Source of the DNA: an uncultured Spartobacteria bacterium
GTDB lineage: Bacteria > Verrucomicrobiota > Verrucomicrobiia > Chthoniobacterales > Chthoniobacteraceae
Direction of reading: 5' to 3'
DNA: 64,000 bases
Assembly (NCBI GenBank): GCA_903901425.1
Contig: CAIURC010000214.1
Location: forward strand, 1-64,000
This document shows, one piece after another, positions 1-64,000 of this stretch. The notes under the pieces were generated by a model. It did not search any database. It saw only the letters and a list, made by a program, of their open reading frames with translations, and was not told the origin of the DNA. Every line of letters begins with the position of its first letter. Position 1 is the stretch's first letter. Both the position numbers and the translations under genes were made by a program.

Positions 1-60
1 CCATGTATAACCCAAAACCCGGGATTTTACGTCTGACGTTTTTTGTGGCAAATCAGACAT

Positions 61-885
61 GTGAAAAAGTTTCAACCCTCTCCGGATTCGGAAGACTGGT
101 CCGCCCTCCGCACCCGGTTTCTGAGTTCCCTCTCCCCACTCACCCCTCTCTATCAGGTGTTCGATGCCCTGCCCGATCACTCCTTTTTTGCCAAAGACGC
201 CCAGTTCCGGATTTTGTGTGCAAACCGCAATTTCCACGAGCGCATGGGGTTCCCGGACGAAGGGTCGATTCTGGGAAAGAACGACTTCGAACTTTTTCCC
301 GAGTATCTTGCCCGGAACTTCCGGAACGATGATGAGGAGGTGCTGAATTCTGGACGGCCCAAGTTGAAAATCGTGGAGCTGTTTTTCAACCGTCAGGGAA
401 TCCCAGACTGGTTTCTGACCCACAAATTTCCGCTGCGCGACCGGACCGACCGGGTGATCGGATTAATGGGGGTATCGGTTTCCTACGACAGAGGCGACCC
501 GCTCATGGCGCCCAACCAGGCGGTGGGACGCGCCATCGCCTATCTGCGCGAACATTTCCGGGAACGGGTGGACGTGGCGACTCTGGCAAGAACGGCCCAC
601 CTTTCCCCGCGCCAACTGCACCGGAAGTTTGTCGAGGCCTTTGGAACCAGCCCACAGGGGTTTCTGATGAAACTTCGGATCCAAGCAGCCTGCGAGGCGC
701 TGCGTCAGGACGGGGCACAGATCAGCGAGGTGGCGCGGGAGCTTGGCTACTGCGACCAGAGCACGTTCACCCAGCATTTTTCAAAGCACATGGGCGTGAC
801 GCCGTTCCGCTACCAGCGCCAGTACCGGTTGGACCAAGGACAGTCCGCCCCCCCGGCTCACTCCCGGAAGACAACCGGTTCGTAG
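61..885 (+). CDS. PAS domain-containing AraC-family transcriptional regulator
   Basis: This is a cytoplasmic one-component regulator. A PAS-like sensor domain covers about residues 25-130 and includes the ALPDHSFFAKD stretch common in PAS domains of this lineage. Two AraC-type helix-turn-helix units cover about residues 155-255, ending in the typical GVTPFRYQRQY segment. The start is uncertain: GTG at 61 is used, and an in-frame TTG lies at 43; neither has a clear ribosome binding site. The last 28 bases overlap the end of the convergent kinase gene. The ligand and targets cannot be told from the sequence. The PAS domain suggests a small-molecule, flavin or haem signal rather than the sugar signal usual for AraC proteins, but that is inference. 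Confidence 0.85.
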   Translation: MKKFQPSPDSEDWSALRTRFLSSLSPLTPLYQVFDALPDHSFFAKDAQFRILCANRNFHERMGFPDEGSILGKNDFELFPEYLARNFRNDDEEVLNSGRPKLKIVELFFNRQGIPDWFLTHKFPLRDRTDRVIGLMGVSVSYDRGDPLMAPNQAVGRAIAYLREHFRERVDVATLARTAHLSPRQLHRKFVEAFGTSPQGFLMKLRIQAACEALRQDGAQISEVARELGYCDQSTFTQHFSKHMGVTPFRYQRQYRLDQGQSAPPAHSRKTTGS

Positions 886-3800
886 AGGAAGGTCCACCCG
901 CTTTCCATCCGCAACGCGACGCGCCGGCCCCCACCTGCCATCCACACCATTCCCTTGCCGTAGACCACACGCAACTCCTCAACCATGGCCCAGGTTCTGG
1001 CGTCCCAAATCCGGAGCGAGCCGCGGGCATGCGTCACCAAATAAGGCAGCGACGGGTGCCATGCTACCGAGTCCACCTCGCCATCGTGTGCACGGAACTC
1101 TCGCTCCACCTTCAGGCTGGCACCCTCCCGAATCCGCACCTTGCGGTCATCCCCGCCTTCCGCGACCCAGCGACCGTCATGGGATCCGGCCAAATCCAAC
1201 ACCCGGGGAGCCAGCGCCTGCGCCTCAAGCTTGGCCGTGTCCGTGTTCCAAAGCGCCAAGCTGCGTTCTTCGCCCACAGCGGGTCCCTGTTTCGCCTGGC
1301 CTCCGCCTTGGATGACGGTTGCAACAAGATGGTTGTCTCCCACCCAAACACCGCCCCGATAAGCCCATCCAGGAACCACCAGCTGAAGCGTGCCCAGCTC
1401 GAGCCTACGCAATTCGCGTCCGGTGGAATGCTCCAGCATCCGGTCTCCACTCCAGATGAGGTCTTGGGTGGGATGCACCGCGAAGGGGTGGGGGCCGCTG
1501 ATCGCTCTGGGTGCCCAGAGTTCCTCGATCCGGTCTCCATCAATCCGATAGGCCCCCATCTTGTCGTAGTAACGTAGGGCAACCCGAGTGCCTGAAAGGT
1601 TCTGGGAGATGGTCCCAGCCCGGTCGAACCCAAATCCCTCAACCCTCCGCTCGGCAATGAGATTCAGTTTCATGTCAGACACCACCAGTTTGGAGTCTGC
1701 ACCCCCAATCTCCGAGTGAACCGAAAGCGCCGTGTCCCCGAGCGGCAGGCCATGAATCCTACTGACCGGCACTTCCAGCCCAGTGCGCCAGACCAGAATC
1801 CGGCCATCCCAGGCCATGGCGAATGCCGAGTCACTTCCTGCCACACGCCGAAAAGAGCCCTGCTCGTTCAACCTTTTTTGAAACGGATAGGCCCGGATCA
1901 GATCGCCGGTTTCCACATCGCGAATCTCCATGACCCCGCCCAAGATCGAGCGTTCGCAAAGAATCGCCACGGTCTTGAACCGGGCATCCGGCCGAACAAA
2001 CAAGGGAGCCCTGTCCTCATAGCGCTTCTCCCATCGGAGCTGAAACCCCTCCGGATTGTGCCACCGGACAAACCGTTTCCCGTAGAATTTCCCGACCAGC
2101 ACGCACCGCTGTTTCGGATCCAACCAGAGGTTGCCGGGAATGAACTGCTCCGCATCCCGCACTTTTTCCGTCGATTTGGAAAGCAGCCGCCCGTCTCGGG
2201 GATCCAGCCGCAGACTCACACCCTCCGTATCCAGCAGAAGCACTGCATCGTCACCAAGGGTGAAGCTTCGGACCTGTTCCCGCCTCCAAACGGGGCTTCC
2301 CGTGGCGATGTCCCACACCTCCAATCTCTCCCGTTTCTCCTTGGAATGCGACCAGACAAACACGTGGGTCTTTGAAACCCGCACCATGCTCCGGCTTCGG
2401 AAGAGGGCGTTGGGATCCTCCCGGTGATCCACCAGAATTTCAGGGAACAGCAGAACACCCGTCTCAGAATTCCGCACTTCAATTTCGAGCGTCTTGTCCC
2501 GGACCCAGACCACGGCCACGGCATCGCCCTGCTGGGAGACGGTGAAACTGTGGAGAATGGCCCCCGCCCTTTCCGCCTTCCACAGGGACGTCACCGCGCC
2601 CGTCTTGGTGTCTACCCGGCTCACACCTCCGTGGGTCTGCAGCGCCAGAATCGATCCGGATTCGGCAGGACAGTCCTCCACCTCCAACCACGGCACGCCG
2701 TCTGGCGGCGCGATTTTCAAATCCGCGGCATCCGACCGTTCCGTCAAATACGCCCAGTTTGGGTCCCTCAGATCCTCTGGAACCTTGGAAAGTGCGAGAC
2801 GCATCTGTTCGGCGTCCCCGGATTCCTCCGCGGCCTCCGCGAGTGCCACCTGAGCACGCGCCGCTTCCTGCCGTGCCGACTCCCGGGCCACAAGTGCCTT
2901 CCGCTCGTTCTCTTTGGCGAGGCTCTCACTCCTCTGGGCACGTTCTTTTGCCACACCCAAACGCACCGTGAAAACGACCGCCATCGCCAAAAGCAGTCCT
3001 GCAGCGGCCGAAACGCCCCGGTTGCGCCGCACAAACAAAAGAAACTGGCGCCATGCCCCGGCACCTTCCGCTTCGGTTGCAAACCCATTCTGATACGCTT
3101 CAATTTCCCGGGCGAGTTCTTCCACGCTCCGGTATCGCTCCTCGCGCTCCCGGGCAAGCGCCTTGCGAACCACAGCCTGAAGCGCATCTGGAATCCTCGC
3201 CTCCCGGTTCCGCGACGCCCTCTGACCATCCCGCCCGGCCTCCTCCATTGGCCGGATCTGGCCGGTCTGAACCCGGGTCAGAATCTCGCGGACCGTGGTC
3301 CCCTCGACCGGCGGAAACCATGTCAACACGGCATAAAGGATCCCACCCAAACTGTAGACATCGCTGCGTTCATCCAGGTCCGCCACCATGCCGGTGGCCT
3401 GTTCCGGCGACATATACTGCGGGGTCCCCATCACGGCCCCTTCCAAGGTCATGCCAACGCCTGTGTCCCGTCCCACGGTGCCAACCACGGGTTCCTCGGC
3501 CATGCCCTTCACCTTCGCAAGGCCCCAGTCCATCACCAGCACCTCCCCGTACTCCCCGAGCATGATGTTCTCCGGCTTCAAATCCCGGTGCAGGATCCCC
3601 TTGCTGTGCGCAAATGCCACACCATCACACACCTTCCTGAAAACCGTCAAAAGCGTGGCCAATGGATAGGCCGCCCCCACCTCCCCATCCCCCCTTCGCA
3701 GCCCATCCAACACCTTCTGCAATGTCAGTCCGTTGACCAACTTCATCGCATAAAAAGGGCGTCCCCGCTTGTCTGTGCCCTGACTGTAAATCGGCACGAT

Positions 3801-4412
3801 GTTCGGGTGCGCCAACCGCGCCAACACCTCGGCTTCCCTCGTAAACCTCGCATCCACACCGGTCCCGGAAAGATGGCTGACCTTGACGGCCACTTGCCGC
3901 CTCAGTTGCGGGTCGTCGCCGGAATAAATCTGGCCCATCCCGCCCCGGGCAATCTCCTCGCGCAGCCGGTAACTGCCGCGCAGAGGTGCTTCCTCCCAAA
4001 CCCCAAATTCCCCGTCGTCCATCCCGTCCGCCATCGGCACGGTCGCCATCGTGTCCGCCATCGGCACGGTCGCATCCAAATCCCCTTTCCACCCAGGTGA
4101 ATCCACGGGAAGCGTGGCCTCCGGATCCGCCTCGATGGCCAGTTGCACGCCGGGCAACTCCACAACCACCGGCGTATCCCACTCCTGAGCCGACTCCAGC
4201 ACCCTTCCATCCACTCGCACCACACCGTCCATTGCTTCAACCCGAATCCGGTCAGCGCGCGGAGCGATCCGCACATGGCGCCCCAGAATCGCCTCCTCCT
4301 CGATCCGGAGGTCCGCGGTGTCCGCGCTGCCTAGAACCATCCCTTCCGTCCGGAGTGCCACCCGGTGGATCTCACCGCGGCTCGTCCGTACCGATAAAAC
4401 CCAGCGCTTCAT
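858..4412 (-). CDS. Serine/threonine protein kinase with FHA-like N-terminus and beta-propeller C-terminus
   Basis: This is a 1184-residue membrane-anchored Ser/Thr kinase of the bacterial Hanks type. Residues 1-95 resemble an FHA-like beta domain. A short linker with a repeated VPMAD motif follows. The kinase domain spans about 148-430, with glycine loop GRGGMG-like ARGGMGQIY, VAVK lysine 177, HRDLKPEN catalytic loop and DWG in place of DFG. One membrane helix lies near residue 475, followed by an alanine/glutamate-rich coiled segment. The rest, about 600 residues, looks like WD40/quinoprotein-type propeller blades. The start is ATG at 4412; a TTG four codons upstream is possible. It lies 55 bases downstream of the sulfatase on the same strand, so co-transcription is plausible. 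The substrates are unknown. Confidence 0.88.
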   Translation of the reverse strand: MKRWVLSVRTSRGEIHRVALRTEGMVLGSADTADLRIEEEAILGRHVRIAPRADRIRVEAMDGVVRVDGRVLESAQEWDTPVVVELPGVQLAIEADPEATLPVDSPGWKGDLDATVPMADTMATVPMADGMDDGEFGVWEEAPLRGSYRLREEIARGGMGQIYSGDDPQLRRQVAVKVSHLSGTGVDARFTREAEVLARLAHPNIVPIYSQGTDKRGRPFYAMKLVNGLTLQKVLDGLRRGDGEVGAAYPLATLLTVFRKVCDGVAFAHSKGILHRDLKPENIMLGEYGEVLVMDWGLAKVKGMAEEPVVGTVGRDTGVGMTLEGAVMGTPQYMSPEQATGMVADLDERSDVYSLGGILYAVLTWFPPVEGTTVREILTRVQTGQIRPMEEAGRDGQRASRNREARIPDALQAVVRKALAREREERYRSVEELAREIEAYQNGFATEAEGAGAWRQFLLFVRRNRGVSAAAGLLLAMAVVFTVRLGVAKERAQRSESLAKENERKALVARESARQEAARAQVALAEAAEESGDAEQMRLALSKVPEDLRDPNWAYLTERSDAADLKIAPPDGVPWLEVEDCPAESGSILALQTHGGVSRVDTKTGAVTSLWKAERAGAILHSFTVSQQGDAVAVVWVRDKTLEIEVRNSETGVLLFPEILVDHREDPNALFRSRSMVRVSKTHVFVWSHSKEKRERLEVWDIATGSPVWRREQVRSFTLGDDAVLLLDTEGVSLRLDPRDGRLLSKSTEKVRDAEQFIPGNLWLDPKQRCVLVGKFYGKRFVRWHNPEGFQLRWEKRYEDRAPLFVRPDARFKTVAILCERSILGGVMEIRDVETGDLIRAYPFQKRLNEQGSFRRVAGSDSAFAMAWDGRILVWRTGLEVPVSRIHGLPLGDTALSVHSEIGGADSKLVVSDMKLNLIAERRVEGFGFDRAGTISQNLSGTRVALRYYDKMGAYRIDGDRIEELWAPRAISGPHPFAVHPTQDLIWSGDRMLEHSTGRELRRLELGTLQLVVPGWAYRGGVWVGDNHLVATVIQGGGQAKQGPAVGEERSLALWNTDTAKLEAQALAPRVLDLAGSHDGRWVAEGGDDRKVRIREGASLKVEREFRAHDGEVDSVAWHPSLPYLVTHARGSLRIWDARTWAMVEELRVVYGKGMVWMAGGGRRVALRMESGWTFLYEPVVFRE

Positions 4413-4467
4413 GAGTCTGCACAAGGGACCTACTCGGAAAAGGGAGGCGAAACAAGTCCGCTCCTGC

Positions 4468-5979
4468 TCAGCGCCCTTCCGCAGCCCATTTTTTCATCAA
4501 TGCAATATTGGCCTCCACTTCCGCGTTGGGTTTGTGGAGGTACACCTTCATGTCACTGTCGAAGGCGGCCTCGCTCTCCGGAGCCGGATCCCGCGTGGCA
4601 GCAAGCACCGCATCCATCTGTTTCCGAAGCGCCTCCAGCGTGCCTTGATGCGCAGGATCCCCCGCCAGATTCCTAGTCTGCCACGGGTCAGCGCCCCAGT
4701 CGTACAGCTCCTCCGCAGGTCGCTCGGGACTGAACAACAGTCTCTCCGACAAATCCGGCAACCCCTTGGCGGCATGCAACTCCCGCAACCGCTGCACAAT
4801 CGCTTTGCCGTCTTTGTAGGCATTGGGTTGCAAGTGCGGCCTCCCGGGATGCCCGTTCCGGATGTAGAGATACCGCGGAGTCCGGATGCTCCGGATCTTT
4901 TCGGTGGTCTCGTCGCAGCGGTCGCGTGCGGCAAAAGCCCATTCCCGAGACTGGTAGTCTGCGGAGAGCACATCCCTGGCCTGCATCTCCTGCGGAATCG
5001 GCACCCCGGCCGCAGTGAGGGAAAAAGCGGCCAGATCGATATGCTCCACCAGATCTTCCCGGACTTTTCCGCGGGTTACTCCGGGCCCCCGCACCACCAT
5101 GGGAATCCGGGTGCCTTCGTTGTAGAGAAACTGTTTTCCCCTGGCATGGCTGATTCCATGGTCCGTCATGAACACCACGAGCGTCTGCTCCAGAATCCCC
5201 TCCTTTTCGAGCCGCTCCAGAACCCGCCCCACATGCAGGTCCGTGAGACGGACCGCATCCAGATAATCCGCCCAATCCTGCAACAGCACCGCATCCCGCG
5301 GATAGTACGGCGGCAACTCCACCCTGGACGGATCCGTGCCCGCCCCCAACTCCCGCACCACGCGTTCCCGGAAAGCCCGCCGCTGATCCTCACTGCCTTC
5401 CCGTAGTTTTCCGCCGTGAAGCTGCACCTGCATGAAAAAAGGCTGCCCCGCGTCCCGACCGGCCCAGTCGTGGCTGTGATACATCTGAGCGTCCCACTCA
5501 AAATTGTAGTCGGTCTTACCGAGCCTCTGAGAACTGCTGGCCCCGGCCTTTCCTCCCCGGCTCTTGGATTCACCAAAAGGCAGCCCGCGGTAGTCGAGAT
5601 CGAGCAGGCCGCTGCCGATGCAGGTGTAATAGCCTGCCTCCTGGAAAAGTTTGGGGACAGGGATGACTCCCGTGGAGAGGTGGTTTTTGATTTCGCCCCG
5701 GCCACTCCGGTGGTGATGCGCACGGATGGTGGTCTGGTACATCCCCGTGATCAGCGCCGAGCGCGAGGGGGAACACACCGGGGCCGTCACAAACGCATTC
5801 CGGAAAAGCGTCCCCTCGCGCGCGAGACGATCCACATGGGGCGTGGAAATGAGCTTCTCCCCGTAACACCCGAAATTCGGGGACATGTCGTCCACCACAA
5901 ACCAGAGGATATTGGGACGTTCCGCTCCCAGAACGGAAGCGGCACAGAGAATGAGCAGGATGAAAAAACGGGGGATCAT
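4468..5979 (-). CDS. Exported sulfatase, Cys-type (iduronate/heparan sulfatase-like)
   Basis: This is a type I sulfatase that hydrolyses sulfate esters, probably on a polysaccharide. The chosen ATG at 5979 gives a clean signal peptide cleaved near Ala19 (SVLGA). Upstream in-frame codons would add about 40 unlikely residues. The metal-binding DD pair follows in WFVVDDMSPN. The sulfatase signature has Cys69 in CSPSR, the residue converted to formylglycine. Further sulfatase features are MTDHG near residue 285 and the C-terminal GADPWQTRNL segment. The length (503 aa) is normal. It sits between a DJ-1-like gene and a kinase gene on the same strand. A formylglycine-generating enzyme is encoded 21 kb away in this window. 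The substrate is unknown; resemblance is closest to iduronate-2-sulfatase and heparan sulfatase types. Confidence 0.9.
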   Translation of the reverse strand: MIPRFFILLILCAASVLGAERPNILWFVVDDMSPNFGCYGEKLISTPHVDRLAREGTLFRNAFVTAPVCSPSRSALITGMYQTTIRAHHHRSGRGEIKNHLSTGVIPVPKLFQEAGYYTCIGSGLLDLDYRGLPFGESKSRGGKAGASSSQRLGKTDYNFEWDAQMYHSHDWAGRDAGQPFFMQVQLHGGKLREGSEDQRRAFRERVVRELGAGTDPSRVELPPYYPRDAVLLQDWADYLDAVRLTDLHVGRVLERLEKEGILEQTLVVFMTDHGISHARGKQFLYNEGTRIPMVVRGPGVTRGKVREDLVEHIDLAAFSLTAAGVPIPQEMQARDVLSADYQSREWAFAARDRCDETTEKIRSIRTPRYLYIRNGHPGRPHLQPNAYKDGKAIVQRLRELHAAKGLPDLSERLLFSPERPAEELYDWGADPWQTRNLAGDPAHQGTLEALRKQMDAVLAATRDPAPESEAAFDSDMKVYLHKPNAEVEANIALMKKWAAEGR

Positions 5980-6065
5980 GGGGATGCGGCGGCTTAAAGC
6001 TTTTCGCCGCCCCATTTTCAACCTGCACCCGAAGGAAAAGTCGCGCTTTCTCTTGAGGCAGCAGT

Positions 6066-6719
6066 TCAGGTGTTGACCCAGTGCTCCAGCATCCGGATCC
6101 AAGGGCCAACGAAGTGCCCGTTGTCATGGAACGTCCGGCCGCTGACCATGTGGCGGTCGACCACGCAGGGTTCGTTCACATAGATGCCGCCGCACACTTC
6201 GAGGTCGAACTTGCACTTCGCCACGGTGGCCATCCGAAGCCCCTTCACGATCCCTGCCCGTGCCGGGATCTCGACCCCATGACACACACTGGCCATGGGC
6301 CGGCCCTGTTCCCAGAACCAGCGCGTGATCCGGAGCAGATCCTCGTCCTCCCGGATGTACTCCGGGGCGCGGCCGCCGCTGAAAAAGATCCCGGCATAGT
6401 CCTCGGGCCGGATATCCTTGAAAGCGATCTCGGCATCGATGGTGTACCCTTCCCATTCCTTGGTGATGGTCCAGCCGGGTTTGTTCTCGTGGAGCACCAT
6501 CTGGTACTTGCGCTTCTCCGGGGCAGCCACCACAGGCTGAAAACCGCCTTCGATGAGGCGGTAGTAGGGATAGAGGGTGTCCACCGTCTCGGTGGCGTCT
6601 CCGACGATCACCAGCACTTTTTTGGGTTTCATATGCGTGTCATGGGTTGGAACCGCGCCCGCGCGAGCCACCCCGACTGCAGCGAGAGTAGTTGTTGCAA
6701 GGAATTGGCGCCGGTTCAT
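6066..6719 (-). CDS. DJ-1/PfpI family protein with Tat-like signal
   Basis: This 217-residue protein has the DJ-1/PfpI flavodoxin-like fold. The N-terminus MNRRQFLATTTLAAVG is a twin-arginine-type signal. The core begins with KKVLVIVGDATE, where Glu44 is the conserved glutamate. The nucleophile elbow is ASVCHGVE, with Cys146 followed by His147. Family members act as class I glutamine amidotransferase-like hydrolases, deglycases or chaperones. An exported one in front of a sulfatase may handle damaged or modified carbohydrate, but this is inference. It is the first gene of the minus-strand run DJ-1, sulfatase, kinase, and is divergent from the XylR-like regulator. Confidence 0.82.
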   Translation of the reverse strand: MNRRQFLATTTLAAVGVARAGAVPTHDTHMKPKKVLVIVGDATETVDTLYPYYRLIEGGFQPVVAAPEKRKYQMVLHENKPGWTITKEWEGYTIDAEIAFKDIRPEDYAGIFFSGGRAPEYIREDEDLLRITRWFWEQGRPMASVCHGVEIPARAGIVKGLRMATVAKCKFDLEVCGGIYVNEPCVVDRHMVSGRTFHDNGHFVGPWIRMLEHWVNT

Positions 6720-6796
6720 GTGGGACCCAGCCTAACGGCTTGGCGGCCAGCGTCATTACAGGCATGCTTCAGAAAAACTCAGGTTTTTGGTCACCC

Positions 6797-7987
6797 ATGC
6801 CCCCCCGCCGTCCAGCCCCCCGAGTGGCTCTCCTCATCGAGACCACGCGCACGTATTCCCGGGAAATCCTCTCTGGAATCCGGCGCTACATTTCCGCCCG
6901 CGGACCGTGGTCGACCTTCCTCGAACTCCGCGCCTTGGACTCCTCGCCCCCAAAATGGCTCCGGACATGGAAGGGGGACGGCATTCTGACCCGGACCTTC
7001 ACCCGCCAGATGGCACGGGTCGTCGAGGAAACCGGGCTTCCAGCGGTGGAGCTGCGCTCCACGCATCTCGCAGGAAACCGGCCGTTCGTCGGAATGGACA
7101 ACGCCCAGATTGGCCGCATGGTGGCCGAGCATTTTCACACCTGCGGTTACCGCCACTTCGCTACCTACGGCTTGGCCACGGAAAAGTTTTTTGTGGAGCG
7201 GATGCGCAACTTCACGGAGACGGCCGCAGGTCTGGGATCCTTCTGCACCTCGCTTGAAGCCCGCTCGGACCAGGTGGAGGATTGGGAACAAAGCCAGAAG
7301 CGGTTGGCCGATTGGGTAGCAGGTCTTCCCAAGCCGATTGGAATCTTTGCCGCCAACGACCAACTGGGCGTTCATCTGCTCGAGGCCTGCCAGCGCGCAG
7401 GAGTGGGTGTCCCGGAAGAACTCGGTGTGGTGGGCGCCGAGAACGAGGAGGCCCTCTGCTCGTTTGCGACTCCCGCCCTGAGCAGCGTCCGGTTTGACGG
7501 GGACGCCGTTGGATTCGCCGCCGCAGAACTGCTCGACTCCCTGATTCAGGGCGCCCCTCCCCCTTCCGCTCCACTTCTGATTGCACCCAAAGGCATCGTG
7601 ATCCGACGCTCCTCAGACGAACTCGTCATCCACGATGCCCTGGTGGCCAGGGCGGTGCGTGTGATCCGAGAAAACGCGCTGAACGGCATCGATGTCACCG
7701 TGCTCTGCCAGCAACTCCGGGCCTCCCGGAGCACACTGGACCGCCGAATGAAAGCGGCCCTCCAAAGGACGCCAAAAGAAGAAATAGCCAGAGTCCGGTT
7801 CCGGGAGGTCGAACGACTCCTGAGGGAAACAGACCTCACCGTGGAAGCCATCGCCGAGCTCACAGGATTTGTCCACCCCCACTACCTGCACGCCGCATTC
7901 AAGGAACTCCACGGGATGACCCCAGGCGCGTTCCGCATCCGGCATCTTCCCGATTCGTCCCCGGTCAGCGAACCCCGGCGACCTTGA
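6797..7987 (+). CDS. XylR-type transcriptional regulator (sugar-binding domain plus AraC HTH)
   Basis: This regulator joins a LacI/periplasmic-binding-protein-like ligand domain (about residues 5-265) to a C-terminal AraC HTH domain (about 275-385). That is the XylR arrangement, in which a sugar binds the first domain. The N-terminus has PRVALLIETTRTYSREILSG and lacks any LacI HTH before it. The segment FVGMDNAQIGRMVAEHF matches the typical hinge region of XylR homologues. The start ATG at 6797 fits the domain start; an alternative ATG is at 6764. The gene is divergent from the DJ-1/sulfatase run with 77 bases between starts, so it probably controls that run. Its last 23 bases overlap the convergent SUI1 gene. 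Confidence 0.87.
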   Translation: MPPRRPAPRVALLIETTRTYSREILSGIRRYISARGPWSTFLELRALDSSPPKWLRTWKGDGILTRTFTRQMARVVEETGLPAVELRSTHLAGNRPFVGMDNAQIGRMVAEHFHTCGYRHFATYGLATEKFFVERMRNFTETAAGLGSFCTSLEARSDQVEDWEQSQKRLADWVAGLPKPIGIFAANDQLGVHLLEACQRAGVGVPEELGVVGAENEEALCSFATPALSSVRFDGDAVGFAAAELLDSLIQGAPPPSAPLLIAPKGIVIRRSSDELVIHDALVARAVRVIRENALNGIDVTVLCQQLRASRSTLDRRMKAALQRTPKEEIARVRFREVERLLRETDLTVEAIAELTGFVHPHYLHAAFKELHGMTPGAFRIRHLPDSSPVSEPRRP

Positions 7988-8360
7988 ATCCTTCCGCTTC
8001 GAGCAATTCGCGCACCTTCGCGGGCTGATCCCCCTGCAGCTCAATGGCCCGCCCACGACAGGTGCCGCCGCAACCGCACGCCGCCCTGAGTTTTTTCGCC
8101 AACTTCTCAATCACAGACATCGGAAGGTGCGTGGCAAAGTCGTCAACCACAACCACCACTTTCCCCCCGCGGTGCGCCGTTTCACGGCGCAAAACCACCC
8201 GTCCCAACTTCCACTGTGGGCCAGGATTCTCCTCCGGTTTCGGTGCGACTTCACCGGCCGGAAGCCCTTCGAGGTTCAAACCCGAAAACGCCGAATTCAA
8301 CCCCTGCCTCGGGTTCTGAGCAGCGTTCACGTCAATCCGGCCTTTCTGTTCCCGGGCCAT
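7965..8360 (-). CDS. SUI1/YciH-family translation initiation factor
   Basis: This 131-residue protein carries a C-terminal SUI1 domain (about residues 58-131), the bacterial relative of eukaryotic eIF1. The segment GGKVVVVVDDF, the conserved lysine-rich helix, and the CGCGGTC loop that follows match YciH proteins. In E. coli YciH binds the 30S subunit and affects initiation fidelity. The N-terminal 55 residues look disordered. It begins 8 bases after the PIN-PhoH gene on the same strand, so the two are likely one transcript, linking initiation control with an RNA-processing ATPase. Its 3' end overlaps the end of the XylR-like gene. Confidence 0.88.
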   Translation of the reverse strand: MAREQKGRIDVNAAQNPRQGLNSAFSGLNLEGLPAGEVAPKPEENPGPQWKLGRVVLRRETAHRGGKVVVVVDDFATHLPMSVIEKLAKKLRAACGCGGTCRGRAIELQGDQPAKVRELLEAEGFKVAGVR

Positions 8361-8368
8361 GCGCTGGG

Positions 8369-10006
8369 TTACATCAGGTTCGCCGCCACCTCGGCCATCT
8401 CGCTCCGTTCGCCCTTGAACAGGTTCACATGGGCCATGAACGGCTGCCCTTGGAGCCGGCTCCGAGTGTAGACCAGACCGTTGGTATGGGCGTCCACGTA
8501 GGGATTATCGATCTGCGCAAGGTCGCCGATCATGACAATCTTGCTCCCCTTGCCCATCCGGGTCACCAGCGTCTTGGCCTCGTGCGGTGTCAGTTGCTGG
8601 GCCTCGTCCACGATGAAAATTGCACGGGGTAGGGAACGACCACGGATGTGCGCAATCGCCTCAATCTCCAGCAACCCTGCCTCCATCAACGGCACATACG
8701 GCCGGGGCGCACCTTTTCCTCCTCCCATCGGCTGCTGCGACTGACGCGCCGCCACCTCCTCCGTCTGCACAGGGGACTTCCGGGCACTCTGCTTTTTGTG
8801 GTCGAACTGTTCGGGTTTTCGCGGCCTCGCCAGGAGCATCTCCAGCGCATCATAGGCCGGTTGCACCCAGGGCTGCATCTTCTCCTCCATGCGGCCCGGG
8901 AGAAAACCGATGTCGCGTCCGGTGGGCATGATGACACGGGTGATCAGCATCTTTTCGTACTCCCCCTTCTGGACCTGCTCCAGTGCGGCGCCAACGGACA
9001 GCAGAGTCTTCCCGGTGCCCGCCTTGCCGTAAACCGTCACGAGCGAGATCTCGGGATCATAAAGCGCATCCAAAAGGAACCGCTGACCGAGGTTGGCGGC
9101 CTGAAGGGTGCGCCCGCCGCGGATGGAGATGTGGTCGTTGGTCAGACGCCGGAACTCGCCGCGTCCGACATGCCGGGCCGGGACCCCATGGGAATGTTCC
9201 TCGGAGTTCCGGAGCAGGACGTATTGGTTGGGGAGAAAATGGGCGGCCTCGGGAAGAACGATCTGCTGCTGACTGGCAAATGCCTGGAGCGTGTACCCGG
9301 GGATGTCGAATGCCTCGAACTCCTCGGCAGCCCCGAGCCGCTGGGTGCGTCGGATGTCGCCATCCTCGACGCGGTCCGTCCGGTAGTCCTGCGCCTCAAG
9401 CCCAAGGGTCCGGGCCTTGAGCTGCATGTTGATATCCTTGGTCACCAGGATCGTTGGAGAAGTCTGGGTATCGGCAAGGTACACCGCGCTGGCCAGAATC
9501 CGGTTGTCCTTCACCGACATGTCCGGAAAGAGCGCGCGGACCATTTTAAACCGGGTGGATTCGTTGAGCAGTTGCCAGCCGTGCTCATCAAACTTCACAT
9601 GCGGATTGATGCACACATGCAGTTCGCCGCGGTTCTCAAGTTTGACCCCGTGCTTCATCTGCTCGATGGAGCCAAACCGCTCGTTCAGACGGCGGTGCAC
9701 CTCACGGGCATTCGCCCCGCGCGTCGTGGATTCCGACTTGAACCGGTCGAGTTCCTCCAAGACCTCCACCGGAATCCAAACCACGTGCTCCTCAAACTGG
9801 AACATGGCCTGCGGGTCATGCAGCAGCACGTTGGTGTCCAGCACGTAGTTTTTGAGGAAAGCGGGCGTCACCAGCTTTTTCTGCTTCTTTCCAGAAACCG
9901 CGCCGCCTTCAGGCGGATCCGATTTTCTCCGGGGCTCGGGACCGGATTGCTTCGGGGTGGACGCCGGGCGAGCCGGCACAGGGGCGGAGAAACGAGGGGC
10001 CTTCAC
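8369..10006 (-). CDS. PhoH-family ATPase with N-terminal PIN domain (PhoH2/YlaK type)
   Basis: This 545-residue protein fuses a PIN ribonuclease domain (about residues 50-200; YVLDTNVLLHD supplies the first catalytic aspartate) to a PhoH ATPase domain (about 305-540). The ATPase has Walker A GKAGTGKT and Walker B FIVDEAQQLTP followed by GDLAQID. Characterised PhoH2 proteins from mycobacteria are sequence-specific RNA helicase/ribonucleases. The charged linker before the PIN domain looks disordered. An Arg/Gln-rich insert sits inside the ATPase region near residue 420. The start is GTG at 10006. The partner downstream is a SUI1-family factor rather than the PhoAT antitoxin reported for some PhoH2 loci; no antitoxin-like gene is visible. 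Confidence 0.9.
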   Translation of the reverse strand: MKAPRFSAPVPARPASTPKQSGPEPRRKSDPPEGGAVSGKKQKKLVTPAFLKNYVLDTNVLLHDPQAMFQFEEHVVWIPVEVLEELDRFKSESTTRGANAREVHRRLNERFGSIEQMKHGVKLENRGELHVCINPHVKFDEHGWQLLNESTRFKMVRALFPDMSVKDNRILASAVYLADTQTSPTILVTKDINMQLKARTLGLEAQDYRTDRVEDGDIRRTQRLGAAEEFEAFDIPGYTLQAFASQQQIVLPEAAHFLPNQYVLLRNSEEHSHGVPARHVGRGEFRRLTNDHISIRGGRTLQAANLGQRFLLDALYDPEISLVTVYGKAGTGKTLLSVGAALEQVQKGEYEKMLITRVIMPTGRDIGFLPGRMEEKMQPWVQPAYDALEMLLARPRKPEQFDHKKQSARKSPVQTEEVAARQSQQPMGGGKGAPRPYVPLMEAGLLEIEAIAHIRGRSLPRAIFIVDEAQQLTPHEAKTLVTRMGKGSKIVMIGDLAQIDNPYVDAHTNGLVYTRSRLQGQPFMAHVNLFKGERSEMAEVAANLM

Positions 10007-10164
10007 TCCCCATCACTACCGCATTTTCCGTGCTCAGCGTCCAGCCCTGAGCCGTTGAACGCACCCATTTTTTTAGGATCAATCGCAGGGCCCCGGGTTT
10101 GTCTGAATTTCACCTTTCCGCATTTGCGCAGGCCGCCAGCCTCCGCTTAACTTCCGGGCCAGCT

Positions 10165-11085
10165 ATGGAAAAAATGATCATTGTCGGGACGGGTTGTGCG
10201 GGACTCACTGCGGCCATCTACGCCGCCCGGGCCAACTTTTCGCCTCTGGTTCTTGAAGGCCACGAACCCGGCGGCCAGCTCAGCACCACGACGTTGGTCG
10301 AGAACTTCCCGGGCTTTAAAGAGGGCATCGACGGCCCCGAACTGATCATGACCATGAAAGCCCAGGCCGAACGCTTTGGGGCGCGCTTCCAGTACAGCAC
10401 CGTCACGGAGTTTGAGGCCGCAAACGGACACGTCCGGGTCAAGCTCGACGATCAGTGGGTGGAGACCCAAACGCTGATCGTTGCCAGCGGCGCCTCCGCC
10501 CGCTGGCTGGGGCTCCCCCGCGAAAAAGAACTCGTCGGACACGGCCTCACCTCCTGCGCCACCTGCGATGGCGCGTTTTACCGCGACGTGCCCGTCTGCG
10601 TGGTTGGCGGCGGCGATTCGGCCTGCGAGGAAGCCTCTTTCCTCACCCGGTTCGCTTCCAAGGTGTATTTGATCCACCGGCGCGACACCCTGCGCGCCTC
10701 GAAAATCATGGCAGACCGCGCGCTTGCCAACCCCAAGATTGAAATGGTCTGGGACTCCGCACCGGTGGAGTATCTGACCGACGACCAGGGCGAAATGCGC
10801 GGGATCAAGCTCCGGAACCTCAAGTCGGGTTCGGAAAGCGAACTGGAGGTCAAATGTGTGTTTGTGGCCATTGGCCATGTCCCCAACACGGCCCCGTTCA
10901 AGGGCAAGCTGGACATGGACGAGAACGGGTACTTGATCCAGCACAAGGGCACCCAGACCAATGTGCCCGGCGTGTTTGCCGCAGGGGATGTTGCCGATCA
11001 CGTTTACCGTCAGGCCATCACCGCCGCCGGACAGGGCTGCGCCTCCGCTCTGGACGCGGAACGCTACCTCTCCCACCACGCCTAA
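10165..11085 (+). CDS. trxB: Thioredoxin-disulfide reductase
   Basis: This is the NADPH- and FAD-dependent flavoenzyme that reduces thioredoxin in the cytoplasm. The FAD-binding loop is VGTGCAG at residues 7-13, then the usual YAARAN. The redox pair is CATC at 131-134 followed by DGAFYR. The NADPH-binding GGGDSACEEA lies near 150. The C-terminal FAAGDVAD and the segment after it close the FAD site. The length (306 aa) is standard. ATG at 10165 is chosen because it places the FAD loop at the N-terminus; an upstream in-frame ATG at 10099 would add 22 residues. A cysteine replaces the usual proline in the GSGPAG loop. It is convergent with the LysR gene. Confidence 0.93.
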   Translation: MEKMIIVGTGCAGLTAAIYAARANFSPLVLEGHEPGGQLSTTTLVENFPGFKEGIDGPELIMTMKAQAERFGARFQYSTVTEFEAANGHVRVKLDDQWVETQTLIVASGASARWLGLPREKELVGHGLTSCATCDGAFYRDVPVCVVGGGDSACEEASFLTRFASKVYLIHRRDTLRASKIMADRALANPKIEMVWDSAPVEYLTDDQGEMRGIKLRNLKSGSESELEVKCVFVAIGHVPNTAPFKGKLDMDENGYLIQHKGTQTNVPGVFAAGDVADHVYRQAITAAGQGCASALDAERYLSHHA

Positions 11086-11121
11086 AAAGCGTCCGGGAGA
11101 TCATTGAGCGCAGCGCCCTTT

Positions 11122-12024
11122 TCAGCGTCTGGATCTCTTGTCCATGACGCCCTCACCCAGTGCGGCGAAAAGCAGGCGCTGAAACTCCATTCCCTCGGCG
11201 GGCAACTGTGCGCCGGACCGGCAGAGCAAAGCGACCTCCCGCTTGACGCCCGGCCCGCTCAAACCCACGACCCGGCAGCCCTCCGCCACCCGGCCGAGGG
11301 CGAGCCGGGGCAGAAGGGCCACGCCCAAACCCGCCGCCACCAAGGACCGGATCGTTTCCAATTCCCCAGTCTCACAAGCCACCCGCGGTTCGAACCCCGC
11401 CAGACGACACGCGCTTTCGACCACCTCCCGGACCCGGCCCCGGTAGAAAATGAAACTCTCGTCGGCCAGACTCGCCAGCGGCACGCTGCGTTTCCGGGCC
11501 AAAGTGTGAACCGCAGGCACCAGCAGCAGGAACGGTTCTGAAAACAGGGGCGACTGGACGCATTTGCCGCTCCCCGCGGGCAACTGGACCACCCCGAGCT
11601 GGACCCTGCCTTCCTCCACCCAGCTCCCCACCTGTTCGCTGGTTCCCTCCAACAAACACAAATCCACTCCCGGATGCCGGACACGAAATCCAGCCACCAC
11701 ATCGGGAAACAGGCACGCGCTGACCGACGGGATCGATCCGACCGCGAGTTGGCCCCTGCGGATTTTCAGCAAGCCGGCCACGGCACGGCGCGCCACCTCC
11801 GCCTGGCCCAGCAGGATCTCCGCATGGGAGCGCAGCATCTCGCCAGCGGGCGTCAGCGTGCTCTCCCGCCGGCCCCTGACAAAAAGCGGGCCTCCCATTT
11901 CCTCCTCGAGTTTGCGCACCTGTTCGCTCAACGCAGCCTGCGCGAGATGCAAGCGCGCCGCGGCCCGGGTGAAGTTCCGTTGGCGGGCAACTTCAAGGAA
12001 GTACTCGAGCTGGTAGAGTTCCAT
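11122..12024 (-). CDS. LysR-family transcriptional regulator
   Basis: This 300-residue LysR-type regulator has an N-terminal winged HTH (residues 1-60; MELYQLEYFLEVARQRNFTRAA, with AALSEQVRKLE as the recognition helix) and a C-terminal effector-binding domain (about 90-295). It is divergent from the DapA-like aldolase gene, with 70 bases between the start codons, which is the classic arrangement for LysR control of a neighbouring metabolic gene. The effector is not identifiable. The sequence is close in style to the CynR/OxyR group, but no redox cysteine pair is evident. Confidence 0.9.
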   Translation of the reverse strand: MELYQLEYFLEVARQRNFTRAAARLHLAQAALSEQVRKLEEEMGGPLFVRGRRESTLTPAGEMLRSHAEILLGQAEVARRAVAGLLKIRRGQLAVGSIPSVSACLFPDVVAGFRVRHPGVDLCLLEGTSEQVGSWVEEGRVQLGVVQLPAGSGKCVQSPLFSEPFLLLVPAVHTLARKRSVPLASLADESFIFYRGRVREVVESACRLAGFEPRVACETGELETIRSLVAAGLGVALLPRLALGRVAEGCRVVGLSGPGVKREVALLCRSGAQLPAEGMEFQRLLFAALGEGVMDKRSRR

Positions 12025-12094
12025 CGGTTTTTCCGCTTATATTCCACTGAAAGTCCTGTTTTTCCATCCCAGTTTTCGGGTGCATGATCCTTCC

Positions 12095-13231
12095 ATGGCC
12101 AAAACCGAACTGATCCGCGCCCCCGAAGCCCTCACCCCGCTCACGCCATGGACAGACACCCACTGGGCGCATGTCAGCGAGGAGTCGTTGGCCGACCACT
12201 CCAGCAAACCCCGGCTCTGCTCCGCAGCCCTGCTGCCGTTCAAAGACGCCAAACCGGACTGGGAGGGGTTTGCCCGCAGCATCCGCTGGATGCTTGAAGC
12301 CGCCGCGCGTTACGGCGTGGAGCTGGTGCCCGTTCTCAATGCCGACACCGGCTACATCTTTCAACTCGATGCCCCCCTCTATGCCGAGGTGCTCCAGAGA
12401 TTCCGCGCAGAGTTTCCAGACACGCGCTTCATCGCGGGGGTCACCGCGCGCGGCGCCGAGGCCGACTCTGGCTTCCGCGCGGAACGCTACCGACCGCTGC
12501 TCGACATCGTTCAGAGCCATGAGAACTGCGAAGTCATGCTCATGACCTCCCGGCATCTGGATGGGCTTGCCCCAGAAAAACGCAGGGATGGCTACTACGA
12601 GATTGCCGAATGGCTGGTGCGCCCAGGGATCGTCCACGCTCTGGAACCGTCCTTTGTGCCATGGGCCACACCTTTCAGCCCATGGCTCCTGCTCCAACTC
12701 GCCAAGCACCCGAAGTTTGTGGCTGGAAAAATCAGCACCTTGGACGAGCCGCATTTTCTCTACTGGACCGCGATGTGCCGCGACCTTGGACTGGATTTCC
12801 AGCCTCACAGTGGGGACGACTTTGGGATCCCCACCGCGATTCGGATGGGGATGCCGCTGCTGATCGGAGCAGCCAGCAGTGCTGCCCCGCTGATCTGCGC
12901 TGCCAAGGACCTGTGGCTGGACGATTCCTCGCCGAACAAACGTTTCCGGACGGAGTCCGGCGGCGGGTTTGACACCCGCGTCTACAAACTTTTTGAAGCC
13001 ATCCAGTCCATGGAGGACCAGGTGTTCCGCCTCGACTCCCACGGCAGCGCGTCCGCCTACAAGCACAGCACTGCCCATGTGCTCCACCTGCTGGGACTCA
13101 TCGCCGCCACCGAAACGCACCCGGATTGTGTCGACCGCCGAGGACCGGACGAATCTGAGCGGATGCGCGAGGCCCTGCAACGCCCGTTCCGGGTCGCGGC
13201 GCGGCTTGGAATCCCGTTTGCCCCGAATTGA
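12095..13231 (+). CDS. DapA/NanA-like class I aldolase (dihydrodipicolinate synthase family)
   Basis: This 378-residue protein looks like a TIM-barrel lyase of the dihydrodipicolinate synthase superfamily. The candidate Schiff-base lysine is in FVAGKIST (near residue 212). The preceding strands carry VPVLNADTGY and RFIAGVTARG, which correspond to the barrel strands of the family. It is about 80 residues longer than DapA itself. That, and the lack of a clear GTTGE motif, make it more likely a sugar-acid or pyruvate-aldolase relative than true DapA. It is divergent from a LysR regulator that probably controls it. ATG at 12095 is chosen; ATG at 12080 is possible. The reaction is not determined. 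Confidence 0.6.
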   Translation: MAKTELIRAPEALTPLTPWTDTHWAHVSEESLADHSSKPRLCSAALLPFKDAKPDWEGFARSIRWMLEAAARYGVELVPVLNADTGYIFQLDAPLYAEVLQRFRAEFPDTRFIAGVTARGAEADSGFRAERYRPLLDIVQSHENCEVMLMTSRHLDGLAPEKRRDGYYEIAEWLVRPGIVHALEPSFVPWATPFSPWLLLQLAKHPKFVAGKISTLDEPHFLYWTAMCRDLGLDFQPHSGDDFGIPTAIRMGMPLLIGAASSAAPLICAAKDLWLDDSSPNKRFRTESGGGFDTRVYKLFEAIQSMEDQVFRLDSHGSASAYKHSTAHVLHLLGLIAATETHPDCVDRRGPDESERMREALQRPFRVAARLGIPFAPN

Positions 13232-13285
13232 GGCGCGGTTGGCAGCGGCAAGGCGCCGCTCAGTCCCCGGGGGGACACCGTCATT

Positions 13286-14341
13286 TTACTGCTCGGCTTG
13301 AGCAGACTGGGAATCGCATTTGCCGAACAACGCCTGTTCCAGGCGCTTAAGCCGTTCGCCGAGTTTGGGCAAGCGGCGGACCCACGCGTTGAGTTCCTTT
13401 GCCTCCCGCATGGGCAGCGCGGGTGTCCCCCAAACCACCTCCTTGGGAGCAACCCCCTTGCTCACCCCGGACTGGGCTGCAATCACCGCACCGTCCCCGA
13501 TTTCGATGTGGCCCACGATCCCGCTCTGGCCGGCCACTGTCACGTAGTTACCCAGCTTCGTACTGCCCGAAATTCCGGCCTGCGAGACCAGCAGACAATG
13601 CTTGCCCACGGTCACGTTGTGGGCGATCTGGACCAAATTATCGATTTTGGTTCCCTCTCCGATCCAAGTCCTTCCGAACCGGGCACGGTCCACAGTCGTG
13701 TTCGCCCCGATCTCAACGTCGTTGTCGACCTGCACGATTCCGGTCTGCGGAATCTTGACGTGACGCCCGCCGGAAAATTCGAATCCGAATCCATCGCTGC
13801 CGAGCACCACACCGCTGTGAAGAATCACGCGGTCACCCACGCGGCATCCGTGTCCCACGGTGACCCTGGGAGCAAACTGGCAACCGCTCCCCACCACGGC
13901 GTCTCTGCCAATGTGCCCATGAGCGCCCACCACCGTTCCCGCGCCGATTTTTGCCCCGTCCTCCACCACCACATAGGGCTGCAAGCTCACGCCTTCGCCC
14001 AGCTCCACCCCGGCACCCAAGACCACCGTAGGATGGACTCCGGGAGCGTAGGTCACCGGTTCCGGAGCAAACCGTGCCACGACCTTTGAGAAAGCCAGGG
14101 ACGGATTTTCAACCCGCACCACATCCGGAGGGACAGGCTCGGCAAAGTCCAACGGCACCAGCACAGCCGAACCGAGGCACTTTTTAAGGGCGGGAAGATA
14201 GCGTGGATTGCCGAAGAACGTGATGTCGCCCTCCGCCGCCTCGGCCAGCGCTGCAACGCCACGGATGACCCGAGCGGGGTCGGCCGCCGGATCGAGTTGG
14301 CCCGAAACGAGGTCGGCGAGTTCCCTGAGACTTAGCTCCAC
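13286..14341 (-). CDS. lpxD: UDP-3-O-acylglucosamine N-acyltransferase
   Basis: LpxD adds the second acyl chain to UDP-3-O-acyl-glucosamine in lipid A synthesis. The protein (351 aa) has the N-terminal uridine-binding domain (about 1-100; RGVAALAEAAEGDITFFGNPRYLPAL is the signature region) and a left-handed beta-helix of hexapeptide repeats (about 105-310). The catalytic histidine region is GHIGRD and VTVGHGCRVGD. A C-terminal amphipathic helix follows. It is the last gene of bamA-ompH-lpxD, starting 5 bases after the ompH stop. It shows that this organism makes lipid A. The fabZ and lpxA genes that often follow are not present here. Confidence 0.95.
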   Translation of the reverse strand: MELSLRELADLVSGQLDPAADPARVIRGVAALAEAAEGDITFFGNPRYLPALKKCLGSAVLVPLDFAEPVPPDVVRVENPSLAFSKVVARFAPEPVTYAPGVHPTVVLGAGVELGEGVSLQPYVVVEDGAKIGAGTVVGAHGHIGRDAVVGSGCQFAPRVTVGHGCRVGDRVILHSGVVLGSDGFGFEFSGGRHVKIPQTGIVQVDNDVEIGANTTVDRARFGRTWIGEGTKIDNLVQIAHNVTVGKHCLLVSQAGISGSTKLGNYVTVAGQSGIVGHIEIGDGAVIAAQSGVSKGVAPKEVVWGTPALPMREAKELNAWVRRLPKLGERLKRLEQALFGKCDSQSAQAEQ

Positions 14342-14346
14342 GACCC

Positions 14347-14997
14347 TTACTTCTTCTTGGGTTTGGTGGCAGGTTCGTCCTTGGAGACGGATTCGGCCTT
14401 GGCCGCGACTTCTTCCTTGGGCTTGCTCTTGTTCAGAATGGCGATCACCTCGTCGGTGAAGTCGAAGTCCTTGTTCGCGTAAAGGATGACAGGCGAACCG
14501 ATAGCCACGCCTCCAGCCGACTTGTCCAAGACGAGTTGGTAGTTTTCGTTCTTCACCTTTTCGTCCACCACCTTCATCACGTCCCCGAACATCTCCTTCA
14601 GCAGGGCCGCCTTGCGGGTGTTCAACTCGTTGCGAAACTTGGCTTCCTCGGTCTGGATCTCGGAGTCCAGAGTCTTCAGATCCGCAATCTTTTCGTCGCG
14701 CAGTTTGCTTTTGGTCTGCTTGGCGTCCCGGCTCAACTCGGGTTTGTCGATCTCCACATTGAGCTTCCCGATTTCGGTGATCGCAGACTGCCGTGTCGCC
14801 ACCTTGTCGCTGAACTTGCTCTGGGCAGCCTTGAGGGAACGCTCCAGTTCCTGATTGCCCTGCTCAAACTTGTAGTAGGACTTCAGAGCCCTCTGCACAT
14901 CCACCGTGCCCACCTTCAAGGTCTGCCCGGAGGCGGCACCGGAAAGGGCAAACAGGGCTGACAATGCAAATAAAACGGATTTTACTTTTGTTTTCAT
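14347..14997 (-). CDS. OmpH/Skp-family periplasmic chaperone
   Basis: This 216-residue exported protein is a Skp (OmpH) homologue that holds unfolded outer-membrane proteins in the periplasm. A signal peptide covers about residues 1-24 (LFALSALFALSGAASGQ). The body is a long charged helical hairpin with many Lys, Glu and Gln, ending in a beta segment LDKSAGGVAIGSPVILYANKDFDFT-like region that contributes to the trimer core. The C-terminus is a lysine-rich tail. It sits between bamA and lpxD, its conserved place in Gram-negative genomes. Confidence 0.92.
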   Translation of the reverse strand: MKTKVKSVLFALSALFALSGAASGQTLKVGTVDVQRALKSYYKFEQGNQELERSLKAAQSKFSDKVATRQSAITEIGKLNVEIDKPELSRDAKQTKSKLRDEKIADLKTLDSEIQTEEAKFRNELNTRKAALLKEMFGDVMKVVDEKVKNENYQLVLDKSAGGVAIGSPVILYANKDFDFTDEVIAILNKSKPKEEVAAKAESVSKDEPATKPKKK

Positions 14998-15042
14998 ACG
15001 TCAAATGGACTGGGGCCGGGGCAGGTCCGGGCCCCTGCGGCT

Positions 15043-17349
15043 TCAGAACTGGTAGCCGATGTTGAACTGGAACCGGCCGCCAGAATTGTTGAACGGGTCG
15101 GTCTGGACCGGAATCCCGTAATCGATCCGCACAGGGCCAATGGGCAATTCCAGCCGGACACCGATCCCGATGTCGCTATTGAGGTCGCCATTGTAGGAGT
15201 AGCTTCCCTTTCCCACCATGCCGACGTCGTAAAAGAGCGCCCCGCGCACTTTGTCGATGACCGGGAAAGTGTACTCGATGGTTGCCCGGGCCAGGCTCAA
15301 GCCCCCGATGGGTTGGCCGTCATCATCCTTGGGACCCACGTCACGGAACCGGAATCCGCGCAGGTTGTTGGCGCCCCCAAGATAAAGCCGGTCAAAGATC
15401 GGGACCCGGTCTCCGCCGGCCCACGTGGTGACGTTGCCAATCTCGGCGTTGATGGTGAGGATGGTGTCCCACTTGAAATTGAAGTACTTGGCCCCCTCCA
15501 AGGAGAACCCATAAATGTCCGTTTTACCTGCCAGCGGACCGCCTGCAACAAATGCTTGGAAATCCACGCGTTCGCCCTTGCGGGTGAGAAAGACAGAATC
15601 CCGCGTGTCGTAGGTCAGGCCGGAGTAGATCTGGCTCTTGACCCGGTCCCCTTCCTCCTCCCGGATCTGTTTGGACACGCCCGGATCCAGATCAAAAATC
15701 CCAATGTTCTCGATGCGGTACCCCACGCGCGCGGAGAGAAAATCGTTGAGCGCCTTGCGCGAGTTCAGATCAAAACCGTAGCGCCGCTCGTTGTAGACGG
15801 TACTCACGAAGGACGCCTCTCGGTAGAACAACTCGCCCCCAAGGGACACCCGGTAGTCCATGAAGTAGGGCTCCGTCAGCGAAATGACAAAGTCCTTTCG
15901 CCGGGTCCCGTACTGGGTCCGGATCCGGAACCGCTGACCGCCACCGGTGAAGTTGGGCCAGTTGAAAAGATCGAAGTTGCTCTGGCTGATTTCAGCAAAC
16001 CCCAAGAGGCTGTCGATGGAACTAAAGCCGGCGCCGAACATCAGGTTCCCCGTCCGCTTTTCCTCGACGGTGACATTCACGTCTTTGCGGCCCGGCACGA
16101 GGGTATCGCCCGGGAAAATGTCGACCTTGGAAAAGTAGTTGAGGTTTTGGAGCCGCTGCTTGCTGGCATCCACCCGGACGGTGTTGTAGATGTCCCCGGG
16201 TTGCACGGCCATTTCCCGGCGGATAACTTTGTCCTTGGTGCGGACGTTGCCGGTGATGTTGACGTGCTGGACGTAGTTCTGTGCGCCCTCCTCGACTTGG
16301 AAAGCCACGTCGATGACGCCCTCGCCGCTGAGGGTGGTGTCCGCAATGGCCTGGAGGTCCACGTACCCCTTGATCCCGTAGAGATCCTGAATGCCTTTGA
16401 TGTCGGCACGCACCTTCTGCGGAGAATAGATGGCCCCTTCCTGAACCTTGGCCTTGGCAGCCAGTTCATCGGCCGTGATCACCCGTGCACCGGCGTAGGT
16501 CACCTTGCCCACCCGGTACTGCCGGCCCTCGCGCAGTTCAAAAACCACCTCTGCCTCGCTGCCGGACCGCTCCACCCGGGCCGGGGCAACCTCCACGTCC
16601 ACATAGCCCCGGTCCTGGTACAACTCGCGGATGGCGATTGCGTCCTGCTCCAACTGGTCCGCATTCACACGCCCACTCTTGGTCAGGAAACTGAGCATGT
16701 TCTTGGGCTTGGTCTTCACCGCCTTGCGCAAGTCGCCCGTGGAAACTGCCGAGTTGCCCTCAAACCGGACCGCGCGGATTTCGACCTTGTCCCCTTCCTG
16801 CACCTCGAATGAAACCGAGGCGGTTCCAGCTGCCTCGTCGGACTGAATCCGGGTACGCACCTCGACCTCGGTGAAGCCCTTGCCCGCGTAGTAATCCAGA
16901 ACCTTCTGACGGTCGGCTTCAATGCTCGCTTCGTTGAGCACATCGCCCGGCTTGGTGCCGATCTCCTTGCGGATCCGGCCCTCCTTGAGCTTCTGAACCC
17001 CGCTCAGCAGCACCTCCCCCACCTTCGCCTTGGCCTGCAGCACCACGATGACCTTCACCCCGTCCGGACGGCGCTCCCCGTAGATGCGGACATTGTTGAC
17101 GTTGCCCGTCGCGTACAGGTTGCGGATGTCGTCCTCCACCACGCGCTCGTCGTACTTTTTGCCCACGCGGGTCTGCATGTTGGCCAGGACCTTCTCCCGG
17201 GCCAGAGACGCGCCCCCCACAAACTGAACCTCCACGTCCTGAACCATCGGCGCCTCGGGTTCCTGGGCAAGAACCGTCCACTGGACTGCGGCGGCGAGGG
17301 ATAGGGCCAGAACTTTGCGGGCTTTGCTGCGGGCTCTGCTTTTGCTCAT
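15043..17349 (-). CDS. bamA: Outer membrane protein assembly factor BamA
   Basis: BamA is the Omp85-family insertase of the outer membrane. The protein (768 aa) has a signal peptide (about 1-29), five POTRA domains (about 35-430; recurring patterns such as GEVLLSGVQKLKEGRIRKEIGTKPGD), and a C-terminal 16-strand barrel (about 440-768). The barrel contains the conserved FRDVG in the LRGFRFRDVGP loop. The last residue is Phe in FQFNIGYQF, the expected outer-membrane beta-signal. It is the first gene of bamA-ompH-lpxD, 45 bases ahead of ompH. No other BAM lipoprotein is visible here. Confidence 0.96.
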   Translation of the reverse strand: MSKSRARSKARKVLALSLAAAVQWTVLAQEPEAPMVQDVEVQFVGGASLAREKVLANMQTRVGKKYDERVVEDDIRNLYATGNVNNVRIYGERRPDGVKVIVVLQAKAKVGEVLLSGVQKLKEGRIRKEIGTKPGDVLNEASIEADRQKVLDYYAGKGFTEVEVRTRIQSDEAAGTASVSFEVQEGDKVEIRAVRFEGNSAVSTGDLRKAVKTKPKNMLSFLTKSGRVNADQLEQDAIAIRELYQDRGYVDVEVAPARVERSGSEAEVVFELREGRQYRVGKVTYAGARVITADELAAKAKVQEGAIYSPQKVRADIKGIQDLYGIKGYVDLQAIADTTLSGEGVIDVAFQVEEGAQNYVQHVNITGNVRTKDKVIRREMAVQPGDIYNTVRVDASKQRLQNLNYFSKVDIFPGDTLVPGRKDVNVTVEEKRTGNLMFGAGFSSIDSLLGFAEISQSNFDLFNWPNFTGGGQRFRIRTQYGTRRKDFVISLTEPYFMDYRVSLGGELFYREASFVSTVYNERRYGFDLNSRKALNDFLSARVGYRIENIGIFDLDPGVSKQIREEEGDRVKSQIYSGLTYDTRDSVFLTRKGERVDFQAFVAGGPLAGKTDIYGFSLEGAKYFNFKWDTILTINAEIGNVTTWAGGDRVPIFDRLYLGGANNLRGFRFRDVGPKDDDGQPIGGLSLARATIEYTFPVIDKVRGALFYDVGMVGKGSYSYNGDLNSDIGIGVRLELPIGPVRIDYGIPVQTDPFNNSGGRFQFNIGYQF

Positions 17350-17493
17350 GAAAGAAAACGGGTTAGCCCTGAAAACGTTCTCTCCAAGGCAAAGGGCGGA
17401 TTACAAGGCCGCACCTTTGGGAGGTCAAGAAGGGTTTTCCCGCCCAGTTCCCTCCTGTAGCCCTGTTTTAATGCAAAATCCCCGGGGGCGCGG

Positions 17494-17766
17494 TCAGTCG
17501 TACAGAGGCACTTCGCCGCCGGCATCTTGAATCATCTGCTCGACCGCAGCCACGTCCTCCCAGGCAAGGTGCTTCCTCTGGTACTTGCGCCACAGCACGT
17601 CATGCAGAACCAACAGGTCCTCAAGTTCCGGCACATCATGGTAGGTCCAGACCGCGTCCCCGTTGCACTTGGACTGCAACCGCCATTTCTTGCCAAATTT
17701 CCCGGCTCGCACCTCTCTTTTGCGGCCGTCCTCTGTCTTGGTCTTCCAAACGTGGCAGTTTCTCAT
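17494..17766 (-). CDS. Small conserved-type hypothetical protein
   Basis: This 90-residue basic protein is not recognised. It is rich in Lys, Arg and Trp (KFGKKWRLQSKCNGDAVW near the N-terminus) with an acidic helical C-terminal half (YHDVPELEDLL, WEDVAAVEQMIQDAG). It has no signal peptide and no membrane helix. The ATG at 17766 and compact, non-repetitive composition support a real gene. It is divergent from the CPBP protease gene with 50 bases between starts, and lies 144 bases upstream of bamA on the same strand. The mixed aromatic and charged content would suit a small nucleic-acid-binding or adaptor protein, but nothing shows this. Confidence 0.6.
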   Translation of the reverse strand: MRNCHVWKTKTEDGRKREVRAGKFGKKWRLQSKCNGDAVWTYHDVPELEDLLVLHDVLWRKYQRKHLAWEDVAAVEQMIQDAGGEVPLYD

Positions 17767-17816
17767 TTTATTCTCGATGCGGGTTTCGCCCCAAACGCTT
17801 TTACTACCACGTTTCC

Positions 17817-18704
17817 GTGAAAGACCTCCTCAAAATCCTCGGCTATTTTCTCGGGACCCTGATTCTGGGCTGTCTTCTGGCTCCGCCCCTCTTTCAAGCG
17901 GGCCAGAGCCTTGGTCAAGTGCTCCCCTTCATTCCGAAGGCGGATTTTGAAAAGTACTTCCACCGCGCGGTGCTGCTGGCGGCTCTGGCGCTGCTCCCAC
18001 TTCTGGCCAGGGCCCTCCGGATCCGATCCCTTGCGGAACTGGGAATGGAGAAAGATCCTGCCGCATTGCGCCACTATTGTTTCGGATTCGCAGCCTCCGG
18101 CCTCACCGTGCTGGTGATGGCGACCGGATATGTGTTGTGCGGATTTTACAGATTCAAATCCGTGCTGCCCTGGGAGGCCGTGCCGAAGATCCTGCTCAGT
18201 GCACTGGCCGTGGGCTTCCTTGAGGAGGCGATCTTTCGCGGGATTCTGCAGGGCGTTTTCCAGCGCAGTTTCTCGCGCATCGCCGCACTCGTCAGCGCCA
18301 CTCTGATTTTCTCGAGCCTTCATTTTTTGAGGGCAGAGGAAGCCGCGCCCATCCCGGACGGGTCGGTGTGCTGGTCATCGGCGTTCACCCTGCTGCCCGG
18401 TCTTTTTTACAAATTCAAGGATCCGGCCCGGCTGCTTTCGGAGTGGACCACGCTGACGGTGTTTGGGGCGGTGCTGGGGCTGGCTCGGATGCAGACCCGC
18501 GCGATCTGGGCGAGTGCCGGACTTCACACAGGCCTCGTGTTTGTGAAAATGGCGTTCAGCAAGTTCTCAAAGCGGACAGGGGAATGCCTGCCCTTCATCG
18601 GGTCCGAGCTCCAAATCGGGCTCGTGCCGGTTGCAGCCCTCCTGATTTGTGGTTGTGTGGTGGGATGGAGGCTGAGCCGTGAAAAACGGGGTACGACGGG
18701 TTAA
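17817..18704 (+). CDS. CPBP-family intramembrane glutamic endopeptidase
   Basis: This 295-residue integral membrane protein belongs to the CPBP (Abi/Rce1-like) protease family. It has about seven hydrophobic segments. The signature EEAIFRG has Glu136-Glu137 and Arg141, followed by the second motif histidine in FSSLHFL near residue 162, and a third conserved region near LHTGLVF. Bacterial members process exported peptides or modified proteins in the membrane. The start is GTG at 17817 and has no strong ribosome binding site. It is followed by comF, whose nominal start overlaps by 26 bases, then accD and folC on the same strand. Confidence 0.85.
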   Translation: MKDLLKILGYFLGTLILGCLLAPPLFQAGQSLGQVLPFIPKADFEKYFHRAVLLAALALLPLLARALRIRSLAELGMEKDPAALRHYCFGFAASGLTVLVMATGYVLCGFYRFKSVLPWEAVPKILLSALAVGFLEEAIFRGILQGVFQRSFSRIAALVSATLIFSSLHFLRAEEAAPIPDGSVCWSSAFTLLPGLFYKFKDPARLLSEWTTLTVFGAVLGLARMQTRAIWASAGLHTGLVFVKMAFSKFSKRTGECLPFIGSELQIGLVPVAALLICGCVVGWRLSREKRGTTG

Positions 18705-19482
18705 CCCATCGATTTCCCCATCGATTCGCCTATCGATTGGGCCATTGCTCGGCCCTTTATTGGTCCCGTTGATTCGGTCAGGCCGGACCCTGCTTTCCCT
18801 GCTCTACCCTCCGCACTGCGCCCTCTGCCTTGCCCCGACCCGGCCCGGGAATCACCTGTGCCGGAACTGTCTGCAATCAGCGGTCCAGATCCGGGCACCT
18901 GCCTGCGAGGTGTGTTCGCTTCCTTTCTACGGGCTCATAGACGGACCGTTTACCTGTCCGAACTGCGCGCAGCGCCGGTGGCACTTTAAATGCGCCGTGG
19001 CGTGTTACCTGAGCCGGGGCGTGGTCCGGGACTTGGTGCACCGGTTTAAATACCAACGGGCCCATCATTTGCGGCACGCACTGGGGCGTTGGCTGGGGGA
19101 ATCCCTGGCCGACCCCCGCCTTCAGAACCCGCTCCCGGATCTGCTGGTGCCTGTGCCGCTGCACCCGGCCAAGCTCCGGAAACGTCAGTTTAACCAGTCG
19201 GAGATTCTTGCGCACTGGGTGGGGCAGACCCACGGTTTTGAGGTGTGCAACGCGCTGAAGCGGACCCGGCACACCCCCACCCAGACCCACCTCTCCCGCA
19301 GACACCGCATGGAAAACTTGCGCGGGGCCTTCGCGCTGAGCAAAAATCCTCCCGTGCAAAACCGTCACCTCATCCTGATCGACGACGTCCTGACCACGGG
19401 CGCCACCCTCGACGCCTGCGCCCACACCCTGCTCCGTGCCGGCGCCGCCTCGGTCCGGGCTGCCACCGTCGCCCGCGCCTGA
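18679..19482 (+). CDS. comF: ComF-family phosphoribosyltransferase-like protein
   Basis: This cytoplasmic protein of up to 267 residues resembles ComF/GntX, which helps DNA uptake in naturally competent bacteria. Two zinc-type cysteine pairs are present: CALC...C and CEVC...CPNC. The PRPP-binding loop is LIDDVLTTGATL near residue 235. The conserved LVPVPLHPAKLRKRQFNQSE region lies near 155. The start is uncertain: GTG at 18679 overlaps the previous gene and brings in a short repetitive leader (three 12-bp ATCGATT repeats); in-frame TTG codons near 18768 would start just before the conserved part. In this organism comF could pair with comM at 30149, though no pilus genes are visible. Confidence 0.85.
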   Translation: MKNGVRRVNPSISPSIRLSIGPLLGPLLVPLIRSGRTLLSLLYPPHCALCLAPTRPGNHLCRNCLQSAVQIRAPACEVCSLPFYGLIDGPFTCPNCAQRRWHFKCAVACYLSRGVVRDLVHRFKYQRAHHLRHALGRWLGESLADPRLQNPLPDLLVPVPLHPAKLRKRQFNQSEILAHWVGQTHGFEVCNALKRTRHTPTQTHLSRRHRMENLRGAFALSKNPPVQNRHLILIDDVLTTGATLDACAHTLLRAGAASVRAATVARA

Positions 19483-19540
19483 GCCGCGACAGGAACCTCA
19501 TTTTCTCCCGTTCGCATTCCAACCACCGCTGCTTTCATCC

Positions 19541-20374
19541 ATGGGCATTTTCTCCAAACCCAAGTTCACCTCCGAAAAGAAACGCGAAGTCCCCGAGGGG
19601 CTCTGGCAGAAATGCCCCAGCTGCGGCGAAGTGATCCACAATCTGGAACTAGTCCAGAACCTTCTCGTCTGCCCGAAGTGCGACCATCATTTCACCCTCT
19701 CCGCCTACGACCGGATCCACCAACTTGTGGACCCAGACTCGTTCACTGAGCACGATGCCGGTCTTTTCTCCGTGGACACACTCAAGTTCACCGGCATGGC
19801 CAGCTATGCCGACCGGCTCCGGAGTTACCAGAAAAAGACCGGACTCAAGGACGCTGTGATCACCGGGGACGCCAAAATCGACGGCCAACGGGTGGCGTTG
19901 GCGGTGATGGATTTTTTCTTCATCGCAGCGACCATGGGCTCGGTCGTGGGCGAAAAGCTGGCTCGGATCATCGAGTACGCCACTCAGAACCGGATACCCG
20001 TGGTGATTTTTTCGGCGTCGGGTGGAGCCCGGATGTACGAGGGGGTTCTGAGCCTCATGCAGATGGCCAAGACTTGCGGGGCGCTCGCCCTCCATTCCAA
20101 GGCGGGTCTGCCCTACATCTCGGTTCTCACACACCCCACCACGGGCGGCGTCAGCGCCTCCTTTGCCACCGTCGGCGATGTGATCCTGGCCGAGCCCAAA
20201 GCCATGGTCGGATTCGCCGGGCCGCGCGTCATCCGGGAAACCACCCACCAAGATCTTCCCCCAGGGTTCCAAACCTCCGAGTTCCTGGAGGAACACGGTT
20301 TGGTGGACATGATTGTGCACCGCAAAGAACTGCGGGAAAAACTCGCCCAACTCCTGAATTACCTGACCCCGTGA
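19541..20374 (+). CDS. accD: Acetyl-CoA carboxylase carboxyltransferase subunit beta
   Basis: AccD is the beta subunit of the carboxyltransferase that makes malonyl-CoA for fatty acid synthesis. The protein (277 aa) has the N-terminal four-cysteine zinc finger (CPSC...CPKC, residues 27-49), then the crotonase-like carboxyltransferase core. FSASGGARMYEG is the acyl-CoA oxyanion region. PTTGGVSASFA and the later GFAGPRVI are the signature segments. ATG at 19541 follows the expected spacing to the zinc finger. Its stop codon overlaps the folC start (GTGA), the accD-folC arrangement also found in E. coli and relatives. The accA partner is not in the window. Confidence 0.96.
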   Translation: MGIFSKPKFTSEKKREVPEGLWQKCPSCGEVIHNLELVQNLLVCPKCDHHFTLSAYDRIHQLVDPDSFTEHDAGLFSVDTLKFTGMASYADRLRSYQKKTGLKDAVITGDAKIDGQRVALAVMDFFFIAATMGSVVGEKLARIIEYATQNRIPVVIFSASGGARMYEGVLSLMQMAKTCGALALHSKAGLPYISVLTHPTTGGVSASFATVGDVILAEPKAMVGFAGPRVIRETTHQDLPPGFQTSEFLEEHGLVDMIVHRKELREKLAQLLNYLTP

Positions 20375-21576
20375 CCCCCGCCGAAGCGCTGTCCTGGCTC
20401 TACGCCGCACAGCTTCACGGAATCAAACTCGGGCTGGACTCTGTCCGCGAACTGCTCCGCGTATTTCCCACGCCCGACCCGCTCGGTGTCCCTTTCATCC
20501 ATGTGGCCGGGACCAACGGGAAAGGTTCCGTCTGCGCGCTTCTGGATTCAGCCTGCCGCGCCGCCGGCCTCCGTACCGGACTTTATACATCTCCCCACCT
20601 GGTCCATTTCCGGGAACGGATTCGGGTGAATGGCGCTCCGATCCCTGACGGCCGGCTCGCTCGTTTACTCACGGAATTGCGCGACTCCGTTTCGGGGCTG
20701 ACCCATCCGCCGACTTTTTTCGAACTGGCCACGGTGGCAGCCTTGGCGCATTTCGCCGAACAGCAGGTCGATGTTGCGGTACTTGAAACAGGCATGGGGG
20801 GACGCTTGGATGCCACCAACGTGGTGAGTCCGAAGGTCAGCGTGCTGACGCCCATCGGACTCGACCACCAGCAGTGGCTGGGCAATTCCCTTGAATCCAT
20901 CGCCGCAGAAAAGGCCGGCATCATCAAGCCCGGCTGCCCCGCGGTCTCCGCTCCGCAACCTGAATCGGTCCTCAGGGTCTTCCGCGAGACCGCGCACGCC
21001 AGAAACGCGGAGTTTGAAGTGATCACCGCCCCGTTTGAGGGCATCATCGGCCTCGCTGGCTCCCACCAGAAATGGAATGCGGCTCTTGCCGCACGCGCAC
21101 TTGAGCTTTCAGGGCTCCCAGTTTCGGGTGCGGAGATTGCCCGTGGATTTGCCGCCGCACAGTGGCCGGGACGGTTTCAATCTCTGGGACCGGATCTGGT
21201 AGTGGACGGGGCGCACAACCCTCACGCCGCAAAGCAACTCGAGCGGACTTGGCGGGAACTCCGCGGGAACCAGAAAGCCCGAATCGTTCTCGGCATGATG
21301 CGGGACAAAGACGCTGCCCTTTTTTGCGCGGCACTTGGGCCGATTGCCTCCTGTGCCGTGACTGTGACGGTTGGCAACGAGCGCACGCTTTCCGCGGAAG
21401 AAATGGCCGGTATCTGGGAACAAACCAACCCGGGGATCCAGGCTCAACCGGCCTCGTCGCTCCGCGAGGCGCTTGAGTCAGGCCACGGACCGACTTTGGT
21501 CACCGGCAGCCTTTTTTTGGTGGGGGAAGCGCTCGCCCTTCTGGGGGGAGAATCCTGCGAACCCAGCGCGCAGTAA
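20371..21576 (+). CDS. folC: Bifunctional folylpolyglutamate synthase/dihydrofolate synthase
   Basis: FolC adds glutamate to folates and, in its bifunctional form, to dihydropteroate. The protein (401 aa) has the P-loop AGTNGKGS at residues 46-53, the FFELATVAAL segment, TGMGGRLDATN, and TPIGLDHQQWLG with the metal-ligand region. The C-terminal Mur-ligase-like domain contains DGAHNPHA. The start is GTG at 20371, overlapping the accD stop by four bases, which suggests translational coupling. Reading back further would run through accD out of frame, so the longer reading frame is rejected. It converges on the rpsI terminator. Confidence 0.93.
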   Translation: MTPAEALSWLYAAQLHGIKLGLDSVRELLRVFPTPDPLGVPFIHVAGTNGKGSVCALLDSACRAAGLRTGLYTSPHLVHFRERIRVNGAPIPDGRLARLLTELRDSVSGLTHPPTFFELATVAALAHFAEQQVDVAVLETGMGGRLDATNVVSPKVSVLTPIGLDHQQWLGNSLESIAAEKAGIIKPGCPAVSAPQPESVLRVFRETAHARNAEFEVITAPFEGIIGLAGSHQKWNAALAARALELSGLPVSGAEIARGFAAAQWPGRFQSLGPDLVVDGAHNPHAAKQLERTWRELRGNQKARIVLGMMRDKDAALFCAALGPIASCAVTVTVGNERTLSAEEMAGIWEQTNPGIQAQPASSLREALESGHGPTLVTGSLFLVGEALALLGGESCEPSAQ

Positions 21577-21666
21577 AGAGACGGCGCCGCCCGCGGTCCA
21601 AGGGGTTTTCAGGGTGTGGGGAAATCAAACGTCTGCGAGGCAATTTGGCACTTCCTGCGTCCGAGC

Positions 21667-21706
21667 AAAAAAAAACCGCTCTGCGCACGGGAAGCGCGCA
21701 GAGCGG
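21667..21706 (-). terminator. Intrinsic terminator of the rplM-rpsI operon
   Basis: On the minus strand an 11-bp perfect stem (CCGCTCTGCGC paired with GCGCAGAGCGG, at 21676-21686 and 21696-21706) with a nine-base loop is followed by a run of nine T. It lies 29 bases beyond the rpsI stop codon. This is a textbook Rho-independent terminator. Confidence 0.92.
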
Positions 21707-21734
21707 TCTTCGGGGGGGAAATCCCCGTAAATTT

Positions 21735-22124
21735 TTAGCGCTTGGAGAACTGGAAGCGTTTGCGAGCACCGGGTTGGCCGGGCTTCTTACGCTCCTTCAT
21801 CCGAGGATCGCGGGTCAGCAGACCTTCGATCTTCAGAGAACCGCGGAGTTCGGAGTTGGCTTCCGTCAATGCGCGGGCAATTGCGAGGCGCACCGCACCG
21901 GCCTGTCCACTGGTTCCACCGCCGTGGGTGTTGACCTTGACGTCAAACGTGTTGGAAACCTTGGCCACTTCGAAAGGCTGGAGAACCGTGTTCTGAAGAT
22001 TGACGGTTTTGAAGTATTCTTCCAGAGGCCGTCCGTTGACCTGAATTTTACCCGTTCCGGCCGACATCCGGATCCGGGCGACTGCTGTCTTGCGGCGACC
22101 AGTGGCGATGAATTCCTGAGACAT
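21735..22124 (-). CDS. rpsI: 30S ribosomal protein S9
   Basis: S9 is a small-subunit protein whose C-terminal tail reaches the P-site tRNA. The protein (129 aa) has FIATGRRKTAVARI at the N-terminus, the GRPLEEYF segment, GGGTSGQAGAVRLAIARAL in the middle, and the basic tail KKPGQPGARKRFQFSKR, which ends in the expected SKR. It is downstream of rplM with a 36-base gap, the conserved gene pair, and is followed by a strong terminator. Confidence 0.98.
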   Translation of the reverse strand: MSQEFIATGRRKTAVARIRMSAGTGKIQVNGRPLEEYFKTVNLQNTVLQPFEVAKVSNTFDVKVNTHGGGTSGQAGAVRLAIARALTEANSELRGSLKIEGLLTRDPRMKERKKPGQPGARKRFQFSKR

Positions 22125-22160
22125 GTGATTGGTGTTCTAAAAAACCGTTCTCTTCGAGCC

Positions 22161-22595
22161 CTACTTGATTTCCGTCACAGCCTGGGGCTGCTGGGCTTGG
22201 TGCGGATGCTCCGAACCGCTGTAAACTTTGAGCTTGGTGAAAGTGGCCCGGCCGAGGCGGTTGTGGGGCAGCATGCCTTTGACCGCTTTCTCAACCAGCA
22301 GTTCCGGGCGGCGAGCGCGGCGCGCTTTGAACGACTCGGACTTGTGGCCACCCACGAAGCCCGAAAAGCTCATGTAGCTCTTCTGCTCTTCCTTCTTGCC
22401 CGTCACACGCACCTTGTCGGCGTTGATGACGATCACGAAGTCGCCTGTGTCCACGTGCGGGGTGAAGATCGCCTTCTCCTTGCCACGCAGGAGGTTTGCA
22501 GCCTTTACGGCGACACGCCCAAGCACTTGGTCGGCGGCATCAATCACCCACCACTGGCGCTTCACTTCGTTCGATTTGGCTGAAAAGGTTCTCAT
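22161..22595 (-). CDS. rplM: 50S ribosomal protein L13
   Basis: L13 is an early-assembling large-subunit protein. The protein (144 aa) begins with [20 protein letters not shown], followed by [16 protein letters not shown] and the conserved [31 protein letters not shown] is the C-terminal signature. It is the first gene of rplM-rpsI. A promoter candidate lies about 30-60 bases upstream. No strong Shine-Dalgarno sequence precedes the ATG. Confidence 0.98.
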
Positions 22596-22627
22596 GTCCG
22601 GTACGCGTTTTTAGAAAAAGGGTGGCC

Positions 22628-22657
22628 AAACTAGTTCGCCCAATCTCCAACTGTCAA
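22628..22657 (-). promoter_or_regulatory. Candidate sigma-70 promoter for rplM-rpsI
   Basis: On the minus strand a perfect -35 hexamer TTGACA (22652-22657) is followed after an 18-base spacer by TAGTTT (22628-22633), a weak match to TATAAT. Transcription would begin about 25 bases upstream of the rplM ATG. The -35 match and the position support it; the -10 is poor. Confidence 0.45.
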
Positions 22658-22722
22658 CGGATTTGTCAGGCGATTGGAGCTTTTTCCTGAATTCCATCGG
22701 TGCCAGCCGCAGGGCGCTCCTT

Positions 22723-23031
22723 CTAAAAGCCCGGGAACAAATCCGCTTTCATTTCCCGCGCCAACTCCTCGATTTCGGGCCAGTGCACCAAAACTGCCGC
22801 CAATCCGGGCAACATCAGCGCACAACCGAGCACGGTGAGTCCTACCCCCCACCGGGCCAGTCGCCAGTCCCGGATCGCAAAGAGCAGTCCGACGGGGATC
22901 AGGAAGAAAAAACAGGCAATCCCCCACCAAAGACTCCTCCTGAAAGCCGCCACAGTCCACCAGACGGTTCCCATCAGGATGCAAATCGCCCCTGCAAACA
23001 CACCCACAGCCTCCCAGAACGAAAATATCAC
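22723..23031 (-). CDS. Small hypothetical membrane protein
   Basis: This 102-residue protein is not recognised. It has three hydrophobic segments (about residues 8-28, 37-52 and 62-82) separated by short charged turns (AFRRS, RDWRLAR), followed by a cytoplasm-like acidic-basic tail (WPEIEELAREMKADLF). This matches small Verrucomicrobia-type membrane proteins of unknown role. The start is GTG at 23031. It lies upstream of rplM on the same strand but is separated by the rplM promoter candidate. Confidence 0.6.
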   Translation of the reverse strand: MIFSFWEAVGVFAGAICILMGTVWWTVAAFRRSLWWGIACFFFLIPVGLLFAIRDWRLARWGVGLTVLGCALMLPGLAAVLVHWPEIEELAREMKADLFPGF

Positions 23032-23170
23032 CTCCCCGATTTGCGGTGCTTCCTCAAAAAGCTCCAGCCCGTTTTACCTGCGGCAGCCCGGACTTTCCGG
23101 AGCCCGGCACCCAACGAGAACGAGTTGAATCTTGACCGGGCATCCCATCGGCGTGGAGTCTTGCGGACTC

Positions 23171-25729
23171 ATGCCATCGAGAGCCTGCGCACCCAAACCA
23201 GCCAGCTTGAACGAAGGAAAATGGCACGAGGTCATTGGGCCTGACGGCGCCCCGAGACCGCTTTATGCCGGATTGCTCTCGCATTTGAACCGGCTCAAAC
23301 CGAGCGAACTGCGTTTTCTGGAGGAGCGGATGACCGCCACGCTCCGGGAAATGGGTGTCACATTCGACCTGATCCGGAACGACCCCTGGGGCCATCAACC
23401 CTGGGCCTGTGACCTTCTCCCGCACATCCTCAACGCCCAGGAGTGGGACCTGCTCAGCCGCGGCTTCCGTCAGCGGTTGCGCGCTTTTGAGCTTTTCCTG
23501 AGCGACATCTACGGTCCCAAAGACATTCTGCGCGCAGGCGTGCTTCCTGTGCCCTTGGTGCTCGGCAGCCCGCATTTTCAGGCAGCAGCCTCCGGACTCC
23601 CCAGACCCCGCAACTCGTTCCTGCATCTGAGCGGAATCTGTGTCACGCGAGACGCCTCGGGACGCCATCTGGTCCGCAGACACCATTTTGCGCAGGCGCA
23701 CGGAATTTCGCAGATGCTCCAGAACCGACGCGCCCTGGCCCGGATTCTGCCCTCCATTTTTCAAGAAAACGCAGTGCAATCCCTCACGGACGCCCCGCTG
23801 CTGATCTTGGAACAACTGCGCGCCTCAGCCCAGGGGGTGCAGGGAGAACCCACGGTGGTGCTCCTCGCAGCAGGAGAGAATTCGGCAGCCGCCGCTGAAC
23901 AAAGTTTTCTGGCGCGCCGGATGGGGATCCCTGTGGTGGAAAGCGGCGACCTGTTGGTGTTGGACGACAAGGTTTTCCTCAAAACCGTGCGCGGCCTCAA
24001 GCGGGTGGAGGTGATTGGCAACGGGCAGGCGGATTCGCTTCTGGACCCACTGGTTTTCGGGGGATCCCCCACCTCGGGGGTGGCGGGCCTTGTCCACTGC
24101 CTGCGGAAAGGCTCGGTGTCGCTCCTCAACGCGATTGGAAGCCAGCTTGCAGACGACCAAACCCTGCTCGCATTCAGCCAGCAGATCATCGGGTTTTACC
24201 TCGCTGAAACGCCGGTCCTCCCCTGCGCAACCACCTACTGGCTCGGGGACATTGACCAGCGCGAACATGTACTCGAAAGCCCGGACCGCTTCCGGATCGA
24301 GTCCCTGCGCCCCACGGAACAAGGACACCACCGGACCCCGGCCCTCGCTTCGGTTCTGGCTGACATTCGGCGGCAGCCGCACCTTTACATCGCCCAGCCC
24401 AAGCATTTGGGGTCGACCACCCTGTGTTTCCACGGCGGAAGACCCGTGGAACAACTTCAGGAACATGTGCTCTTTGCCGTGCGCACCGGATCGGATTTCA
24501 CGCTCCTTCCAGGCGCGCTCACCCGGGTTCTTCCATCCACCGCCGAGGAATCCGTTGCACCGAGGACCTGCAAAGATACATGGATCCTCGAGGGACCGTC
24601 TTCCGATACCGCGCTGCCGTTTGTTCCGCGCCGCGTTTCCGCAGCGCACCTTCCTGCGCGGCAGGTCACCAGCCGGGTGGCCGATGCGCTTTACTGGATG
24701 GGCCGTTACCTGGAGCGCGCCCACCACCAAGCCCAACTCATTGCGCTGATCGAGACCCTGGAGTCTGAAGAACTCAATTCCGCGGAACGGAAGTTATACC
24801 GCCCGATCTGGAACCGGCTGCTGCCACCGATTGAAAAAACCACGGGCACCAGCCGAAGGAGCATTGCGAACACCATGGACCGCTACCGGCTGCTGCTCCT
24901 GCCGGAGCCGGGCTCGGTCGTCCATGCATTCCTGCGGGCGGCCTCCAACGCCTACACCGTTCCAGACAGTATCAGCCCAGAGGCGCTGGCCACGCTCAAC
25001 CAACTTTCAACCCGCTTTCAACGGAAACGTTTCCGACCGCAAATCGGTGAGGAAGAAGCCCAGAAGGCTACCCGGCGACTGGCGGAACATGTCATCCAGC
25101 TTGTGCCCCAGTTCTTTGCGATTTCCGCGAACACCATGCTTGCCGATGACGGATGGCGCTTCTGCGAATTGGGCCAGATGCTGGAGCGGGCAATCATCAC
25201 CGCAAACTCCGTGCTCTCCATCAGCGGAGCGCTCTCAGGGCCCGCCCAAGGGATGCGGCGGCACGGAACCGAGATCGAACTGAGCGCGTTCCTCCGACTC
25301 CTGGGGTGCCGGGATGCATACCGGCGGATTTTCCAGATGCGCGCCGAACCGCTCCATGTGCTTGAACTGCTCTGGCAGCACCCGGAGGTGCCGCGCAGTC
25401 TGGTGCATTGCTTGGAACGGTGCCGCTCCCTCCTTCAACGTTCCATGCCTCAGGACGCGCACGGACAACTGGACGCGCCCGCGGCTGTCGATGCACTGCT
25501 CCATCGAATTCGGCGGATCGACTGGCGCCCTTACGTTCCATTTTCTTCCGAGGAATCCCACGAATCTCAGTCTGCGCAAACCGAAAAACCGAGCCTGCCG
25601 CTTGAGCCGTTGCTCAAGGAACTCCTCGAAAGCGCTCTGGAGCTGCACACCTCGATTTCCGATGGGTTTCTCAACCATCAGTCCCGGATCGCCCAGTTTA
25701 CCCAACCCCTGCTCAGCGGCCTTGCCTGA
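23171..25729 (+). CDS. Fused circularly permuted ATP-grasp and alpha-E domain protein
   Basis: This 852-residue protein fuses two parts normally encoded separately. The N-terminal part (about residues 20-480) is a circularly permuted ATP-grasp enzyme (COG2308 type): DIYGPKDILRAGVLP is its hallmark, and RRMGIPVVESGDLLVLDD and SVSLLNAIGSQLADD match later family blocks. The C-terminal part (about 500-845) is an alpha-E domain (COG2307): RVADALYWMGRYLERAHHQAQLI is its typical opening. ATP-grasp members form amide bonds. The usual third partner, a transglutaminase-like protease, and proteasome-like genes are not in the window. ATG at 23171 is chosen; TTG at 23132 is possible. The substrate is unknown. 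Confidence 0.88.
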   Translation: MPSRACAPKPASLNEGKWHEVIGPDGAPRPLYAGLLSHLNRLKPSELRFLEERMTATLREMGVTFDLIRNDPWGHQPWACDLLPHILNAQEWDLLSRGFRQRLRAFELFLSDIYGPKDILRAGVLPVPLVLGSPHFQAAASGLPRPRNSFLHLSGICVTRDASGRHLVRRHHFAQAHGISQMLQNRRALARILPSIFQENAVQSLTDAPLLILEQLRASAQGVQGEPTVVLLAAGENSAAAAEQSFLARRMGIPVVESGDLLVLDDKVFLKTVRGLKRVEVIGNGQADSLLDPLVFGGSPTSGVAGLVHCLRKGSVSLLNAIGSQLADDQTLLAFSQQIIGFYLAETPVLPCATTYWLGDIDQREHVLESPDRFRIESLRPTEQGHHRTPALASVLADIRRQPHLYIAQPKHLGSTTLCFHGGRPVEQLQEHVLFAVRTGSDFTLLPGALTRVLPSTAEESVAPRTCKDTWILEGPSSDTALPFVPRRVSAAHLPARQVTSRVADALYWMGRYLERAHHQAQLIALIETLESEELNSAERKLYRPIWNRLLPPIEKTTGTSRRSIANTMDRYRLLLLPEPGSVVHAFLRAASNAYTVPDSISPEALATLNQLSTRFQRKRFRPQIGEEEAQKATRRLAEHVIQLVPQFFAISANTMLADDGWRFCELGQMLERAIITANSVLSISGALSGPAQGMRRHGTEIELSAFLRLLGCRDAYRRIFQMRAEPLHVLELLWQHPEVPRSLVHCLERCRSLLQRSMPQDAHGQLDAPAAVDALLHRIRRIDWRPYVPFSSEESHESQSAQTEKPSLPLEPLLKELLESALELHTSISDGFLNHQSRIAQFTQPLLSGLA

Positions 25730-25866
25730 CGCGCCCGGCACCGGGGCACACCGTACAGTTTTGACCAGAGCACACGCGGGTCGCTCCCTGCTGAGTCTCA
25801 CCCCACCGGTACCAGCCTGAACGGCGCTCTGACCTTGGCCGCGCCAAGACCAAGCCAAGACCGCGC

Positions 25867-27000
25867 TCACTTCTCCACCGCAGATCGCACACAGCGGAAC
25901 CCGACATGGTTGGAGGCTGAAGACGCCTCCCCCTTGCCGCGGGATCCCACCATGTACCGGGTGCAGTATTGATCCGTGCAAAGGAAGGAGCCGCCCCGGT
26001 GAACCCGCTTCGGCACCCCGGGCTCTTGGGGATCAAAACTGTCCGCAGGCCCCTGCGGGTTTCTCGCCACTGGCCCCTGGCTGGCCAACTGCTGGTAGTA
26101 ATCAGGACGGTACCAGTCCGCGCACCATTCCCAGACGTTTCCAGCAATGTCGTAGAGCCCGTATCCGTTTGCCGGGTACTGCCGCACCGGGGCCGCGCCC
26201 ACGTACCCGTCGCTTCCCAGATCTTTGACCGGAAACAGCCCCTCATAGATGTTCGCCATCCATTTTCCGCCCGGCTTAAAATCGTCCCCCCAGACAAAGG
26301 GCTTCCCCGCCTTCCCACCGCGGGCCGCAAACTCCCACTCCGCCTCGGTAGGCAACCGCTTCCCAGCCCACTTGGCATACGCCACTGCATCCTCATACGC
26401 CACATGGACCACCGGGTAATTTTCCTTGCCCCGAATATCGCTTCCGACGCCGTTGGGATGCCGCCAACTGGCACCCGCCTCGTACCGCCACCATGCCATG
26501 AAGTTCCCCAGAGGCACCGGCCCCTCAGTGGGGGTAAACAAAATCGAGCCCGGGACCAGTGCCTCAGGAGGAACTCCCGGAAAGTCCTCTGCCTTCGGAC
26601 GCCGCTCCGCCACCGTCACATATCCGGTCGCCTCCACAAACTTCGCGTACTGCTCGTTGGTGACCTCCGTGGCGTCCATCCAAAAACCGTCCAAAACCAC
26701 CCGATGAATCGGCCGCGCGTCGTGCATCGGATCGTCCCCGTGACCTTCGCACGTCATCCGGGTCGGATCCTCCGTTCCCATAGAAAACTCGCCACCCGGA
26801 ACCCAGACCATTCCGGCCGGGACAGCCCCCGCAGGACGCGCGGAACTCTCCACGGTCGGCCCGTACTTGGAGGGCGCCTCCGCACAAATGCCAGAAATCG
26901 CGGCTCCCGCGAGCGCCCACGCCACCGAAGTGACTACGGCCCTCATTGCCGTACGCCCAACCGCATTTCCCGACACCGCTGGATTCTGGATTTTCATCAT
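25867..27000 (-). CDS. Exported formylglycine-generating enzyme (SUMF1/FGE family)
   Basis: This protein has the FGE-sulfatase fold and looks like a true formylglycine-generating enzyme. The domain begins at GMVWVPGGEFSMGTED (about residue 75), continues through DATEVTNEQYAKFVEATGY and RLPTEAEWEFAARGG, and ends with NVWEWCADWY, HRGGSFLCTDQYCTRY and SSASNHVGFRC. The CTDQYC segment has the C-x4-C copper-binding cysteine pair of active FGE, which most paralogues in this fold lack. An N-terminal signal peptide is present with the ATG at 27000 or the shorter one at 26946. It would convert the cysteine in CxPxR of sulfatases, such as the one at 4468-5979, to formylglycine. It converges on the ATP-grasp gene. 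Confidence 0.88.
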   Translation of the reverse strand: MMKIQNPAVSGNAVGRTAMRAVVTSVAWALAGAAISGICAEAPSKYGPTVESSARPAGAVPAGMVWVPGGEFSMGTEDPTRMTCEGHGDDPMHDARPIHRVVLDGFWMDATEVTNEQYAKFVEATGYVTVAERRPKAEDFPGVPPEALVPGSILFTPTEGPVPLGNFMAWWRYEAGASWRHPNGVGSDIRGKENYPVVHVAYEDAVAYAKWAGKRLPTEAEWEFAARGGKAGKPFVWGDDFKPGGKWMANIYEGLFPVKDLGSDGYVGAAPVRQYPANGYGLYDIAGNVWEWCADWYRPDYYQQLASQGPVARNPQGPADSFDPQEPGVPKRVHRGGSFLCTDQYCTRYMVGSRGKGEASSASNHVGFRCVRSAVEK

Positions 27001-27269
27001 CTGGTAAAAAAATGGGGAACTCAACGAGTCGCAACCTTCCACGACCAGACGCCAAATCGCAATCCCGGGCTGGAAGAACACAACCACCAGCACGGCACCT
27101 GAGAACTCTTATCCGGTTGACCTGAAGGGGGGACCCAACTCCTACAACCCGCTTCGGACCAGAAAGTTGCATCCCGGAATCCTCGAGCGCCCGCGCTCAC
27201 CCTTGCGGTTTGCTAAAGATACTGAAAAGTTCCAGTCTCTCGGACCGTCTACCACCCAGCTGCCCCGTC

Positions 27270-27986
27270 ATGTCCAAAACCCACTCGTACTACATGGGGA
27301 TCGCGATCGCGGTTCGAAAAAATGCCAACTGCCTGGGACGCAAAGTCGGTGCCGTTCTGGTCAAAGAAAACCGGATTGTTGCCACCGGATACAATGGCAC
27401 CCCAGAGGGCGTCCCCAACTGCGTGGACGGCGGCTGCGTCCGCTGCAGGAAACGGGACCATTACCGGAGCAGCGCTGGCTACGATGTCTGCATCTGTGTC
27501 CATGCCGAGCAGAATGCCGTAATCACCGCTGCACGGTTTGGAATCTCCGTCGAGGGCGCAACTGCATACACCACCATGCGCCCCTGCTTCGACTGCACCA
27601 AAACCCTGCTCCAAGCCAAAATCCGCGGCATCGTTTATCTCCACAACTGGACTCACCCGGACCCCGACCTCGCCGACCAATACGAACTCCTGCAGGCCAG
27701 ATTCCCCGAAAAGGTCCAGCAATTCGAAATGCCAGACCCAGATTTCGAATGGGCCAACGCCATCCCTGCCCCCCCCCCATCTCCGCTACCGGGCAGAAAA
27801 CCTTCCCGCACCGGTATCCGCACCGGCCTGCACACCGCCCTCCCGCCTGAGCCCGAATCCCCAGAATCCCCAGAATCCCCAGAATCCCTCAAGCCCGCCC
27901 AGGCCCGGGGTCGACCCAAACGCCGCCAGTCCAGAACCAGCCGCCCCCAGCCCCGCAAGACCGGCCCCGCGCGGAAACAGCCCTGA
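27270..27986 (+). CDS. dCMP deaminase family protein with Pro/Ser and basic C-terminal tail
   Basis: The first 165 residues are a zinc deoxycytidylate deaminase-like domain. Its catalytic HAE is at 78-80 and the PCFDC zinc cysteines are Cys106 and Cys109. An extra cysteine cluster (CVDGGCVRC, CIC) matches dCMP deaminase/ComEB proteins, which make dUMP. The tail of about 75 residues is unusual: a Pro/Ser stretch, SPE repeats encoded by a 9-bp DNA repeat, then a basic segment with RGRPKRR at 213-219 that resembles an AT-hook. Normal family members are about 150-180 residues. The tail may be repeat-driven 3' extension. Confidence 0.88.
   Translation: MSKTHSYYMGIAIAVRKNANCLGRKVGAVLVKENRIVATGYNGTPEGVPNCVDGGCVRCRKRDHYRSSAGYDVCICVHAEQNAVITAARFGISVEGATAYTTMRPCFDCTKTLLQAKIRGIVYLHNWTHPDPDLADQYELLQARFPEKVQQFEMPDPDFEWANAIPAPPPSPLPGRKPSRTGIRTGLHTALPPEPESPESPESPESLKPAQARGRPKRRQSRTSRPQPRKTGPARKQP
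27855..27888 (+). repeat. 9-bp direct repeat inside the dCMP deaminase tail
   Basis: Three full copies and one partial copy of GAATCCCCA, in frame, encode repeated Ser-Pro-Glu. It is the first of several short repeat arrays between 27.8 and 28.8 kb. Confidence 0.9.
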
Positions 27987-28053
27987 ACCCTTGGTACCCC
28001 CTTGGTACCCCCTTGGCGCACATTCAGGTGCAGCCGGGTGCACCCGTCCCAAG

Positions 28054-28884
28054 TCAGCTCCCGGCCGGGATCGAACCCCGCATTCCTTCCCGCAACCGCC
28101 AACCCGCCAGTTCCACCGCCAGAAACGCCGGCAGAAACACCTGCCAGAACCCCGGCCGCCAGGGCACCAACCCCGCTCCTGCCACCAGCCAGATCCCCAG
28201 CAAAAACTGGATCCCAGCCAGCGCCCCACCCCACGAACCGAAGAACAATCGTCCCGACCCAGCGAAAAAACGCCGGACCACATGCCCTGCCTGTTTCAAG
28301 CCCCCCAACCCGCCCATACCACGGCCCTCAGCCCGATTCAAAAGCTCCCCCTCCCCGCAACTCGACGCTATACTCCCGGCGGTACTCCGAGCTAAAACCA
28401 AGGCACCACCCAAGGCACCACCCAAGGCACCACCCAAGGCACCACCCAAGGCACCACCCAAGGCGCTAACCAAGCCCCCCCAGCCCCCCCCCATGACCGC
28501 TTCCCCCTGCGGAGTCCGCATCCTCCCATGCACCACCGGCATTTCCCGAACCCCGTCAGGACCGTTCCCGGGAGCTGACATTTCCGCCAAAATTTCCGCC
28601 AAAATTTCCGCCAAACCGGAAGAAGCCCGCTCAGGGGCCCGCTCAGAAGCCCAGGGGAAGGCCCCGGCAGTCCTTCCAAAAAATCGGCGCCCAGCCAGTC
28701 CGCCTTTTTGGTGGCTTCGGTGTTGGGCTTTTTTGCCCTGTTGGCCCTGTTGGCCCTGTTGGCCCTGTTGGCCCTGTTGGCCCTGTTGGCCTGCCCTTTG
28801 CAGAGCCCCGAGGCTCTTTGCCGTCACTCGCTTCCGGCCCAGAGTTTGGATCGCGTGATTCATACACTGTTCACTTGAACACAT
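28054..28884 (-). CDS. Doubtful repeat-containing ORF with membrane-like C-terminus
   Basis: This 276-codon frame is open through three short-repeat arrays: Gly-Gln-Gln repeats near residues 34-51, an LAEI repeat near 90, and a GGAL glycine-zipper-like repeat near 140-160. It ends in two hydrophobic segments (FLLGIWLVAGAGLV, FWQVFLPAFLAVELAG) typical of a small membrane protein. The arrays are all multiples of three, so they cannot break the frame, and high GC makes open frames common. Overlapping plus-strand frames are equally long. I list it because the C-terminal part looks membrane-like, but nothing else confirms expression. Confidence 0.25.
   Translation of the reverse strand: MCSSEQCMNHAIQTLGRKRVTAKSLGALQRAGQQGQQGQQGQQGQQGQQGKKAQHRSHQKGGLAGRRFFGRTAGAFPWASERAPERASSGLAEILAEILAEMSAPGNGPDGVREMPVVHGRMRTPQGEAVMGGGWGGLVSALGGALGGALGGALGGALGGALVLARSTAGSIASSCGEGELLNRAEGRGMGGLGGLKQAGHVVRRFFAGSGRLFFGSWGGALAGIQFLLGIWLVAGAGLVPWRPGFWQVFLPAFLAVELAGWRLREGMRGSIPAGS
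28399..28470 (+). repeat. 12-bp tandem repeat array
   Basis: Five perfect copies of CAAGGCACCACC run from 28399 to 28458, followed by one degenerate copy to 28470. Confidence 0.95.
28580..28615 (+). repeat. 12-bp tandem repeat, three copies
   Basis: Three perfect copies of ATTTCCGCCAAA lie head to tail. They are A/T-rich compared with the surrounding sequence. Confidence 0.95.
28741..28785 (+). repeat. 9-bp tandem repeat, five copies
   Basis: Five perfect copies of TTGGCCCTG lie head to tail, with a one-mismatch copy on each side (TTTGCCCTG before, TTGGCCTGC after). Confidence 0.95.
28868..28881. promoter_or_regulatory. Operator-like inverted repeat upstream of the Gfo/Idh/MocA gene
   Basis: TGTTCA and TGAACA form a perfect 6-bp inverted repeat with a 2-bp spacer, 67 bases upstream of the oxidoreductase ATG. 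The short A/T-rich stretch around it stands out in this region. It could bind a dimeric regulator, but there is no direct evidence. Confidence 0.3.
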
Positions 28885-28948
28885 ATCTCATCTCAAGTCA
28901 AGCCCCTCCCACACAGCCCCACAGGCACCGCTCTGCCCCACATCGCGC

Positions 28949-30103
28949 ATGACCCGCAGAACCTTCCTCGAACTCCTGCCCCTGCTGGCCACAACCGCCC
29001 CGAATACGCCGCTGCGCGTCGGAATCCTCGGCCACACCGGACGCGGCAACTTCGGACACGGCCTCGACACGGCATGGCTGGGACTCCCCACCACTGCAGT
29101 CGTCGCGGTGGCGGATCCTGACCCGAAAGGTCTCGCAGCCGCCCAAACCCGACTCGGCCCGGTGCGGGCCTTTGCCGATCCCCACACGCTTCTGGACACC
29201 GTGCGCCCGGAACTGGTTTCGGTCTGCCCACGGCACGTCGACCAGCACCACGCTTGGATCATCGCCGCCATCCACGCGGGTGTCCGCGGGATCTACGTTG
29301 AAAAACCGTTTGTACGGACCCCTGCTGAGGCCGATGAAATTGTGGGATTGTGCCGAGAAAAAGGCGTAGCCCTGGCCGTTGCGCACCGGAACCGGTATCA
29401 CCCGGTGCTTCCACTGGCGAAAAAGATCCTTGAGGACGGGAGTCTGGGCCAGTTGCTGGAGCTCCGGGCCCGGGGCAAGGAAGATCACCGGGGCGGTATT
29501 CTCGACCTATGGGTGCTGGGATCGCACCTGCTGAATCTGGCCTGTTTTTTGTCGGGCCCGCCTCTGGCCTGTACCGCCACGGTTTTTCAGGCGGGCCAAC
29601 CCGCCGGCTCAGATTTCCGCGAGGGCGACGAGGGAATCGGCCCGCTGGTGGGCGATGAAATCCATGCCCGCTACGAGATGCCGGGTGGGGTCCCCCTGTT
29701 TTTTGATTCCCGGAAAGATGCGGGCGGGAAGGACTCGGCGTTTGGGCTTCAGGCGATCTGCACCCGGGGGATTCTGGATTTCCGGATCGACGTGGAACCC
29801 TTGGTGCACGTGCTCCCGGGCAACCCGCTCAAGCCTCATCCAGAGGCGCGTTCCTGGGTTCCGGTGAGCAGCGCGGGCATTGGAGTTCCGGAACCCCGAA
29901 AGGACATGGCGCGTTGGATTTCCAGCCACCAAGCGGCTCTCGAAGACCTGCTGGAAAGCGTGCGGACAGGCAGACAACCCCTCTGCGGCCCGGTAGACGG
30001 TCGCTGGACCGTCGAACTGATCCACGGCGCGCTGGCCTCCCACCGCGCCGGGGGAGTCCGGGTACCGTTTCCCCTGACTACCCGCGGCCACGCCCTAGGT
30101 TAA
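28949..30103 (+). CDS. Gfo/Idh/MocA-family oxidoreductase, exported type
   Basis: This 384-residue protein has an N-terminal Rossmann domain (LRVGILGHTGRGNFGHG near residue 22; then VAVADPDPKG) and the family EKP motif in GIYVEKPFV. Family members reduce or oxidise sugars and inositols with NAD(P). The N-terminus MTRRTFLELLPLLATTAP resembles a twin-arginine signal, common in Planctomycetes-Verrucomicrobia members of this family, so it may act in the periplasm. The HRNRYHP segment after the EKP region fits the family's catalytic lysine/histidine area. No sugar operon surrounds it, and the substrate is unknown. Confidence 0.85.
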   Translation: MTRRTFLELLPLLATTAPNTPLRVGILGHTGRGNFGHGLDTAWLGLPTTAVVAVADPDPKGLAAAQTRLGPVRAFADPHTLLDTVRPELVSVCPRHVDQHHAWIIAAIHAGVRGIYVEKPFVRTPAEADEIVGLCREKGVALAVAHRNRYHPVLPLAKKILEDGSLGQLLELRARGKEDHRGGILDLWVLGSHLLNLACFLSGPPLACTATVFQAGQPAGSDFREGDEGIGPLVGDEIHARYEMPGGVPLFFDSRKDAGGKDSAFGLQAICTRGILDFRIDVEPLVHVLPGNPLKPHPEARSWVPVSSAGIGVPEPRKDMARWISSHQAALEDLLESVRTGRQPLCGPVDGRWTVELIHGALASHRAGGVRVPFPLTTRGHALG

Positions 30104-30148
30104 AAAGAGTAAACACCGCGGACCGGTCCAACGGATCAGGCGCGGAAT

Positions 30149-31699
30149 TCACCCCCAGATCCGGCGGTCGAGGCTCCTGTACTGGACTGCCTCGGCTACA
30201 TGCTCGGTCTCGATCCGCTCGGTCCCGGCCAGATCCGCGATGGTGCGTGCGACCTTCACGATTCTGTCGTGCGCCCGGGCGCTGAACTGGATCTGGTTCA
30301 TGGCGGCCTCCAGCAGTCCCTGGGCGCCGGAATCCATCCCGCAATGTTTCCGCAACAACCGCGGACTCATCCGTGCATTGCAACGCACCCGGGGTTCGCC
30401 TTGGAACCGCGCCAACTGCCGACCCCGCGCCGAACGCACCCGTTCCCGGATCGCCGCCGAGTCCTCGCCGGACTCGGCACTGGACATCTCTCGGTAAGGG
30501 ACGGCAGGCACCTCCAGATGCAGGTCGATCCGGTCCAGAAGGGGCCCGGAAATCTTGTCCCGGTACCGGGTGACCTGCTGGACCGAACACCGGCACTCCC
30601 GCTGGCTGCTGCCGTAGTTGCCGCACGGACACGGGTTCATTGCGGCAACCAGCATGAACTCCGCCGGGAAACACATGGTGCCAGCGGCGCGCGTGATGGT
30701 GACCCGGCCGTCCTCCAGGGGTTGTCGCAACACCTCCAGAGTGCTCCGACGGAATTCCGGCAGTTCGTCGAGAAACAAAACCCCGTTGTGGGCAAGGCTG
30801 ACCTCGCCGGGACTCGGCGTTGAGGATCCCCCGAGCAGTCCGGCATCCGAGACCGTGTGGTGGGGGGCACGGAACGGGCGGGTGGCCACAAACGCCTGTT
30901 CCGACTCGTTGAGCAGCCCGCAGATGCTGTGGATCTTGGTGGTCTCGATCGCTTCTTCCAAACTCATGGGCGGGATGATGGTCGGGATCCGGCGCGCAAT
31001 CATGGATTTGCCCGAACCGGGCGCACCGAGCAGGAGAAGATTGTGTCCTCCACTCACCGCCACCTCCACGGCCCGACGCACCTGGTGCTGACCCCGGACC
31101 TCGGCGAAATCGCAGTCCGCCTTGCTCTGGGACTCCAGAAACCGATCCGGATCCTCCCGGAGGGGTTCGAGCGCGCACCGCCCCCCGAGAAACTCCGCCG
31201 CCTCGCGCAGGGTGCGGACGCCGTACACCGCGATGCCCTCGACCATGGAAGCCTCGCGGACATTCGCCCTTGGCACCACCAGGAGCTCACGGCCCCGGCG
31301 CCTGGCCTCCAACGCTACAGGCAGCACGCCCTTGACCGGCCGAACCTCCCCCGTGAGCGCCAGTTCACCCACCGCACAACAGTCCTGCATCCGGTCCAGC
31401 AGGCCCCGTTCCCCCAGTGCCACCAACCCCAGCGCAATCGGCAGATCAAAACTCGGCCCCTCCTTTTTCACATCGGCAGGAGCCAGGTTGATGGTGGTGC
31501 GGCACTTGGGCCAGGTGAACCCGCTGTTGCTGATCGCTGTGGTGACCCGGTCCCGGCTCTCTTTCACCGCCGTGTCTGGCAACCCCACGAGCACCATCCG
31601 GGGATCCCCGCCCACCCCCGCATTCACCTCGATCTCCACCTCAAAGGCTTCCACCCCCAGCACCGCCGCTGAATACACCCTGGCCAACATCCCCACCAT
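30149..31699 (-). CDS. YifB/ComM-family Mg chelatase-like AAA ATPase
   Basis: This 516-residue protein is a ComM (YifB) homologue. In naturally transformable bacteria ComM is a hexameric helicase that promotes branch migration during DNA integration. The N-terminal ChlI-like domain (about 1-125) begins with [12 protein letters not shown]. The AAA domain has Walker [11 protein letters not shown] near residue 225 and Walker [12 protein letters not shown]. The cysteine cluster [12 protein letters not shown] and CRC is typical. The C-terminal Mg_chelatase_C part includes [16 protein letters not shown]. It converges on the oxidoreductase gene. With comF at 18.7 kb it hints at natural competence. 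Confidence 0.93.
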
Positions 31700-31807
31700 A
31701 CTCGCCCGGTTCCGCCCAAAAAACCATCCGGTCTCCCCATGGACAGCGCCTCCGGAATCGGTGGTTCAGAAATTGCCGTCCCAAAAACCTCTGCTAGCTT
31801 TCCCGAC

Positions 31808-32338
31808 ATGCCAACGCCTGACTGGGAATCCGAGTTTCGCGCCGTCCATGCCCGCGCCATTCAGGCTTGGAATGCCGGGCGCCGTTCCCCGCGCTCCATG
31901 TTTTCCCCAGAAGACACCGCGTTTCTGCAGTCCATCGGATGCACCTGCCAGGAGCTTTTTGATTTTGTAGACGACCTCCAAGACTGGGGTGAACCCGGGC
32001 TAGAAACCGTGGTCGAAATCCAGCGCATCCGGCTCGCCTATTTCACCGAGGTCCAGCACGGCCAACTTTCGCACCATGTGGCGTCCATGGACGATCTGCC
32101 CCCAAAAAGCGAGGCCGTGGACGGGATTCCTTGGCTCCCCCGACTCATCGCCAAGGCCCGCCTCAAACTCCGCGGCGAAATGCCCCCAGACCTGATGTAC
32201 GGCTGCGGGGGGGACCGCCCGTTTGTTGCCCGGATGCGGACCACCCTCCCGGATCTTCTCCGACTCGTCTGGGAGTCCGGCTCAGACGATCGCAGAATTA
32301 TCGATACCGTCCGGAGAACCGCCGGTTTACTCCCCTGA
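31808..32338 (+). CDS. DUF5069-type protein
   Basis: This 176-residue protein appears to carry a DUF5069 domain in its C-terminal half: GIPWLPRLIAKARLKLRGEMPPDLMYGCGGDR is the recognisable block, followed by LPDLLRLVWESGSDD. The N-terminal half has FSPEDTAFLQSIGCTCQELFDFVDD, a combination I associate with verrucomicrobial members. There is no signal peptide or membrane helix, so it should be cytoplasmic. The function of the family is unknown. The ATG at 31808 is chosen over one at 31739 because it starts at the conserved region. It is divergent from comM, and a hairpin follows the stop codon. Confidence 0.72.
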   Translation: MPTPDWESEFRAVHARAIQAWNAGRRSPRSMFSPEDTAFLQSIGCTCQELFDFVDDLQDWGEPGLETVVEIQRIRLAYFTEVQHGQLSHHVASMDDLPPKSEAVDGIPWLPRLIAKARLKLRGEMPPDLMYGCGGDRPFVARMRTTLPDLLRLVWESGSDDRRIIDTVRRTAGLLP

Positions 32339-32342
32339 AAGC

Positions 32343-32380
32343 AAGGGGCCCGGAATTTTTCAAAAAAATTGTCCCCTTTT
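32343..32380 (+). terminator. Probable terminator after the DUF5069 gene
   Basis: Five bases past the stop codon AAGGGG and CCCCTT form an outer stem, and AATTTTT and AAAAATT an inner stem, interrupted by a bulge. A T-rich stretch (TTTTAT) follows. It is the most A/T-rich spot nearby and would separate this gene from the cytochrome gene that starts at 32419. Confidence 0.5.
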
Positions 32381-32418
32381 ATGGGGGTGCGCGGACAATA
32401 AGGAAATCCCCCCTTCCG

Positions 32419-35118
32419 ATGCGGTCCTTCCTGGCATTTACCCTTGGCATTCCCCTTCTCGCATGCGCGGACACCGCGCCCACCCCGAACCCCGGGCGCG
32501 CCCCCGAAGCCGTTCTCGGGGACAAACACCGGCCCCTGCTTGACACCCACTGCAAGGGATGTCACGGCCCTGAAAAACAGAAGGGCAAGTTCCGGGTGGA
32601 TGATCTCTCCTATCGCATTACCGATCCCCAAACCGCAGAACGCTGGCAGAAGGTTCTCGACGCCCTCAATTCGGGCGAAATGCCGCCGGAAGAAGAAAAG
32701 CAGCCCGGCGCGCAACAGAAAGCGGATCTCTTGGATGAACTGGCGCATGCGCTGGTGGCAGCGCGCCGTTCATTGAGCGACCAGCACGGGTTGATCACCC
32801 TGCGGCGGCTCAACCAGCGGGAGTTTAAGAATACGATCCGGTCCCTGCTGGGGGTGGATGTGGACACGAGCGACCTCCCCGCCGACACTGATGCCAGCCG
32901 CTTCGACACCGTGGGCGCCAACCTGTTCATGTCCGGCAACCAGTTTGAACAGTACGAAACCATTGCCCGCGAAGCCCTGGATGAAGCCTCTGTCCTGCAT
33001 GCGGCCCACGGCACCCAAAAACTCCTCAGGCTTGAGGTCGAATCCACCAACGCAGCAATCAGCAGTTACGTCGCGGAAAACCTGGACGCCCATGAACGCG
33101 CCAAAGCCTGGGTCAACGCCGTCGACGCAGCGGCCAACCGCCCCGAGAACGCCTCCGTGGTGGCCGCGTTGCGGAAAAACTCCAAGACCGACGCGATCTT
33201 CCGCCGGTCCTGGGAGAAAATTCAGGGTGCGCCCTCCCCGGAAACGTTCGGATTCAGCACTGTGGAGAACAATGCGGACAAGGCCAACCGCGCATTCGCC
33301 AACGGCCATGCCTCCCTCGCAAACCAGACCCGGTACCTGCAAAAACCCGGCCTTGAGACAGGCGCTTACCTTGCCCTGCACGACATCGATGGCGGACTCA
33401 ACGGCTCGCTGTTTATCCGGTTTCCCAACGATTTCCCGCCGGGCGACTACAAAATCCGTGTCCGGGCGGGGCTGGCACCCGGGGCTGCACCTGAACGGCG
33501 GTTCATTGATTTCGGATTCAAAGGCCGGAGCCGCCCCACGACTTCGGTCCATGAAGTGACCGGGACTTTGGAAAACCCGGGCATTTTTGAGATCCCGTTC
33601 CACCGCAACTGGAAACACCGGGATCAAAACGCCTATGGCGTGTACATCCGCGAAAAAGGCACGGCCGACTCGTTTGAACAGCTCAACTTCAAACGGGAAC
33701 AGGGCCGCAAGCTCAACGGGATTGGACCGGAACCGGTGATCTGGGTGGACTGGATCGAGATTGAGCGCGTCCCGGAATCGGAGGAAGCGGTGCCCCCCGG
33801 ACTCCGTGCCCTGACGGGAATCCCGCTGGACGACAAGCATGCCGTGCCGAAACCCGAGGTACTCCGTACCGGGTTCCAGAGGTTTGCCCTAGAGGCGTTC
33901 CGGGGGGCGCCGCCGTCGGACCGGTACCTGGACCGGCTGCTGGCCCATTACCAGGAGGCCAGGGCGCAGGGCACCCGGCACAGCGTTGCCCTCAGGGAAA
34001 CCCTGGCCGTGGTGCTTGCCTCGCCCAAGTTCCTTTACCGGGCCGAACCGGCTGAAACCCGGCGGCCCCTGCGCGGCCTGGAGATGGCCACCCGCCTCTC
34101 CTTTTTTCTCTGGGGCGAACCTCCCGATACTGCGCTCCGCACTCTGGGTGAAAACGGCGACCTCCTTGTCCCCCAAAGCCTCGCGCGGGAAACTGACCGG
34201 CTTCTGGACGATCCACGGTCCAAGGAGTTTGTACGCGCATTCACCCGCCAGTGGCTGAATCTCGACCGGCTCGATTTTTTCCAGTTCAACCCTACCCTCT
34301 ACCCGCGGTTTGATTACGGCGCAAAGCTCTCCGCCAAAAATGAGGTGTACGAATCGGTGGCACTCCTTCTCCGCGAGAACGGGAGCATACGGAACCTGCT
34401 CAAGGCAGACTACGTGGTGGTGAACCCGGTGTTGGCCGACTACTACGGACTTCCTGCCATTCATGGGGACCAGTTCCGGAAGGTACCGATTCCCCCGGAA
34501 TCGCCCCGGGGCGGTCTTCTGGGCATGGCCGCGATTCTGGCCATGGGCAGCAACGGCGAACACACCAGCCCTGTGGAACGCGGGGCATGGATCCTGCGCA
34601 AGGTCCTCAACGATCCGCCCCCGCCTGCCCCCGCCAACGTTCCCGCCCTGACCCGCCTTGCTGGAAAAGTGCTCACCACCAAGGAACGGGTCATGGCCCA
34701 TCAGGAAAATCCCCAGTGCGCAAGTTGCCACCGGAAAATTGATCCCCTCGGTTTTGCCCTCGAAAACTTCGACGCCGTAGGCCTCTGGCGGACTCAGGAC
34801 TCCTACCAGGCCACAGACGACCAGGGCAAACCCATCCCGAAGGCCGTCAAAACTTGGGATATCGACCCCTCCGGCGCGTTTCATCGCGGTCCCGAGTTCC
34901 GGGATTTCCCGGAAATGCGCTCCCTAGTGGCGGCAAAGGACGAAGCGTTTGCGCGCGGAATGATCTCCGCCCTGATCGAGTTCGGACTGGGCCGCCCCTG
35001 CGGCTTCAGCGACGAACCCCTGGTGGACTCCCTCCTGCTCCAAGCCCGGGCCAAAAACCTGTCGCTCCGCGCCACTCTGCACGCCCTGATCCAGAGCGAA
35101 CCCTTCCACATGAAGTAA
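32419..35118 (+). CDS. Large c-type cytochrome protein (DUF1587/1595/1592/1588/1585), possible lipoprotein
   Basis: This 899-residue exported protein belongs to the Planctomycetes-Verrucomicrobia cytochrome family. The N-terminus has a signal with LLAC, a lipobox candidate at Cys16, so it may be lipid-anchored. A haem motif CKGCH is at 45-49 (PSCyt1-like). DUF1587 follows (RRLNQREFKNTIRSLLG), then a beta-rich insert that looks like a ligand-binding jelly roll (about 310-450), then DUF1595/DUF1592 (ATRLSFFLWGEPPD), DUF1588 with a second CASCH and IDPLGFALENFDAVG, and DUF1585 at the C-terminus. The ATG at 32419 begins the signal. Its neighbour is a DUF1552 protein, the usual pair. These pairs are thought to act at the cell surface, perhaps in polysaccharide oxidation; the true role is unknown. 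Confidence 0.9.
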   Translation: MRSFLAFTLGIPLLACADTAPTPNPGRAPEAVLGDKHRPLLDTHCKGCHGPEKQKGKFRVDDLSYRITDPQTAERWQKVLDALNSGEMPPEEEKQPGAQQKADLLDELAHALVAARRSLSDQHGLITLRRLNQREFKNTIRSLLGVDVDTSDLPADTDASRFDTVGANLFMSGNQFEQYETIAREALDEASVLHAAHGTQKLLRLEVESTNAAISSYVAENLDAHERAKAWVNAVDAAANRPENASVVAALRKNSKTDAIFRRSWEKIQGAPSPETFGFSTVENNADKANRAFANGHASLANQTRYLQKPGLETGAYLALHDIDGGLNGSLFIRFPNDFPPGDYKIRVRAGLAPGAAPERRFIDFGFKGRSRPTTSVHEVTGTLENPGIFEIPFHRNWKHRDQNAYGVYIREKGTADSFEQLNFKREQGRKLNGIGPEPVIWVDWIEIERVPESEEAVPPGLRALTGIPLDDKHAVPKPEVLRTGFQRFALEAFRGAPPSDRYLDRLLAHYQEARAQGTRHSVALRETLAVVLASPKFLYRAEPAETRRPLRGLEMATRLSFFLWGEPPDTALRTLGENGDLLVPQSLARETDRLLDDPRSKEFVRAFTRQWLNLDRLDFFQFNPTLYPRFDYGAKLSAKNEVYESVALLLRENGSIRNLLKADYVVVNPVLADYYGLPAIHGDQFRKVPIPPESPRGGLLGMAAILAMGSNGEHTSPVERGAWILRKVLNDPPPPAPANVPALTRLAGKVLTTKERVMAHQENPQCASCHRKIDPLGFALENFDAVGLWRTQDSYQATDDQGKPIPKAVKTWDIDPSGAFHRGPEFRDFPEMRSLVAAKDEAFARGMISALIEFGLGRPCGFSDEPLVDSLLLQARAKNLSLRATLHALIQSEPFHMK

Positions 35119-35142
35119 CAACCCCTCCCACCCCAATTCGTT

Positions 35143-36432
35143 ATGACCTCCTCCAGACGCCAGTTCCTCCGCTCCAGCACCTCGCTGATCGCCCTTCCTT
35201 TCCTCGAATCCCTCGGGTTCCGCAGGTTCGCCTCCGCCGCGACCGTGGCTTCCCGGCCAAAACGCCTCGTGTTTCTCGGACTCGGCTGGGGGTTGACCAC
35301 CGAGACCTGGTTTCCAGACAACCAGAAGCCCGGCGCCGACTATCCGCTGCCCTTGGGACTTGAACCCCTCGCCCGTCACAAGGCCGATTTTTCCGTGCTC
35401 CAAGGGCTGACGCACCGTTTTGTGAACGCGGGCCACCAGGGGTCCACCTTCTGGCTCACTGGCGCCAACCAGTTCGCGGTGCCTGGCAAAAGCTTCCACA
35501 ACACCATTTCCGCCGATCAGGTGGCTGCAGCCCAGTTCGGCCGCGAAACCCGGTTTACCTCCCTCCAACTCGATTGCGGCACCTACGCGGGAAACTCGGG
35601 ACACGGCCCGGGACTCTCCGTGGCATGGGATGCCAGCGGCAAACCGGTGGCGGGCCAGAAAAACCCGGTCGAAGCGTTCCACCGCCTTTTTTCTTCCGAA
35701 GACACCCCGATTGAAAAACGCAAGACCCTGCTCCGGCAGCGCCACAGCGTTTTGGACACCGTTTTGGAGGACGCGCACGACCTTCGGCGCGGCCTCGGCA
35801 ATGACGACAACGCCAAACTCGAGGAATACTTCGAAGGCATCCGCGACATCGAAATCCGGCTCGGCAAGGACGAGCAGTGGCTTGAAATCCCGCGTCCCAA
35901 ACCGTCCATGCCCGCCCCCAAGTCCGTGCTGGCCGGGTACAAAGAGATTGAACTGATGTACGACATTCTGGTTGCCGCGCTCCAGACCGACTCCACCCGG
36001 GTCATCGGATACCGCCAACCTGTGGACACGCTGCTCACCAGCCTGGACATCAAGGTGTTTCCCCATGACATGAGCCATTACCACTCCACCATGGGCGAAA
36101 AACTCGACGCCTCCCAGCGGCGGGATACCGCCAACAGTGAACTGCTCGCCGGGCTGATCGACAAACTCAAGGCCTCCAAGGAACCCGATGGCTCCAGCCT
36201 GTTCGACCACACCACGATCGCGTTCGGCACCAACACCCGCACCGAACACAACGGCGACAACTGCCCCACCCTCCTTGCGGGCCACGGCGCGGGTTTGAAG
36301 ATGGGCCACAACATCGTCCTCCCCAAGGGCACCCCACTCTGCAACGCCTGGCTCACCCTCCTCCAAGGGTCCGGCGTTCAGGTCGAACGCCACGGCGACA
36401 GCACCGGCCCCATCAAGGAACTCCTCGCCTGA
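35143..36432 (+). CDS. DUF1552 family protein with Tat signal
   Basis: This 429-residue protein starts with a twin-arginine signal (SSRRQFLRSSTSLIALPFLESL). The body carries DUF1552 hallmarks such as KRLVFLGLGWG, NQFAVPGKSFHN-like region, SADQVAA and NSGHGPGLSVAW. It starts 24 bases after the cytochrome gene, the conserved partner. Members share features with the alkaline phosphatase/sulfatase-like DUF1501 proteins, and are exported folded. The biochemical activity is unknown. The ECF sigma gene begins 4 bases after its stop, so the two are almost certainly co-transcribed. Confidence 0.9.
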   Translation: MTSSRRQFLRSSTSLIALPFLESLGFRRFASAATVASRPKRLVFLGLGWGLTTETWFPDNQKPGADYPLPLGLEPLARHKADFSVLQGLTHRFVNAGHQGSTFWLTGANQFAVPGKSFHNTISADQVAAAQFGRETRFTSLQLDCGTYAGNSGHGPGLSVAWDASGKPVAGQKNPVEAFHRLFSSEDTPIEKRKTLLRQRHSVLDTVLEDAHDLRRGLGNDDNAKLEEYFEGIRDIEIRLGKDEQWLEIPRPKPSMPAPKSVLAGYKEIELMYDILVAALQTDSTRVIGYRQPVDTLLTSLDIKVFPHDMSHYHSTMGEKLDASQRRDTANSELLAGLIDKLKASKEPDGSSLFDHTTIAFGTNTRTEHNGDNCPTLLAGHGAGLKMGHNIVLPKGTPLCNAWLTLLQGSGVQVERHGDSTGPIKELLA

Positions 36433-36436
36433 CCCC

Positions 36437-36985
36437 ATGAGCGGTCCCCTGCCCAAACTCCTCAACGACGCGGCCTCACAATTCATCCGGGACAGACATC
36501 TCCTCGGAGCCTTCATCGGCGGTCTGGTCCGGGATTCCCATGCCGCCGAGGATCTCCTTCAGGAAGTCTGGGTCCGCCTCGCTGCCGAACTGGAAAAAGG
36601 CACTTCCATCCTCAACCAGGCCGCATGGTGCCGCGGGGTCGCAAAAAACTTGGTCCGCAGGCACTGGGAAAAAAACCAGCGCTCCATCCCCACGGCCGAT
36701 CCGGACTCCCTTTCGCTTTTTCTGGACCGGGTTGAACACTGCTTTCAGGAAGCCCATCCGGATTCCGCTACCGACCGCATCGCGGCACTGGACCAGTGCG
36801 TGGATTCCCTTCCAGACCGGTCCCGGCGCCTCCTCACCCTCCGGTACCACCTCAATGCTGACATGGATTCAATAGCCGCCGAAACCGGCCTTTCGTTTGA
36901 AGCCGCCAAGAAAGCCCTGATCCGGATCCGGGCGGAGTTGATGGACTGCGTTCAGAACCGAATCCGGGGAGGCCTGTGGGCATGA
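36437..36985 (+). CDS. ECF-type RNA polymerase sigma factor
   Basis: This 182-residue sigma-70-family factor has region 2 near residues 20-85 (DSHAAEDLLQEVWVRLAAELE, the typical core-binding helix) and region 4 near 120-175 (DSLPDRSRRLLTLRYHLNADMDSIAAETGLS with a HTH). The CLQRLP-like signature of the Rhodopirellula/Verrucomicrobium ECF group is only partly kept (CVDSLPDRSR). It begins 4 bases after the DUF1552 stop and its own stop overlaps the ATG of the next gene by four bases. It is therefore the regulatory part of the cytochrome run and is probably held by the anti-sigma-like protein encoded next. Confidence 0.92.
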   Translation: MSGPLPKLLNDAASQFIRDRHLLGAFIGGLVRDSHAAEDLLQEVWVRLAAELEKGTSILNQAAWCRGVAKNLVRRHWEKNQRSIPTADPDSLSLFLDRVEHCFQEAHPDSATDRIAALDQCVDSLPDRSRRLLTLRYHLNADMDSIAAETGLSFEAAKKALIRIRAELMDCVQNRIRGGLWA

Positions 36986-37974
36986 ACTCCATCGACCTGG
37001 TGGAAACGCTCGAACGCTGGAAGGACGGGACCCTCGCCGGCGCCGATTTGGAACGCCTGAACCATGCCTTGGAATCTGCCGATTTCAGGACCCGCCTTCT
37101 AGACACGTGGCTTCTGGACCATTCGCTTCCAGGGATCCTTGCCCGGCACTCCATCCAATCTGACCTTCCCGCCCCCGGCACCTCCCGGCGGGTTTTGCGC
37201 AATCCGCTCTTGAAAACATTCGGCGCAGCCGCGGCGGGGCTTTTGCTCGGACTTTTCAGCGCCTCCTACGTTTTTGGAAAAGCCGCGTTTCCCCACAGAA
37301 AAGTGGTCCCGCTTCTGAATGAAAGCTTTGAGTCCGGGCCGACTCCCGGCCAAAACGGGATTCCCGTCGTGCCGAACCGGTGGAGCGGCGACTTCAGCCG
37401 GGTGGTTGACGCGCAGCAGGGCGTCCAACCCAACTCCGGGAAACGGATGCTCCAGCTCTGCCGTGCCGATTACGAAGGCAAACACCCCGGCTTCAGCTAC
37501 TCGGCAGACATTTACCGGATCGTCCCGATTCCAAAAGGACTCACAGGGCTTGGGGAAGCCAGTGTCACGTGCGAAGCCCAGTGTTCAAGCGTCCCCTTTG
37601 CTGAAGCCAAGCGCTACGGCATCAGCCTCATCCTCTGTGCGCTGGATGCACTCCCGGATTCCGCAGAACCGGGAGCATGGAAACCGGGTTCGGCCCAACC
37701 GGAACCCCACCCGTCTGAAAACGCCGAACTCGTCTCCGCCTCGGCCCGGCGCTCACTGTCTCTGGATCCCCGGGGAATGACCTGGCAGCCCCTGCGTCTG
37801 GAGATGAGGCTGCCTGCGGGCACACGCTATCTGTTGATGAGCTTCCATCTTGCCGACCACCAGGCTGGAAGAAATCCCCGTGAATCTGGGGCCACGGAGT
37901 TTCCGGGCCACTTCCTGGATTCGATTCAGGTGAACTTGGTTCAGGACGCGTCCGCGTCAAACCCGCGCCCTTGA
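36982..37974 (+). CDS. Membrane-anchored anti-sigma-like protein with extracytoplasmic beta domain
   Basis: This 330-residue protein has an N-terminal cytoplasmic helical segment (about 1-60; LVETLERWKDGTLAGADLERLNHAL, resembling anti-sigma zinc-less domains of this lineage), one membrane helix (about 76-95; TFGAAAAGLLLGLFSASYVFG) and a C-terminal beta-rich ectodomain (about 105-320) that looks like a jelly roll (LLNESFESGPTPGQNG, then WSGDFSRVVDAQQGVQPNSG). The start is ATG at 36982 in an ATGA overlap with the sigma stop. No sequence match to a named anti-sigma family is certain; the role is inferred from gene order and topology. The ectodomain could sense a glycan outside the cytoplasmic membrane. 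Confidence 0.65.
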   Translation: MNSIDLVETLERWKDGTLAGADLERLNHALESADFRTRLLDTWLLDHSLPGILARHSIQSDLPAPGTSRRVLRNPLLKTFGAAAAGLLLGLFSASYVFGKAAFPHRKVVPLLNESFESGPTPGQNGIPVVPNRWSGDFSRVVDAQQGVQPNSGKRMLQLCRADYEGKHPGFSYSADIYRIVPIPKGLTGLGEASVTCEAQCSSVPFAEAKRYGISLILCALDALPDSAEPGAWKPGSAQPEPHPSENAELVSASARRSLSLDPRGMTWQPLRLEMRLPAGTRYLLMSFHLADHQAGRNPRESGATEFPGHFLDSIQVNLVQDASASNPRP

Positions 37975-37992
37975 GCCTGCCGGCCGGCAGCC

Positions 37993-39102
37993 TCACTGGG
38001 CCTCCTCAACCATCGGTTCACGCACCGGCGTGCCATCGCTCCATACGCCCATGAAACGCTGTGCGGGAGTGTTTCCAAGCGCCGCGTCCCGGGAATTCCC
38101 ATGGAATGCGGCCCCGATCAGGGCATCCATCCATTTCCAGTACCCGTAGTAATCCAGAGCGTCCGCACGCCCCCCCCGGCCTTTCCTTTTCCCGCCCAGC
38201 TGCGCCCGGCCGCTGAATACCGACTGCAGGTCCTCGAAATTGCTCAGACTCATGTCCGGACACACCGGCGCAAAATGGTCCGCCACCAACCCCGGCTGCC
38301 CATGGGAATCTGACTCCAACCGGATCAGATTCTTGTTCCGGGGTTGCACCCGAACCGATTTTTCAAAAATCGCCCGGCTCACGGTCTCCCCAACCAAGCG
38401 GTCCTCGGCTCCAGCCACCACCAACAGAAACAGGTCTGGAATCTCGGAGGGCGACTGCAACACCGGGGTCGCAAACTCCAAAAGCACGTTGGCATCACCG
38501 GCGTTGCAGGCCATCAGCGCGCGAGGCACAGGCAACCCCTCCTTTTCAGCCATTGCACAAAGATTTGCCCCAATGCTTGCCCCTAGGGAGTACCCCAGAA
38601 CCGCCCAGCGCCCTTCCGGGTCAGGCCGGGGATGCCCGGCTTCCTCGGCCAACACCTTCCACGCATTCCGTACCCCAACCATCGCGTCCCGGGTGTAGTT
38701 CTCCAGCCCAAACGGATCCGTCTGGTACAGCGGGAAAATCACACTGTGCCCCTTCCTCACCAAATGCGAAATCCATGCCCCGCTGCTCCCAGACTCCACA
38801 CCGCCGTACCCGTGGAGAAAAACCACGATCGGAGCCGTAACACACACCGGCGCCTCGGGCTCGAAAATCCAGCAGGTCTGCGCCCCAGAACCGAACGGAC
38901 CGCATTTGCGCACCCCGCCATGCCGGTAATCCGCCCCACCCGGCCCCAGAGCAGGCTGTTCCGGAGGCAGAACCGACTGCCCAAATGCCGTCCCGGCAAA
39001 AACCCAGACTCCCATCCACAGCCCAACGCACCAGTCCCGGCGCCTGAAACAACATCCCTGTAAAAATCCGGCAACCGCATCAAAAACATTTTTAATTTTC
39101 AT
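37993..39102 (-). CDS. Exported alpha/beta hydrolase
   Basis: This 369-residue secreted hydrolase has a long signal peptide (about 1-42, ending WVFAGTAFG). The oxyanion-hole segment is VVFLHGYGG. The nucleophile elbow is GYSLG with Ser172. The acid is likely in VVAGAEDRLVG, and the histidine in ESDSHGQPG. The arrangement resembles chlorophyllase/PET-hydrolase-like and dienelactone hydrolase-like esterases. ATG at 39102 is preceded by AGGAAG at good spacing; an upstream frame to 39237 is rejected. It lies 145 bases downstream of the two-component pair on the same strand and converges on the anti-sigma-like gene. The substrate is unknown. Confidence 0.8.
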   Translation of the reverse strand: MKIKNVFDAVAGFLQGCCFRRRDWCVGLWMGVWVFAGTAFGQSVLPPEQPALGPGGADYRHGGVRKCGPFGSGAQTCWIFEPEAPVCVTAPIVVFLHGYGGVESGSSGAWISHLVRKGHSVIFPLYQTDPFGLENYTRDAMVGVRNAWKVLAEEAGHPRPDPEGRWAVLGYSLGASIGANLCAMAEKEGLPVPRALMACNAGDANVLLEFATPVLQSPSEIPDLFLLVVAGAEDRLVGETVSRAIFEKSVRVQPRNKNLIRLESDSHGQPGLVADHFAPVCPDMSLSNFEDLQSVFSGRAQLGGKRKGRGGRADALDYYGYWKWMDALIGAAFHGNSRDAALGNTPAQRFMGVWSDGTPVREPMVEEAQ

Positions 39103-39247
39103 GGCGACTTCCTGAAACCCTTGAACTCCGGGTCCCACGCACAACGGCGGGGTGCTGGAAACTCTGCCCGGCGTCTGACCAGCCGGCAACAGGACGAAAG
39201 TCACGCCGAGGTCATCCCCGTCATGACCGGGAAGCAATCCGCCCCCC

Positions 39248-39895
39248 TCAGACTATCCCTAGATCCCGCGCCTTGATTACGGCCTGAGTCCGGTCCAGGA
39301 CCTCGAGCTGGGAGAAAATCCGGGTCAGATGGTTTTTTACGGTGCCCTCTGCGACTCCCAGATCCGATGCAATTTCCTTGTTGGACCTTCCGGCGGCGAG
39401 CAACCGAAGCACATCATTTTCGCGGCTCGATAGCCCGGGAAGATCTCGCCGTGGCGCCCTTGGAACCGCCAGCCTCCGGAACTCGCGAAGCACCCGTGCA
39501 GTCACCTCGCCGTCCAAAAAACTCCGGCCGCCGGCAACCTCCCGAATGACCCTGGAAAGTTCGCCCGCCGACACGTCCTTAAGCAGGTAGCCGCAGGCCC
39601 CCGCCTGCAAAGCGGCAAACACCTCCTCCTCCTCGTCAAACGTGGTAAGCACCAGGACGCGGGCACCGGGCGTCTGCTCGCAGATCCGCTGCGTGGCCTC
39701 GATCCCGTTCCACACTGGCATCCGGAGATCCATCAAAACCACGTCCGGATTGAGTCGCTCAAACTCGAAGAGTGCTTCCTGACCGTTGGCCGCCTCCCCA
39801 CAGACCACCAACCCCTCCTGCCGCGAAAGCAACGCCTTTAACCCATCCCGCATCAAAGCCTGATCATCCACCACAAGAACGCGGATCACATTCAT
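39248..39895 (-). CDS. NarL/FixJ-type response regulator
   Basis: This 215-residue response regulator has a receiver domain (about 1-120) with acidic residues Asp10-Asp11, phospho-acceptor Asp56 in DVVLMDLRMP, Thr in VLTTFDEEE and Lys in GYLLKDVSA. The LuxR-type HTH covers about 150-212 (LSSRENDVLRLLAAGRSNKEIASDLGV, then VKNHLTRIF). The start overlaps the histidine kinase stop by four bases. It will be phosphorylated by that kinase. The only obvious neighbour it might control is the secreted hydrolase downstream. Confidence 0.93.
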   Translation of the reverse strand: MNVIRVLVVDDQALMRDGLKALLSRQEGLVVCGEAANGQEALFEFERLNPDVVLMDLRMPVWNGIEATQRICEQTPGARVLVLTTFDEEEEVFAALQAGACGYLLKDVSAGELSRVIREVAGGRSFLDGEVTARVLREFRRLAVPRAPRRDLPGLSSRENDVLRLLAAGRSNKEIASDLGVAEGTVKNHLTRIFSQLEVLDRTQAVIKARDLGIV

Positions 39896-41169
39896 ACGGG
39901 TACAGTCAAAGCGATTGAAAATCCCTCCTCCGATCCGCCCTGCACCACCAGGGTTCCGCCAAGAATCTCCGCGCGCTCCCTTAAACCCTGCAGCCCAAAC
40001 CCCGCGCCCACGCTCTCCCCACCCGGCCCGTCATCGCGGACGACCAACCGGACCGCATCCTGGGCCTGGTAATCCAACTCCACCCATGCGCGACTCCCGA
40101 GCGCATGCTTGCGCACGTTTGTCAGGCCCTCCTGCGCAGCACGGTACAAAGCCAACTTCACCCCAGCTGGCAGCTCGCGTTCCACACCCAACACCTGAAG
40201 TTCAACGTTCCGGCCTCCGTTCCGGTGCTCAAAAACCAGGTCTTTCACCCCCTGGCTCAGACTCCGCGCATACGAGACCCCGCCGCGCAACATCCTGACT
40301 GACTCACGCACCTCCCGAAGTCCTTCAGACGCGCAGATCTTGGCTTTGGCCACTGCCTCCCGGGCCTCCTCCGGCCCGGCGGCCCCCATGGCAACCTCCA
40401 ACTGAACCCCGATGACCGTCAGCGAATGGCCCAGTAGGTCGTGAATCTCACGGGCCATATGGTTGCGTTCCTGCGCCACCGCAAGTTCCTGCGCCTGAAC
40501 CGCCATCCGGCCCAAGTCACGGTTCGCCGCATCCAAACGCACCGCTGCCAACTCGGCATCTGAACGGCTTTTCTCGGTAGACACCCAAAGCACGCTCAAC
40601 AGCAGGGTGAACGCGCACTCACAGAAAAAGCCCCAGCCGCGGACCGAGCCCAGCCCAAAAAATCCGGCGTACACTGCGAGCGTTAACCCCGTAAACCCTA
40701 GCGCCCCTCCCAGGGACAGGTGAATGACCGCATGCAAGAGACCGGGCAGTAAGAGCAACCGGACGATCCCTGCGGATCTGGAGGGCAAAGCCAGCCAAAT
40801 ACACAAGGCCGAAAGCAGCAGTTCGCCCCCCAAAAACACCAGCGCGCCAAGTCTCGGCACAATCGGCCACGGCATTTCACTCCGCTGCAAGCCTGCGGCA
40901 CCGATCCAAGCTCGGAACGGTCCCATTCCCCACCATCCCCAAAAAAGGTGTGCCACCAAGGCCAGCCCCATGACCCAGAATTTGCCAGTCTGCTCTCCGC
41001 GCAAAAATCCCTGCCCAAGGATCATCCAGCCCGACAGACACGACACTGCCCACCCCCATTCCAGCATCCGCAAAAGATGCCTGCGCCCAACTGCCCCGGC
41101 TCCTCCAGAATCCGCCACGCCTGGGATCTGCCCATCGGCAAGCGACAGTTCCTTCAAATCCTCAGTCAT
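39892..41169 (-). CDS. NarL-type sensor histidine kinase (HisKA_3)
   Basis: This 425-residue membrane kinase has five or six hydrophobic segments (about 35-195) and no extended periplasmic domain, so it probably senses through the membrane. The HisKA_3 dimerisation/phosphoacceptor segment has AREIHDLLGHSL, with His243. The HATPase domain (about 330-425) has NVRKHALGSRAWV (N-box), VRDDGPGG and FGLQGLRERAEILGG. It overlaps the response regulator gene by four bases. The signal is unknown. Confidence 0.92.
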   Translation of the reverse strand: MTEDLKELSLADGQIPGVADSGGAGAVGRRHLLRMLEWGWAVSCLSGWMILGQGFLRGEQTGKFWVMGLALVAHLFWGWWGMGPFRAWIGAAGLQRSEMPWPIVPRLGALVFLGGELLLSALCIWLALPSRSAGIVRLLLLPGLLHAVIHLSLGGALGFTGLTLAVYAGFFGLGSVRGWGFFCECAFTLLLSVLWVSTEKSRSDAELAAVRLDAANRDLGRMAVQAQELAVAQERNHMAREIHDLLGHSLTVIGVQLEVAMGAAGPEEAREAVAKAKICASEGLREVRESVRMLRGGVSYARSLSQGVKDLVFEHRNGGRNVELQVLGVERELPAGVKLALYRAAQEGLTNVRKHALGSRAWVELDYQAQDAVRLVVRDDGPGGESVGAGFGLQGLRERAEILGGTLVVQGGSEEGFSIALTVPV

Positions 41170-41336
41170 GGGCCACCGCTCGGGAGTCTATCCCACACCC
41201 CTGCGGCTCTTCAAGAGCGGCCTCGGATCAAGAACGGGGCTCCAAAGGCATGGCACACTACAGAATTCCGGAATAACAACTCGCCTTGGGTCCGATCGTC
41301 CGCGCAAAAACTTCCGCAGCCTCCATCACTTTCCCC

Positions 41337-41417
41337 ATGCATTCCGCAACCCAAATCCTGATCGATCTCGCACTGACCCTTGCCGGCTCCGGCATTGTCA
41401 TCCTGTTGGCCCTGTGA
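41337..41417 (+). CDS. Possible 26-residue membrane micro-protein
   Basis: ATG at 41337 opens a 26-codon frame that ends in a hydrophobic stretch (LIDLALTLAGSGIVILLAL). Its TGA overlaps the GTG of the next frame (GTGA), the mark of translational coupling. It could be a leader or a short membrane peptide. The only support is hydrophobicity and the overlap. Confidence 0.3.
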   Translation: MHSATQILIDLALTLAGSGIVILLAL

Positions 41418-41791
41418 AAACAGCAGTTCGCCGCCAACTCAGGCAACTCTGCGCCGTGCTGGGATTGTACGTTGTTTTCAGGCTCACCCGCAGCTCCATT
41501 CCGCCAAGCCTGCTCCGGGACAGCCTTCCCAGCCTGCTTTTTCCCCTGGCACTCCTCCCCTCTCTTGAGACCGCACAATCCCTGCTGCACACCGGCTCAT
41601 CCCGGGTCCGGATCGCCCTCTGCGGCTGCCTCTCGGCGGTCCTCACCGAAGGCCTCGCCCCGGCACTCGGCCGGGGTACCCCCGACCCGGCAGACTTCGC
41701 CGCCATTCTCGCCGGAACCGCTCTTCACCTTCTGTGGCACCATCGTCAGGCGGCTCCCACATCCCCCAAACGCCCCGAACCGGCGCCCTAA
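41414..41791 (+). CDS. Small VanZ-like hypothetical membrane protein
   Basis: This 125-residue frame encodes about four hydrophobic segments (LCAVLGLYVVF, LPSLLFPLALLPSL, IALCGCLSAVLTEGLAP, FAAILAGTALHLLW). The TEGL...GRGTPDPADF...G pattern resembles the C-terminal part of VanZ-like proteins, whose general role is unknown. The start is GTG at 41414, overlapping the micro-frame. A longer reading frame that runs back to 40724 crosses the histidine kinase gene on the other strand and is rejected. The last four bases overlap the convergent hybrid kinase gene. Confidence 0.5.
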   Translation: MKTAVRRQLRQLCAVLGLYVVFRLTRSSIPPSLLRDSLPSLLFPLALLPSLETAQSLLHTGSSRVRIALCGCLSAVLTEGLAPALGRGTPDPADFAAILAGTALHLLWHHRQAAPTSPKRPEPAP

Positions 41792-44700
41792 CCCGGCTGC
41801 GATCCACGCAAACTCGTGTCGAGGAGTTGCTGGATTTTCTGACGCAACTGCGGGAGCCGGAACGGTTTCTGGAGAAACGCCTCCATGCTCTGATCGGCAA
41901 AGCACGCCACCACCTCGGTCTCGTCGTACCCGCTCATCACGATGGCTTTCAGTCCAGGTTGGAACCGGCGCATCCCCCGCAAGGACTCGTCCCCGTGCAA
42001 CTGCGGCATGGTGAGGTCCAACAGGACCAGAGCGAAGTCCTCCTCTCGCTCCGCCACGGCTGCCACCGCCTCTGCACCGTTGCTGACGTGCCGCACCACA
42101 AACCCCAAGGACTGCAACATCAGCGACACGGTGACCCGGACCGTGTCCTCGTCGTCCACAACCAACACTGTTCCGCATCCTTTCCAAGGCGCATCGCCGG
42201 TCCCACCCGCCACTGCGAGAGCACCGTCTTTCTCGATGCATGGAAAGTGGAGTTCGAAGCACGTTCCCTTGCCGGGTTCGCTCTCCACGCTCAAAGCCCC
42301 CTTGTGCCCCCTCATGATTCCGAGCACCGCAGCCAGACCCAATCCGCGCCCCGTTTTTTTCGTCGTGTAAAACGGTTCAAAGATCCGTTTTCTGGTTTCC
42401 GGTGACATCCCGGCCCCGGTGTCCCGGACCCGCAGACAGACATAGCGTCCCGGCTCCAAGGGGCCGACAAGGTTGCCCGGAAGCGTCTTGCCTCGAGCCA
42501 CGTTGACCACGCGGGTACTGACCAGAATCGTCCCCCGCTGGTCTCCAATCGCCTCTGCGGCGTTGATCAGGAGGTTCATCAGAACCTGGCGCACCTGGGT
42601 TGCATCCGCACGGATCTGGGGCACCTGTGGCAGCAGCGAGTACTGCAAATCCACCTTCTTGCTCATTGAAATCTGCACCAACCGCGCCGTCTCCTCCACC
42701 GCCGAGTTCAGGTTCAACTCCTCGACCAAAAAACGACCCTTGCCCGAGTAGGCAAGCATCTGCCGGCACAAATCCGCCGCCCGGGTGGCCGCAATCTCGA
42801 TCTGATCCAGATACACCCCAAGTTCGGTGTTTTCTCCCGCATCAGACCGCGCCAAATTCGCGTTCCCAATGATCCCCGTGAGCAGGTTGTTGAAGTCGTG
42901 CGCAATGCTTCCCGCCAGAATCCCCAAGCTCTCCAGTTTCTGCGTTTCCTGAAGTTGCCGGTCAAAATCCTGCTGTTCGGCTTCCCGCTGGCGCCGCGCA
43001 GAAATGTCACGGCAGAACGCTAGCAACCGTTTTCCTTTCCCCGTCTCGCGGACACCAGCACTCAACTCGACCGGCACCACGGCCCCGTCCGGTGAAACCA
43101 GGTCGACCTCCAAGTTCCGGATTGCACCCGCCTTCAAACCCTCGCGGTACGCCTGACGGACCCGGTCCCGGTCCGCCTCAGCCACCCAAGTTTCCAGAGG
43201 CATTCCCAAAAGATCCTCAAAACCCCGGCGGCCCGTCATCCGCATGAACTCCTCGTTGACCTCGGCCACACGCCCCTCCTCGTCCAGATGCACGAAACCC
43301 GTGCCTGTGGCCTCCACCAGCGTGTAATAAAGCAACTCATGCTCCCGCAACAGCGCCTCGGAGCGGACCCGCTCCGTCACGTTCCGAACCAAAGAAAGCA
43401 CCGACTCCACTTTTCCATCCCGGTCCCGCATCACGGTGTTCTGCCAGACGCAATGGAGCACTTCGCCGCCTTTGGTCCGGTTGCGCACCTCAAACACCTG
43501 CGTCTCCAATTCCTGACCGCTCTGCCCCTCCACCAAACCCGTCATGCAGCGGGCGAACTCCGCCATGTCCTCCGGATGAACCAGAGTCAGATCCGCAAAA
43601 TGACGACCCACCACCTCCGCAGACTCCCACCCAAAGAGAGTCCCCGACTGACCACTCCACAGCTGCACATGCAACCCGCCATCCCACTCGACCACCGCCA
43701 TCGGCGACCGCTCCACGTGCCCCATCCACTGGCGCCTCTTGCTCTCCATTTCCCGCTCCGACTCCCGCAACTGGGTCACGTCCCGCGAGACCCCCACCAA
43801 CCCGTACACATTCCCCTCCGAATCCAGCAGCGGATACTTGGAGGTCATCAACCGGCGCTCCTCCCCACGCCCGTCCACACACCGCTCCTCCCGGTTCAAC
43901 AGCGCGCGGGCCGTCTCCACCACCTGCCGGTCGTCCGCCTCATAGGCGCTCACCAGCGCCTCCGGCACCGCCCATTCCCTCACCGTCCGCCCCAGTGCCT
44001 CCGCATCCGTCACCCCAAACGCACGACGCGCTGCCTCGTTCAATGCCAAATGCCGCCCGGCGCGGTCCTTGAAAAAAATCAGGTCCGGAATGGCGTCAAT
44101 CAAAGTCCTCAACAACCGCCGTTCATCCGCGAGTTTATTCTCTGTCTCCCGCTTGGCCGTGATGTCTCTTGAGACTCCCACCAACCCGATCACCTCCCCG
44201 CTCTCGTCCCGCAACGGGTACTTGGAGGTCAGGTACCATCCCACACTCCCATCCACCGCCACGTACGGTTCCTCCCGGTTCACCACGGGCCGTCCCTGGC
44301 CAATCACCTCCATGTCGTCTTCGTGATACCGATCCGCATAGCGCCGGGTCTCTTCCAACTCAAACACCGTCAACCCAATCGCCTTTGCCCCACCCACCCC
44401 CATCTGCCGCTCCGACGCCGAGTTCCTCAACAAAAACCGACCCTGCGTGTCCTTGCAAAAGATCAGGTCCGGCACCGCATCGATCAGCGCCCTCAACAGC
44501 AACCGTTCCCCGGACTGCTCCCAGGCATCCCCGCCAACCGCCGCCACCTCCCGGTGGCAGTGCAACTGCATCCGGCCCTTCCCGTTCGGAAACTGAATGA
44601 ACCGCACCGAATAATCCGTGACCACCTGCGCCCCACCCTTCTTTTGAAACGACAACTGCCCTCGCCAGAACCCCTCCCGCTCCAACCCCAAACCGATCTC

Positions 44701-44919
44701 CGCGTTTAACCGGGCCGCATTCTGGGGCGCATTCAGCACCCCCACCCGCTGGCCAGTCAGCTCCGCGCAACTCCAGCCAAAAATCCGCTCCGTCGCTCCA
44801 TTGCAATCCACCACCCGCCCGTTTTCGTCGCTCAAAAGAACGGCAAAATCCAAGGCCTCAAACACGCCGGCACGTGGCCCAAGCTCACCGGTCAGGATCG
44901 GAGGACGATCAGTTTCCAT
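41788..44919 (-). CDS. Hybrid histidine kinase with five PAS domains and a receiver domain
   Basis: This 1043-residue protein has no signal peptide or membrane helix, so it is cytoplasmic. Five PAS/PAC units precede the kinase (about residues 15-125, 135-255, 260-380, 390-515, 520-640). Two of them share nearly identical openings, LLRALIDAVPDLIFCKD and LLRTLIDAIPDLIFFKD, a sign of recent duplication. The HisKA has AHDFNNLLTGIIGNANLA near 670. The HATPase domain covers about 760-890 (GRGLGLAAVLGIMRGH). The receiver domain covers about 910-1035 (LVVDDEDTVRV; phospho-Asp in VLLDLTMP; Lys in LQKPF). Such proteins integrate internal redox or ligand signals; no partner regulator is adjacent. Confidence 0.92.
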   Translation of the reverse strand: METDRPPILTGELGPRAGVFEALDFAVLLSDENGRVVDCNGATERIFGWSCAELTGQRVGVLNAPQNAARLNAEIGLGLEREGFWRGQLSFQKKGGAQVVTDYSVRFIQFPNGKGRMQLHCHREVAAVGGDAWEQSGERLLLRALIDAVPDLIFCKDTQGRFLLRNSASERQMGVGGAKAIGLTVFELEETRRYADRYHEDDMEVIGQGRPVVNREEPYVAVDGSVGWYLTSKYPLRDESGEVIGLVGVSRDITAKRETENKLADERRLLRTLIDAIPDLIFFKDRAGRHLALNEAARRAFGVTDAEALGRTVREWAVPEALVSAYEADDRQVVETARALLNREERCVDGRGEERRLMTSKYPLLDSEGNVYGLVGVSRDVTQLRESEREMESKRRQWMGHVERSPMAVVEWDGGLHVQLWSGQSGTLFGWESAEVVGRHFADLTLVHPEDMAEFARCMTGLVEGQSGQELETQVFEVRNRTKGGEVLHCVWQNTVMRDRDGKVESVLSLVRNVTERVRSEALLREHELLYYTLVEATGTGFVHLDEEGRVAEVNEEFMRMTGRRGFEDLLGMPLETWVAEADRDRVRQAYREGLKAGAIRNLEVDLVSPDGAVVPVELSAGVRETGKGKRLLAFCRDISARRQREAEQQDFDRQLQETQKLESLGILAGSIAHDFNNLLTGIIGNANLARSDAGENTELGVYLDQIEIAATRAADLCRQMLAYSGKGRFLVEELNLNSAVEETARLVQISMSKKVDLQYSLLPQVPQIRADATQVRQVLMNLLINAAEAIGDQRGTILVSTRVVNVARGKTLPGNLVGPLEPGRYVCLRVRDTGAGMSPETRKRIFEPFYTTKKTGRGLGLAAVLGIMRGHKGALSVESEPGKGTCFELHFPCIEKDGALAVAGGTGDAPWKGCGTVLVVDDEDTVRVTVSLMLQSLGFVVRHVSNGAEAVAAVAEREEDFALVLLDLTMPQLHGDESLRGMRRFQPGLKAIVMSGYDETEVVACFADQSMEAFLQKPFRLPQLRQKIQQLLDTSLRGSQPG

Positions 44920-45023
44920 GCCTTTTGGGGGGTTCCTTGACAGGATCGACAGGGGGACTACCCCCTTCTTGAACCACTTCAGCGCTCATTCGTAAAGCCC
45001 CAAGTGCCTCGCACCCACGCCTT

Positions 45024-46295
45024 TCAACCCCGCACCTGCCCGTCCCCGCGCAACTGGTACTTGTAGGTGGTCAACTCCTCCAGCGCCATCGGCCCCCGGG
45101 CATGCAGTTTGTCCGTGCTGATCCCAATCTCCGCTCCGAACCCGAACTCGCCGCCGTCTGTGAACCGGGTGGACGCGTTCCAGTACACCGTTGCACTGTC
45201 CACCTCCCTCAAAAACTCCTCCGCCGCACCTGAATCCCGGGTGATGATCCCGTCGCTGTGATGCGAACCGTGTTCCTCGATGTGCGCGATCGCCTCCTCC
45301 AAACTCCCCACCGCCTTCACCGCCAATTTCAAATCCAGGAACTCTGTCCGGTAATCCTCTGGCACCGCAGGCGTCGCACGCCCCCGAAGGATCTGGCACA
45401 CCTCCTCGTCCCCACGGATCTCCACCCCGCGCGCCAGAAGCGCCTCCCCAGCTCCAGCCAGAAACTCCGGCAACACCGCGCGATGCACCAGCACGGTCTC
45501 CACCGCGTTGCACACCCCGGGTCTCTGGCATTTCGCGTTCACCACGATCCTCTCGGCCATCCCAAGGTCCGCTGCGGCATCCACATACAAAGCACAGATC
45601 CCGTCGTAATGTTTGATCACGGGCATCCGGGCATGGGTCACCACGGTCTCAATCAACCCCTTCCCGCCCCGCGGCACAATCACGTCCACGTACCGGTCCA
45701 TCCGGCACAACTCCCGCACCGCCTCCCGGTCCGTGGTCCCCACCAGAAGCACACTGTCCGCCGGCAACCCTGCACGCGCCGCACCCCGCCCCAGCGCCTC
45801 GGCGATCGCCACATTCGAACGGATCGATTCCGAGCCGCCCCGCAAAATCGTGGCGTTCCCCGTCTTCGTGCACAGCACCGCCGCGTCACAAGTCACGTTC
45901 GGTCGCGACTCGTAGATAATCCCCACCACCCCGATCGGCACGCGCACCTTGGAAATGCGGAGCCCGTTTGGACGGGTCCATTCCCGGATCTTCTCGCCCA
46001 CCGGGTCCGGCAACGCCGCAACCTCCCGGACGCCCCCGGCCATCGCCTCCAGACGCTGCGGATTGAGCCTGAGCCGGTCCAGCATCGCCCCGTTCAGTCC
46101 GCTGGCTTCCCCGCGCGCCAAGTCCTCGGCGTTTGCCGCCAGAATCGCGGTCCCGCTTCGCACAATCTCCTCCGCCATGGCCTCCAAGGCCGCGTTTTTC
46201 TGCGCTGCAGTTGCCCGGGCCAGCACCCTGGCTGCGGCCCGCGCCCTGCGCCCCAACTCCTGCATCTGCACCGCCAGATCTGTCATGGTTTCCAT
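45024..46295 (-). CDS. proA: Glutamate-5-semialdehyde dehydrogenase
   Basis: ProA reduces gamma-glutamyl phosphate to glutamate-5-semialdehyde in proline synthesis, using NADPH. The protein (423 aa) has VGIIYESRPNVTCDAAVLC with the family signature, RGGSESIRSN, and the catalytic Cys256 in NAKCQRPGVCNA. LREVDSATVYWNASTRFTDG and FGFGAEIGISTDKLHARGP form the C-terminal signature. It follows proB after an 18-base gap on the same strand. proC is not in the window. Confidence 0.97.
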   Translation of the reverse strand: METMTDLAVQMQELGRRARAAARVLARATAAQKNAALEAMAEEIVRSGTAILAANAEDLARGEASGLNGAMLDRLRLNPQRLEAMAGGVREVAALPDPVGEKIREWTRPNGLRISKVRVPIGVVGIIYESRPNVTCDAAVLCTKTGNATILRGGSESIRSNVAIAEALGRGAARAGLPADSVLLVGTTDREAVRELCRMDRYVDVIVPRGGKGLIETVVTHARMPVIKHYDGICALYVDAAADLGMAERIVVNAKCQRPGVCNAVETVLVHRAVLPEFLAGAGEALLARGVEIRGDEEVCQILRGRATPAVPEDYRTEFLDLKLAVKAVGSLEEAIAHIEEHGSHHSDGIITRDSGAAEEFLREVDSATVYWNASTRFTDGGEFGFGAEIGISTDKLHARGPMALEELTTYKYQLRGDGQVRG

Positions 46296-46313
46296 AGCCG
46301 GTTTCCAAACACC

Positions 46314-47117
46314 CTACTCGTCCTCCAACGTCCCCGCCACTCCCTTCGAACCGCTGCCCGCCACAAAACGGGAGCCGACCGGTTCCCCCGCGACCACCGC
46401 CCCGATCTGTCCAGGCAACCGCCCATGGGCAATGTAGGTCGTAATCCCCGCATCCACCGCCAGCCGCACGGCCTGCAACTTCGACACCATCCCGCCCACA
46501 GAAAGTTTCCCCTTTTCCTGCCGCGCCAGACCCGCCACCGCGTCCATGTCCTCGATTACCCGCACCGTGCGCCCCTCACCGTCCAGCAACCCATCCACGC
46601 TCGTCAGAAGGATGAGCAGGTCCGCCTCCGCCAGAAGCGCCACCTCCGCAGACAACCGGTCGTTGTCGCCAAACTTCAGTTCCTCCACCGCCACAGAGTC
46701 GTTCTCGTTGATGATCGGCACCACGTTCCCGCGCTCCAGAATCCGTTCCAGCGTGTTCCGCACATTCCGGTGCCGGCTTCGGCTGTCCAGATCCCCATGC
46801 GTCAACAGCAACTGGGCCACGCTCAGCCCATGCGCCGCAAACCGCTCCGAGTAGCGCTGCATCAACCGCGACTGGCCCACCGCCGCACACGCCTGGCGCG
46901 CCACCAAACCCTCCGGACGCCGGTCCAATCCCATCGGGGCCAACCCCGCCGCCACCGCCCCGCTCGAAACCACCACACACTGGTGACCCGCCGCCACCAA
47001 CGCCGCCACCTCCGCCGACAGCCGTTCAAACTGCCCCTCGTCCAGCGTGTTCCCCCCCTCGTCCGCAAGAATCCCGGACCCAAACTTCAGCACAATGCGC
47101 TTGCGATTTTCCGCCAT
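46314..47117 (-). CDS. proB: Glutamate 5-kinase, short form without PUA domain
   Basis: ProB phosphorylates glutamate in the first step of proline synthesis. The protein (267 aa) has the amino acid kinase fold: VLKFGSGILADEG, VVSSGAVAAGLAPMG, the VGQSRLMQRY region, NENDSVAVEELKFGDNDRLSAEVA and GTLEDE. E. coli-type enzymes have a C-terminal PUA domain of about 100 residues; it is absent here, and the gene ends at a proper stop. PUA-less ProB is known in other bacteria. It is the first gene of proB-proA. Confidence 0.95.
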   Translation of the reverse strand: MAENRKRIVLKFGSGILADEGGNTLDEGQFERLSAEVAALVAAGHQCVVVSSGAVAAGLAPMGLDRRPEGLVARQACAAVGQSRLMQRYSERFAAHGLSVAQLLLTHGDLDSRSRHRNVRNTLERILERGNVVPIINENDSVAVEELKFGDNDRLSAEVALLAEADLLILLTSVDGLLDGEGRTVRVIEDMDAVAGLARQEKGKLSVGGMVSKLQAVRLAVDAGITTYIAHGRLPGQIGAVVAGEPVGSRFVAGSGSKGVAGTLEDE

Positions 47118-47224
47118 GGTAAAAATCCCAGAATCCGCGCCCCCCGCCCCGAGGACAAGCGCAATGTCAACCCCGCCCAGCCGCCTTGCATTCCCTTCCG
47201 TCCCCCATAAAATCCCCGGCTCCT

Positions 47225-49183
47225 ATGACCGACCTCCGCAGCTCCCTTGACCGCGCAGTTCAATCCGGCCTTCTCCGTGACAGCAGCGCCAAAAACATCC
47301 AGCTCCTCCTCGCCGCAGGCGGTCATCCCTCCGTCGAGGCCAGCATCCGCGAACTGGTCCTCTCAGAGGCATGGTCCGAACTCGACGACCGTTTCTTCAG
47401 AACCCTCGCCTTTGGCACCGGCGGTCTCCGCGGTCGCACCATCGGCCGCAAGGTGACCGCCGCAGAACAGGGCGCCCCGCAACCCCTCGGCCGCCCCGAA
47501 ATGCCCTGCGTTGGCACCAACGCAATGAACTATTTCAACGTGAGCCGCGCCACCCAGGGCCTCGTTGCCTATCTCCGGGACTGGATGACTCAGGCCGGCC
47601 TCCCCGGCCGCCCCAAACTCGTCATCGCCCATGACACCCGGTTTTTCTCCAAAGAATTCGCCGAACTGGCCGCACGCGTTGCCACTGAGAACGGCTGCGA
47701 CGTCTGCCTTTTCCAAGGACCCCGCTCCACGCCTCAGCTCTCGTTCACTGTCCGCCACGAAAACGCGCAGGGCGGTGTGGTGATCACCGCCAGCCACAAC
47801 CCGCCCCACGACAACGGCTACAAGGTCTATTTCGGGGACGGCGCCCAAGTCGTGGAACCCCACGCGAGCGCCATCATCGGCAGGGTCAATTCCATCGCCT
47901 CGGACTCCTATCAACCCGTCGAGGAATCCCAGCGCGGGACCCTCACCGTCCTGGGCGATGACAACGATTCCGCCTACCTCCAGCGTCTCGAATCCCTCAT
48001 TCTTGATCCCGCACTCGTCCGCGCCGCGTCCAGCCTCCGGATCGTTTTCACCCCCATCCACGGCACCGGCGGAACCATCATCGAACCCATCCTCCAAAAA
48101 CTCGGGTTCCAATTCTCCACCGTCCCTGAACAACAGTCGGCCGACAGCCGCTTCCCCACCGTCCAGTCGCCCAACCCGGAAAACGCCGAGGCGCTCTCCA
48201 TGGCCATCGCACTCGCCAAAAGCCAGAACGCGGACCTGGTGATCGCCACCGACCCGGACTGCGACCGGATGGGCGTTGCCGTCCGGTCCCGCTCGGGCGA
48301 CCTCGAGTTGCTCACCGGGAACCAGATCGGCTCCCTGATGGCCTATTACAGGATCTCCAAACTGCTCGAACAGGGCGTCATCACCCCCGAAAACGCCGGC
48401 CGCTGCGTCCTCATCAAAACCTTTGTCACCACCGACCTCCAACGCGCCATCGCCGAAAAACACGGGATCCGCTGCGTCGAAACCCTCACGGGCTTCAAAT
48501 ACATCGGCCAGAAACTCGGCAAGTACGAGGCCGCGCTCCCGGCAGAGGCCCGCGCCAAATACCGCGCTCTTCCCGAGTCTGAAACCCGCGCCCTCCGCCT
48601 CCAGCACTCCAGCTTCTACGTCTGCGGCGGCGAGGAAAGCTACGGGTACAGCGCCGCGGATTTCGTCCGCGACAAGGACGGCAACGGCGCGGCCGTCGTG
48701 TTTGCCGAGGTTGCAGCCTGGGCCAAATCCAGAAACCTCACCCTGCCCGAGTTGCTGGATGAAATCTACGCCACCCACGGGTTTTACCTCGAGAAGAATG
48801 GGAGCCTTACCTTTGAAGGGGCCGAGGGCTCCGCCCAGATCCAGCGTCTGGTCCAGTCCTACGCGACCCAACCGCCCGCCACCGTCGACGGATCCGCCGT
48901 CCAAGCGCTCCGGAACTTTGCTGAACAGGACTTCACCGACATCGAAGGCGATCCTGTGCCAAAAGAAAAAATGCTGATGGTCGACCTCGCCGATGGCAGA
49001 CGCTTTGCCGTGCGCCCATCCGGGACGGAACCGAAAATCAAGTTCTACCTCTACGGCCGCAGCACCCAGTCGGGCCCCCTGTCCGCAGGGGAACTGGCTT
49101 CCGCCAAGCAGCAGGTCACCGACTCGCTCAACACCCTCTGGACTTGGATCCAGGCCGACGCACAAAAACGGGTTCAAGGGTGA
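47225..49183 (+). CDS. Phosphohexomutase (phosphoglucomutase/phosphomannomutase family)
   Basis: This 652-residue alpha-D-phosphohexomutase interconverts sugar 1- and 6-phosphates. The phosphoserine loop is TASHNP, with Ser190. The magnesium loop is DPDCDRMG, a slight variant of DPDADR. The sugar-binding loop is GGEESYG and the C-terminal phosphate-binding part is RPSGTEPKIKFYLYG. ATG at 47225 is chosen; the ATG at 47186 would add 13 residues. The large size places it with the PgcA-type phosphoglucomutases. It is divergent from proB. Confidence 0.92.
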   Translation: MTDLRSSLDRAVQSGLLRDSSAKNIQLLLAAGGHPSVEASIRELVLSEAWSELDDRFFRTLAFGTGGLRGRTIGRKVTAAEQGAPQPLGRPEMPCVGTNAMNYFNVSRATQGLVAYLRDWMTQAGLPGRPKLVIAHDTRFFSKEFAELAARVATENGCDVCLFQGPRSTPQLSFTVRHENAQGGVVITASHNPPHDNGYKVYFGDGAQVVEPHASAIIGRVNSIASDSYQPVEESQRGTLTVLGDDNDSAYLQRLESLILDPALVRAASSLRIVFTPIHGTGGTIIEPILQKLGFQFSTVPEQQSADSRFPTVQSPNPENAEALSMAIALAKSQNADLVIATDPDCDRMGVAVRSRSGDLELLTGNQIGSLMAYYRISKLLEQGVITPENAGRCVLIKTFVTTDLQRAIAEKHGIRCVETLTGFKYIGQKLGKYEAALPAEARAKYRALPESETRALRLQHSSFYVCGGEESYGYSAADFVRDKDGNGAAVVFAEVAAWAKSRNLTLPELLDEIYATHGFYLEKNGSLTFEGAEGSAQIQRLVQSYATQPPATVDGSAVQALRNFAEQDFTDIEGDPVPKEKMLMVDLADGRRFAVRPSGTEPKIKFYLYGRSTQSGPLSAGELASAKQQVTDSLNTLWTWIQADAQKRVQG

Positions 49184-49344
49184 TTGGAACCGCATGCCGT
49201 CCATCGGAACCCGCCCTTTTTGCCGTCACTACCCCGGAGATCTAGCAACCACGCCGTTCCGCCGTCAGAACACTGAAAACCCGCACTCGCGCGAATAGGT
49301 GTTCGACCGCCGAGTTTCACTCATCCCACCAGCGCTCCCGTCCA

Positions 49345-52032
49345 TTGGCCCCGAACCCGCTTTCATCAGACCCGGAAGCCGAACCCGTACTTGCAGCACT
49401 GGCTGAGGCCAAATGGCGCAAAGCACGGGACTTGGCAAAAGAACTCTGCAAAAAGGACAGGGCCCGATTTCTACCGCTCCTCATTGAGGCCAACGTCGGA
49501 CTCGTCCGGGAAATGCATGCCCGGCATCTGTTCAAAGATGCGGAACCGGTCCTTGCCTACCTGAAGGGCATCTGCGCACCGGAACTCTGGGAACAACTCC
49601 GGGCCGAACTCAGCCAGAAACCCTCCGCCCCACCAGCCACGGTCGGGGCAGCCCGGCCTTCCGTCCAGACCCCGACTCCTGCACACCCCGTCGACCCACA
49701 CGCAAAACTGGCCACACTCTGGCCCACGGTGCTTGAGGCCGCCCATCTGTGTGCCACGGATCAAACCGTCACCCCGGCGCACTGGGTGGCTGTGGACTGC
49801 GTCGTCACCGCATTCATTGCCCCGCCCCGACAGGAACCAGACACTCCCGCATCCCGGCTGGCGGAAGAGTTGGAACTGGTCCAGCACGCCTGCGCTGCCG
49901 CCGGAGAGGGCCGCTGGGATGACCTGCAAAGCCTCCTTCGCAACCTGTCCAGAAACTCCCCGTTCCAACACTGGCGCATGTTTCTGCGCGGTGTCCGACA
50001 CCATTTCCTGCATCAACCCCAGCAAGCACAACGCTGCTTTGCCCAACTGCCAACTGCCGGAGGACTGGTCCGCGCTGCCGCCGCCATCGCAGGCTCTGCA
50101 GCCGTGCCGGAAAACAAAACTCAGGCTCCAGCCAGGGCCCGGGCCGAATGGTGGCTCGCCGTCACCGGGCATCCGCTCACTCTGGCCGCAGCCATCGAGG
50201 AAGCACAGGCCGCATGGATGAAAGCCCATGTGTACCGCTCCTTGGAAGCGCTCCAGAAAGGGTTCGGCAAAGATTTCCGCGGCCCACATCCTGAACTGGG
50301 CTGCCTGCTCTTAACATCCCTCCTGCCGCCCCAGCACCACTCCAGCAAAATTGAGGAAGATCGCCGTGCTGAATGGATCGGCATCCTCAGAAGGCGTTCG
50401 AAGTTTTCAGAACGCCCCGTGATCCTCGCCTCCATCCTCCGCTTCATGATCCTGCTCGAGGCCGAGGAGTTGCCGGGCTCAGACCTTGTCCGGGAATGGG
50501 TCTCCCTGCACAATCTGCACATCCAGATCCACGGGAAAAACCCGGTCCGCGAAAGCATCGGCTGGCTTTGGCTCGCAGAACAACTCATGCAGCCTCCGGA
50601 GTACCCCGTCTTTGCCAGACTGAAACGGGAGCCGTTCCGCAGCCAACCGCTCGCATTGAAAGCCCTCAACCGGGCGCTGGAATCTGATCCCACGCACGAG
50701 GCCGCGCATCTGGCCCTCCTCCATTTCTACACAGCCTCCGGCGATGACTCCAAACGCAACCGGCTGCTCGATGAGTTGGTTGAGAAGTTCCCGGGCAACA
50801 AAAGGGTGCTGCTCCAGGCCGGTTCACTCGCCGCCGAACGCAAAGCCTTTTCCAAGGCCCTCCCTTACCTGCGCGCAGCCCTCCAACTCGACCCGCTTGA
50901 CCGTTCCACGCGCTGCGCCCTTGCAGACGCCCTTTCCAATCAAGCCCACGAACTTCACAAAAAACGGCGCGCCGCAGATGCAGTTTGGGCTGAACTCGAA
51001 TCCCTCAGCAGGAACACCCCAGGGGAAACCTCCCTGCCCCTGTCCCTCTGGAGCCAGCGCCTCCTGAGAGCTGCCTTGGAACAAAACCAGGAAATGGCGG
51101 CAGAGGCCGTCCAACTCGCCCCTCACCCGGTTCTCGCCCTTTTCGTGGAAAGGATTCTCACCCAGATCCACGGAAATCCCCAGCGCACTGGCTGGACAGA
51201 ATCCTGGAACCAACACCTCAAGGACGCCCCCGGTTGGCGCACCATGACCGCCCTGCTCGGAACTGCCGAAGGCGCCCGAAAACTCAAGGGGTACGGTCAT
51301 TCGGATTCCGCCCTTGCAAGCGAACTTCTCCACAAAACACTCAAAGCCGCGTTCCAAACCCACGCCGATACAGACCCCGACGGCCTCCTAAATTTCACCC
51401 AGAAGGTCATCTCCGTGTGCTGGCCCGAAGACAGACTCGTCGACCACTGGCCCTACCCCATCCGGCTCCGGAGCCAGATTCGCACCCTGCTGCGACCGTA
51501 CTCCAAAAACTCGAAATCCCCCCCCCATCTCTGCCTCGCCAGCATGATGGTGGAGGTCGCTTTCTGCGAATTTGAACCATCGACGGCTTTCGACAAAAAA
51601 CTGGCTGAAATGGTCGCCGCCGCCGAAAAGAATGGCCCAGCCTCCGTGCTCGAAGCCGCCCGGGCCCTCTCGAGAAAAATCGAGAGGATCCGGGAAAATC
51701 CCCCGGATTTCGACGACGACACCGATTTCGATGAGGACGCGGATTTCAACCCCAAGTACCAGTTCAAACCGCCACCGCCGCCGCCTCCCACCCCGAGACC
51801 GTCGCGCAAAAACCCCAAGTTCAGTGTGTCGGCGTTCGCGAAGAGGCTTGCCGAGGCGGTGGAGAAAAATGACACCCCAGCCATTGAACAGATGCGCGAA
51901 GAAGCCCGGAAAGAAGGAATTCCCGACGGGGCGTTTGAGCGGTTACTCCTCACCCTGAAAGACCGTATCGCCAACCCCTCCAAACCGGACCAGAAAACAG
52001 ACCCGCAGATCCAACAACCGGAACTTTTCTGA
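49345..52032 (+). CDS. Large TPR-like protein heading the Hsp70 cassette
   Basis: This 895-residue protein is not assignable to a named family. It has helical repeat character throughout, with recognisable TPR-type repeats at about residues 430-560 (LKALNRALESDPTHEAAHLALLHFYTASGD; ALPYLRAALQLDPLDRSTRCALADAL). The N-terminal part has WRKARDLAKELCKKDRARFLPLLIEANVGL. Near residue 790 is an acidic stretch (DFDDDTDFDEDADF) followed by seven consecutive prolines, a flexible hinge before a helical tail. There is no signal peptide. The start is TTG at 49345; no in-frame ATG or GTG precedes it. A J-like gene starts 15 bases after its stop. The context suggests a co-chaperone or client adaptor. Confidence 0.75.
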   Translation: MAPNPLSSDPEAEPVLAALAEAKWRKARDLAKELCKKDRARFLPLLIEANVGLVREMHARHLFKDAEPVLAYLKGICAPELWEQLRAELSQKPSAPPATVGAARPSVQTPTPAHPVDPHAKLATLWPTVLEAAHLCATDQTVTPAHWVAVDCVVTAFIAPPRQEPDTPASRLAEELELVQHACAAAGEGRWDDLQSLLRNLSRNSPFQHWRMFLRGVRHHFLHQPQQAQRCFAQLPTAGGLVRAAAAIAGSAAVPENKTQAPARARAEWWLAVTGHPLTLAAAIEEAQAAWMKAHVYRSLEALQKGFGKDFRGPHPELGCLLLTSLLPPQHHSSKIEEDRRAEWIGILRRRSKFSERPVILASILRFMILLEAEELPGSDLVREWVSLHNLHIQIHGKNPVRESIGWLWLAEQLMQPPEYPVFARLKREPFRSQPLALKALNRALESDPTHEAAHLALLHFYTASGDDSKRNRLLDELVEKFPGNKRVLLQAGSLAAERKAFSKALPYLRAALQLDPLDRSTRCALADALSNQAHELHKKRRAADAVWAELESLSRNTPGETSLPLSLWSQRLLRAALEQNQEMAAEAVQLAPHPVLALFVERILTQIHGNPQRTGWTESWNQHLKDAPGWRTMTALLGTAEGARKLKGYGHSDSALASELLHKTLKAAFQTHADTDPDGLLNFTQKVISVCWPEDRLVDHWPYPIRLRSQIRTLLRPYSKNSKSPPHLCLASMMVEVAFCEFEPSTAFDKKLAEMVAAAEKNGPASVLEAARALSRKIERIRENPPDFDDDTDFDEDADFNPKYQFKPPPPPPPTPRPSRKNPKFSVSAFAKRLAEAVEKNDTPAIEQMREEARKEGIPDGAFERLLLTLKDRIANPSKPDQKTDPQIQQPELF

Positions 52033-52047
52033 CAAGGCCCTGCACGC

Positions 52048-52383
52048 ATGAACCCGTTTCTTGTTCTTCACCTCAACCTGGGATGCACCGACGACCAGGT
52101 CCGTGCCGCCTACCACCAACTCCTCCGCCAGCACACCCCGGAACAGGATCCCACAGGCTTTCAGATGCTCCAAGAAGCCTATGCCCAAATCCGCACGGAA
52201 AGGGACCGCTGGCGCTGGTTTCTGCTGAACACCGATTCCCAAGCGGAAGGTCCGATCGATGCCCTTGAAAAATTCTCCCACATCCCAGGCCGTTCACGCC
52301 CACCTGGGGCCGACCCCTTCAAAAACCTTCTCTCCGCTGCTGCTGCCGCTGCAGAGCACGACCTGAACTCAAACCGGAAATAG
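52048..52383 (+). CDS. J-domain-like protein lacking the HPD motif
   Basis: This 111-residue protein has the outline of a J domain: an opening NPFLVLHLNLGCTDDQVRAAYHQLL corresponds to helices I and II, and FQMLQEAYAQI to helix III. In the loop where the HPD tripeptide of DnaJ should be, it has HTPEQDP (His29 onward). HPD stimulates Hsp70 ATPase, so this protein either does it differently or only recruits. There is no Gly/Phe or zinc domain. A short Ala-rich tail ends the protein. It lies between the TPR gene and the GrpE-like gene with gaps of 15 and 8 bases. Confidence 0.72.
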   Translation: MNPFLVLHLNLGCTDDQVRAAYHQLLRQHTPEQDPTGFQMLQEAYAQIRTERDRWRWFLLNTDSQAEGPIDALEKFSHIPGRSRPPGADPFKNLLSAAAAAAEHDLNSNRK

Positions 52384-52391
52384 CCGGCCTC

Positions 52392-53012
52392 ATGGACACC
52401 TCGGAAACTCCCCTCGAAGACAACCCGGAAAATGCCCCGGAGGAGATCGCCCCGTCCCTGTCCGCTTTGCGCGAAGAAATCGCCGCCGCCACCGCGGAAA
52501 ACCGGCGCACGGCCAAACGCACCATCGATTTCCTCAAACAGTTTGGTTCCGCCATGGACGCCCTGTCCGGCACCGTCAACGGCCTCACCCGCTGCATCAA
52601 ACCCCAGCAGGCCCATCCAGACATCCCCAAAAACCATCTCCTCGGCTTGATCGAACTCGCAGACCGCGTCCAGCGCCTCGCCGCCGCATTTGAACGCCGC
52701 CCGGCCACCTCCTCCTCCTGGCTGCCAGCGACCAAAAAAACCCTCGCCACATGGGATGCCGCTTGGAATACCCAAAGCCAGGCCCTCGCCATCTTTCGCC
52801 TCCACCTGGATGGTCTCCTCAAAAACGCAGGTCTTGAACGGATCCATGTCCTCCAACAACCCTTCGATCCCGCACGCATGACCGCCGTTGAATCCGTTCA
52901 GGACAATTCCCTCCCAGACCACACAGTGCTCGAGGAAGTTCTCCCGGGCTGGCAAAAGTCGGACTCTGCAGAAATACTGCGTCTGGCCCATGTCCGCGTC
53001 TCTCGCCGTTGA
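52392..53012 (+). CDS. GrpE-like nucleotide exchange factor
   Basis: This 206-residue protein resembles a divergent GrpE. The acidic N-terminus and a long helix (SLSALREEIAAATAENRRTAKRTIDFLKQF) fit the GrpE coiled-coil stalk. The C-terminal part fits the GrpE beta-wing: GLERIHVLQQPFDPARMTAVESV, then DNSLPDHTVLEEVLPGW and ILRLAHVRVSR. The PFDP and HVRVSR elements are the best matches. The middle region is different from canonical GrpE. It begins 8 bases after the J-like gene, and the Hsp70 gene starts 22 bases after it. It probably serves only the Hsp70 of this operon. Confidence 0.75.
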   Translation: MDTSETPLEDNPENAPEEIAPSLSALREEIAAATAENRRTAKRTIDFLKQFGSAMDALSGTVNGLTRCIKPQQAHPDIPKNHLLGLIELADRVQRLAAAFERRPATSSSWLPATKKTLATWDAAWNTQSQALAIFRLHLDGLLKNAGLERIHVLQQPFDPARMTAVESVQDNSLPDHTVLEEVLPGWQKSDSAEILRLAHVRVSRR

Positions 53013-53034
53013 AACCCACTCATCTTCTTTCCTC

Positions 53035-54837
53035 ATGACCGCACCTGACCTCGTGGTTGGCATCGACCTCGGAACCACCAACAGCAGCATCGCCGTTGTT
53101 CTCGACGACAAAATCACCGTGATTCCAGTCGCGGGCCAACCGTCCATGCCCAGCGCCGTCGGCCTCGACCCCGCGGGCCGACTCATCATTGGGCAGCCTG
53201 CAAAAAACCAGTCCATTTCAGCCCCTGAAAACACGGTCCTTTCCGTCAAACGCCTCATGGGCACCGAAACCACCGTCCTGCTCGGTGGAAAACCCTACCG
53301 ACCTGAGGAAATCAGCGCCCTCATCCTGGGCGAACTCAAGAGCGCCGCTGAACTCCACCTCGGCCGGCCGGTCACCCACGCCGTCATTACTGTACCCGCC
53401 TTTTTCAACGAACGCCAACGTCAGGCGACCGCCGATGCCGGACGCCTCGCCGGACTCGAAGTCCTGCGGATCATCAATGAACCCACCGCTGCTGCCCTCG
53501 CCTACGGCGCCGGTAGCACCGGAAACCTCGAACGCGAAACCCTCCTCGTGTTTGACCTGGGAGGCGGCACCTTCGATGTCTCACTGGTCACCGTTGAAAA
53601 CGGGGTGGTCGAAGTCCGCGCCAGCCACGGCGACACCCAACTCGGGGGAGATGATTTCGATCTGCTCCTCGCTCAAGAGGCCGGGTCGCGTTTCCTCAAA
53701 CAACAGCCGGATTCCACCCTCTCCAAAACCACTCAACTCAGGCTCAAAGCCGCGCTTGAACAGGCCAAGATCCGTCTCTCCGAAGACCCGTTCACCTCCG
53801 TCCGCGAAGAATACCTCACTCCCGACGCCCATCTCGACTCCGAGTTCTCGCGGGCGGAATACGAAACACTGATTCTGCCTCTGCTCGAAAAAACGCTCAA
53901 CTGCCTCCAGCGCAGCCTGAGCGATGCCGGTGTCACCGCCTCCGAGGTGGACAAAATCATGCTGGTTGGCGGCGCAACGCGCACTCCACTCGTCCATGAG
54001 GTTCTCGCGGAACGTCTCGGCAAAGAACCGCGCCATGAAATCAACCCCGACCTCATTGTCGCCATGGGCGCCGCCATCCAAGGCGCCAGCCTCGCCGGCA
54101 AACCCGCCCCGGCCATTCTCATCGACATCACCGCCCATACCTACAGCATCGCGGCCATCTTTGAGAACGCCTATCCCGGACTCGAGCCGGTCCTCGGCTG
54201 CGCTCCGATTGTCCGACGCGGCACCCCGCTCCCCGTCCGGAAGTCGGAATGTTTCCGGACCTTTTCGGACAACCAGAAATCCATCGAGGTGATCGCCTAC
54301 CAGGGCGAATCCGAGTTCCCTTCGGAGAACCTCGAAATCGGCAAGTTCACGGTTGAAAACCTCGCGGCAGTCCCGGCTGGCAACGAGGTCATCGTCGAAT
54401 TCCAGATCGACCTCAACGGGCTTCTCAAAGTAACCGCCACCGAAAAACGCACCGGCCTCGCCAAAAGCGCCGTGATCGATACCGCCGAACAGCACCGGCT
54501 CAACCTCGATGCCGCCCGCACCAACCTCGCCGCGCTCTTCAAAGAGACCGATTCCGATCCCTTCTCACTCCCAGCGGAAGAATTCTTCTCCACGGACCCA
54601 GAATCCGCTGGCGCCAGAACCGCGGTCACACCTGCCGCTTCCAGCCTGATCGCCACCACAAAAAGCCTGCGCCGCCGGGCCGAGGCTCTTCTCGAAAGAG
54701 GCGTTGCCCCATCCGATGCACAAGACCTCCGCGACCGCCTCGCCGCAATGACCGAGGCGCTTCAGAAATCCGATTGGGAAACGCTCTCCGCCAAAACGGA
54801 CCAACTCAGCGACGTTCTCTTTTTCCTCGAGGATTAG
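53035..54837 (+). CDS. Divergent Hsp70 family chaperone
   Basis: This 600-residue Hsp70 has a well-kept nucleotide-binding domain (about 1-365): GIDLGTTNSSIAV, VPAFFNERQRQAT, INEPTAAALAYG, FDLGGGTFDVSLV and LVGGATRTPLV. The inter-domain linker differs from DnaK: the usual DVLLLDVTPLSLG is replaced by ILIDITAHTYSIA. A beta substrate-binding domain follows (about 375-490; RRGTPLPVRKSECFRTFSDNQ, EFQIDLNGLLKVTA). The C-terminal lid is short and ends in a helical WETLSAKTDQLSDVLFFLED. ATG at 53035 is chosen; a longer frame from 52888 overlaps grpE-like coding and is rejected. It is the last gene of the four-gene cassette. Confidence 0.93.
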   Translation: MTAPDLVVGIDLGTTNSSIAVVLDDKITVIPVAGQPSMPSAVGLDPAGRLIIGQPAKNQSISAPENTVLSVKRLMGTETTVLLGGKPYRPEEISALILGELKSAAELHLGRPVTHAVITVPAFFNERQRQATADAGRLAGLEVLRIINEPTAAALAYGAGSTGNLERETLLVFDLGGGTFDVSLVTVENGVVEVRASHGDTQLGGDDFDLLLAQEAGSRFLKQQPDSTLSKTTQLRLKAALEQAKIRLSEDPFTSVREEYLTPDAHLDSEFSRAEYETLILPLLEKTLNCLQRSLSDAGVTASEVDKIMLVGGATRTPLVHEVLAERLGKEPRHEINPDLIVAMGAAIQGASLAGKPAPAILIDITAHTYSIAAIFENAYPGLEPVLGCAPIVRRGTPLPVRKSECFRTFSDNQKSIEVIAYQGESEFPSENLEIGKFTVENLAAVPAGNEVIVEFQIDLNGLLKVTATEKRTGLAKSAVIDTAEQHRLNLDAARTNLAALFKETDSDPFSLPAEEFFSTDPESAGARTAVTPAASSLIATTKSLRRRAEALLERGVAPSDAQDLRDRLAAMTEALQKSDWETLSAKTDQLSDVLFFLED

Positions 54838-54985
54838 AGGTCGGGTCGGAAAACATCTGGATCCAAACGGGGCGCGCTATGCCGGCTCAGCCCTGTCCAG
54901 TGGAGTGCGCTCGGCTGGGCAGCCGGTGCAGGTGTTCCCCGAGAAAGCCCCCCCCACTCTGCACCAACGCCTTCAATCGCCCCTT

Positions 54986-55018
54986 TTGGACTGGATGGAC
55001 TGGATGGACTGGATGGAC
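54986..55018 (+). repeat. 9-bp tandem repeat, three copies plus a partial
   Basis: TGGATGGAC occurs three times head to tail (54992-55018) after a partial copy, in the 268-base gap between the Hsp70 gene and the next gene. Its reverse complement GTCCATCCA differs in two bases from the GTCCATCAG unit at 58751. Confidence 0.9.
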
Positions 55019-55105
55019 CGAGCCGCTCCCAGAGCCAGCGGCTAGAAATGCAAGCCCCTGTCGGAGCCGCTCCAATTCAAGCCGCAGCCGGAATCCCTCT
55101 CCCAA

Positions 55106-55639
55106 TCAAAGCCCGCCCACTGGACCGTCCCCGCCCGCGCCTTTGGGTTCCCCATCCCGGTTCGGCAACTGCATCTTGTCGCCACCGCCAAACAGCCGGC
55201 TGAAAATCCGCTTCGGCGTGCTCCGGCCAGCCTCCTCCTCCGACAACTCCGCCGCAGCCTCGCTCTTGGCCGTTTCCCATGCCGGCGCGAATCCCGGCAC
55301 ATTGACAAAAAGCCGTTTTTCGGCCCGGGCATACACCTCCAAGTCGCGGACCGCCTTCCGGTCGGGTGTCTCGTTCAAGGCGTTCACCTTGATCCGCAGG
55401 CTCTCGTTTTCCTTGCGCAGCGTCTCCGCCTCCTGACGGCTCTTGCGCATCGTGTCCGCCTCGATCTCCAGCCGGTCACTCAGGTGCCGGCGAAAGCGGT
55501 TCAACTCCGACTTGAGCTTCAAGTACTGGTAGAGAGCGATCACGAGAAAAACGCAGCCCAAATAGAACCCGAGCGCGAAGGGATGCAGGAAAATATCCTG
55601 ATTCAAAGTCACGCCCAAGATGGGGGTCACCGCGTTCAT
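55106..55639 (-). CDS. Hypothetical membrane-anchored coiled-coil protein
   Basis: This 177-residue protein is not recognised. One membrane helix lies near residues 22-42 (FALGFYLGCVFLVIALYQYLKL), followed by a charged coiled coil (about 45-90; RRHLSDRLEIEADTMRKSRQEAETLRKENESLRIKV). The C-terminal part (100-177) is less ordered and ends in a Gly-rich tail. The ATG at 55639 overlaps the panD stop by four bases, so it is translated with panD. Its role in relation to panD is not evident. Confidence 0.7.
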   Translation of the reverse strand: MNAVTPILGVTLNQDIFLHPFALGFYLGCVFLVIALYQYLKLKSELNRFRRHLSDRLEIEADTMRKSRQEAETLRKENESLRIKVNALNETPDRKAVRDLEVYARAEKRLFVNVPGFAPAWETAKSEAAAELSEEEAGRSTPKRIFSRLFGGGDKMQLPNRDGEPKGAGGDGPVGGL

Positions 55640-56067
55640 ACCCCTTTCCCGGCCCCGTCCATACCGGCCGCAAGCAAACCCGCCTCGTTGAATGCCGTCA
55701 GGAAAGTGCCAGCCTCCGAGCGGACCACGTCGTTCCGTTCGTCCAAAACAATCACAGCCGGGTGATGTTCGGCAGCTTCTTCAGGCGTGAACTGGCCGAA
55801 ATTCATGATCGTCAACCGGTCTCCGACCGCCCCCAAAAGAGCCGTGGCGCCGTTCAACTGGATCTGGCCCTCGCCCGGTTCCCCGTAGATCACGTAGGTC
55901 TCAAACCGGTTCCCGTTGCCCATGTTGCCCACCAAAATCCGCTCGTAGGGCAGCAAACCCACGCGCTCCGCAAGGTCGGAGGAGATCGTCAGGCTTCCCT
56001 CATAGTCGAGACTGGCTCCGGTCACCGTTGCACGGTGGATCTTAGATTTGAGCAGGGTGAGTTGCAT
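55636..56067 (-). CDS. panD: Aspartate 1-decarboxylase
   Basis: PanD makes beta-alanine for pantothenate and coenzyme A. The protein (143 aa) begins MQLTLLKSKIHRATVTGA. It has the self-cleavage site DYEGSLTI (Gly24-Ser25), where the serine becomes the pyruvoyl cofactor. Arg and Tyr in the NRFETYVIYG region, and GEGQIQLNGATALLGAVGD, are the family's substrate-binding parts. ATG at 56067 is the conserved start. The C-terminus is slightly longer than in E. coli. It starts 34 bases after the glycosyltransferase stop on the same strand. Confidence 0.95.
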   Translation of the reverse strand: MQLTLLKSKIHRATVTGASLDYEGSLTISSDLAERVGLLPYERILVGNMGNGNRFETYVIYGEPGEGQIQLNGATALLGAVGDRLTIMNFGQFTPEEAAEHHPAVIVLDERNDVVRSEAGTFLTAFNEAGLLAAGMDGAGKGV

Positions 56068-56101
56068 CGGCCCCCATAGATTGCCGGGCACCGCGCAAAA
56101 A

Positions 56102-57301
56102 TCAAGATTCCCTGAACCGGCTTTCCCGGTAAACCCGCCCCTTCCACCGGAGCCGCCCGCGCCAACTCCACACCCAGCTGTTTAGACCAATCAACAGGCC
56201 CAGCGCGTAGCCCACCGGGTGCAGCACCACCCCCAGCCACGAATTCCCAAACCGCAAAGCCGCCGCCGCCCGCAACAAATACACCAGCCCCACCTCCCAA
56301 CACCCCAGCACCCCGCTCCATCCTCCACCCCACGCCAGAAAAAACGGAAGCAGGTACGCCGCAAAATGCACCGTTCCCATCGCAAAAAAACCGCCCGCCG
56401 CCCCTTCAAACACCGGCCGCGCATTCTTTGAAAACCCCTCCCAGACCTCAGAAAATGTCCGGTACATCCGGCACCGGCTCAACTCCCCGGCATCGCAGTT
56501 CACCAAAAACAGGCCCTCCCCCATCCGCCCGGCCACCGCGCGCCCCAGAGCCACGTCCTCCACCAAATGCCCGCGCACCCCGGCATGCCCGCCGATCCCC
56601 CAGTAAACCGACCGCTTGAAAAACATCACCTGTCCGTTCGCCGCGCCCAAACTCCGCAGCCATTCCTTGGGAACCCGTCCCACCCACGGCACTCCACGCA
56701 ACCCCTCCAACACCCACCCCGGATACCACACCAACGCCGCAAACGGCAGCAACGGCACCACCAACCGCTCCGCCCAACTCCCCGTGTCCAACCGCGGCCA
56801 CGCCGAAACCAACCCCGCCCCGCTCCGCTCCATCTCGCCCACCAGCGCTCCCACCATCCCGGCTCCGTGAACCGTGTCTGCATCCGTGAAAAACAGGTAC
56901 TCCCCACACGCCGCCTCCGCCAACTGATGGCACGCCCAGTTCTTCCCCGTCCACCCCTCGGGAAGCGGTTTCCCCTCCAAAACCCGCAACCGCGAATCGG
57001 TACCGATCCTTTGCAGTTCCCCAGCCGTGTCGTCCGTCGAATGATCGTTCAACACAAGAATCTCCCACCGCGGATAATCCTGCCCCAGCAGGGACTCCAC
57101 ACACGCCCGGATGTTCCGGGCCTCGTTCCGGGCCGGCACAAGGATCGAGACCATCCCAGGCTCACGCCATCTTCCCGGAACCATCCGGCTCAACACCCGG
57201 AGCGTCACGAGATTGAGCTGCATGCCCACCGCCGAACCTCCCAGCCCCGCCCACACCGCCGCGTGCATCAAAACCAAGATTGCGTCGCTCACCCGGCTCA
57301 C
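56102..57301 (-). CDS. Glycosyltransferase family 2 membrane protein
   Basis: This 399-residue GT-A fold glycosyltransferase has an N-terminal membrane helix (about 8-40), the GT2 domain (about 48-280), and three or four C-terminal membrane helices (300-380). VSILVPARNEARNI opens the domain, LNDHSTDDT is a nucleotide-binding element, FFTDADTVH is the DxD-like metal site, and HLVEDVALGRAV contains the ED acid. The pattern LPEGWTGKNWACHQ is typical of HpnB and carotenoid glycosyltransferase (CrtQ) relatives, suggesting a lipid acceptor. It is divergent from thiH with 56 bases between starts. Confidence 0.85.
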   Translation of the reverse strand: MSRVSDAILVLMHAAVWAGLGGSAVGMQLNLVTLRVLSRMVPGRWREPGMVSILVPARNEARNIRACVESLLGQDYPRWEILVLNDHSTDDTAGELQRIGTDSRLRVLEGKPLPEGWTGKNWACHQLAEAACGEYLFFTDADTVHGAGMVGALVGEMERSGAGLVSAWPRLDTGSWAERLVVPLLPFAALVWYPGWVLEGLRGVPWVGRVPKEWLRSLGAANGQVMFFKRSVYWGIGGHAGVRGHLVEDVALGRAVAGRMGEGLFLVNCDAGELSRCRMYRTFSEVWEGFSKNARPVFEGAAGGFFAMGTVHFAAYLLPFFLAWGGGWSGVLGCWEVGLVYLLRAAAALRFGNSWLGVVLHPVGYALGLLIGLNSWVWSWRGRLRWKGRVYRESRFRES

Positions 57302-57357
57302 ACTGCCGTGTTTACTTCGCCCGGGCCAGCCCTATATTCCCGCCCTCCAAGCATCCC

Positions 57358-58464
57358 ATGAGCCTGCCCTTCGAGAATCCCGCTTCCCCTCGGCTGCGCC
57401 GGTTTGCCTCCCTGCTCGAACCCGCATCCCCGGAAACGCTGGAGTCCATGGCCCGCCAGAGCCAGACCCTCACCCGGAACCATTTCGGACGTACCATCCG
57501 CCTGTTTGCCCCCCTGTACCTCTCCAACGAGTGTGTCAACAACTGCGCCTACTGCGGGTTCTCCCGTGACAACCCCATCCTGCGCGTCACGCTCTCGGAG
57601 GACGCCGTCCTGCGCGAGGCGCGTCACCTGACTGCCCAGGGGTTCCGCAACCTGCTCCTGGTGGCTGGCGAACATCCCCGCTTTGTTTCCAACGGCTACC
57701 TGGAAAACTGCGTCTCTGAACTCGCCAAGGAGGTGCCCAGCATCGCCCTCGAAGTCGCCCCGATGGAAGCCCCCGACTACGCGCGACTCGTCCAAGCCGG
57801 CGCCGAGGGCCTGGTTGTCTACCAGGAAACCTACCACCCCGACGCCTACGCCGAGTTCCACACCGCAGGCCCGAAAAAGGATTTTCTCTGGCGTCTCGCC
57901 TGCCCCGAACGCGCCTACCAAGGCGGCTTCCGCAGAATCGGCATCGGCGCCCTCTTCGGACTCGCCCCTTGGCGGGAAGAGGCCATTGCCCTCGCAGCGC
58001 ACCTCGAACACCTGCTCAAAGTCTGCTGGAAAGCCCAGTTCACCGTCAGCCTCCCCCGGCTCCGCCCCTGTGCCGGTTCGTTCGCCCCGCGGCACCCCCT
58101 CCCAGACCGCGAATTTGTTCAACTCATTTGTGCCCTGCGGATCTGCTTCCCCCAGATCGGCATTGTCCTCAGCACCCGCGAACCCGCCCCACTCCGGGAC
58201 GCGCTGTTGCCGCTCGGGATCACCATGATGAGCGCAGGCTCGCACACCGAACCGGGCGGATACACCGGCGAAGGCGTCGATTCCCTCCACCAAACTGTAC
58301 GGGGTCGCATGGTGCCCGTGGAAAACCTCGACGCCTCTGCCCGTGCCACCGAACAGTTTTCCATCGCCGATTCGCGGTCCCCGGCGGAAATCGCCGACCT
58401 CCTCCGGACCCGAGGATTCGACCCCGTCTGGAAAGACTGGGATTCGGCGATTCTCGCCCATTGA
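57358..58464 (+). CDS. thiH: 2-iminoacetate synthase ThiH (radical SAM)
   Basis: ThiH is a radical SAM enzyme that splits tyrosine to dehydroglycine for the thiazole of thiamine. The protein (368 aa) has the Cys cluster CVNNCAYCGF at residues 59-68 (Cys59, Cys63, Cys66) and the VVYQETYHPDAYAEFHTAGPKKDF signature region. RRIGIGALFGL and SAGSHTEPGGY are further family blocks. ATG at 57358 is chosen; upstream reading to 57280 crosses the promoter region of the divergent glycosyltransferase. thiS starts 30 bases after it. Confidence 0.94.
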   Translation: MSLPFENPASPRLRRFASLLEPASPETLESMARQSQTLTRNHFGRTIRLFAPLYLSNECVNNCAYCGFSRDNPILRVTLSEDAVLREARHLTAQGFRNLLLVAGEHPRFVSNGYLENCVSELAKEVPSIALEVAPMEAPDYARLVQAGAEGLVVYQETYHPDAYAEFHTAGPKKDFLWRLACPERAYQGGFRRIGIGALFGLAPWREEAIALAAHLEHLLKVCWKAQFTVSLPRLRPCAGSFAPRHPLPDREFVQLICALRICFPQIGIVLSTREPAPLRDALLPLGITMMSAGSHTEPGGYTGEGVDSLHQTVRGRMVPVENLDASARATEQFSIADSRSPAEIADLLRTRGFDPVWKDWDSAILAH

Positions 58465-58494
58465 ATTTGCCCCTTGCCTCTAGCCCCTGACCCC

Positions 58495-58695
58495 ATGGAA
58501 CTCCGGATCAACGGCCAGAATTACTTCCACCAAGGGCTACCCACGATTACCGCGCTGATTGAAGCGCTCAGCCTTCCGGACCGGGCGGTTTTGGTGGAAC
58601 TCAACGGCGTGGCTCTCCGCCGGGACGAGTGGCCTGCCCAGGCATTGAAGCCGGGCGACAGCCTAGAAATCATCCGGATCGTCGCCGGAGGCTAA
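58495..58695 (+). CDS. thiS: Sulfur carrier protein ThiS
   Basis: ThiS carries sulfur as a C-terminal thiocarboxylate for thiazole synthesis. The protein (66 aa) has the ubiquitin-like fold pattern: MELRINGQNYF, LIEALSLPDRAVLVELNGVALRR, and LKPGDSLEIIRIVAGG. The terminal Gly-Gly is the active end. ATG at 58495 gives the normal length; an earlier ATG at 58474 adds seven residues. It is the second gene of thiH-thiS. ThiG and ThiF, needed for the same step, are not next to it. Confidence 0.93.
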   Translation: MELRINGQNYFHQGLPTITALIEALSLPDRAVLVELNGVALRRDEWPAQALKPGDSLEIIRIVAGG

Positions 58696-58750
58696 GTCCA
58701 ACTGGCTGTAGCCTCCCGGAGCAGGGCAATCCTGCCACTGGACCATGATG

Positions 58751-58878
58751 GTCCATCAGGTCCATCAGGTCCATCAGGTCCATCAGGTCCATCAGGTCCA
58801 TCAGGTCCATCAGGTCCATCAGGTCCATCAGGTCCATCAGGTCCATCTGGGTCCATCTGGGTCCATCTGGGTCCATCA
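58751..58878 (+). repeat. Tandem array of GTCCATCAG (9 bp) and GTCCATCTGG (10 bp)
   Basis: Ten perfect copies of GTCCATCAG (58751-58840) run into three perfect copies of GTCCATCTGG (58841-58870) and a partial copy. There are no spacers, so it is not a CRISPR array. It begins 56 bases after the thiS stop codon. Confidence 0.97.
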
Positions 58879-59037
58879 CGCGGCAGCGTCTTCTGCTTCT
58901 GGCACTTGCCCGGGTTTGGGTCCCGGGGTCTACCGGAGCCGATTCCCGGCATCCCACCGCAAGTCCGAACCCGCCCCGGGTTTCGATTTCCCCAGTGTAA
59001 TGAGCAACCGTCTTGAACTCCAGCAAAGCGCCGGCCC

Positions 59038-59092
59038 GGCCCACCCGGCCCACCCGGCCCACCCGGCACCCTGGGGCCACCCAGGCCACCCA
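59038..59092 (+). repeat. 9-bp tandem repeats GGCCCACCC and GGCCACCCA
   Basis: Three copies of GGCCCACCC (59038-59064) are followed after ten bases by two copies of GGCCACCCA (59075-59092). Confidence 0.9.
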
Positions 59093-59268
59093 GGCCACTG
59101 GGGAACTGGAGATGGACGCACGGAGGGGCGCAGAGTCCCGCTGGCACCCTGCCATGGGGTTCCGGGACGGTTCGGACAGCCGAGGGGTGCGGCGGTCCGG
59201 GCCGGTTCCCGGAAGAGGATTGGGCAGCGCCAGCGGGACCCTTCGCCCCTCCGGAGCCCGGCAAGGGC

Positions 59269-60336
59269 TCAGCGGAACAGCGGGGCAGGCGGCGGAAGGA
59301 AGAGGCCGCCGCCGGGGTTGGCGCCTCCCGGGGCCGGGCTGGCGCCGGGTTGGACGGGGAGGAGGCCGGGCCGGATCAGGATCTCGACGCGGCGGTTAGG
59401 CTGCTGGGCGATCAGGTCCCGGTCAGCGGGCACTACCGCCTCGGCGCTGCCGCGCCCCACCGTCTCAATCCGGTCCGGCGCGATCCCAAAAGCCTCCACC
59501 AGCCAGCGTTTGACCGCTTCGGCACGCCGTTCACTCAGCCGGAGGTTGTACTCGGGGGTGCCGGTCCAGTCGGTGTGGCCGCTGATCAGGAAAGTGGCGC
59601 CCGGATAAAACGCGATCAACTGGCCCACCTTGCGCAGCGCCACCTGGGCATCAGCGCGGAGTTCCGCCTTGTCGTGTTCGAAAAGTGCCCCGCCCGGCAT
59701 GGCCACGGGCTGGTTGGTCCCGAGCGGGGACCCGGCTTTTTCTAGGGCGTCGTCCAGCGATTGTCGGCCCGGGATTCCGTCCACCCCAGCGGCGCCGGTG
59801 GCGCCGCCGGGCGTCACGGAAACCACCGGTTGGCGCGGAGCCTTGACACTCGCATCCAGAAGCGCGGCCCCGACCGCACCGAGGTTCCGATCGGCCTTGC
59901 CGGCGCTCTGCGCTGCCGACTTGAGGAGCGTGTCCAAGTCCACCGGGGCAATGTCCGGTTTGTCCCGGCCCAGCGGCGTGTTCGACTCCGGCGAATCCGG
60001 TTTTTGGGGCTTAATGAGAACCTCCTTGGGCTCGGGTTTCTCCTGCAAAATCTTTGTGTCCTGCGCGCTCATCTGGGTGGGCAGCACGATCTTCTTCTCC
60101 TCCAGCTTCTTGGCGGGCTCGAGCAACTTCGGATCAATCGCCACTTTGTTCACCACAAACCGCGCCGGTGCCGCCGGCAGTTCCATGCCCGCCTGAAAGA
60201 GCTCCACGTCCTTGGACCTCAAAAAAAAGTAGAGCCCGAGATGCAATACCAAGGAAAGAATGAGGCCGCGGAAAAGCCACTTTCGCATCTGCGGCTCTTC
60301 ACCTGAATACCCATCTGCCCCGTCGAAAACACTCAT
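59269..60336 (-). CDS. OmpA-family protein with TonB-like N-terminus
   Basis: This 355-residue protein has one N-terminal membrane helix (about 19-39; KWLFRGLILSLVLHLGLYFFL), then a long Pro/Lys/Glu linker (about 75-160) like that in TonB. The C-terminal OmpA-like peptidoglycan-binding domain covers about 215-325: GGALFEHDKAELRADA, ISGHTDWTGTPEYNLRLSERRAEAVKRWL, and NRRVEILIRP. The OmpA NX2LSXXRA motif is present. The tail is Pro/Gly-rich. It is anchored to the inner membrane and should bind peptidoglycan. Whether it energises an outer-membrane system is unknown. It is divergent from glyS. Confidence 0.87.
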   Translation of the reverse strand: MSVFDGADGYSGEEPQMRKWLFRGLILSLVLHLGLYFFLRSKDVELFQAGMELPAAPARFVVNKVAIDPKLLEPAKKLEEKKIVLPTQMSAQDTKILQEKPEPKEVLIKPQKPDSPESNTPLGRDKPDIAPVDLDTLLKSAAQSAGKADRNLGAVGAALLDASVKAPRQPVVSVTPGGATGAAGVDGIPGRQSLDDALEKAGSPLGTNQPVAMPGGALFEHDKAELRADAQVALRKVGQLIAFYPGATFLISGHTDWTGTPEYNLRLSERRAEAVKRWLVEAFGIAPDRIETVGRGSAEAVVPADRDLIAQQPNRRVEILIRPGLLPVQPGASPAPGGANPGGGLFLPPPAPLFR

Positions 60337-60437
60337 GTTCGTGGCACCCTAGCATACCTCCCCCGGGAGAACAGCCCCCTTTCCACCGTCTTTTCGGCTT
60401 GAGCCAGAGGCCAACCCTCCCCACGTTTGGCCCCCCT

Positions 60438-62063
60438 ATGAGCCAGGCACCCACCAGCATCAGCCGCATGGAAAAGATCGTCAGCCTTTGCAAACGGCGC
60501 GGCTTCATCTTTCAGTCCAGCGAAGTTTACGGCGGCCTCAATGGCTTCTGGGATTACGGCCCGCTCGGCGCCGAACTCAAACGCAACGTCAAGGACCTCT
60601 GGTGGCAGTCCATGACCCGGTACCGGGAAGACATCGTGGGTCTGGAAGCCAGCATCATCATGCATCCCCAGATCTGGAAGGCGTCCGGCCACGTCGACAC
60701 CTTCGCGGATCCCATGGTGGACTGTCTCCTCACCAAAAAACGGTTCCGCGCCGACCAGATCGAACCCCAGTCGGGCATGGTGTACCACTACGACGGCGCT
60801 CAGTCGCCCTCGGGACAGACCCTCTCGGAGCCGTACTCGGTCTTGCTGGCGCAGGGCAAACCGGCCGACAGCGCACGCAAAGTGGCGCGCCAGTACTACT
60901 CCCAGCGCGGCCTTCAGGATCCGGAACTGGTGGGGGAACGCGCTGAGAAGGTCGAAAACACCACGCGCTACAACCCGGAAAACGGCTCCCTGTGCACCGA
61001 ACCGCAGATGTTCAATCTGATGTTCAAAACGTTTGTCGGCGCTGCGGAAAGCTCTGAGAACGTCGCCTACCTCCGTCCCGAAACCGCACAGGCCATCTTT
61101 GCCCAGTTCAAAAACGTCCTCGACACCTCCCGCCAGAAAGTTCCGTTCGGCATTTGCCAGATCGGCAAGGCGTTCCGGAACGAGATCAACCCCCGCAACT
61201 TCACATTCCGCTCCCGCGAGTTCGAACAGATGGAACTCGAGTTCTTCATCAAGCCCGACGAAATCGTCGCCAAACAGGCAGGCTCAGTTGCCGCGTACTC
61301 CGAGACCTCGCAACTCGACACCCCGCAATCCGACTGGGGCTGGGAACTCTGGCACCGGTACTGGGTGGAACAGCGCCTCCGCTGGTACGAATCCATCGGC
61401 CTGCCCAGAACCTCCCTAGAAATCTACTGGCAGGACCGCAAGGAACTCGCCCATTACGCGCGCGCCTGCGTCGATATCCTGTACAAGTTCCCTTTTGGAA
61501 CTCAGGAACTCGAGGGAATCGCTGCCCGGGGCGACTTCGACCTTTCCCAGCACCAGAAACACAGCGGGAAATCGATGGAGTTCTTTGACCAGGAAGCAGC
61601 TGCAAAATACGTACCCCACGTCATTGAACCGTCCGCAGGTGTCGACCGGCTCCTCCTCGCCCTCCTCTGCAACGCCTATGACGAGGAGGAGGTCACCGAC
61701 GAAAAAGGCAAGGCTGAGACCCGCGTGGTCCTCCGGTTCAGCCCCCGGGTCGCCCCCATCAAGGTCGGCGTTTTCCCGCTCCTTAAAAACAAGCCCGAAC
61801 TGGTGCGCAAAGCCGAGGAGGTGCGCGACCTGCTCCGCCCATTCATGAACGTTTTCTACGACGACAGTGGCGCCATCGGACGCCGGTACCGTCGCCAGGA
61901 TGAGGCTGGCACCCCCTTCGGGATCACCATCGATTTCGATACCCTCGGCGAAAATGGACCCGAAACCGCTGGCACTGTCACCCTCCGCCACCGCGATTCC
62001 ATGAAACAGGAGCGGATCCCGATTTCCGAACTCCTCGGACGCATCCTCCCGGAAATCCGGTAG
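60438..62063 (+). CDS. glyS: Glycine--tRNA ligase, single-chain (eukaryote/archaea-like) type
   Basis: This 541-residue class II aminoacyl-tRNA synthetase charges tRNA-Gly. It is the homodimeric type, not the two-gene E. coli type. SLCKRRGFIFQSSEVYGGLNGFWDYGPLGAELK opens the protein. Motif 2 has AQIGKAFRNEINPRNFTFRSREFEQME-like residues (QIGKAFRNEI). Motif 3 has PSAGVDRLLLALL. The anticodon-binding domain is C-terminal (KVGVFPLLKNKPELVRKAEEV). ATG at 60438 is chosen over a TTG 13 codons upstream. It starts 101 bases from the divergent OmpA-family gene. Confidence 0.96.
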   Translation: MSQAPTSISRMEKIVSLCKRRGFIFQSSEVYGGLNGFWDYGPLGAELKRNVKDLWWQSMTRYREDIVGLEASIIMHPQIWKASGHVDTFADPMVDCLLTKKRFRADQIEPQSGMVYHYDGAQSPSGQTLSEPYSVLLAQGKPADSARKVARQYYSQRGLQDPELVGERAEKVENTTRYNPENGSLCTEPQMFNLMFKTFVGAAESSENVAYLRPETAQAIFAQFKNVLDTSRQKVPFGICQIGKAFRNEINPRNFTFRSREFEQMELEFFIKPDEIVAKQAGSVAAYSETSQLDTPQSDWGWELWHRYWVEQRLRWYESIGLPRTSLEIYWQDRKELAHYARACVDILYKFPFGTQELEGIAARGDFDLSQHQKHSGKSMEFFDQEAAAKYVPHVIEPSAGVDRLLLALLCNAYDEEEVTDEKGKAETRVVLRFSPRVAPIKVGVFPLLKNKPELVRKAEEVRDLLRPFMNVFYDDSGAIGRRYRRQDEAGTPFGITIDFDTLGENGPETAGTVTLRHRDSMKQERIPISELLGRILPEIR

Positions 62064-62097
62064 CGTCCACTCCATTAACACGCTATCCGATGTTTCT

Positions 62098-64000
62098 GTG
62101 AAGCCGGTCCAACGCAGAAACAAAAGCTCCCCGTTCGGACAGACAACCGGACTCCCTCCCCCGCGACACCCCAAGACTGCCGCGGCAAAGGCTCCTGTGC
62201 CGACGGAACTCCCCGTAGTTGGCATCGGGTTTTCCGCCGGCGGTCTTGAATCTGCGCAAAAATTTCTGGCCCGTCTCCAACCGAACCCGCCCTGCGCATT
62301 CCTCCTTGTCACTCATCGGCGCAGCCGCTCCACCGCCATCCTCTGTAAGCTGCTTCAGAAATCCTCGGCGATCCCCGTTTCGGAGCTTTCAAACGAAACC
62401 ATCCTGAAACCAGGCCACCTTTATGTGTGCCCCCCGGGCAAGACCCCAGGCTTTCAAGGCCAAGCCGTTCTGCTTAAGGACATCCCTCCATCTCCCAAAA
62501 GCCCATCAGCTCGACGCCCCCTTCCCATCGACTCTTTTTTAACCGAACTGAGTGCCCACCGAGGACCCGCCTCCGTAGCGCTCATTCTTTCTGGCTCCGG
62601 AAGCGATGGCACCCGTGGCGCCGCCTGTGTGAAAGCCGCGGGCGGCATTGTCCTGGCCCAAGACCCAGCAACAGCCCAGTTCAAGGGAATGCCCGCGAGT
62701 GTGATCCGCGCCGGATTGGCAGACTCGGTACTCGCCCCCGATTCGCTCGGACACCAACTCCAGAGCCTGCTCCCAGGCCATGGAGGCACTCTCGAAACCA
62801 CCCAGCGCGCCCTCACGCAAATCTTCGCCCTGCTGCGCTCAAGAACCGGACACGACTTTTCTGCCTACAAATCCAGCACCATCGAAAGGCGGATTCAGCG
62901 GAGAATACAGATCCACAACTGCCCTGACTGCCACACGTACATCGCGCTCCTTGAGAAACAACCGGAAGAAATCGACCAACTCATGGCGGACCTTCTTATC
63001 CGGGTCACCCGGTTTTTCCGGGACCCCGATGCGTTCCAAGCCCTTGCCAAGAATGTGCTCCCGGGCCTGATCCGGCAGCGCCCGATGCACCATCCCTTCA
63101 GGATCTGGGTTCCAGGCTGCGCCACGGGCGAGGAAGTGTTTTCTCTCGCCACTCTTTTCCGGGAGGCACTCGACACCGCAGGGCAACTCGGCTCCATCAA
63201 ACTGTTCGGCACAGACCTCGATGCCGGCGCCATCGATAAGGCCCGTCTTGGAAGGTTCCCAAAAAAGGATGCCGCAGACATTCCCGCCTCCAAACTGCGC
63301 CGGTTTTTTGTCGCATCAGAAAGCGACATCCGCGTTCGGAAGGAAATACGTGATCTGGCCATCTTCTCCATCCAGAACGTCATCAAAGACCCGCCATTCA
63401 TCCGGTTGGACCTGATCTCCTGCAGAAACCTCCTCATCTATCTTAGTCCAGAGCTTCAGGCCCAACTCCTGCCCGTCTTCCACTACGCCCTGAACCCAGG
63501 CGGAATCCTGATGCTCGGCTCCTCCGAAACGATTGGCCGCTTCTCAGACCTCTTTGAAGTGGTGGACAGAAAATGGAAGATTTTCCGGAAGAAAGAGCTG
63601 CCCGCTCACCTCAAACGCCTCCATAAGCCAGTCGAGCAAAACCAGAATTCCGCGCCCGTGTCGCACCCGCCAACCACCAGCAGGGCACCCCATGCTCATC
63701 GCCTGAACCAACACCTCGAACACCTTCTCCTCCAGCGCTTCTGCCCCGCCTCTGTCCTCTGCACCTCAGAGGGCGGCGTGCTTTTCATCCACGGAAAAAC
63801 CGGAACCTTCCTTGAACCACCGGCGGGCCAACCACGCCTGAACCTCCTCGAAATGGCCAGACCGGGCCTCCGCATTGAACTCGCCGCTGCTCTGAGGCGG
63901 GCTTCTGAACACGGGGGCGAAGTGGAACGCCTTTGCCCGGAGGTCCGCGGCCCCTCAGGCACTACCTCCGTCCAGTTCACGGCCTCCAAACTCGAAGACC
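62098..64000 (+). CDS. CheB-CheR hybrid chemotaxis-type protein (3' end outside the window)
   Basis: The reading frame is open from GTG at 62098 to the window end. A CheB methylesterase domain comes first (about residues 38-220): GFSAGG with the catalytic serine, VTHRRS for the histidine, and LSGSGSDGTRG for the aspartate. A CheR methyltransferase follows (about 240-505): ADLLIRVTRFFRDPDAF, RIWVPGCATGEEVFSLA for SAM binding, and DLISCRNLLIYLSPELQ. The part after about residue 530 starts a linker before what is usually a PAS and histidine kinase section. The start codon is uncertain; the first 35 residues are poorly conserved. Such CheBR-PAS hybrids often control two-component output rather than motility. 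No chemoreceptor lies near it. Confidence 0.85.
   Translation, partial: MKPVQRRNKSSPFGQTTGLPPPRHPKTAAAKAPVPTELPVVGIGFSAGGLESAQKFLARLQPNPPCAFLLVTHRRSRSTAILCKLLQKSSAIPVSELSNETILKPGHLYVCPPGKTPGFQGQAVLLKDIPPSPKSPSARRPLPIDSFLTELSAHRGPASVALILSGSGSDGTRGAACVKAAGGIVLAQDPATAQFKGMPASVIRAGLADSVLAPDSLGHQLQSLLPGHGGTLETTQRALTQIFALLRSRTGHDFSAYKSSTIERRIQRRIQIHNCPDCHTYIALLEKQPEEIDQLMADLLIRVTRFFRDPDAFQALAKNVLPGLIRQRPMHHPFRIWVPGCATGEEVFSLATLFREALDTAGQLGSIKLFGTDLDAGAIDKARLGRFPKKDAADIPASKLRRFFVASESDIRVRKEIRDLAIFSIQNVIKDPPFIRLDLISCRNLLIYLSPELQAQLLPVFHYALNPGGILMLGSSETIGRFSDLFEVVDRKWKIFRKKELPAHLKRLHKPVEQNQNSAPVSHPPTTSRAPHAHRLNQHLEHLLLQRFCPASVLCTSEGGVLFIHGKTGTFLEPPAGQPRLNLLEMARPGLRIELAAALRRASEHGGEVERLCPEVRGPSGTTSVQFTASKLED

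Follow-up and report, generated by a model that had tools for sequence, protein, structure and literature searches.

The four genes at positions 32419-37974 of the window, by which we mean the whole 64,000-nucleotide stretch of DNA analyzed here, look like a single self-controlled unit in which genes for a cytochrome, a DUF1552 protein, an ECF sigma factor and an anti-sigma factor follow one another on the + strand. In our judgment they probably constitute one autoregulated, substrate-sensing operon under positive feedback, with a saccharide as the most likely ligand. Each genome of Planctomycetota and Verrucomicrobiota carries planctomycete-type cytochromes and their DUF1552 partners by the tens, and what they do has been an open question ever since their naming.

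An earlier note on this DNA, which comes from a freshwater Verrucomicrobiota bacterium with a 5.1-Mb genome, had described four tightly packed genes with gaps of 24 and 4 bases and a 4-base overlap, and our computation confirmed this arrangement. The open reading frames and their translations agree with these coordinates; exactly 24 nt separate the cytochrome and DUF1552 genes and 4 nt the DUF1552 and sigma genes, and the sigma and anti-sigma genes overlap by ATGA. The first gene (32419..35118, + strand) codes for a DUF1592-type, planctomycete-style cytochrome c with a signal peptide and two CxxCH motifs, as judged by Pfam and a motif count. All six Pfam models that characterize a DUF1592-type PSCyt cytochrome scored above cut-off, in the order PSCyt1-PSD3-PSD5-PSD4-PSCyt3-PSD2 (PSD3/DUF1587, PSD5/DUF1595, PSD4/DUF1592, PSCyt3/DUF1588, PSD2/DUF1585). 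The second gene (35143..36432, + strand) codes for a DUF1552 (HXXSHH) protein (PF07586; 253 bits vs. the Pfam cut-off of 30) with a twin-arginine-like N-terminus, an HxxSHxH-type motif (HDMSHYH) at residue 308, and H308, H312, H369 and D125 as invariant residues. In a comparison with the PDB, its predicted structure aligned with those of NPPs, PafA and sulfatases along some 240-260 residues (Z 15-16.5; best Foldseek E: 2.7e-5), suggesting a predicted fold of the alkaline phosphatase/sulfatase superfamily; a profile search against PDB sequences returned no match, so that this placement came from fold comparison only.

The third gene (36437..36985, + strand) encodes an ECF sigma factor of 182 aa, which contains regions 2 and 4 and lacks regions 1 and 3, as defines the ECF group (group 4) of the sigma-70 family. 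Sigma70_r2 (32.9 bits; cut-off 24) and TIGR02937 (47.8; cut-off 42.9) were matched, and Sigma70_r4_2 scored 25.0, just below its cut-off of 25.7. Membership in TIGR02989, the Rhodopirellula/Verrucomicrobium sigma subfamily, was rejected, as its score of about 107 bits fell below the curated 124.55. In a tree of 61 sigma factors, the closest relatives were those of loci L118, L119, L125, L094 and L109 (support 100/98).

The fourth gene (36982-37974, + strand) had been called anti-sigma-like in the earlier note, and its predicted architecture supports this. Although neither Pfam (searched at E up to 0.1) nor NCBIfam matched the protein, its family profile had five matches among PDB sequences, including RsiW (best; E 0.006), RseA (0.19) and MucA (0.3). 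Residues 1-56 (36982..37149, + strand) would form the anti-sigma domain, with predicted helices at 6-15, 20-30 and 33-56; class I domains consist of three such helices and a sigma-binding fourth, and are encoded together with their own ECF sigma, as the ATGA overlap indicates here. The sigma gene adjoined the anti-sigma gene at nearly all loci examined, the exceptions being contig ends. A hydrophobic stretch at residues 75-101 (37204..37284, + strand) is predicted to be a transmembrane helix, followed at residues 107-321 (37300..37944, + strand) by a predicted periplasmic, CBM-like beta-sandwich sensor. Comparison of the sensor model with the PDB gave Z of 11.4-12.9 (CBM61 12.9, CBM22 12.5, CBM16 11.8, CBM4 11.6), pointing to a predicted carbohydrate-binding-module fold. 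Such a fold alone does not prove sugar binding, as Eph receptors and other proteins share it. Ectodomains and sigma factors gave conflicting trees: forcing the ectodomains into sigma clades was rejected (delta lnL 197), as was forcing the sigma factors into sensor groups (p 2e-7). Hence, on these sequence comparisons, the anti-sigma is a chimera whose predicted sigma-binding part tracks the sigma factor and whose predicted sensor tracks the cytochrome/DUF1552 pair.

The same association recurs within the genome, which has 27 DUF1552 loci. We counted about 13 sigma/anti-sigma cassettes, 8 of which adjoin cytochrome/DUF1552 genes; random placement would yield about 1% per cassette, and 8 of about 13 corresponds to P about 6e-13, with the gene number taken as a rough assumption. 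Chance does not account for this adjacency. Elsewhere, cassettes stand in front of FGE-sulfatase, GH28/pectate-lyase-like, GHL10, and PSCyt2-PSD1 plus DUF1501 genes. These observations bear on a different, somewhat unlikely explanation, namely that the cassette answers envelope or general stress, with a CBM-like domain that recognizes some protein or damaged part of the envelope, and that the pair is a stress-response system. It would be consistent with the occurrence of CBM-type folds in protein-binding domains, and with Rhodopirellula baltica, in which a PSD1/PSCyt2-linked ECF sigma and a DUF1552 gene belong to the response common to heat, cold and salt (PMC2754498). However, among many paralogues the sensor changes along with the enzyme genes beside it, and other cassettes precede sulfatase-maturation and GH28-like genes, so substrate sensing fits better than one stress signal.

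Next, we considered how the unit would be transcribed. We first observed that the region upstream of the cytochrome gene resembles the regions upstream of the sigma genes of L118, L119 and L125; the sigma tree, built afterwards, placed the window's sigma with exactly these three plus L094 and L109. A predicted ECF -35 element, TGTCCCC (32370..32376, + strand), also present before the first genes of the closest sigmas' units, is followed after 16 nt, a spacing kept in 7/7 related sites, by a predicted -10 element, GGAC (32393..32396, + strand); an A-rich run lies just 5' of the -35 element (32361..32369, + strand), with an A/T-rich run also at the other sites of this class. We predict that TGTCCCC-N16-GGAC (32370-32396) serves as an ECF-type promoter of the cytochrome gene. 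The pattern TGTCC-N18-[GC]GAC precedes the first gene of the unit in the window and in the units of all five closest sigmas. Both the window and L094 have the cytochrome as this first gene, and L118, L119, L125 and L109 have the sigma. When the window's site was left out of the training of a weight matrix, it still ranked 1 of 946,032 positions, and 2 Mb of simulated sequence held no site scoring as well.

The four genes are presumably transcribed as one. A scan of the + strand found neither a terminator nor a sigma-70 promoter inside the run, and between 36432 and 36437, where the earlier note would have taken a strong terminator or separate promoter as evidence against its proposal, none is visible. 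That the sigma pair is instead a passenger beside the cytochrome pair, with its own promoter and other target genes, strikes us as improbable, although its position is unusual: 7/8 of the genome's cassettes that adjoin such pairs lie upstream, and only that of the window is downstream. Comparison of gene order, proposed in the earlier note, gave a divided answer: one other genome (G001) has the window's order, in other relatives the cassette precedes the orthologous pair, two have none adjacent, the cultured relatives Verrucomicrobium sp. BvORR034 and BvORR106 have the order sigma, anti-sigma, cytochrome, DUF1552 (L184/L202), and stand-alone cassettes occur (L095). Set against this are the 4-nt gap, the lack of any detected promoter of the window's class before the sigma gene, the matching promoter before the cytochrome gene, and the conservation of the order in G001 at 89% DUF1552 identity.

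The site also forms a partial inverted repeat, TTGTCC...GGACAA, and GGAC is no textbook ECF -10 element. We consider it highly improbable that, instead of being an ECF promoter, TTGTCC-N18-GGACAA serves a dimeric transcription factor as its operator: the pattern does find the window's site on both strands, but the right half varies in relatives (CGAC, GGACG, GGACT), whereas the orientation, the A-rich 5' side and the 16-nt spacing are constant and the promoter class is predicted by the sigma clade.

A second, independent promoter class was found with other sigma clades, among them that of the L097 sigma. The pattern CGTTAAAT-N12-GGCARCT had 7 matches in 57 genomes (reversed control: 0), 6/7 of them directly upstream of the cytochrome or sigma gene of such systems, and one of these six had taken no part in defining the pattern. 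Orthologous pairs in relatives go with other sigma clades and other promoter classes, and the sigma gene sometimes lies elsewhere in the genome. In G030, the orthologous pair (L134) has a CGTTAAAT class site and the sigma (L095) sits on another contig; in G002, such a site precedes the orthologous cytochrome gene, and a search for a close cognate sigma found none (best about 40%). Over all sigma pairs, sigma identity and upstream similarity correlated significantly (rho 0.15, reached in 0 of 500 permutations) but weakly because most pairs are too distant, and clade-level tests were used instead; in these, promoter class tracks the sigma factor. In the window's genome, the site before 32419 is the only exact match and the only one with 0 or 1 mismatch, so that the -35/-10 pair the earlier note sought both there and at the other cytochrome/DUF1552 loci was present at the former and absent from the latter. 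Despite the trans arrangement in G030, this single site in 5.1 Mb and the different upstream elements of the other sigma clades' own cassettes make it most improbable that the window's sigma works in trans to control many of the 27 DUF1552 loci globally.

The ECF-type promoter common to the closest sigmas' units and the predicted CBM-fold outer domain support the earlier note's proposal of autoregulation by an extracytoplasmic signal. For the substrate-sensing operon that we favor, we infer the contacts of sigma with promoter and anti-sigma, the ligand class, the mode of release and what the pair does as enzymes as follows. The single-pass anti-sigma would hold the sigma factor at the inner membrane via its N-terminal domain while its CBM-like domain samples the periplasm. 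Binding of a ligand, most likely a poly- or oligosaccharide or a breakdown product, would release the sigma, probably by regulated proteolysis, and the freed sigma would bring RNA polymerase to TGTCCCC-N16-GGAC. As all four genes would be transcribed together, rising substrate would raise the amounts of both the periplasmic redox/sulfatase-like pair and its own regulator. With a CBM-fold sensor in the operon and a predicted promoter, the role of these pairs becomes testable, since a glycan found to bind the sensor or to switch on the promoter would give the substrate class of the pair.

Searches of the open-licence literature turned up no account of DUF1592/DUF1552 pairs under the control of an ECF sigma. 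The PSCyt/PSD clusters of freshwater Verrucomicrobia contain the same group of cytochrome domains, each cytochrome lying beside a partner family, and a carbohydrate role has been suggested, with some members bearing carbohydrate-binding modules (PMC5615132); unlike here, regulation goes unmentioned, the word "sigma" occurring 0 times in the main text. In R. baltica, the ECF sigma RB10049 was proposed to regulate the adjacent PSD1/PSCyt2 protein RB10051 (Studholme et al. 2004, in PMC2754498), likewise an ECF sigma gene beside a planctomycete-type cytochrome-domain gene. That system belongs to the DUF1549/DUF1553 group, and the available part of the account describes no sensor or promoter, whereas in the window DUF1552 accompanies a DUF1592-type cytochrome, the anti-sigma has a predicted CBM fold, and a promoter is predicted. 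As in FecI/FecR-type systems, an ECF sigma and a single-pass membrane regulator are encoded together, but the run has no TonB-dependent receptor, the sensor is CBM-like, and membership was rejected as no FecR domain was found in the anti-sigma (Pfam, E up to 0.1).

In its working, the system resembles the polysaccharide-sensing SigI/RsgI sigma/anti-sigma pairs of Clostridium thermocellum (PMC4711584, PMC12203970). The two have several paralogous pairs in common and also, on our predictions for the window's system, an anti-sigma that crosses the membrane once and has domains of the carbohydrate-binding type outside, a promoter specificity that differs by paralogue, and autoregulation. It is not a member, as no RsgI domain was found (Pfam, E up to 0.1); its sigma is of the ECF type and from a different phylum, and its predicted targets are a periplasmic cytochrome/DUF1552 pair rather than cellulosome genes. 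We tentatively suggest, at slightly less than even confidence, that a multi-paralogue ECF sigma/anti-sigma network with CBM-fold sensors is the PVC counterpart of SigI/RsgI, in which sigma and anti-sigma domain are swapped beneath a conserved sensor, together with the matching promoter, and the pairs are substrate-induced carbohydrate enzymes. The exchanged sets of sigma, anti-sigma domain and promoter would also be natural orthogonal ECF switches.

All four genes that the earlier note had read as one tight run are present in the window: the DUF1592-type cytochrome gene (32419-35118; all six cytochrome domains by Pfam), the DUF1552 gene (35143-36432; identity by Pfam), an ECF sigma gene (36437-36985) and an anti-sigma gene (36982-37974), spaced as in the note, first 24 nt apart, then 4 nt, with sigma and anti-sigma overlapping by four bases (ATGA). 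The run is bounded, since the DUF5069-like gene upstream (31739-32338) ends 80 nt from the cytochrome gene and the gene downstream (37993-39237) lies on the opposite strand. Beyond it, on the minus strand, are a NarL-type response regulator with its histidine kinase (39248-41169) and a large multi-PAS-like hybrid kinase (41788-44919). The sigma is an ECF sigma scoring slightly below the TIGR02989 subfamily cut-off. A family search with the anti-sigma gave no match; a profile of 47 relatives run against PDB returned five matches, RsiW, RseA and MucA among them, all aligned to the N-terminal part. In the predicted structure (mean pLDDT 83), three N-terminal helices precede a membrane helix (residues 75-101) and a beta-sandwich (107-321), the top PDB matches being carbohydrate-binding modules (CBM61, Z 12.9; CBM22, 12.5; CBM16, 11.8; CBM4, 11.6) and sugar-binding F-box proteins. 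For DUF1552, the model (pLDDT 84, pTM 0.83) resembles the alkaline phosphatase superfamily, at Z 16.5 for NPPs and PafA and about 15 for sulfatases. Both likenesses are of fold only, and fold alone is no proof of function.

We then surveyed the whole genome (5.1 Mb, 224 contigs), which holds 27 DUF1552 genes, nearly all adjoining a cytochrome, and about 13 anti-sigma relatives. Eight sigma/anti-sigma cassettes touch a cytochrome or DUF1552 gene, seven from upstream (contigs C2, C114, C207, C12, C188, C63 and C196) and the window's from downstream, and two more (C69, C71) adjoin related PSCyt2-PSD1/DUF1501 or DUF1501 genes. Under random placement such adjacency has a chance of about 6e-13 (from a rough gene count), so cassette and pair belong together, but the cassette usually precedes the pair, unlike in the window. 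On C69 the family has two back-to-back sigma genes (10141-11307) with about 120 nt between them; one of them heads a PSCyt2-PSD1/DUF1501 unit, and a DUF1552-cytochrome pair lies nearby.

Comparison with orthologues (DUF1552 at least 79% identical to the window's) upheld the gene order in part: G001:C2 has cytochrome-DUF1552-sigma-anti-sigma, as in the window, and the other relatives differ. The cassette lies directly upstream of the orthologous pair in G006, G027 and a second G001 copy, and upstream across a gene-sized gap at locus L177; in G030 and G002 no cassette adjoins the pair. Cultured Verrucomicrobium sp. BvORR034/BvORR106 also have the arrangement, as does, with a gap, the planctomycete Aporhodopirellula aestuarii. 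Among named records the nearest is a MAG that bears the label Chthoniobacter flavus, MAG labels being unreliable. Divergent from the orthologous operon on G001:C2 (L094:1439-2332, minus strand), a cytochrome signal peptide and CxxCH are joined directly to the second half of a DUF1552 protein in one open frame behind a promoter of the window's TGTCC class, which looks like a deletion fusion with the promoter retained.

Sigma upstream regions of all cassettes were read and show ECF-like layouts of several classes. The region before the window's cytochrome, AATTGTCCCC-TTTTATGGGGGTGCGC-GGACAAT, agrees with the class that L118, L119 and L125 carry ahead of their sigma genes, a likeness recorded before the sigma tree was built. 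In that tree of 61 sigmas the window's groups with those of L094, L118, L119, L125 and L109 (100/98), and all members carry TGTCC-N18-[GC]GAC preceded by an A/T-rich run. The window and L094 have the element ahead of the cytochrome, the others ahead of the sigma, so that it always precedes the first gene of the unit. With a weight matrix built from seven sites, the window's own excluded, the site at 32370 ranked first of 946,032 genome positions and 2 Mb of simulated sequence held none as good, in line with the predicted promoter sought upstream of 32419. The same promoter had been expected at the genome's other cytochrome/DUF1552 loci; there the expectation failed, as the strict pattern had no further match in the genome at 0 or 1 mismatch. 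Across 57 genomes it gave 13 matches: five expected sites (G000, G001, G002, G012:C146 and G013), a sixth resembling them (G012:C49, at a contig end), and a remainder that looks like chance. Downstream of this sixth, a perfect TGTCCCC-type promoter at position 34344 (L273/L313), a start resembling that of related sigma genes (MPAESQAIHK) is cut short after a little way and may be what is left of a decayed sigma gene. At L103, L110, L184, L126 and other sigma genes the predicted -10 often ends only ~6-10 nt before the start codon, suggesting leaderless transcripts.

The two parts of the anti-sigma have different relatives. For the N-terminal domain the nearest counterparts are in L094, L124/L125, L119 and L118, from the clade of the sigma itself. 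Its ectodomain is closest to those of L094-L098, whose cassettes adjoin orthologous or closely related pairs (for L095, the pair is only in the same genome), and window, L094, L095 and L097 form a starred clade in the ectodomain tree (98/93). Constraining ectodomains to the sigma clade cost 197 log units, and sigmas to the ectodomain clade 78 (p 2e-7; as the groups had been chosen on earlier BLAST results, the p-values are not fully blind). These opposed groupings indicate that sigma, anti-sigma domain and promoter were probably exchanged as a set, the sensor staying with its pair. A misassembled chimera is unlikely, because the same join occurs in the independent assembly of G001.

A second class, CGTTAAAT-N12-GGCARCT, served as control. 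It precedes the G006 sigma (L097) and the divergent cytochrome of that locus, the stand-alone G030 sigma (L095), and the orthologous cytochromes of G030 (L134) and G002 (L135), both lacking an adjoining sigma. Six of its 7 matches in 57 genomes precede a cytochrome or sigma gene of the system, including G027:C289, left out when the pattern was defined; the reversed control had no match there. Such sites, also before pairs with no sigma alongside, argue that promoter class follows sigma clade, in trans too. One case is unexplained by this rule: the cytochrome on G002:C5 carries CGTTAAAT-N12-GGCAACT, and a search of G002 (96% complete) found no close relative of the second-class sigma.

Where a cassette has no DUF1552 neighbour, what comes after it is an FGE-sulfatase domain protein, GH28/pectate-lyase-like proteins, a GHL10 protein, PSCyt2-PSD1 with DUF1501, an oxidoreductase or a TolB-like protein. 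This is support for a carbohydrate theme, though no proof of it. Separately, at L106, L108, L113 and L114, closely related sensor cassettes stand before an unannotated ~480 aa family in several relatives; GH28/pectate-lyase-like or GHL10 proteins also follow cassettes there. Most likely the operon works as a positive loop, in which a ligand on the CBM-like domain would release the sigma, which would then drive the whole operon from 32370-32396. For Rhodopirellula, a PSCyt-type gene has been proposed to be under the control of an ECF sigma (PMC2754498), and cytochrome/partner pairs with a possible carbohydrate role have been described in freshwater Verrucomicrobia, without regulation (PMC5615132). 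As far as open papers show, four things are new: the tie between sigma cassettes and DUF1592/DUF1552 pairs, the sensor with its CBM fold, the promoters predicted for the system, and the sigma-set exchange. In its working the window's system would resemble the SigI/RsgI pairs known from Clostridium thermocellum (PMC4711584, PMC12203970), but it is not a member of that family.
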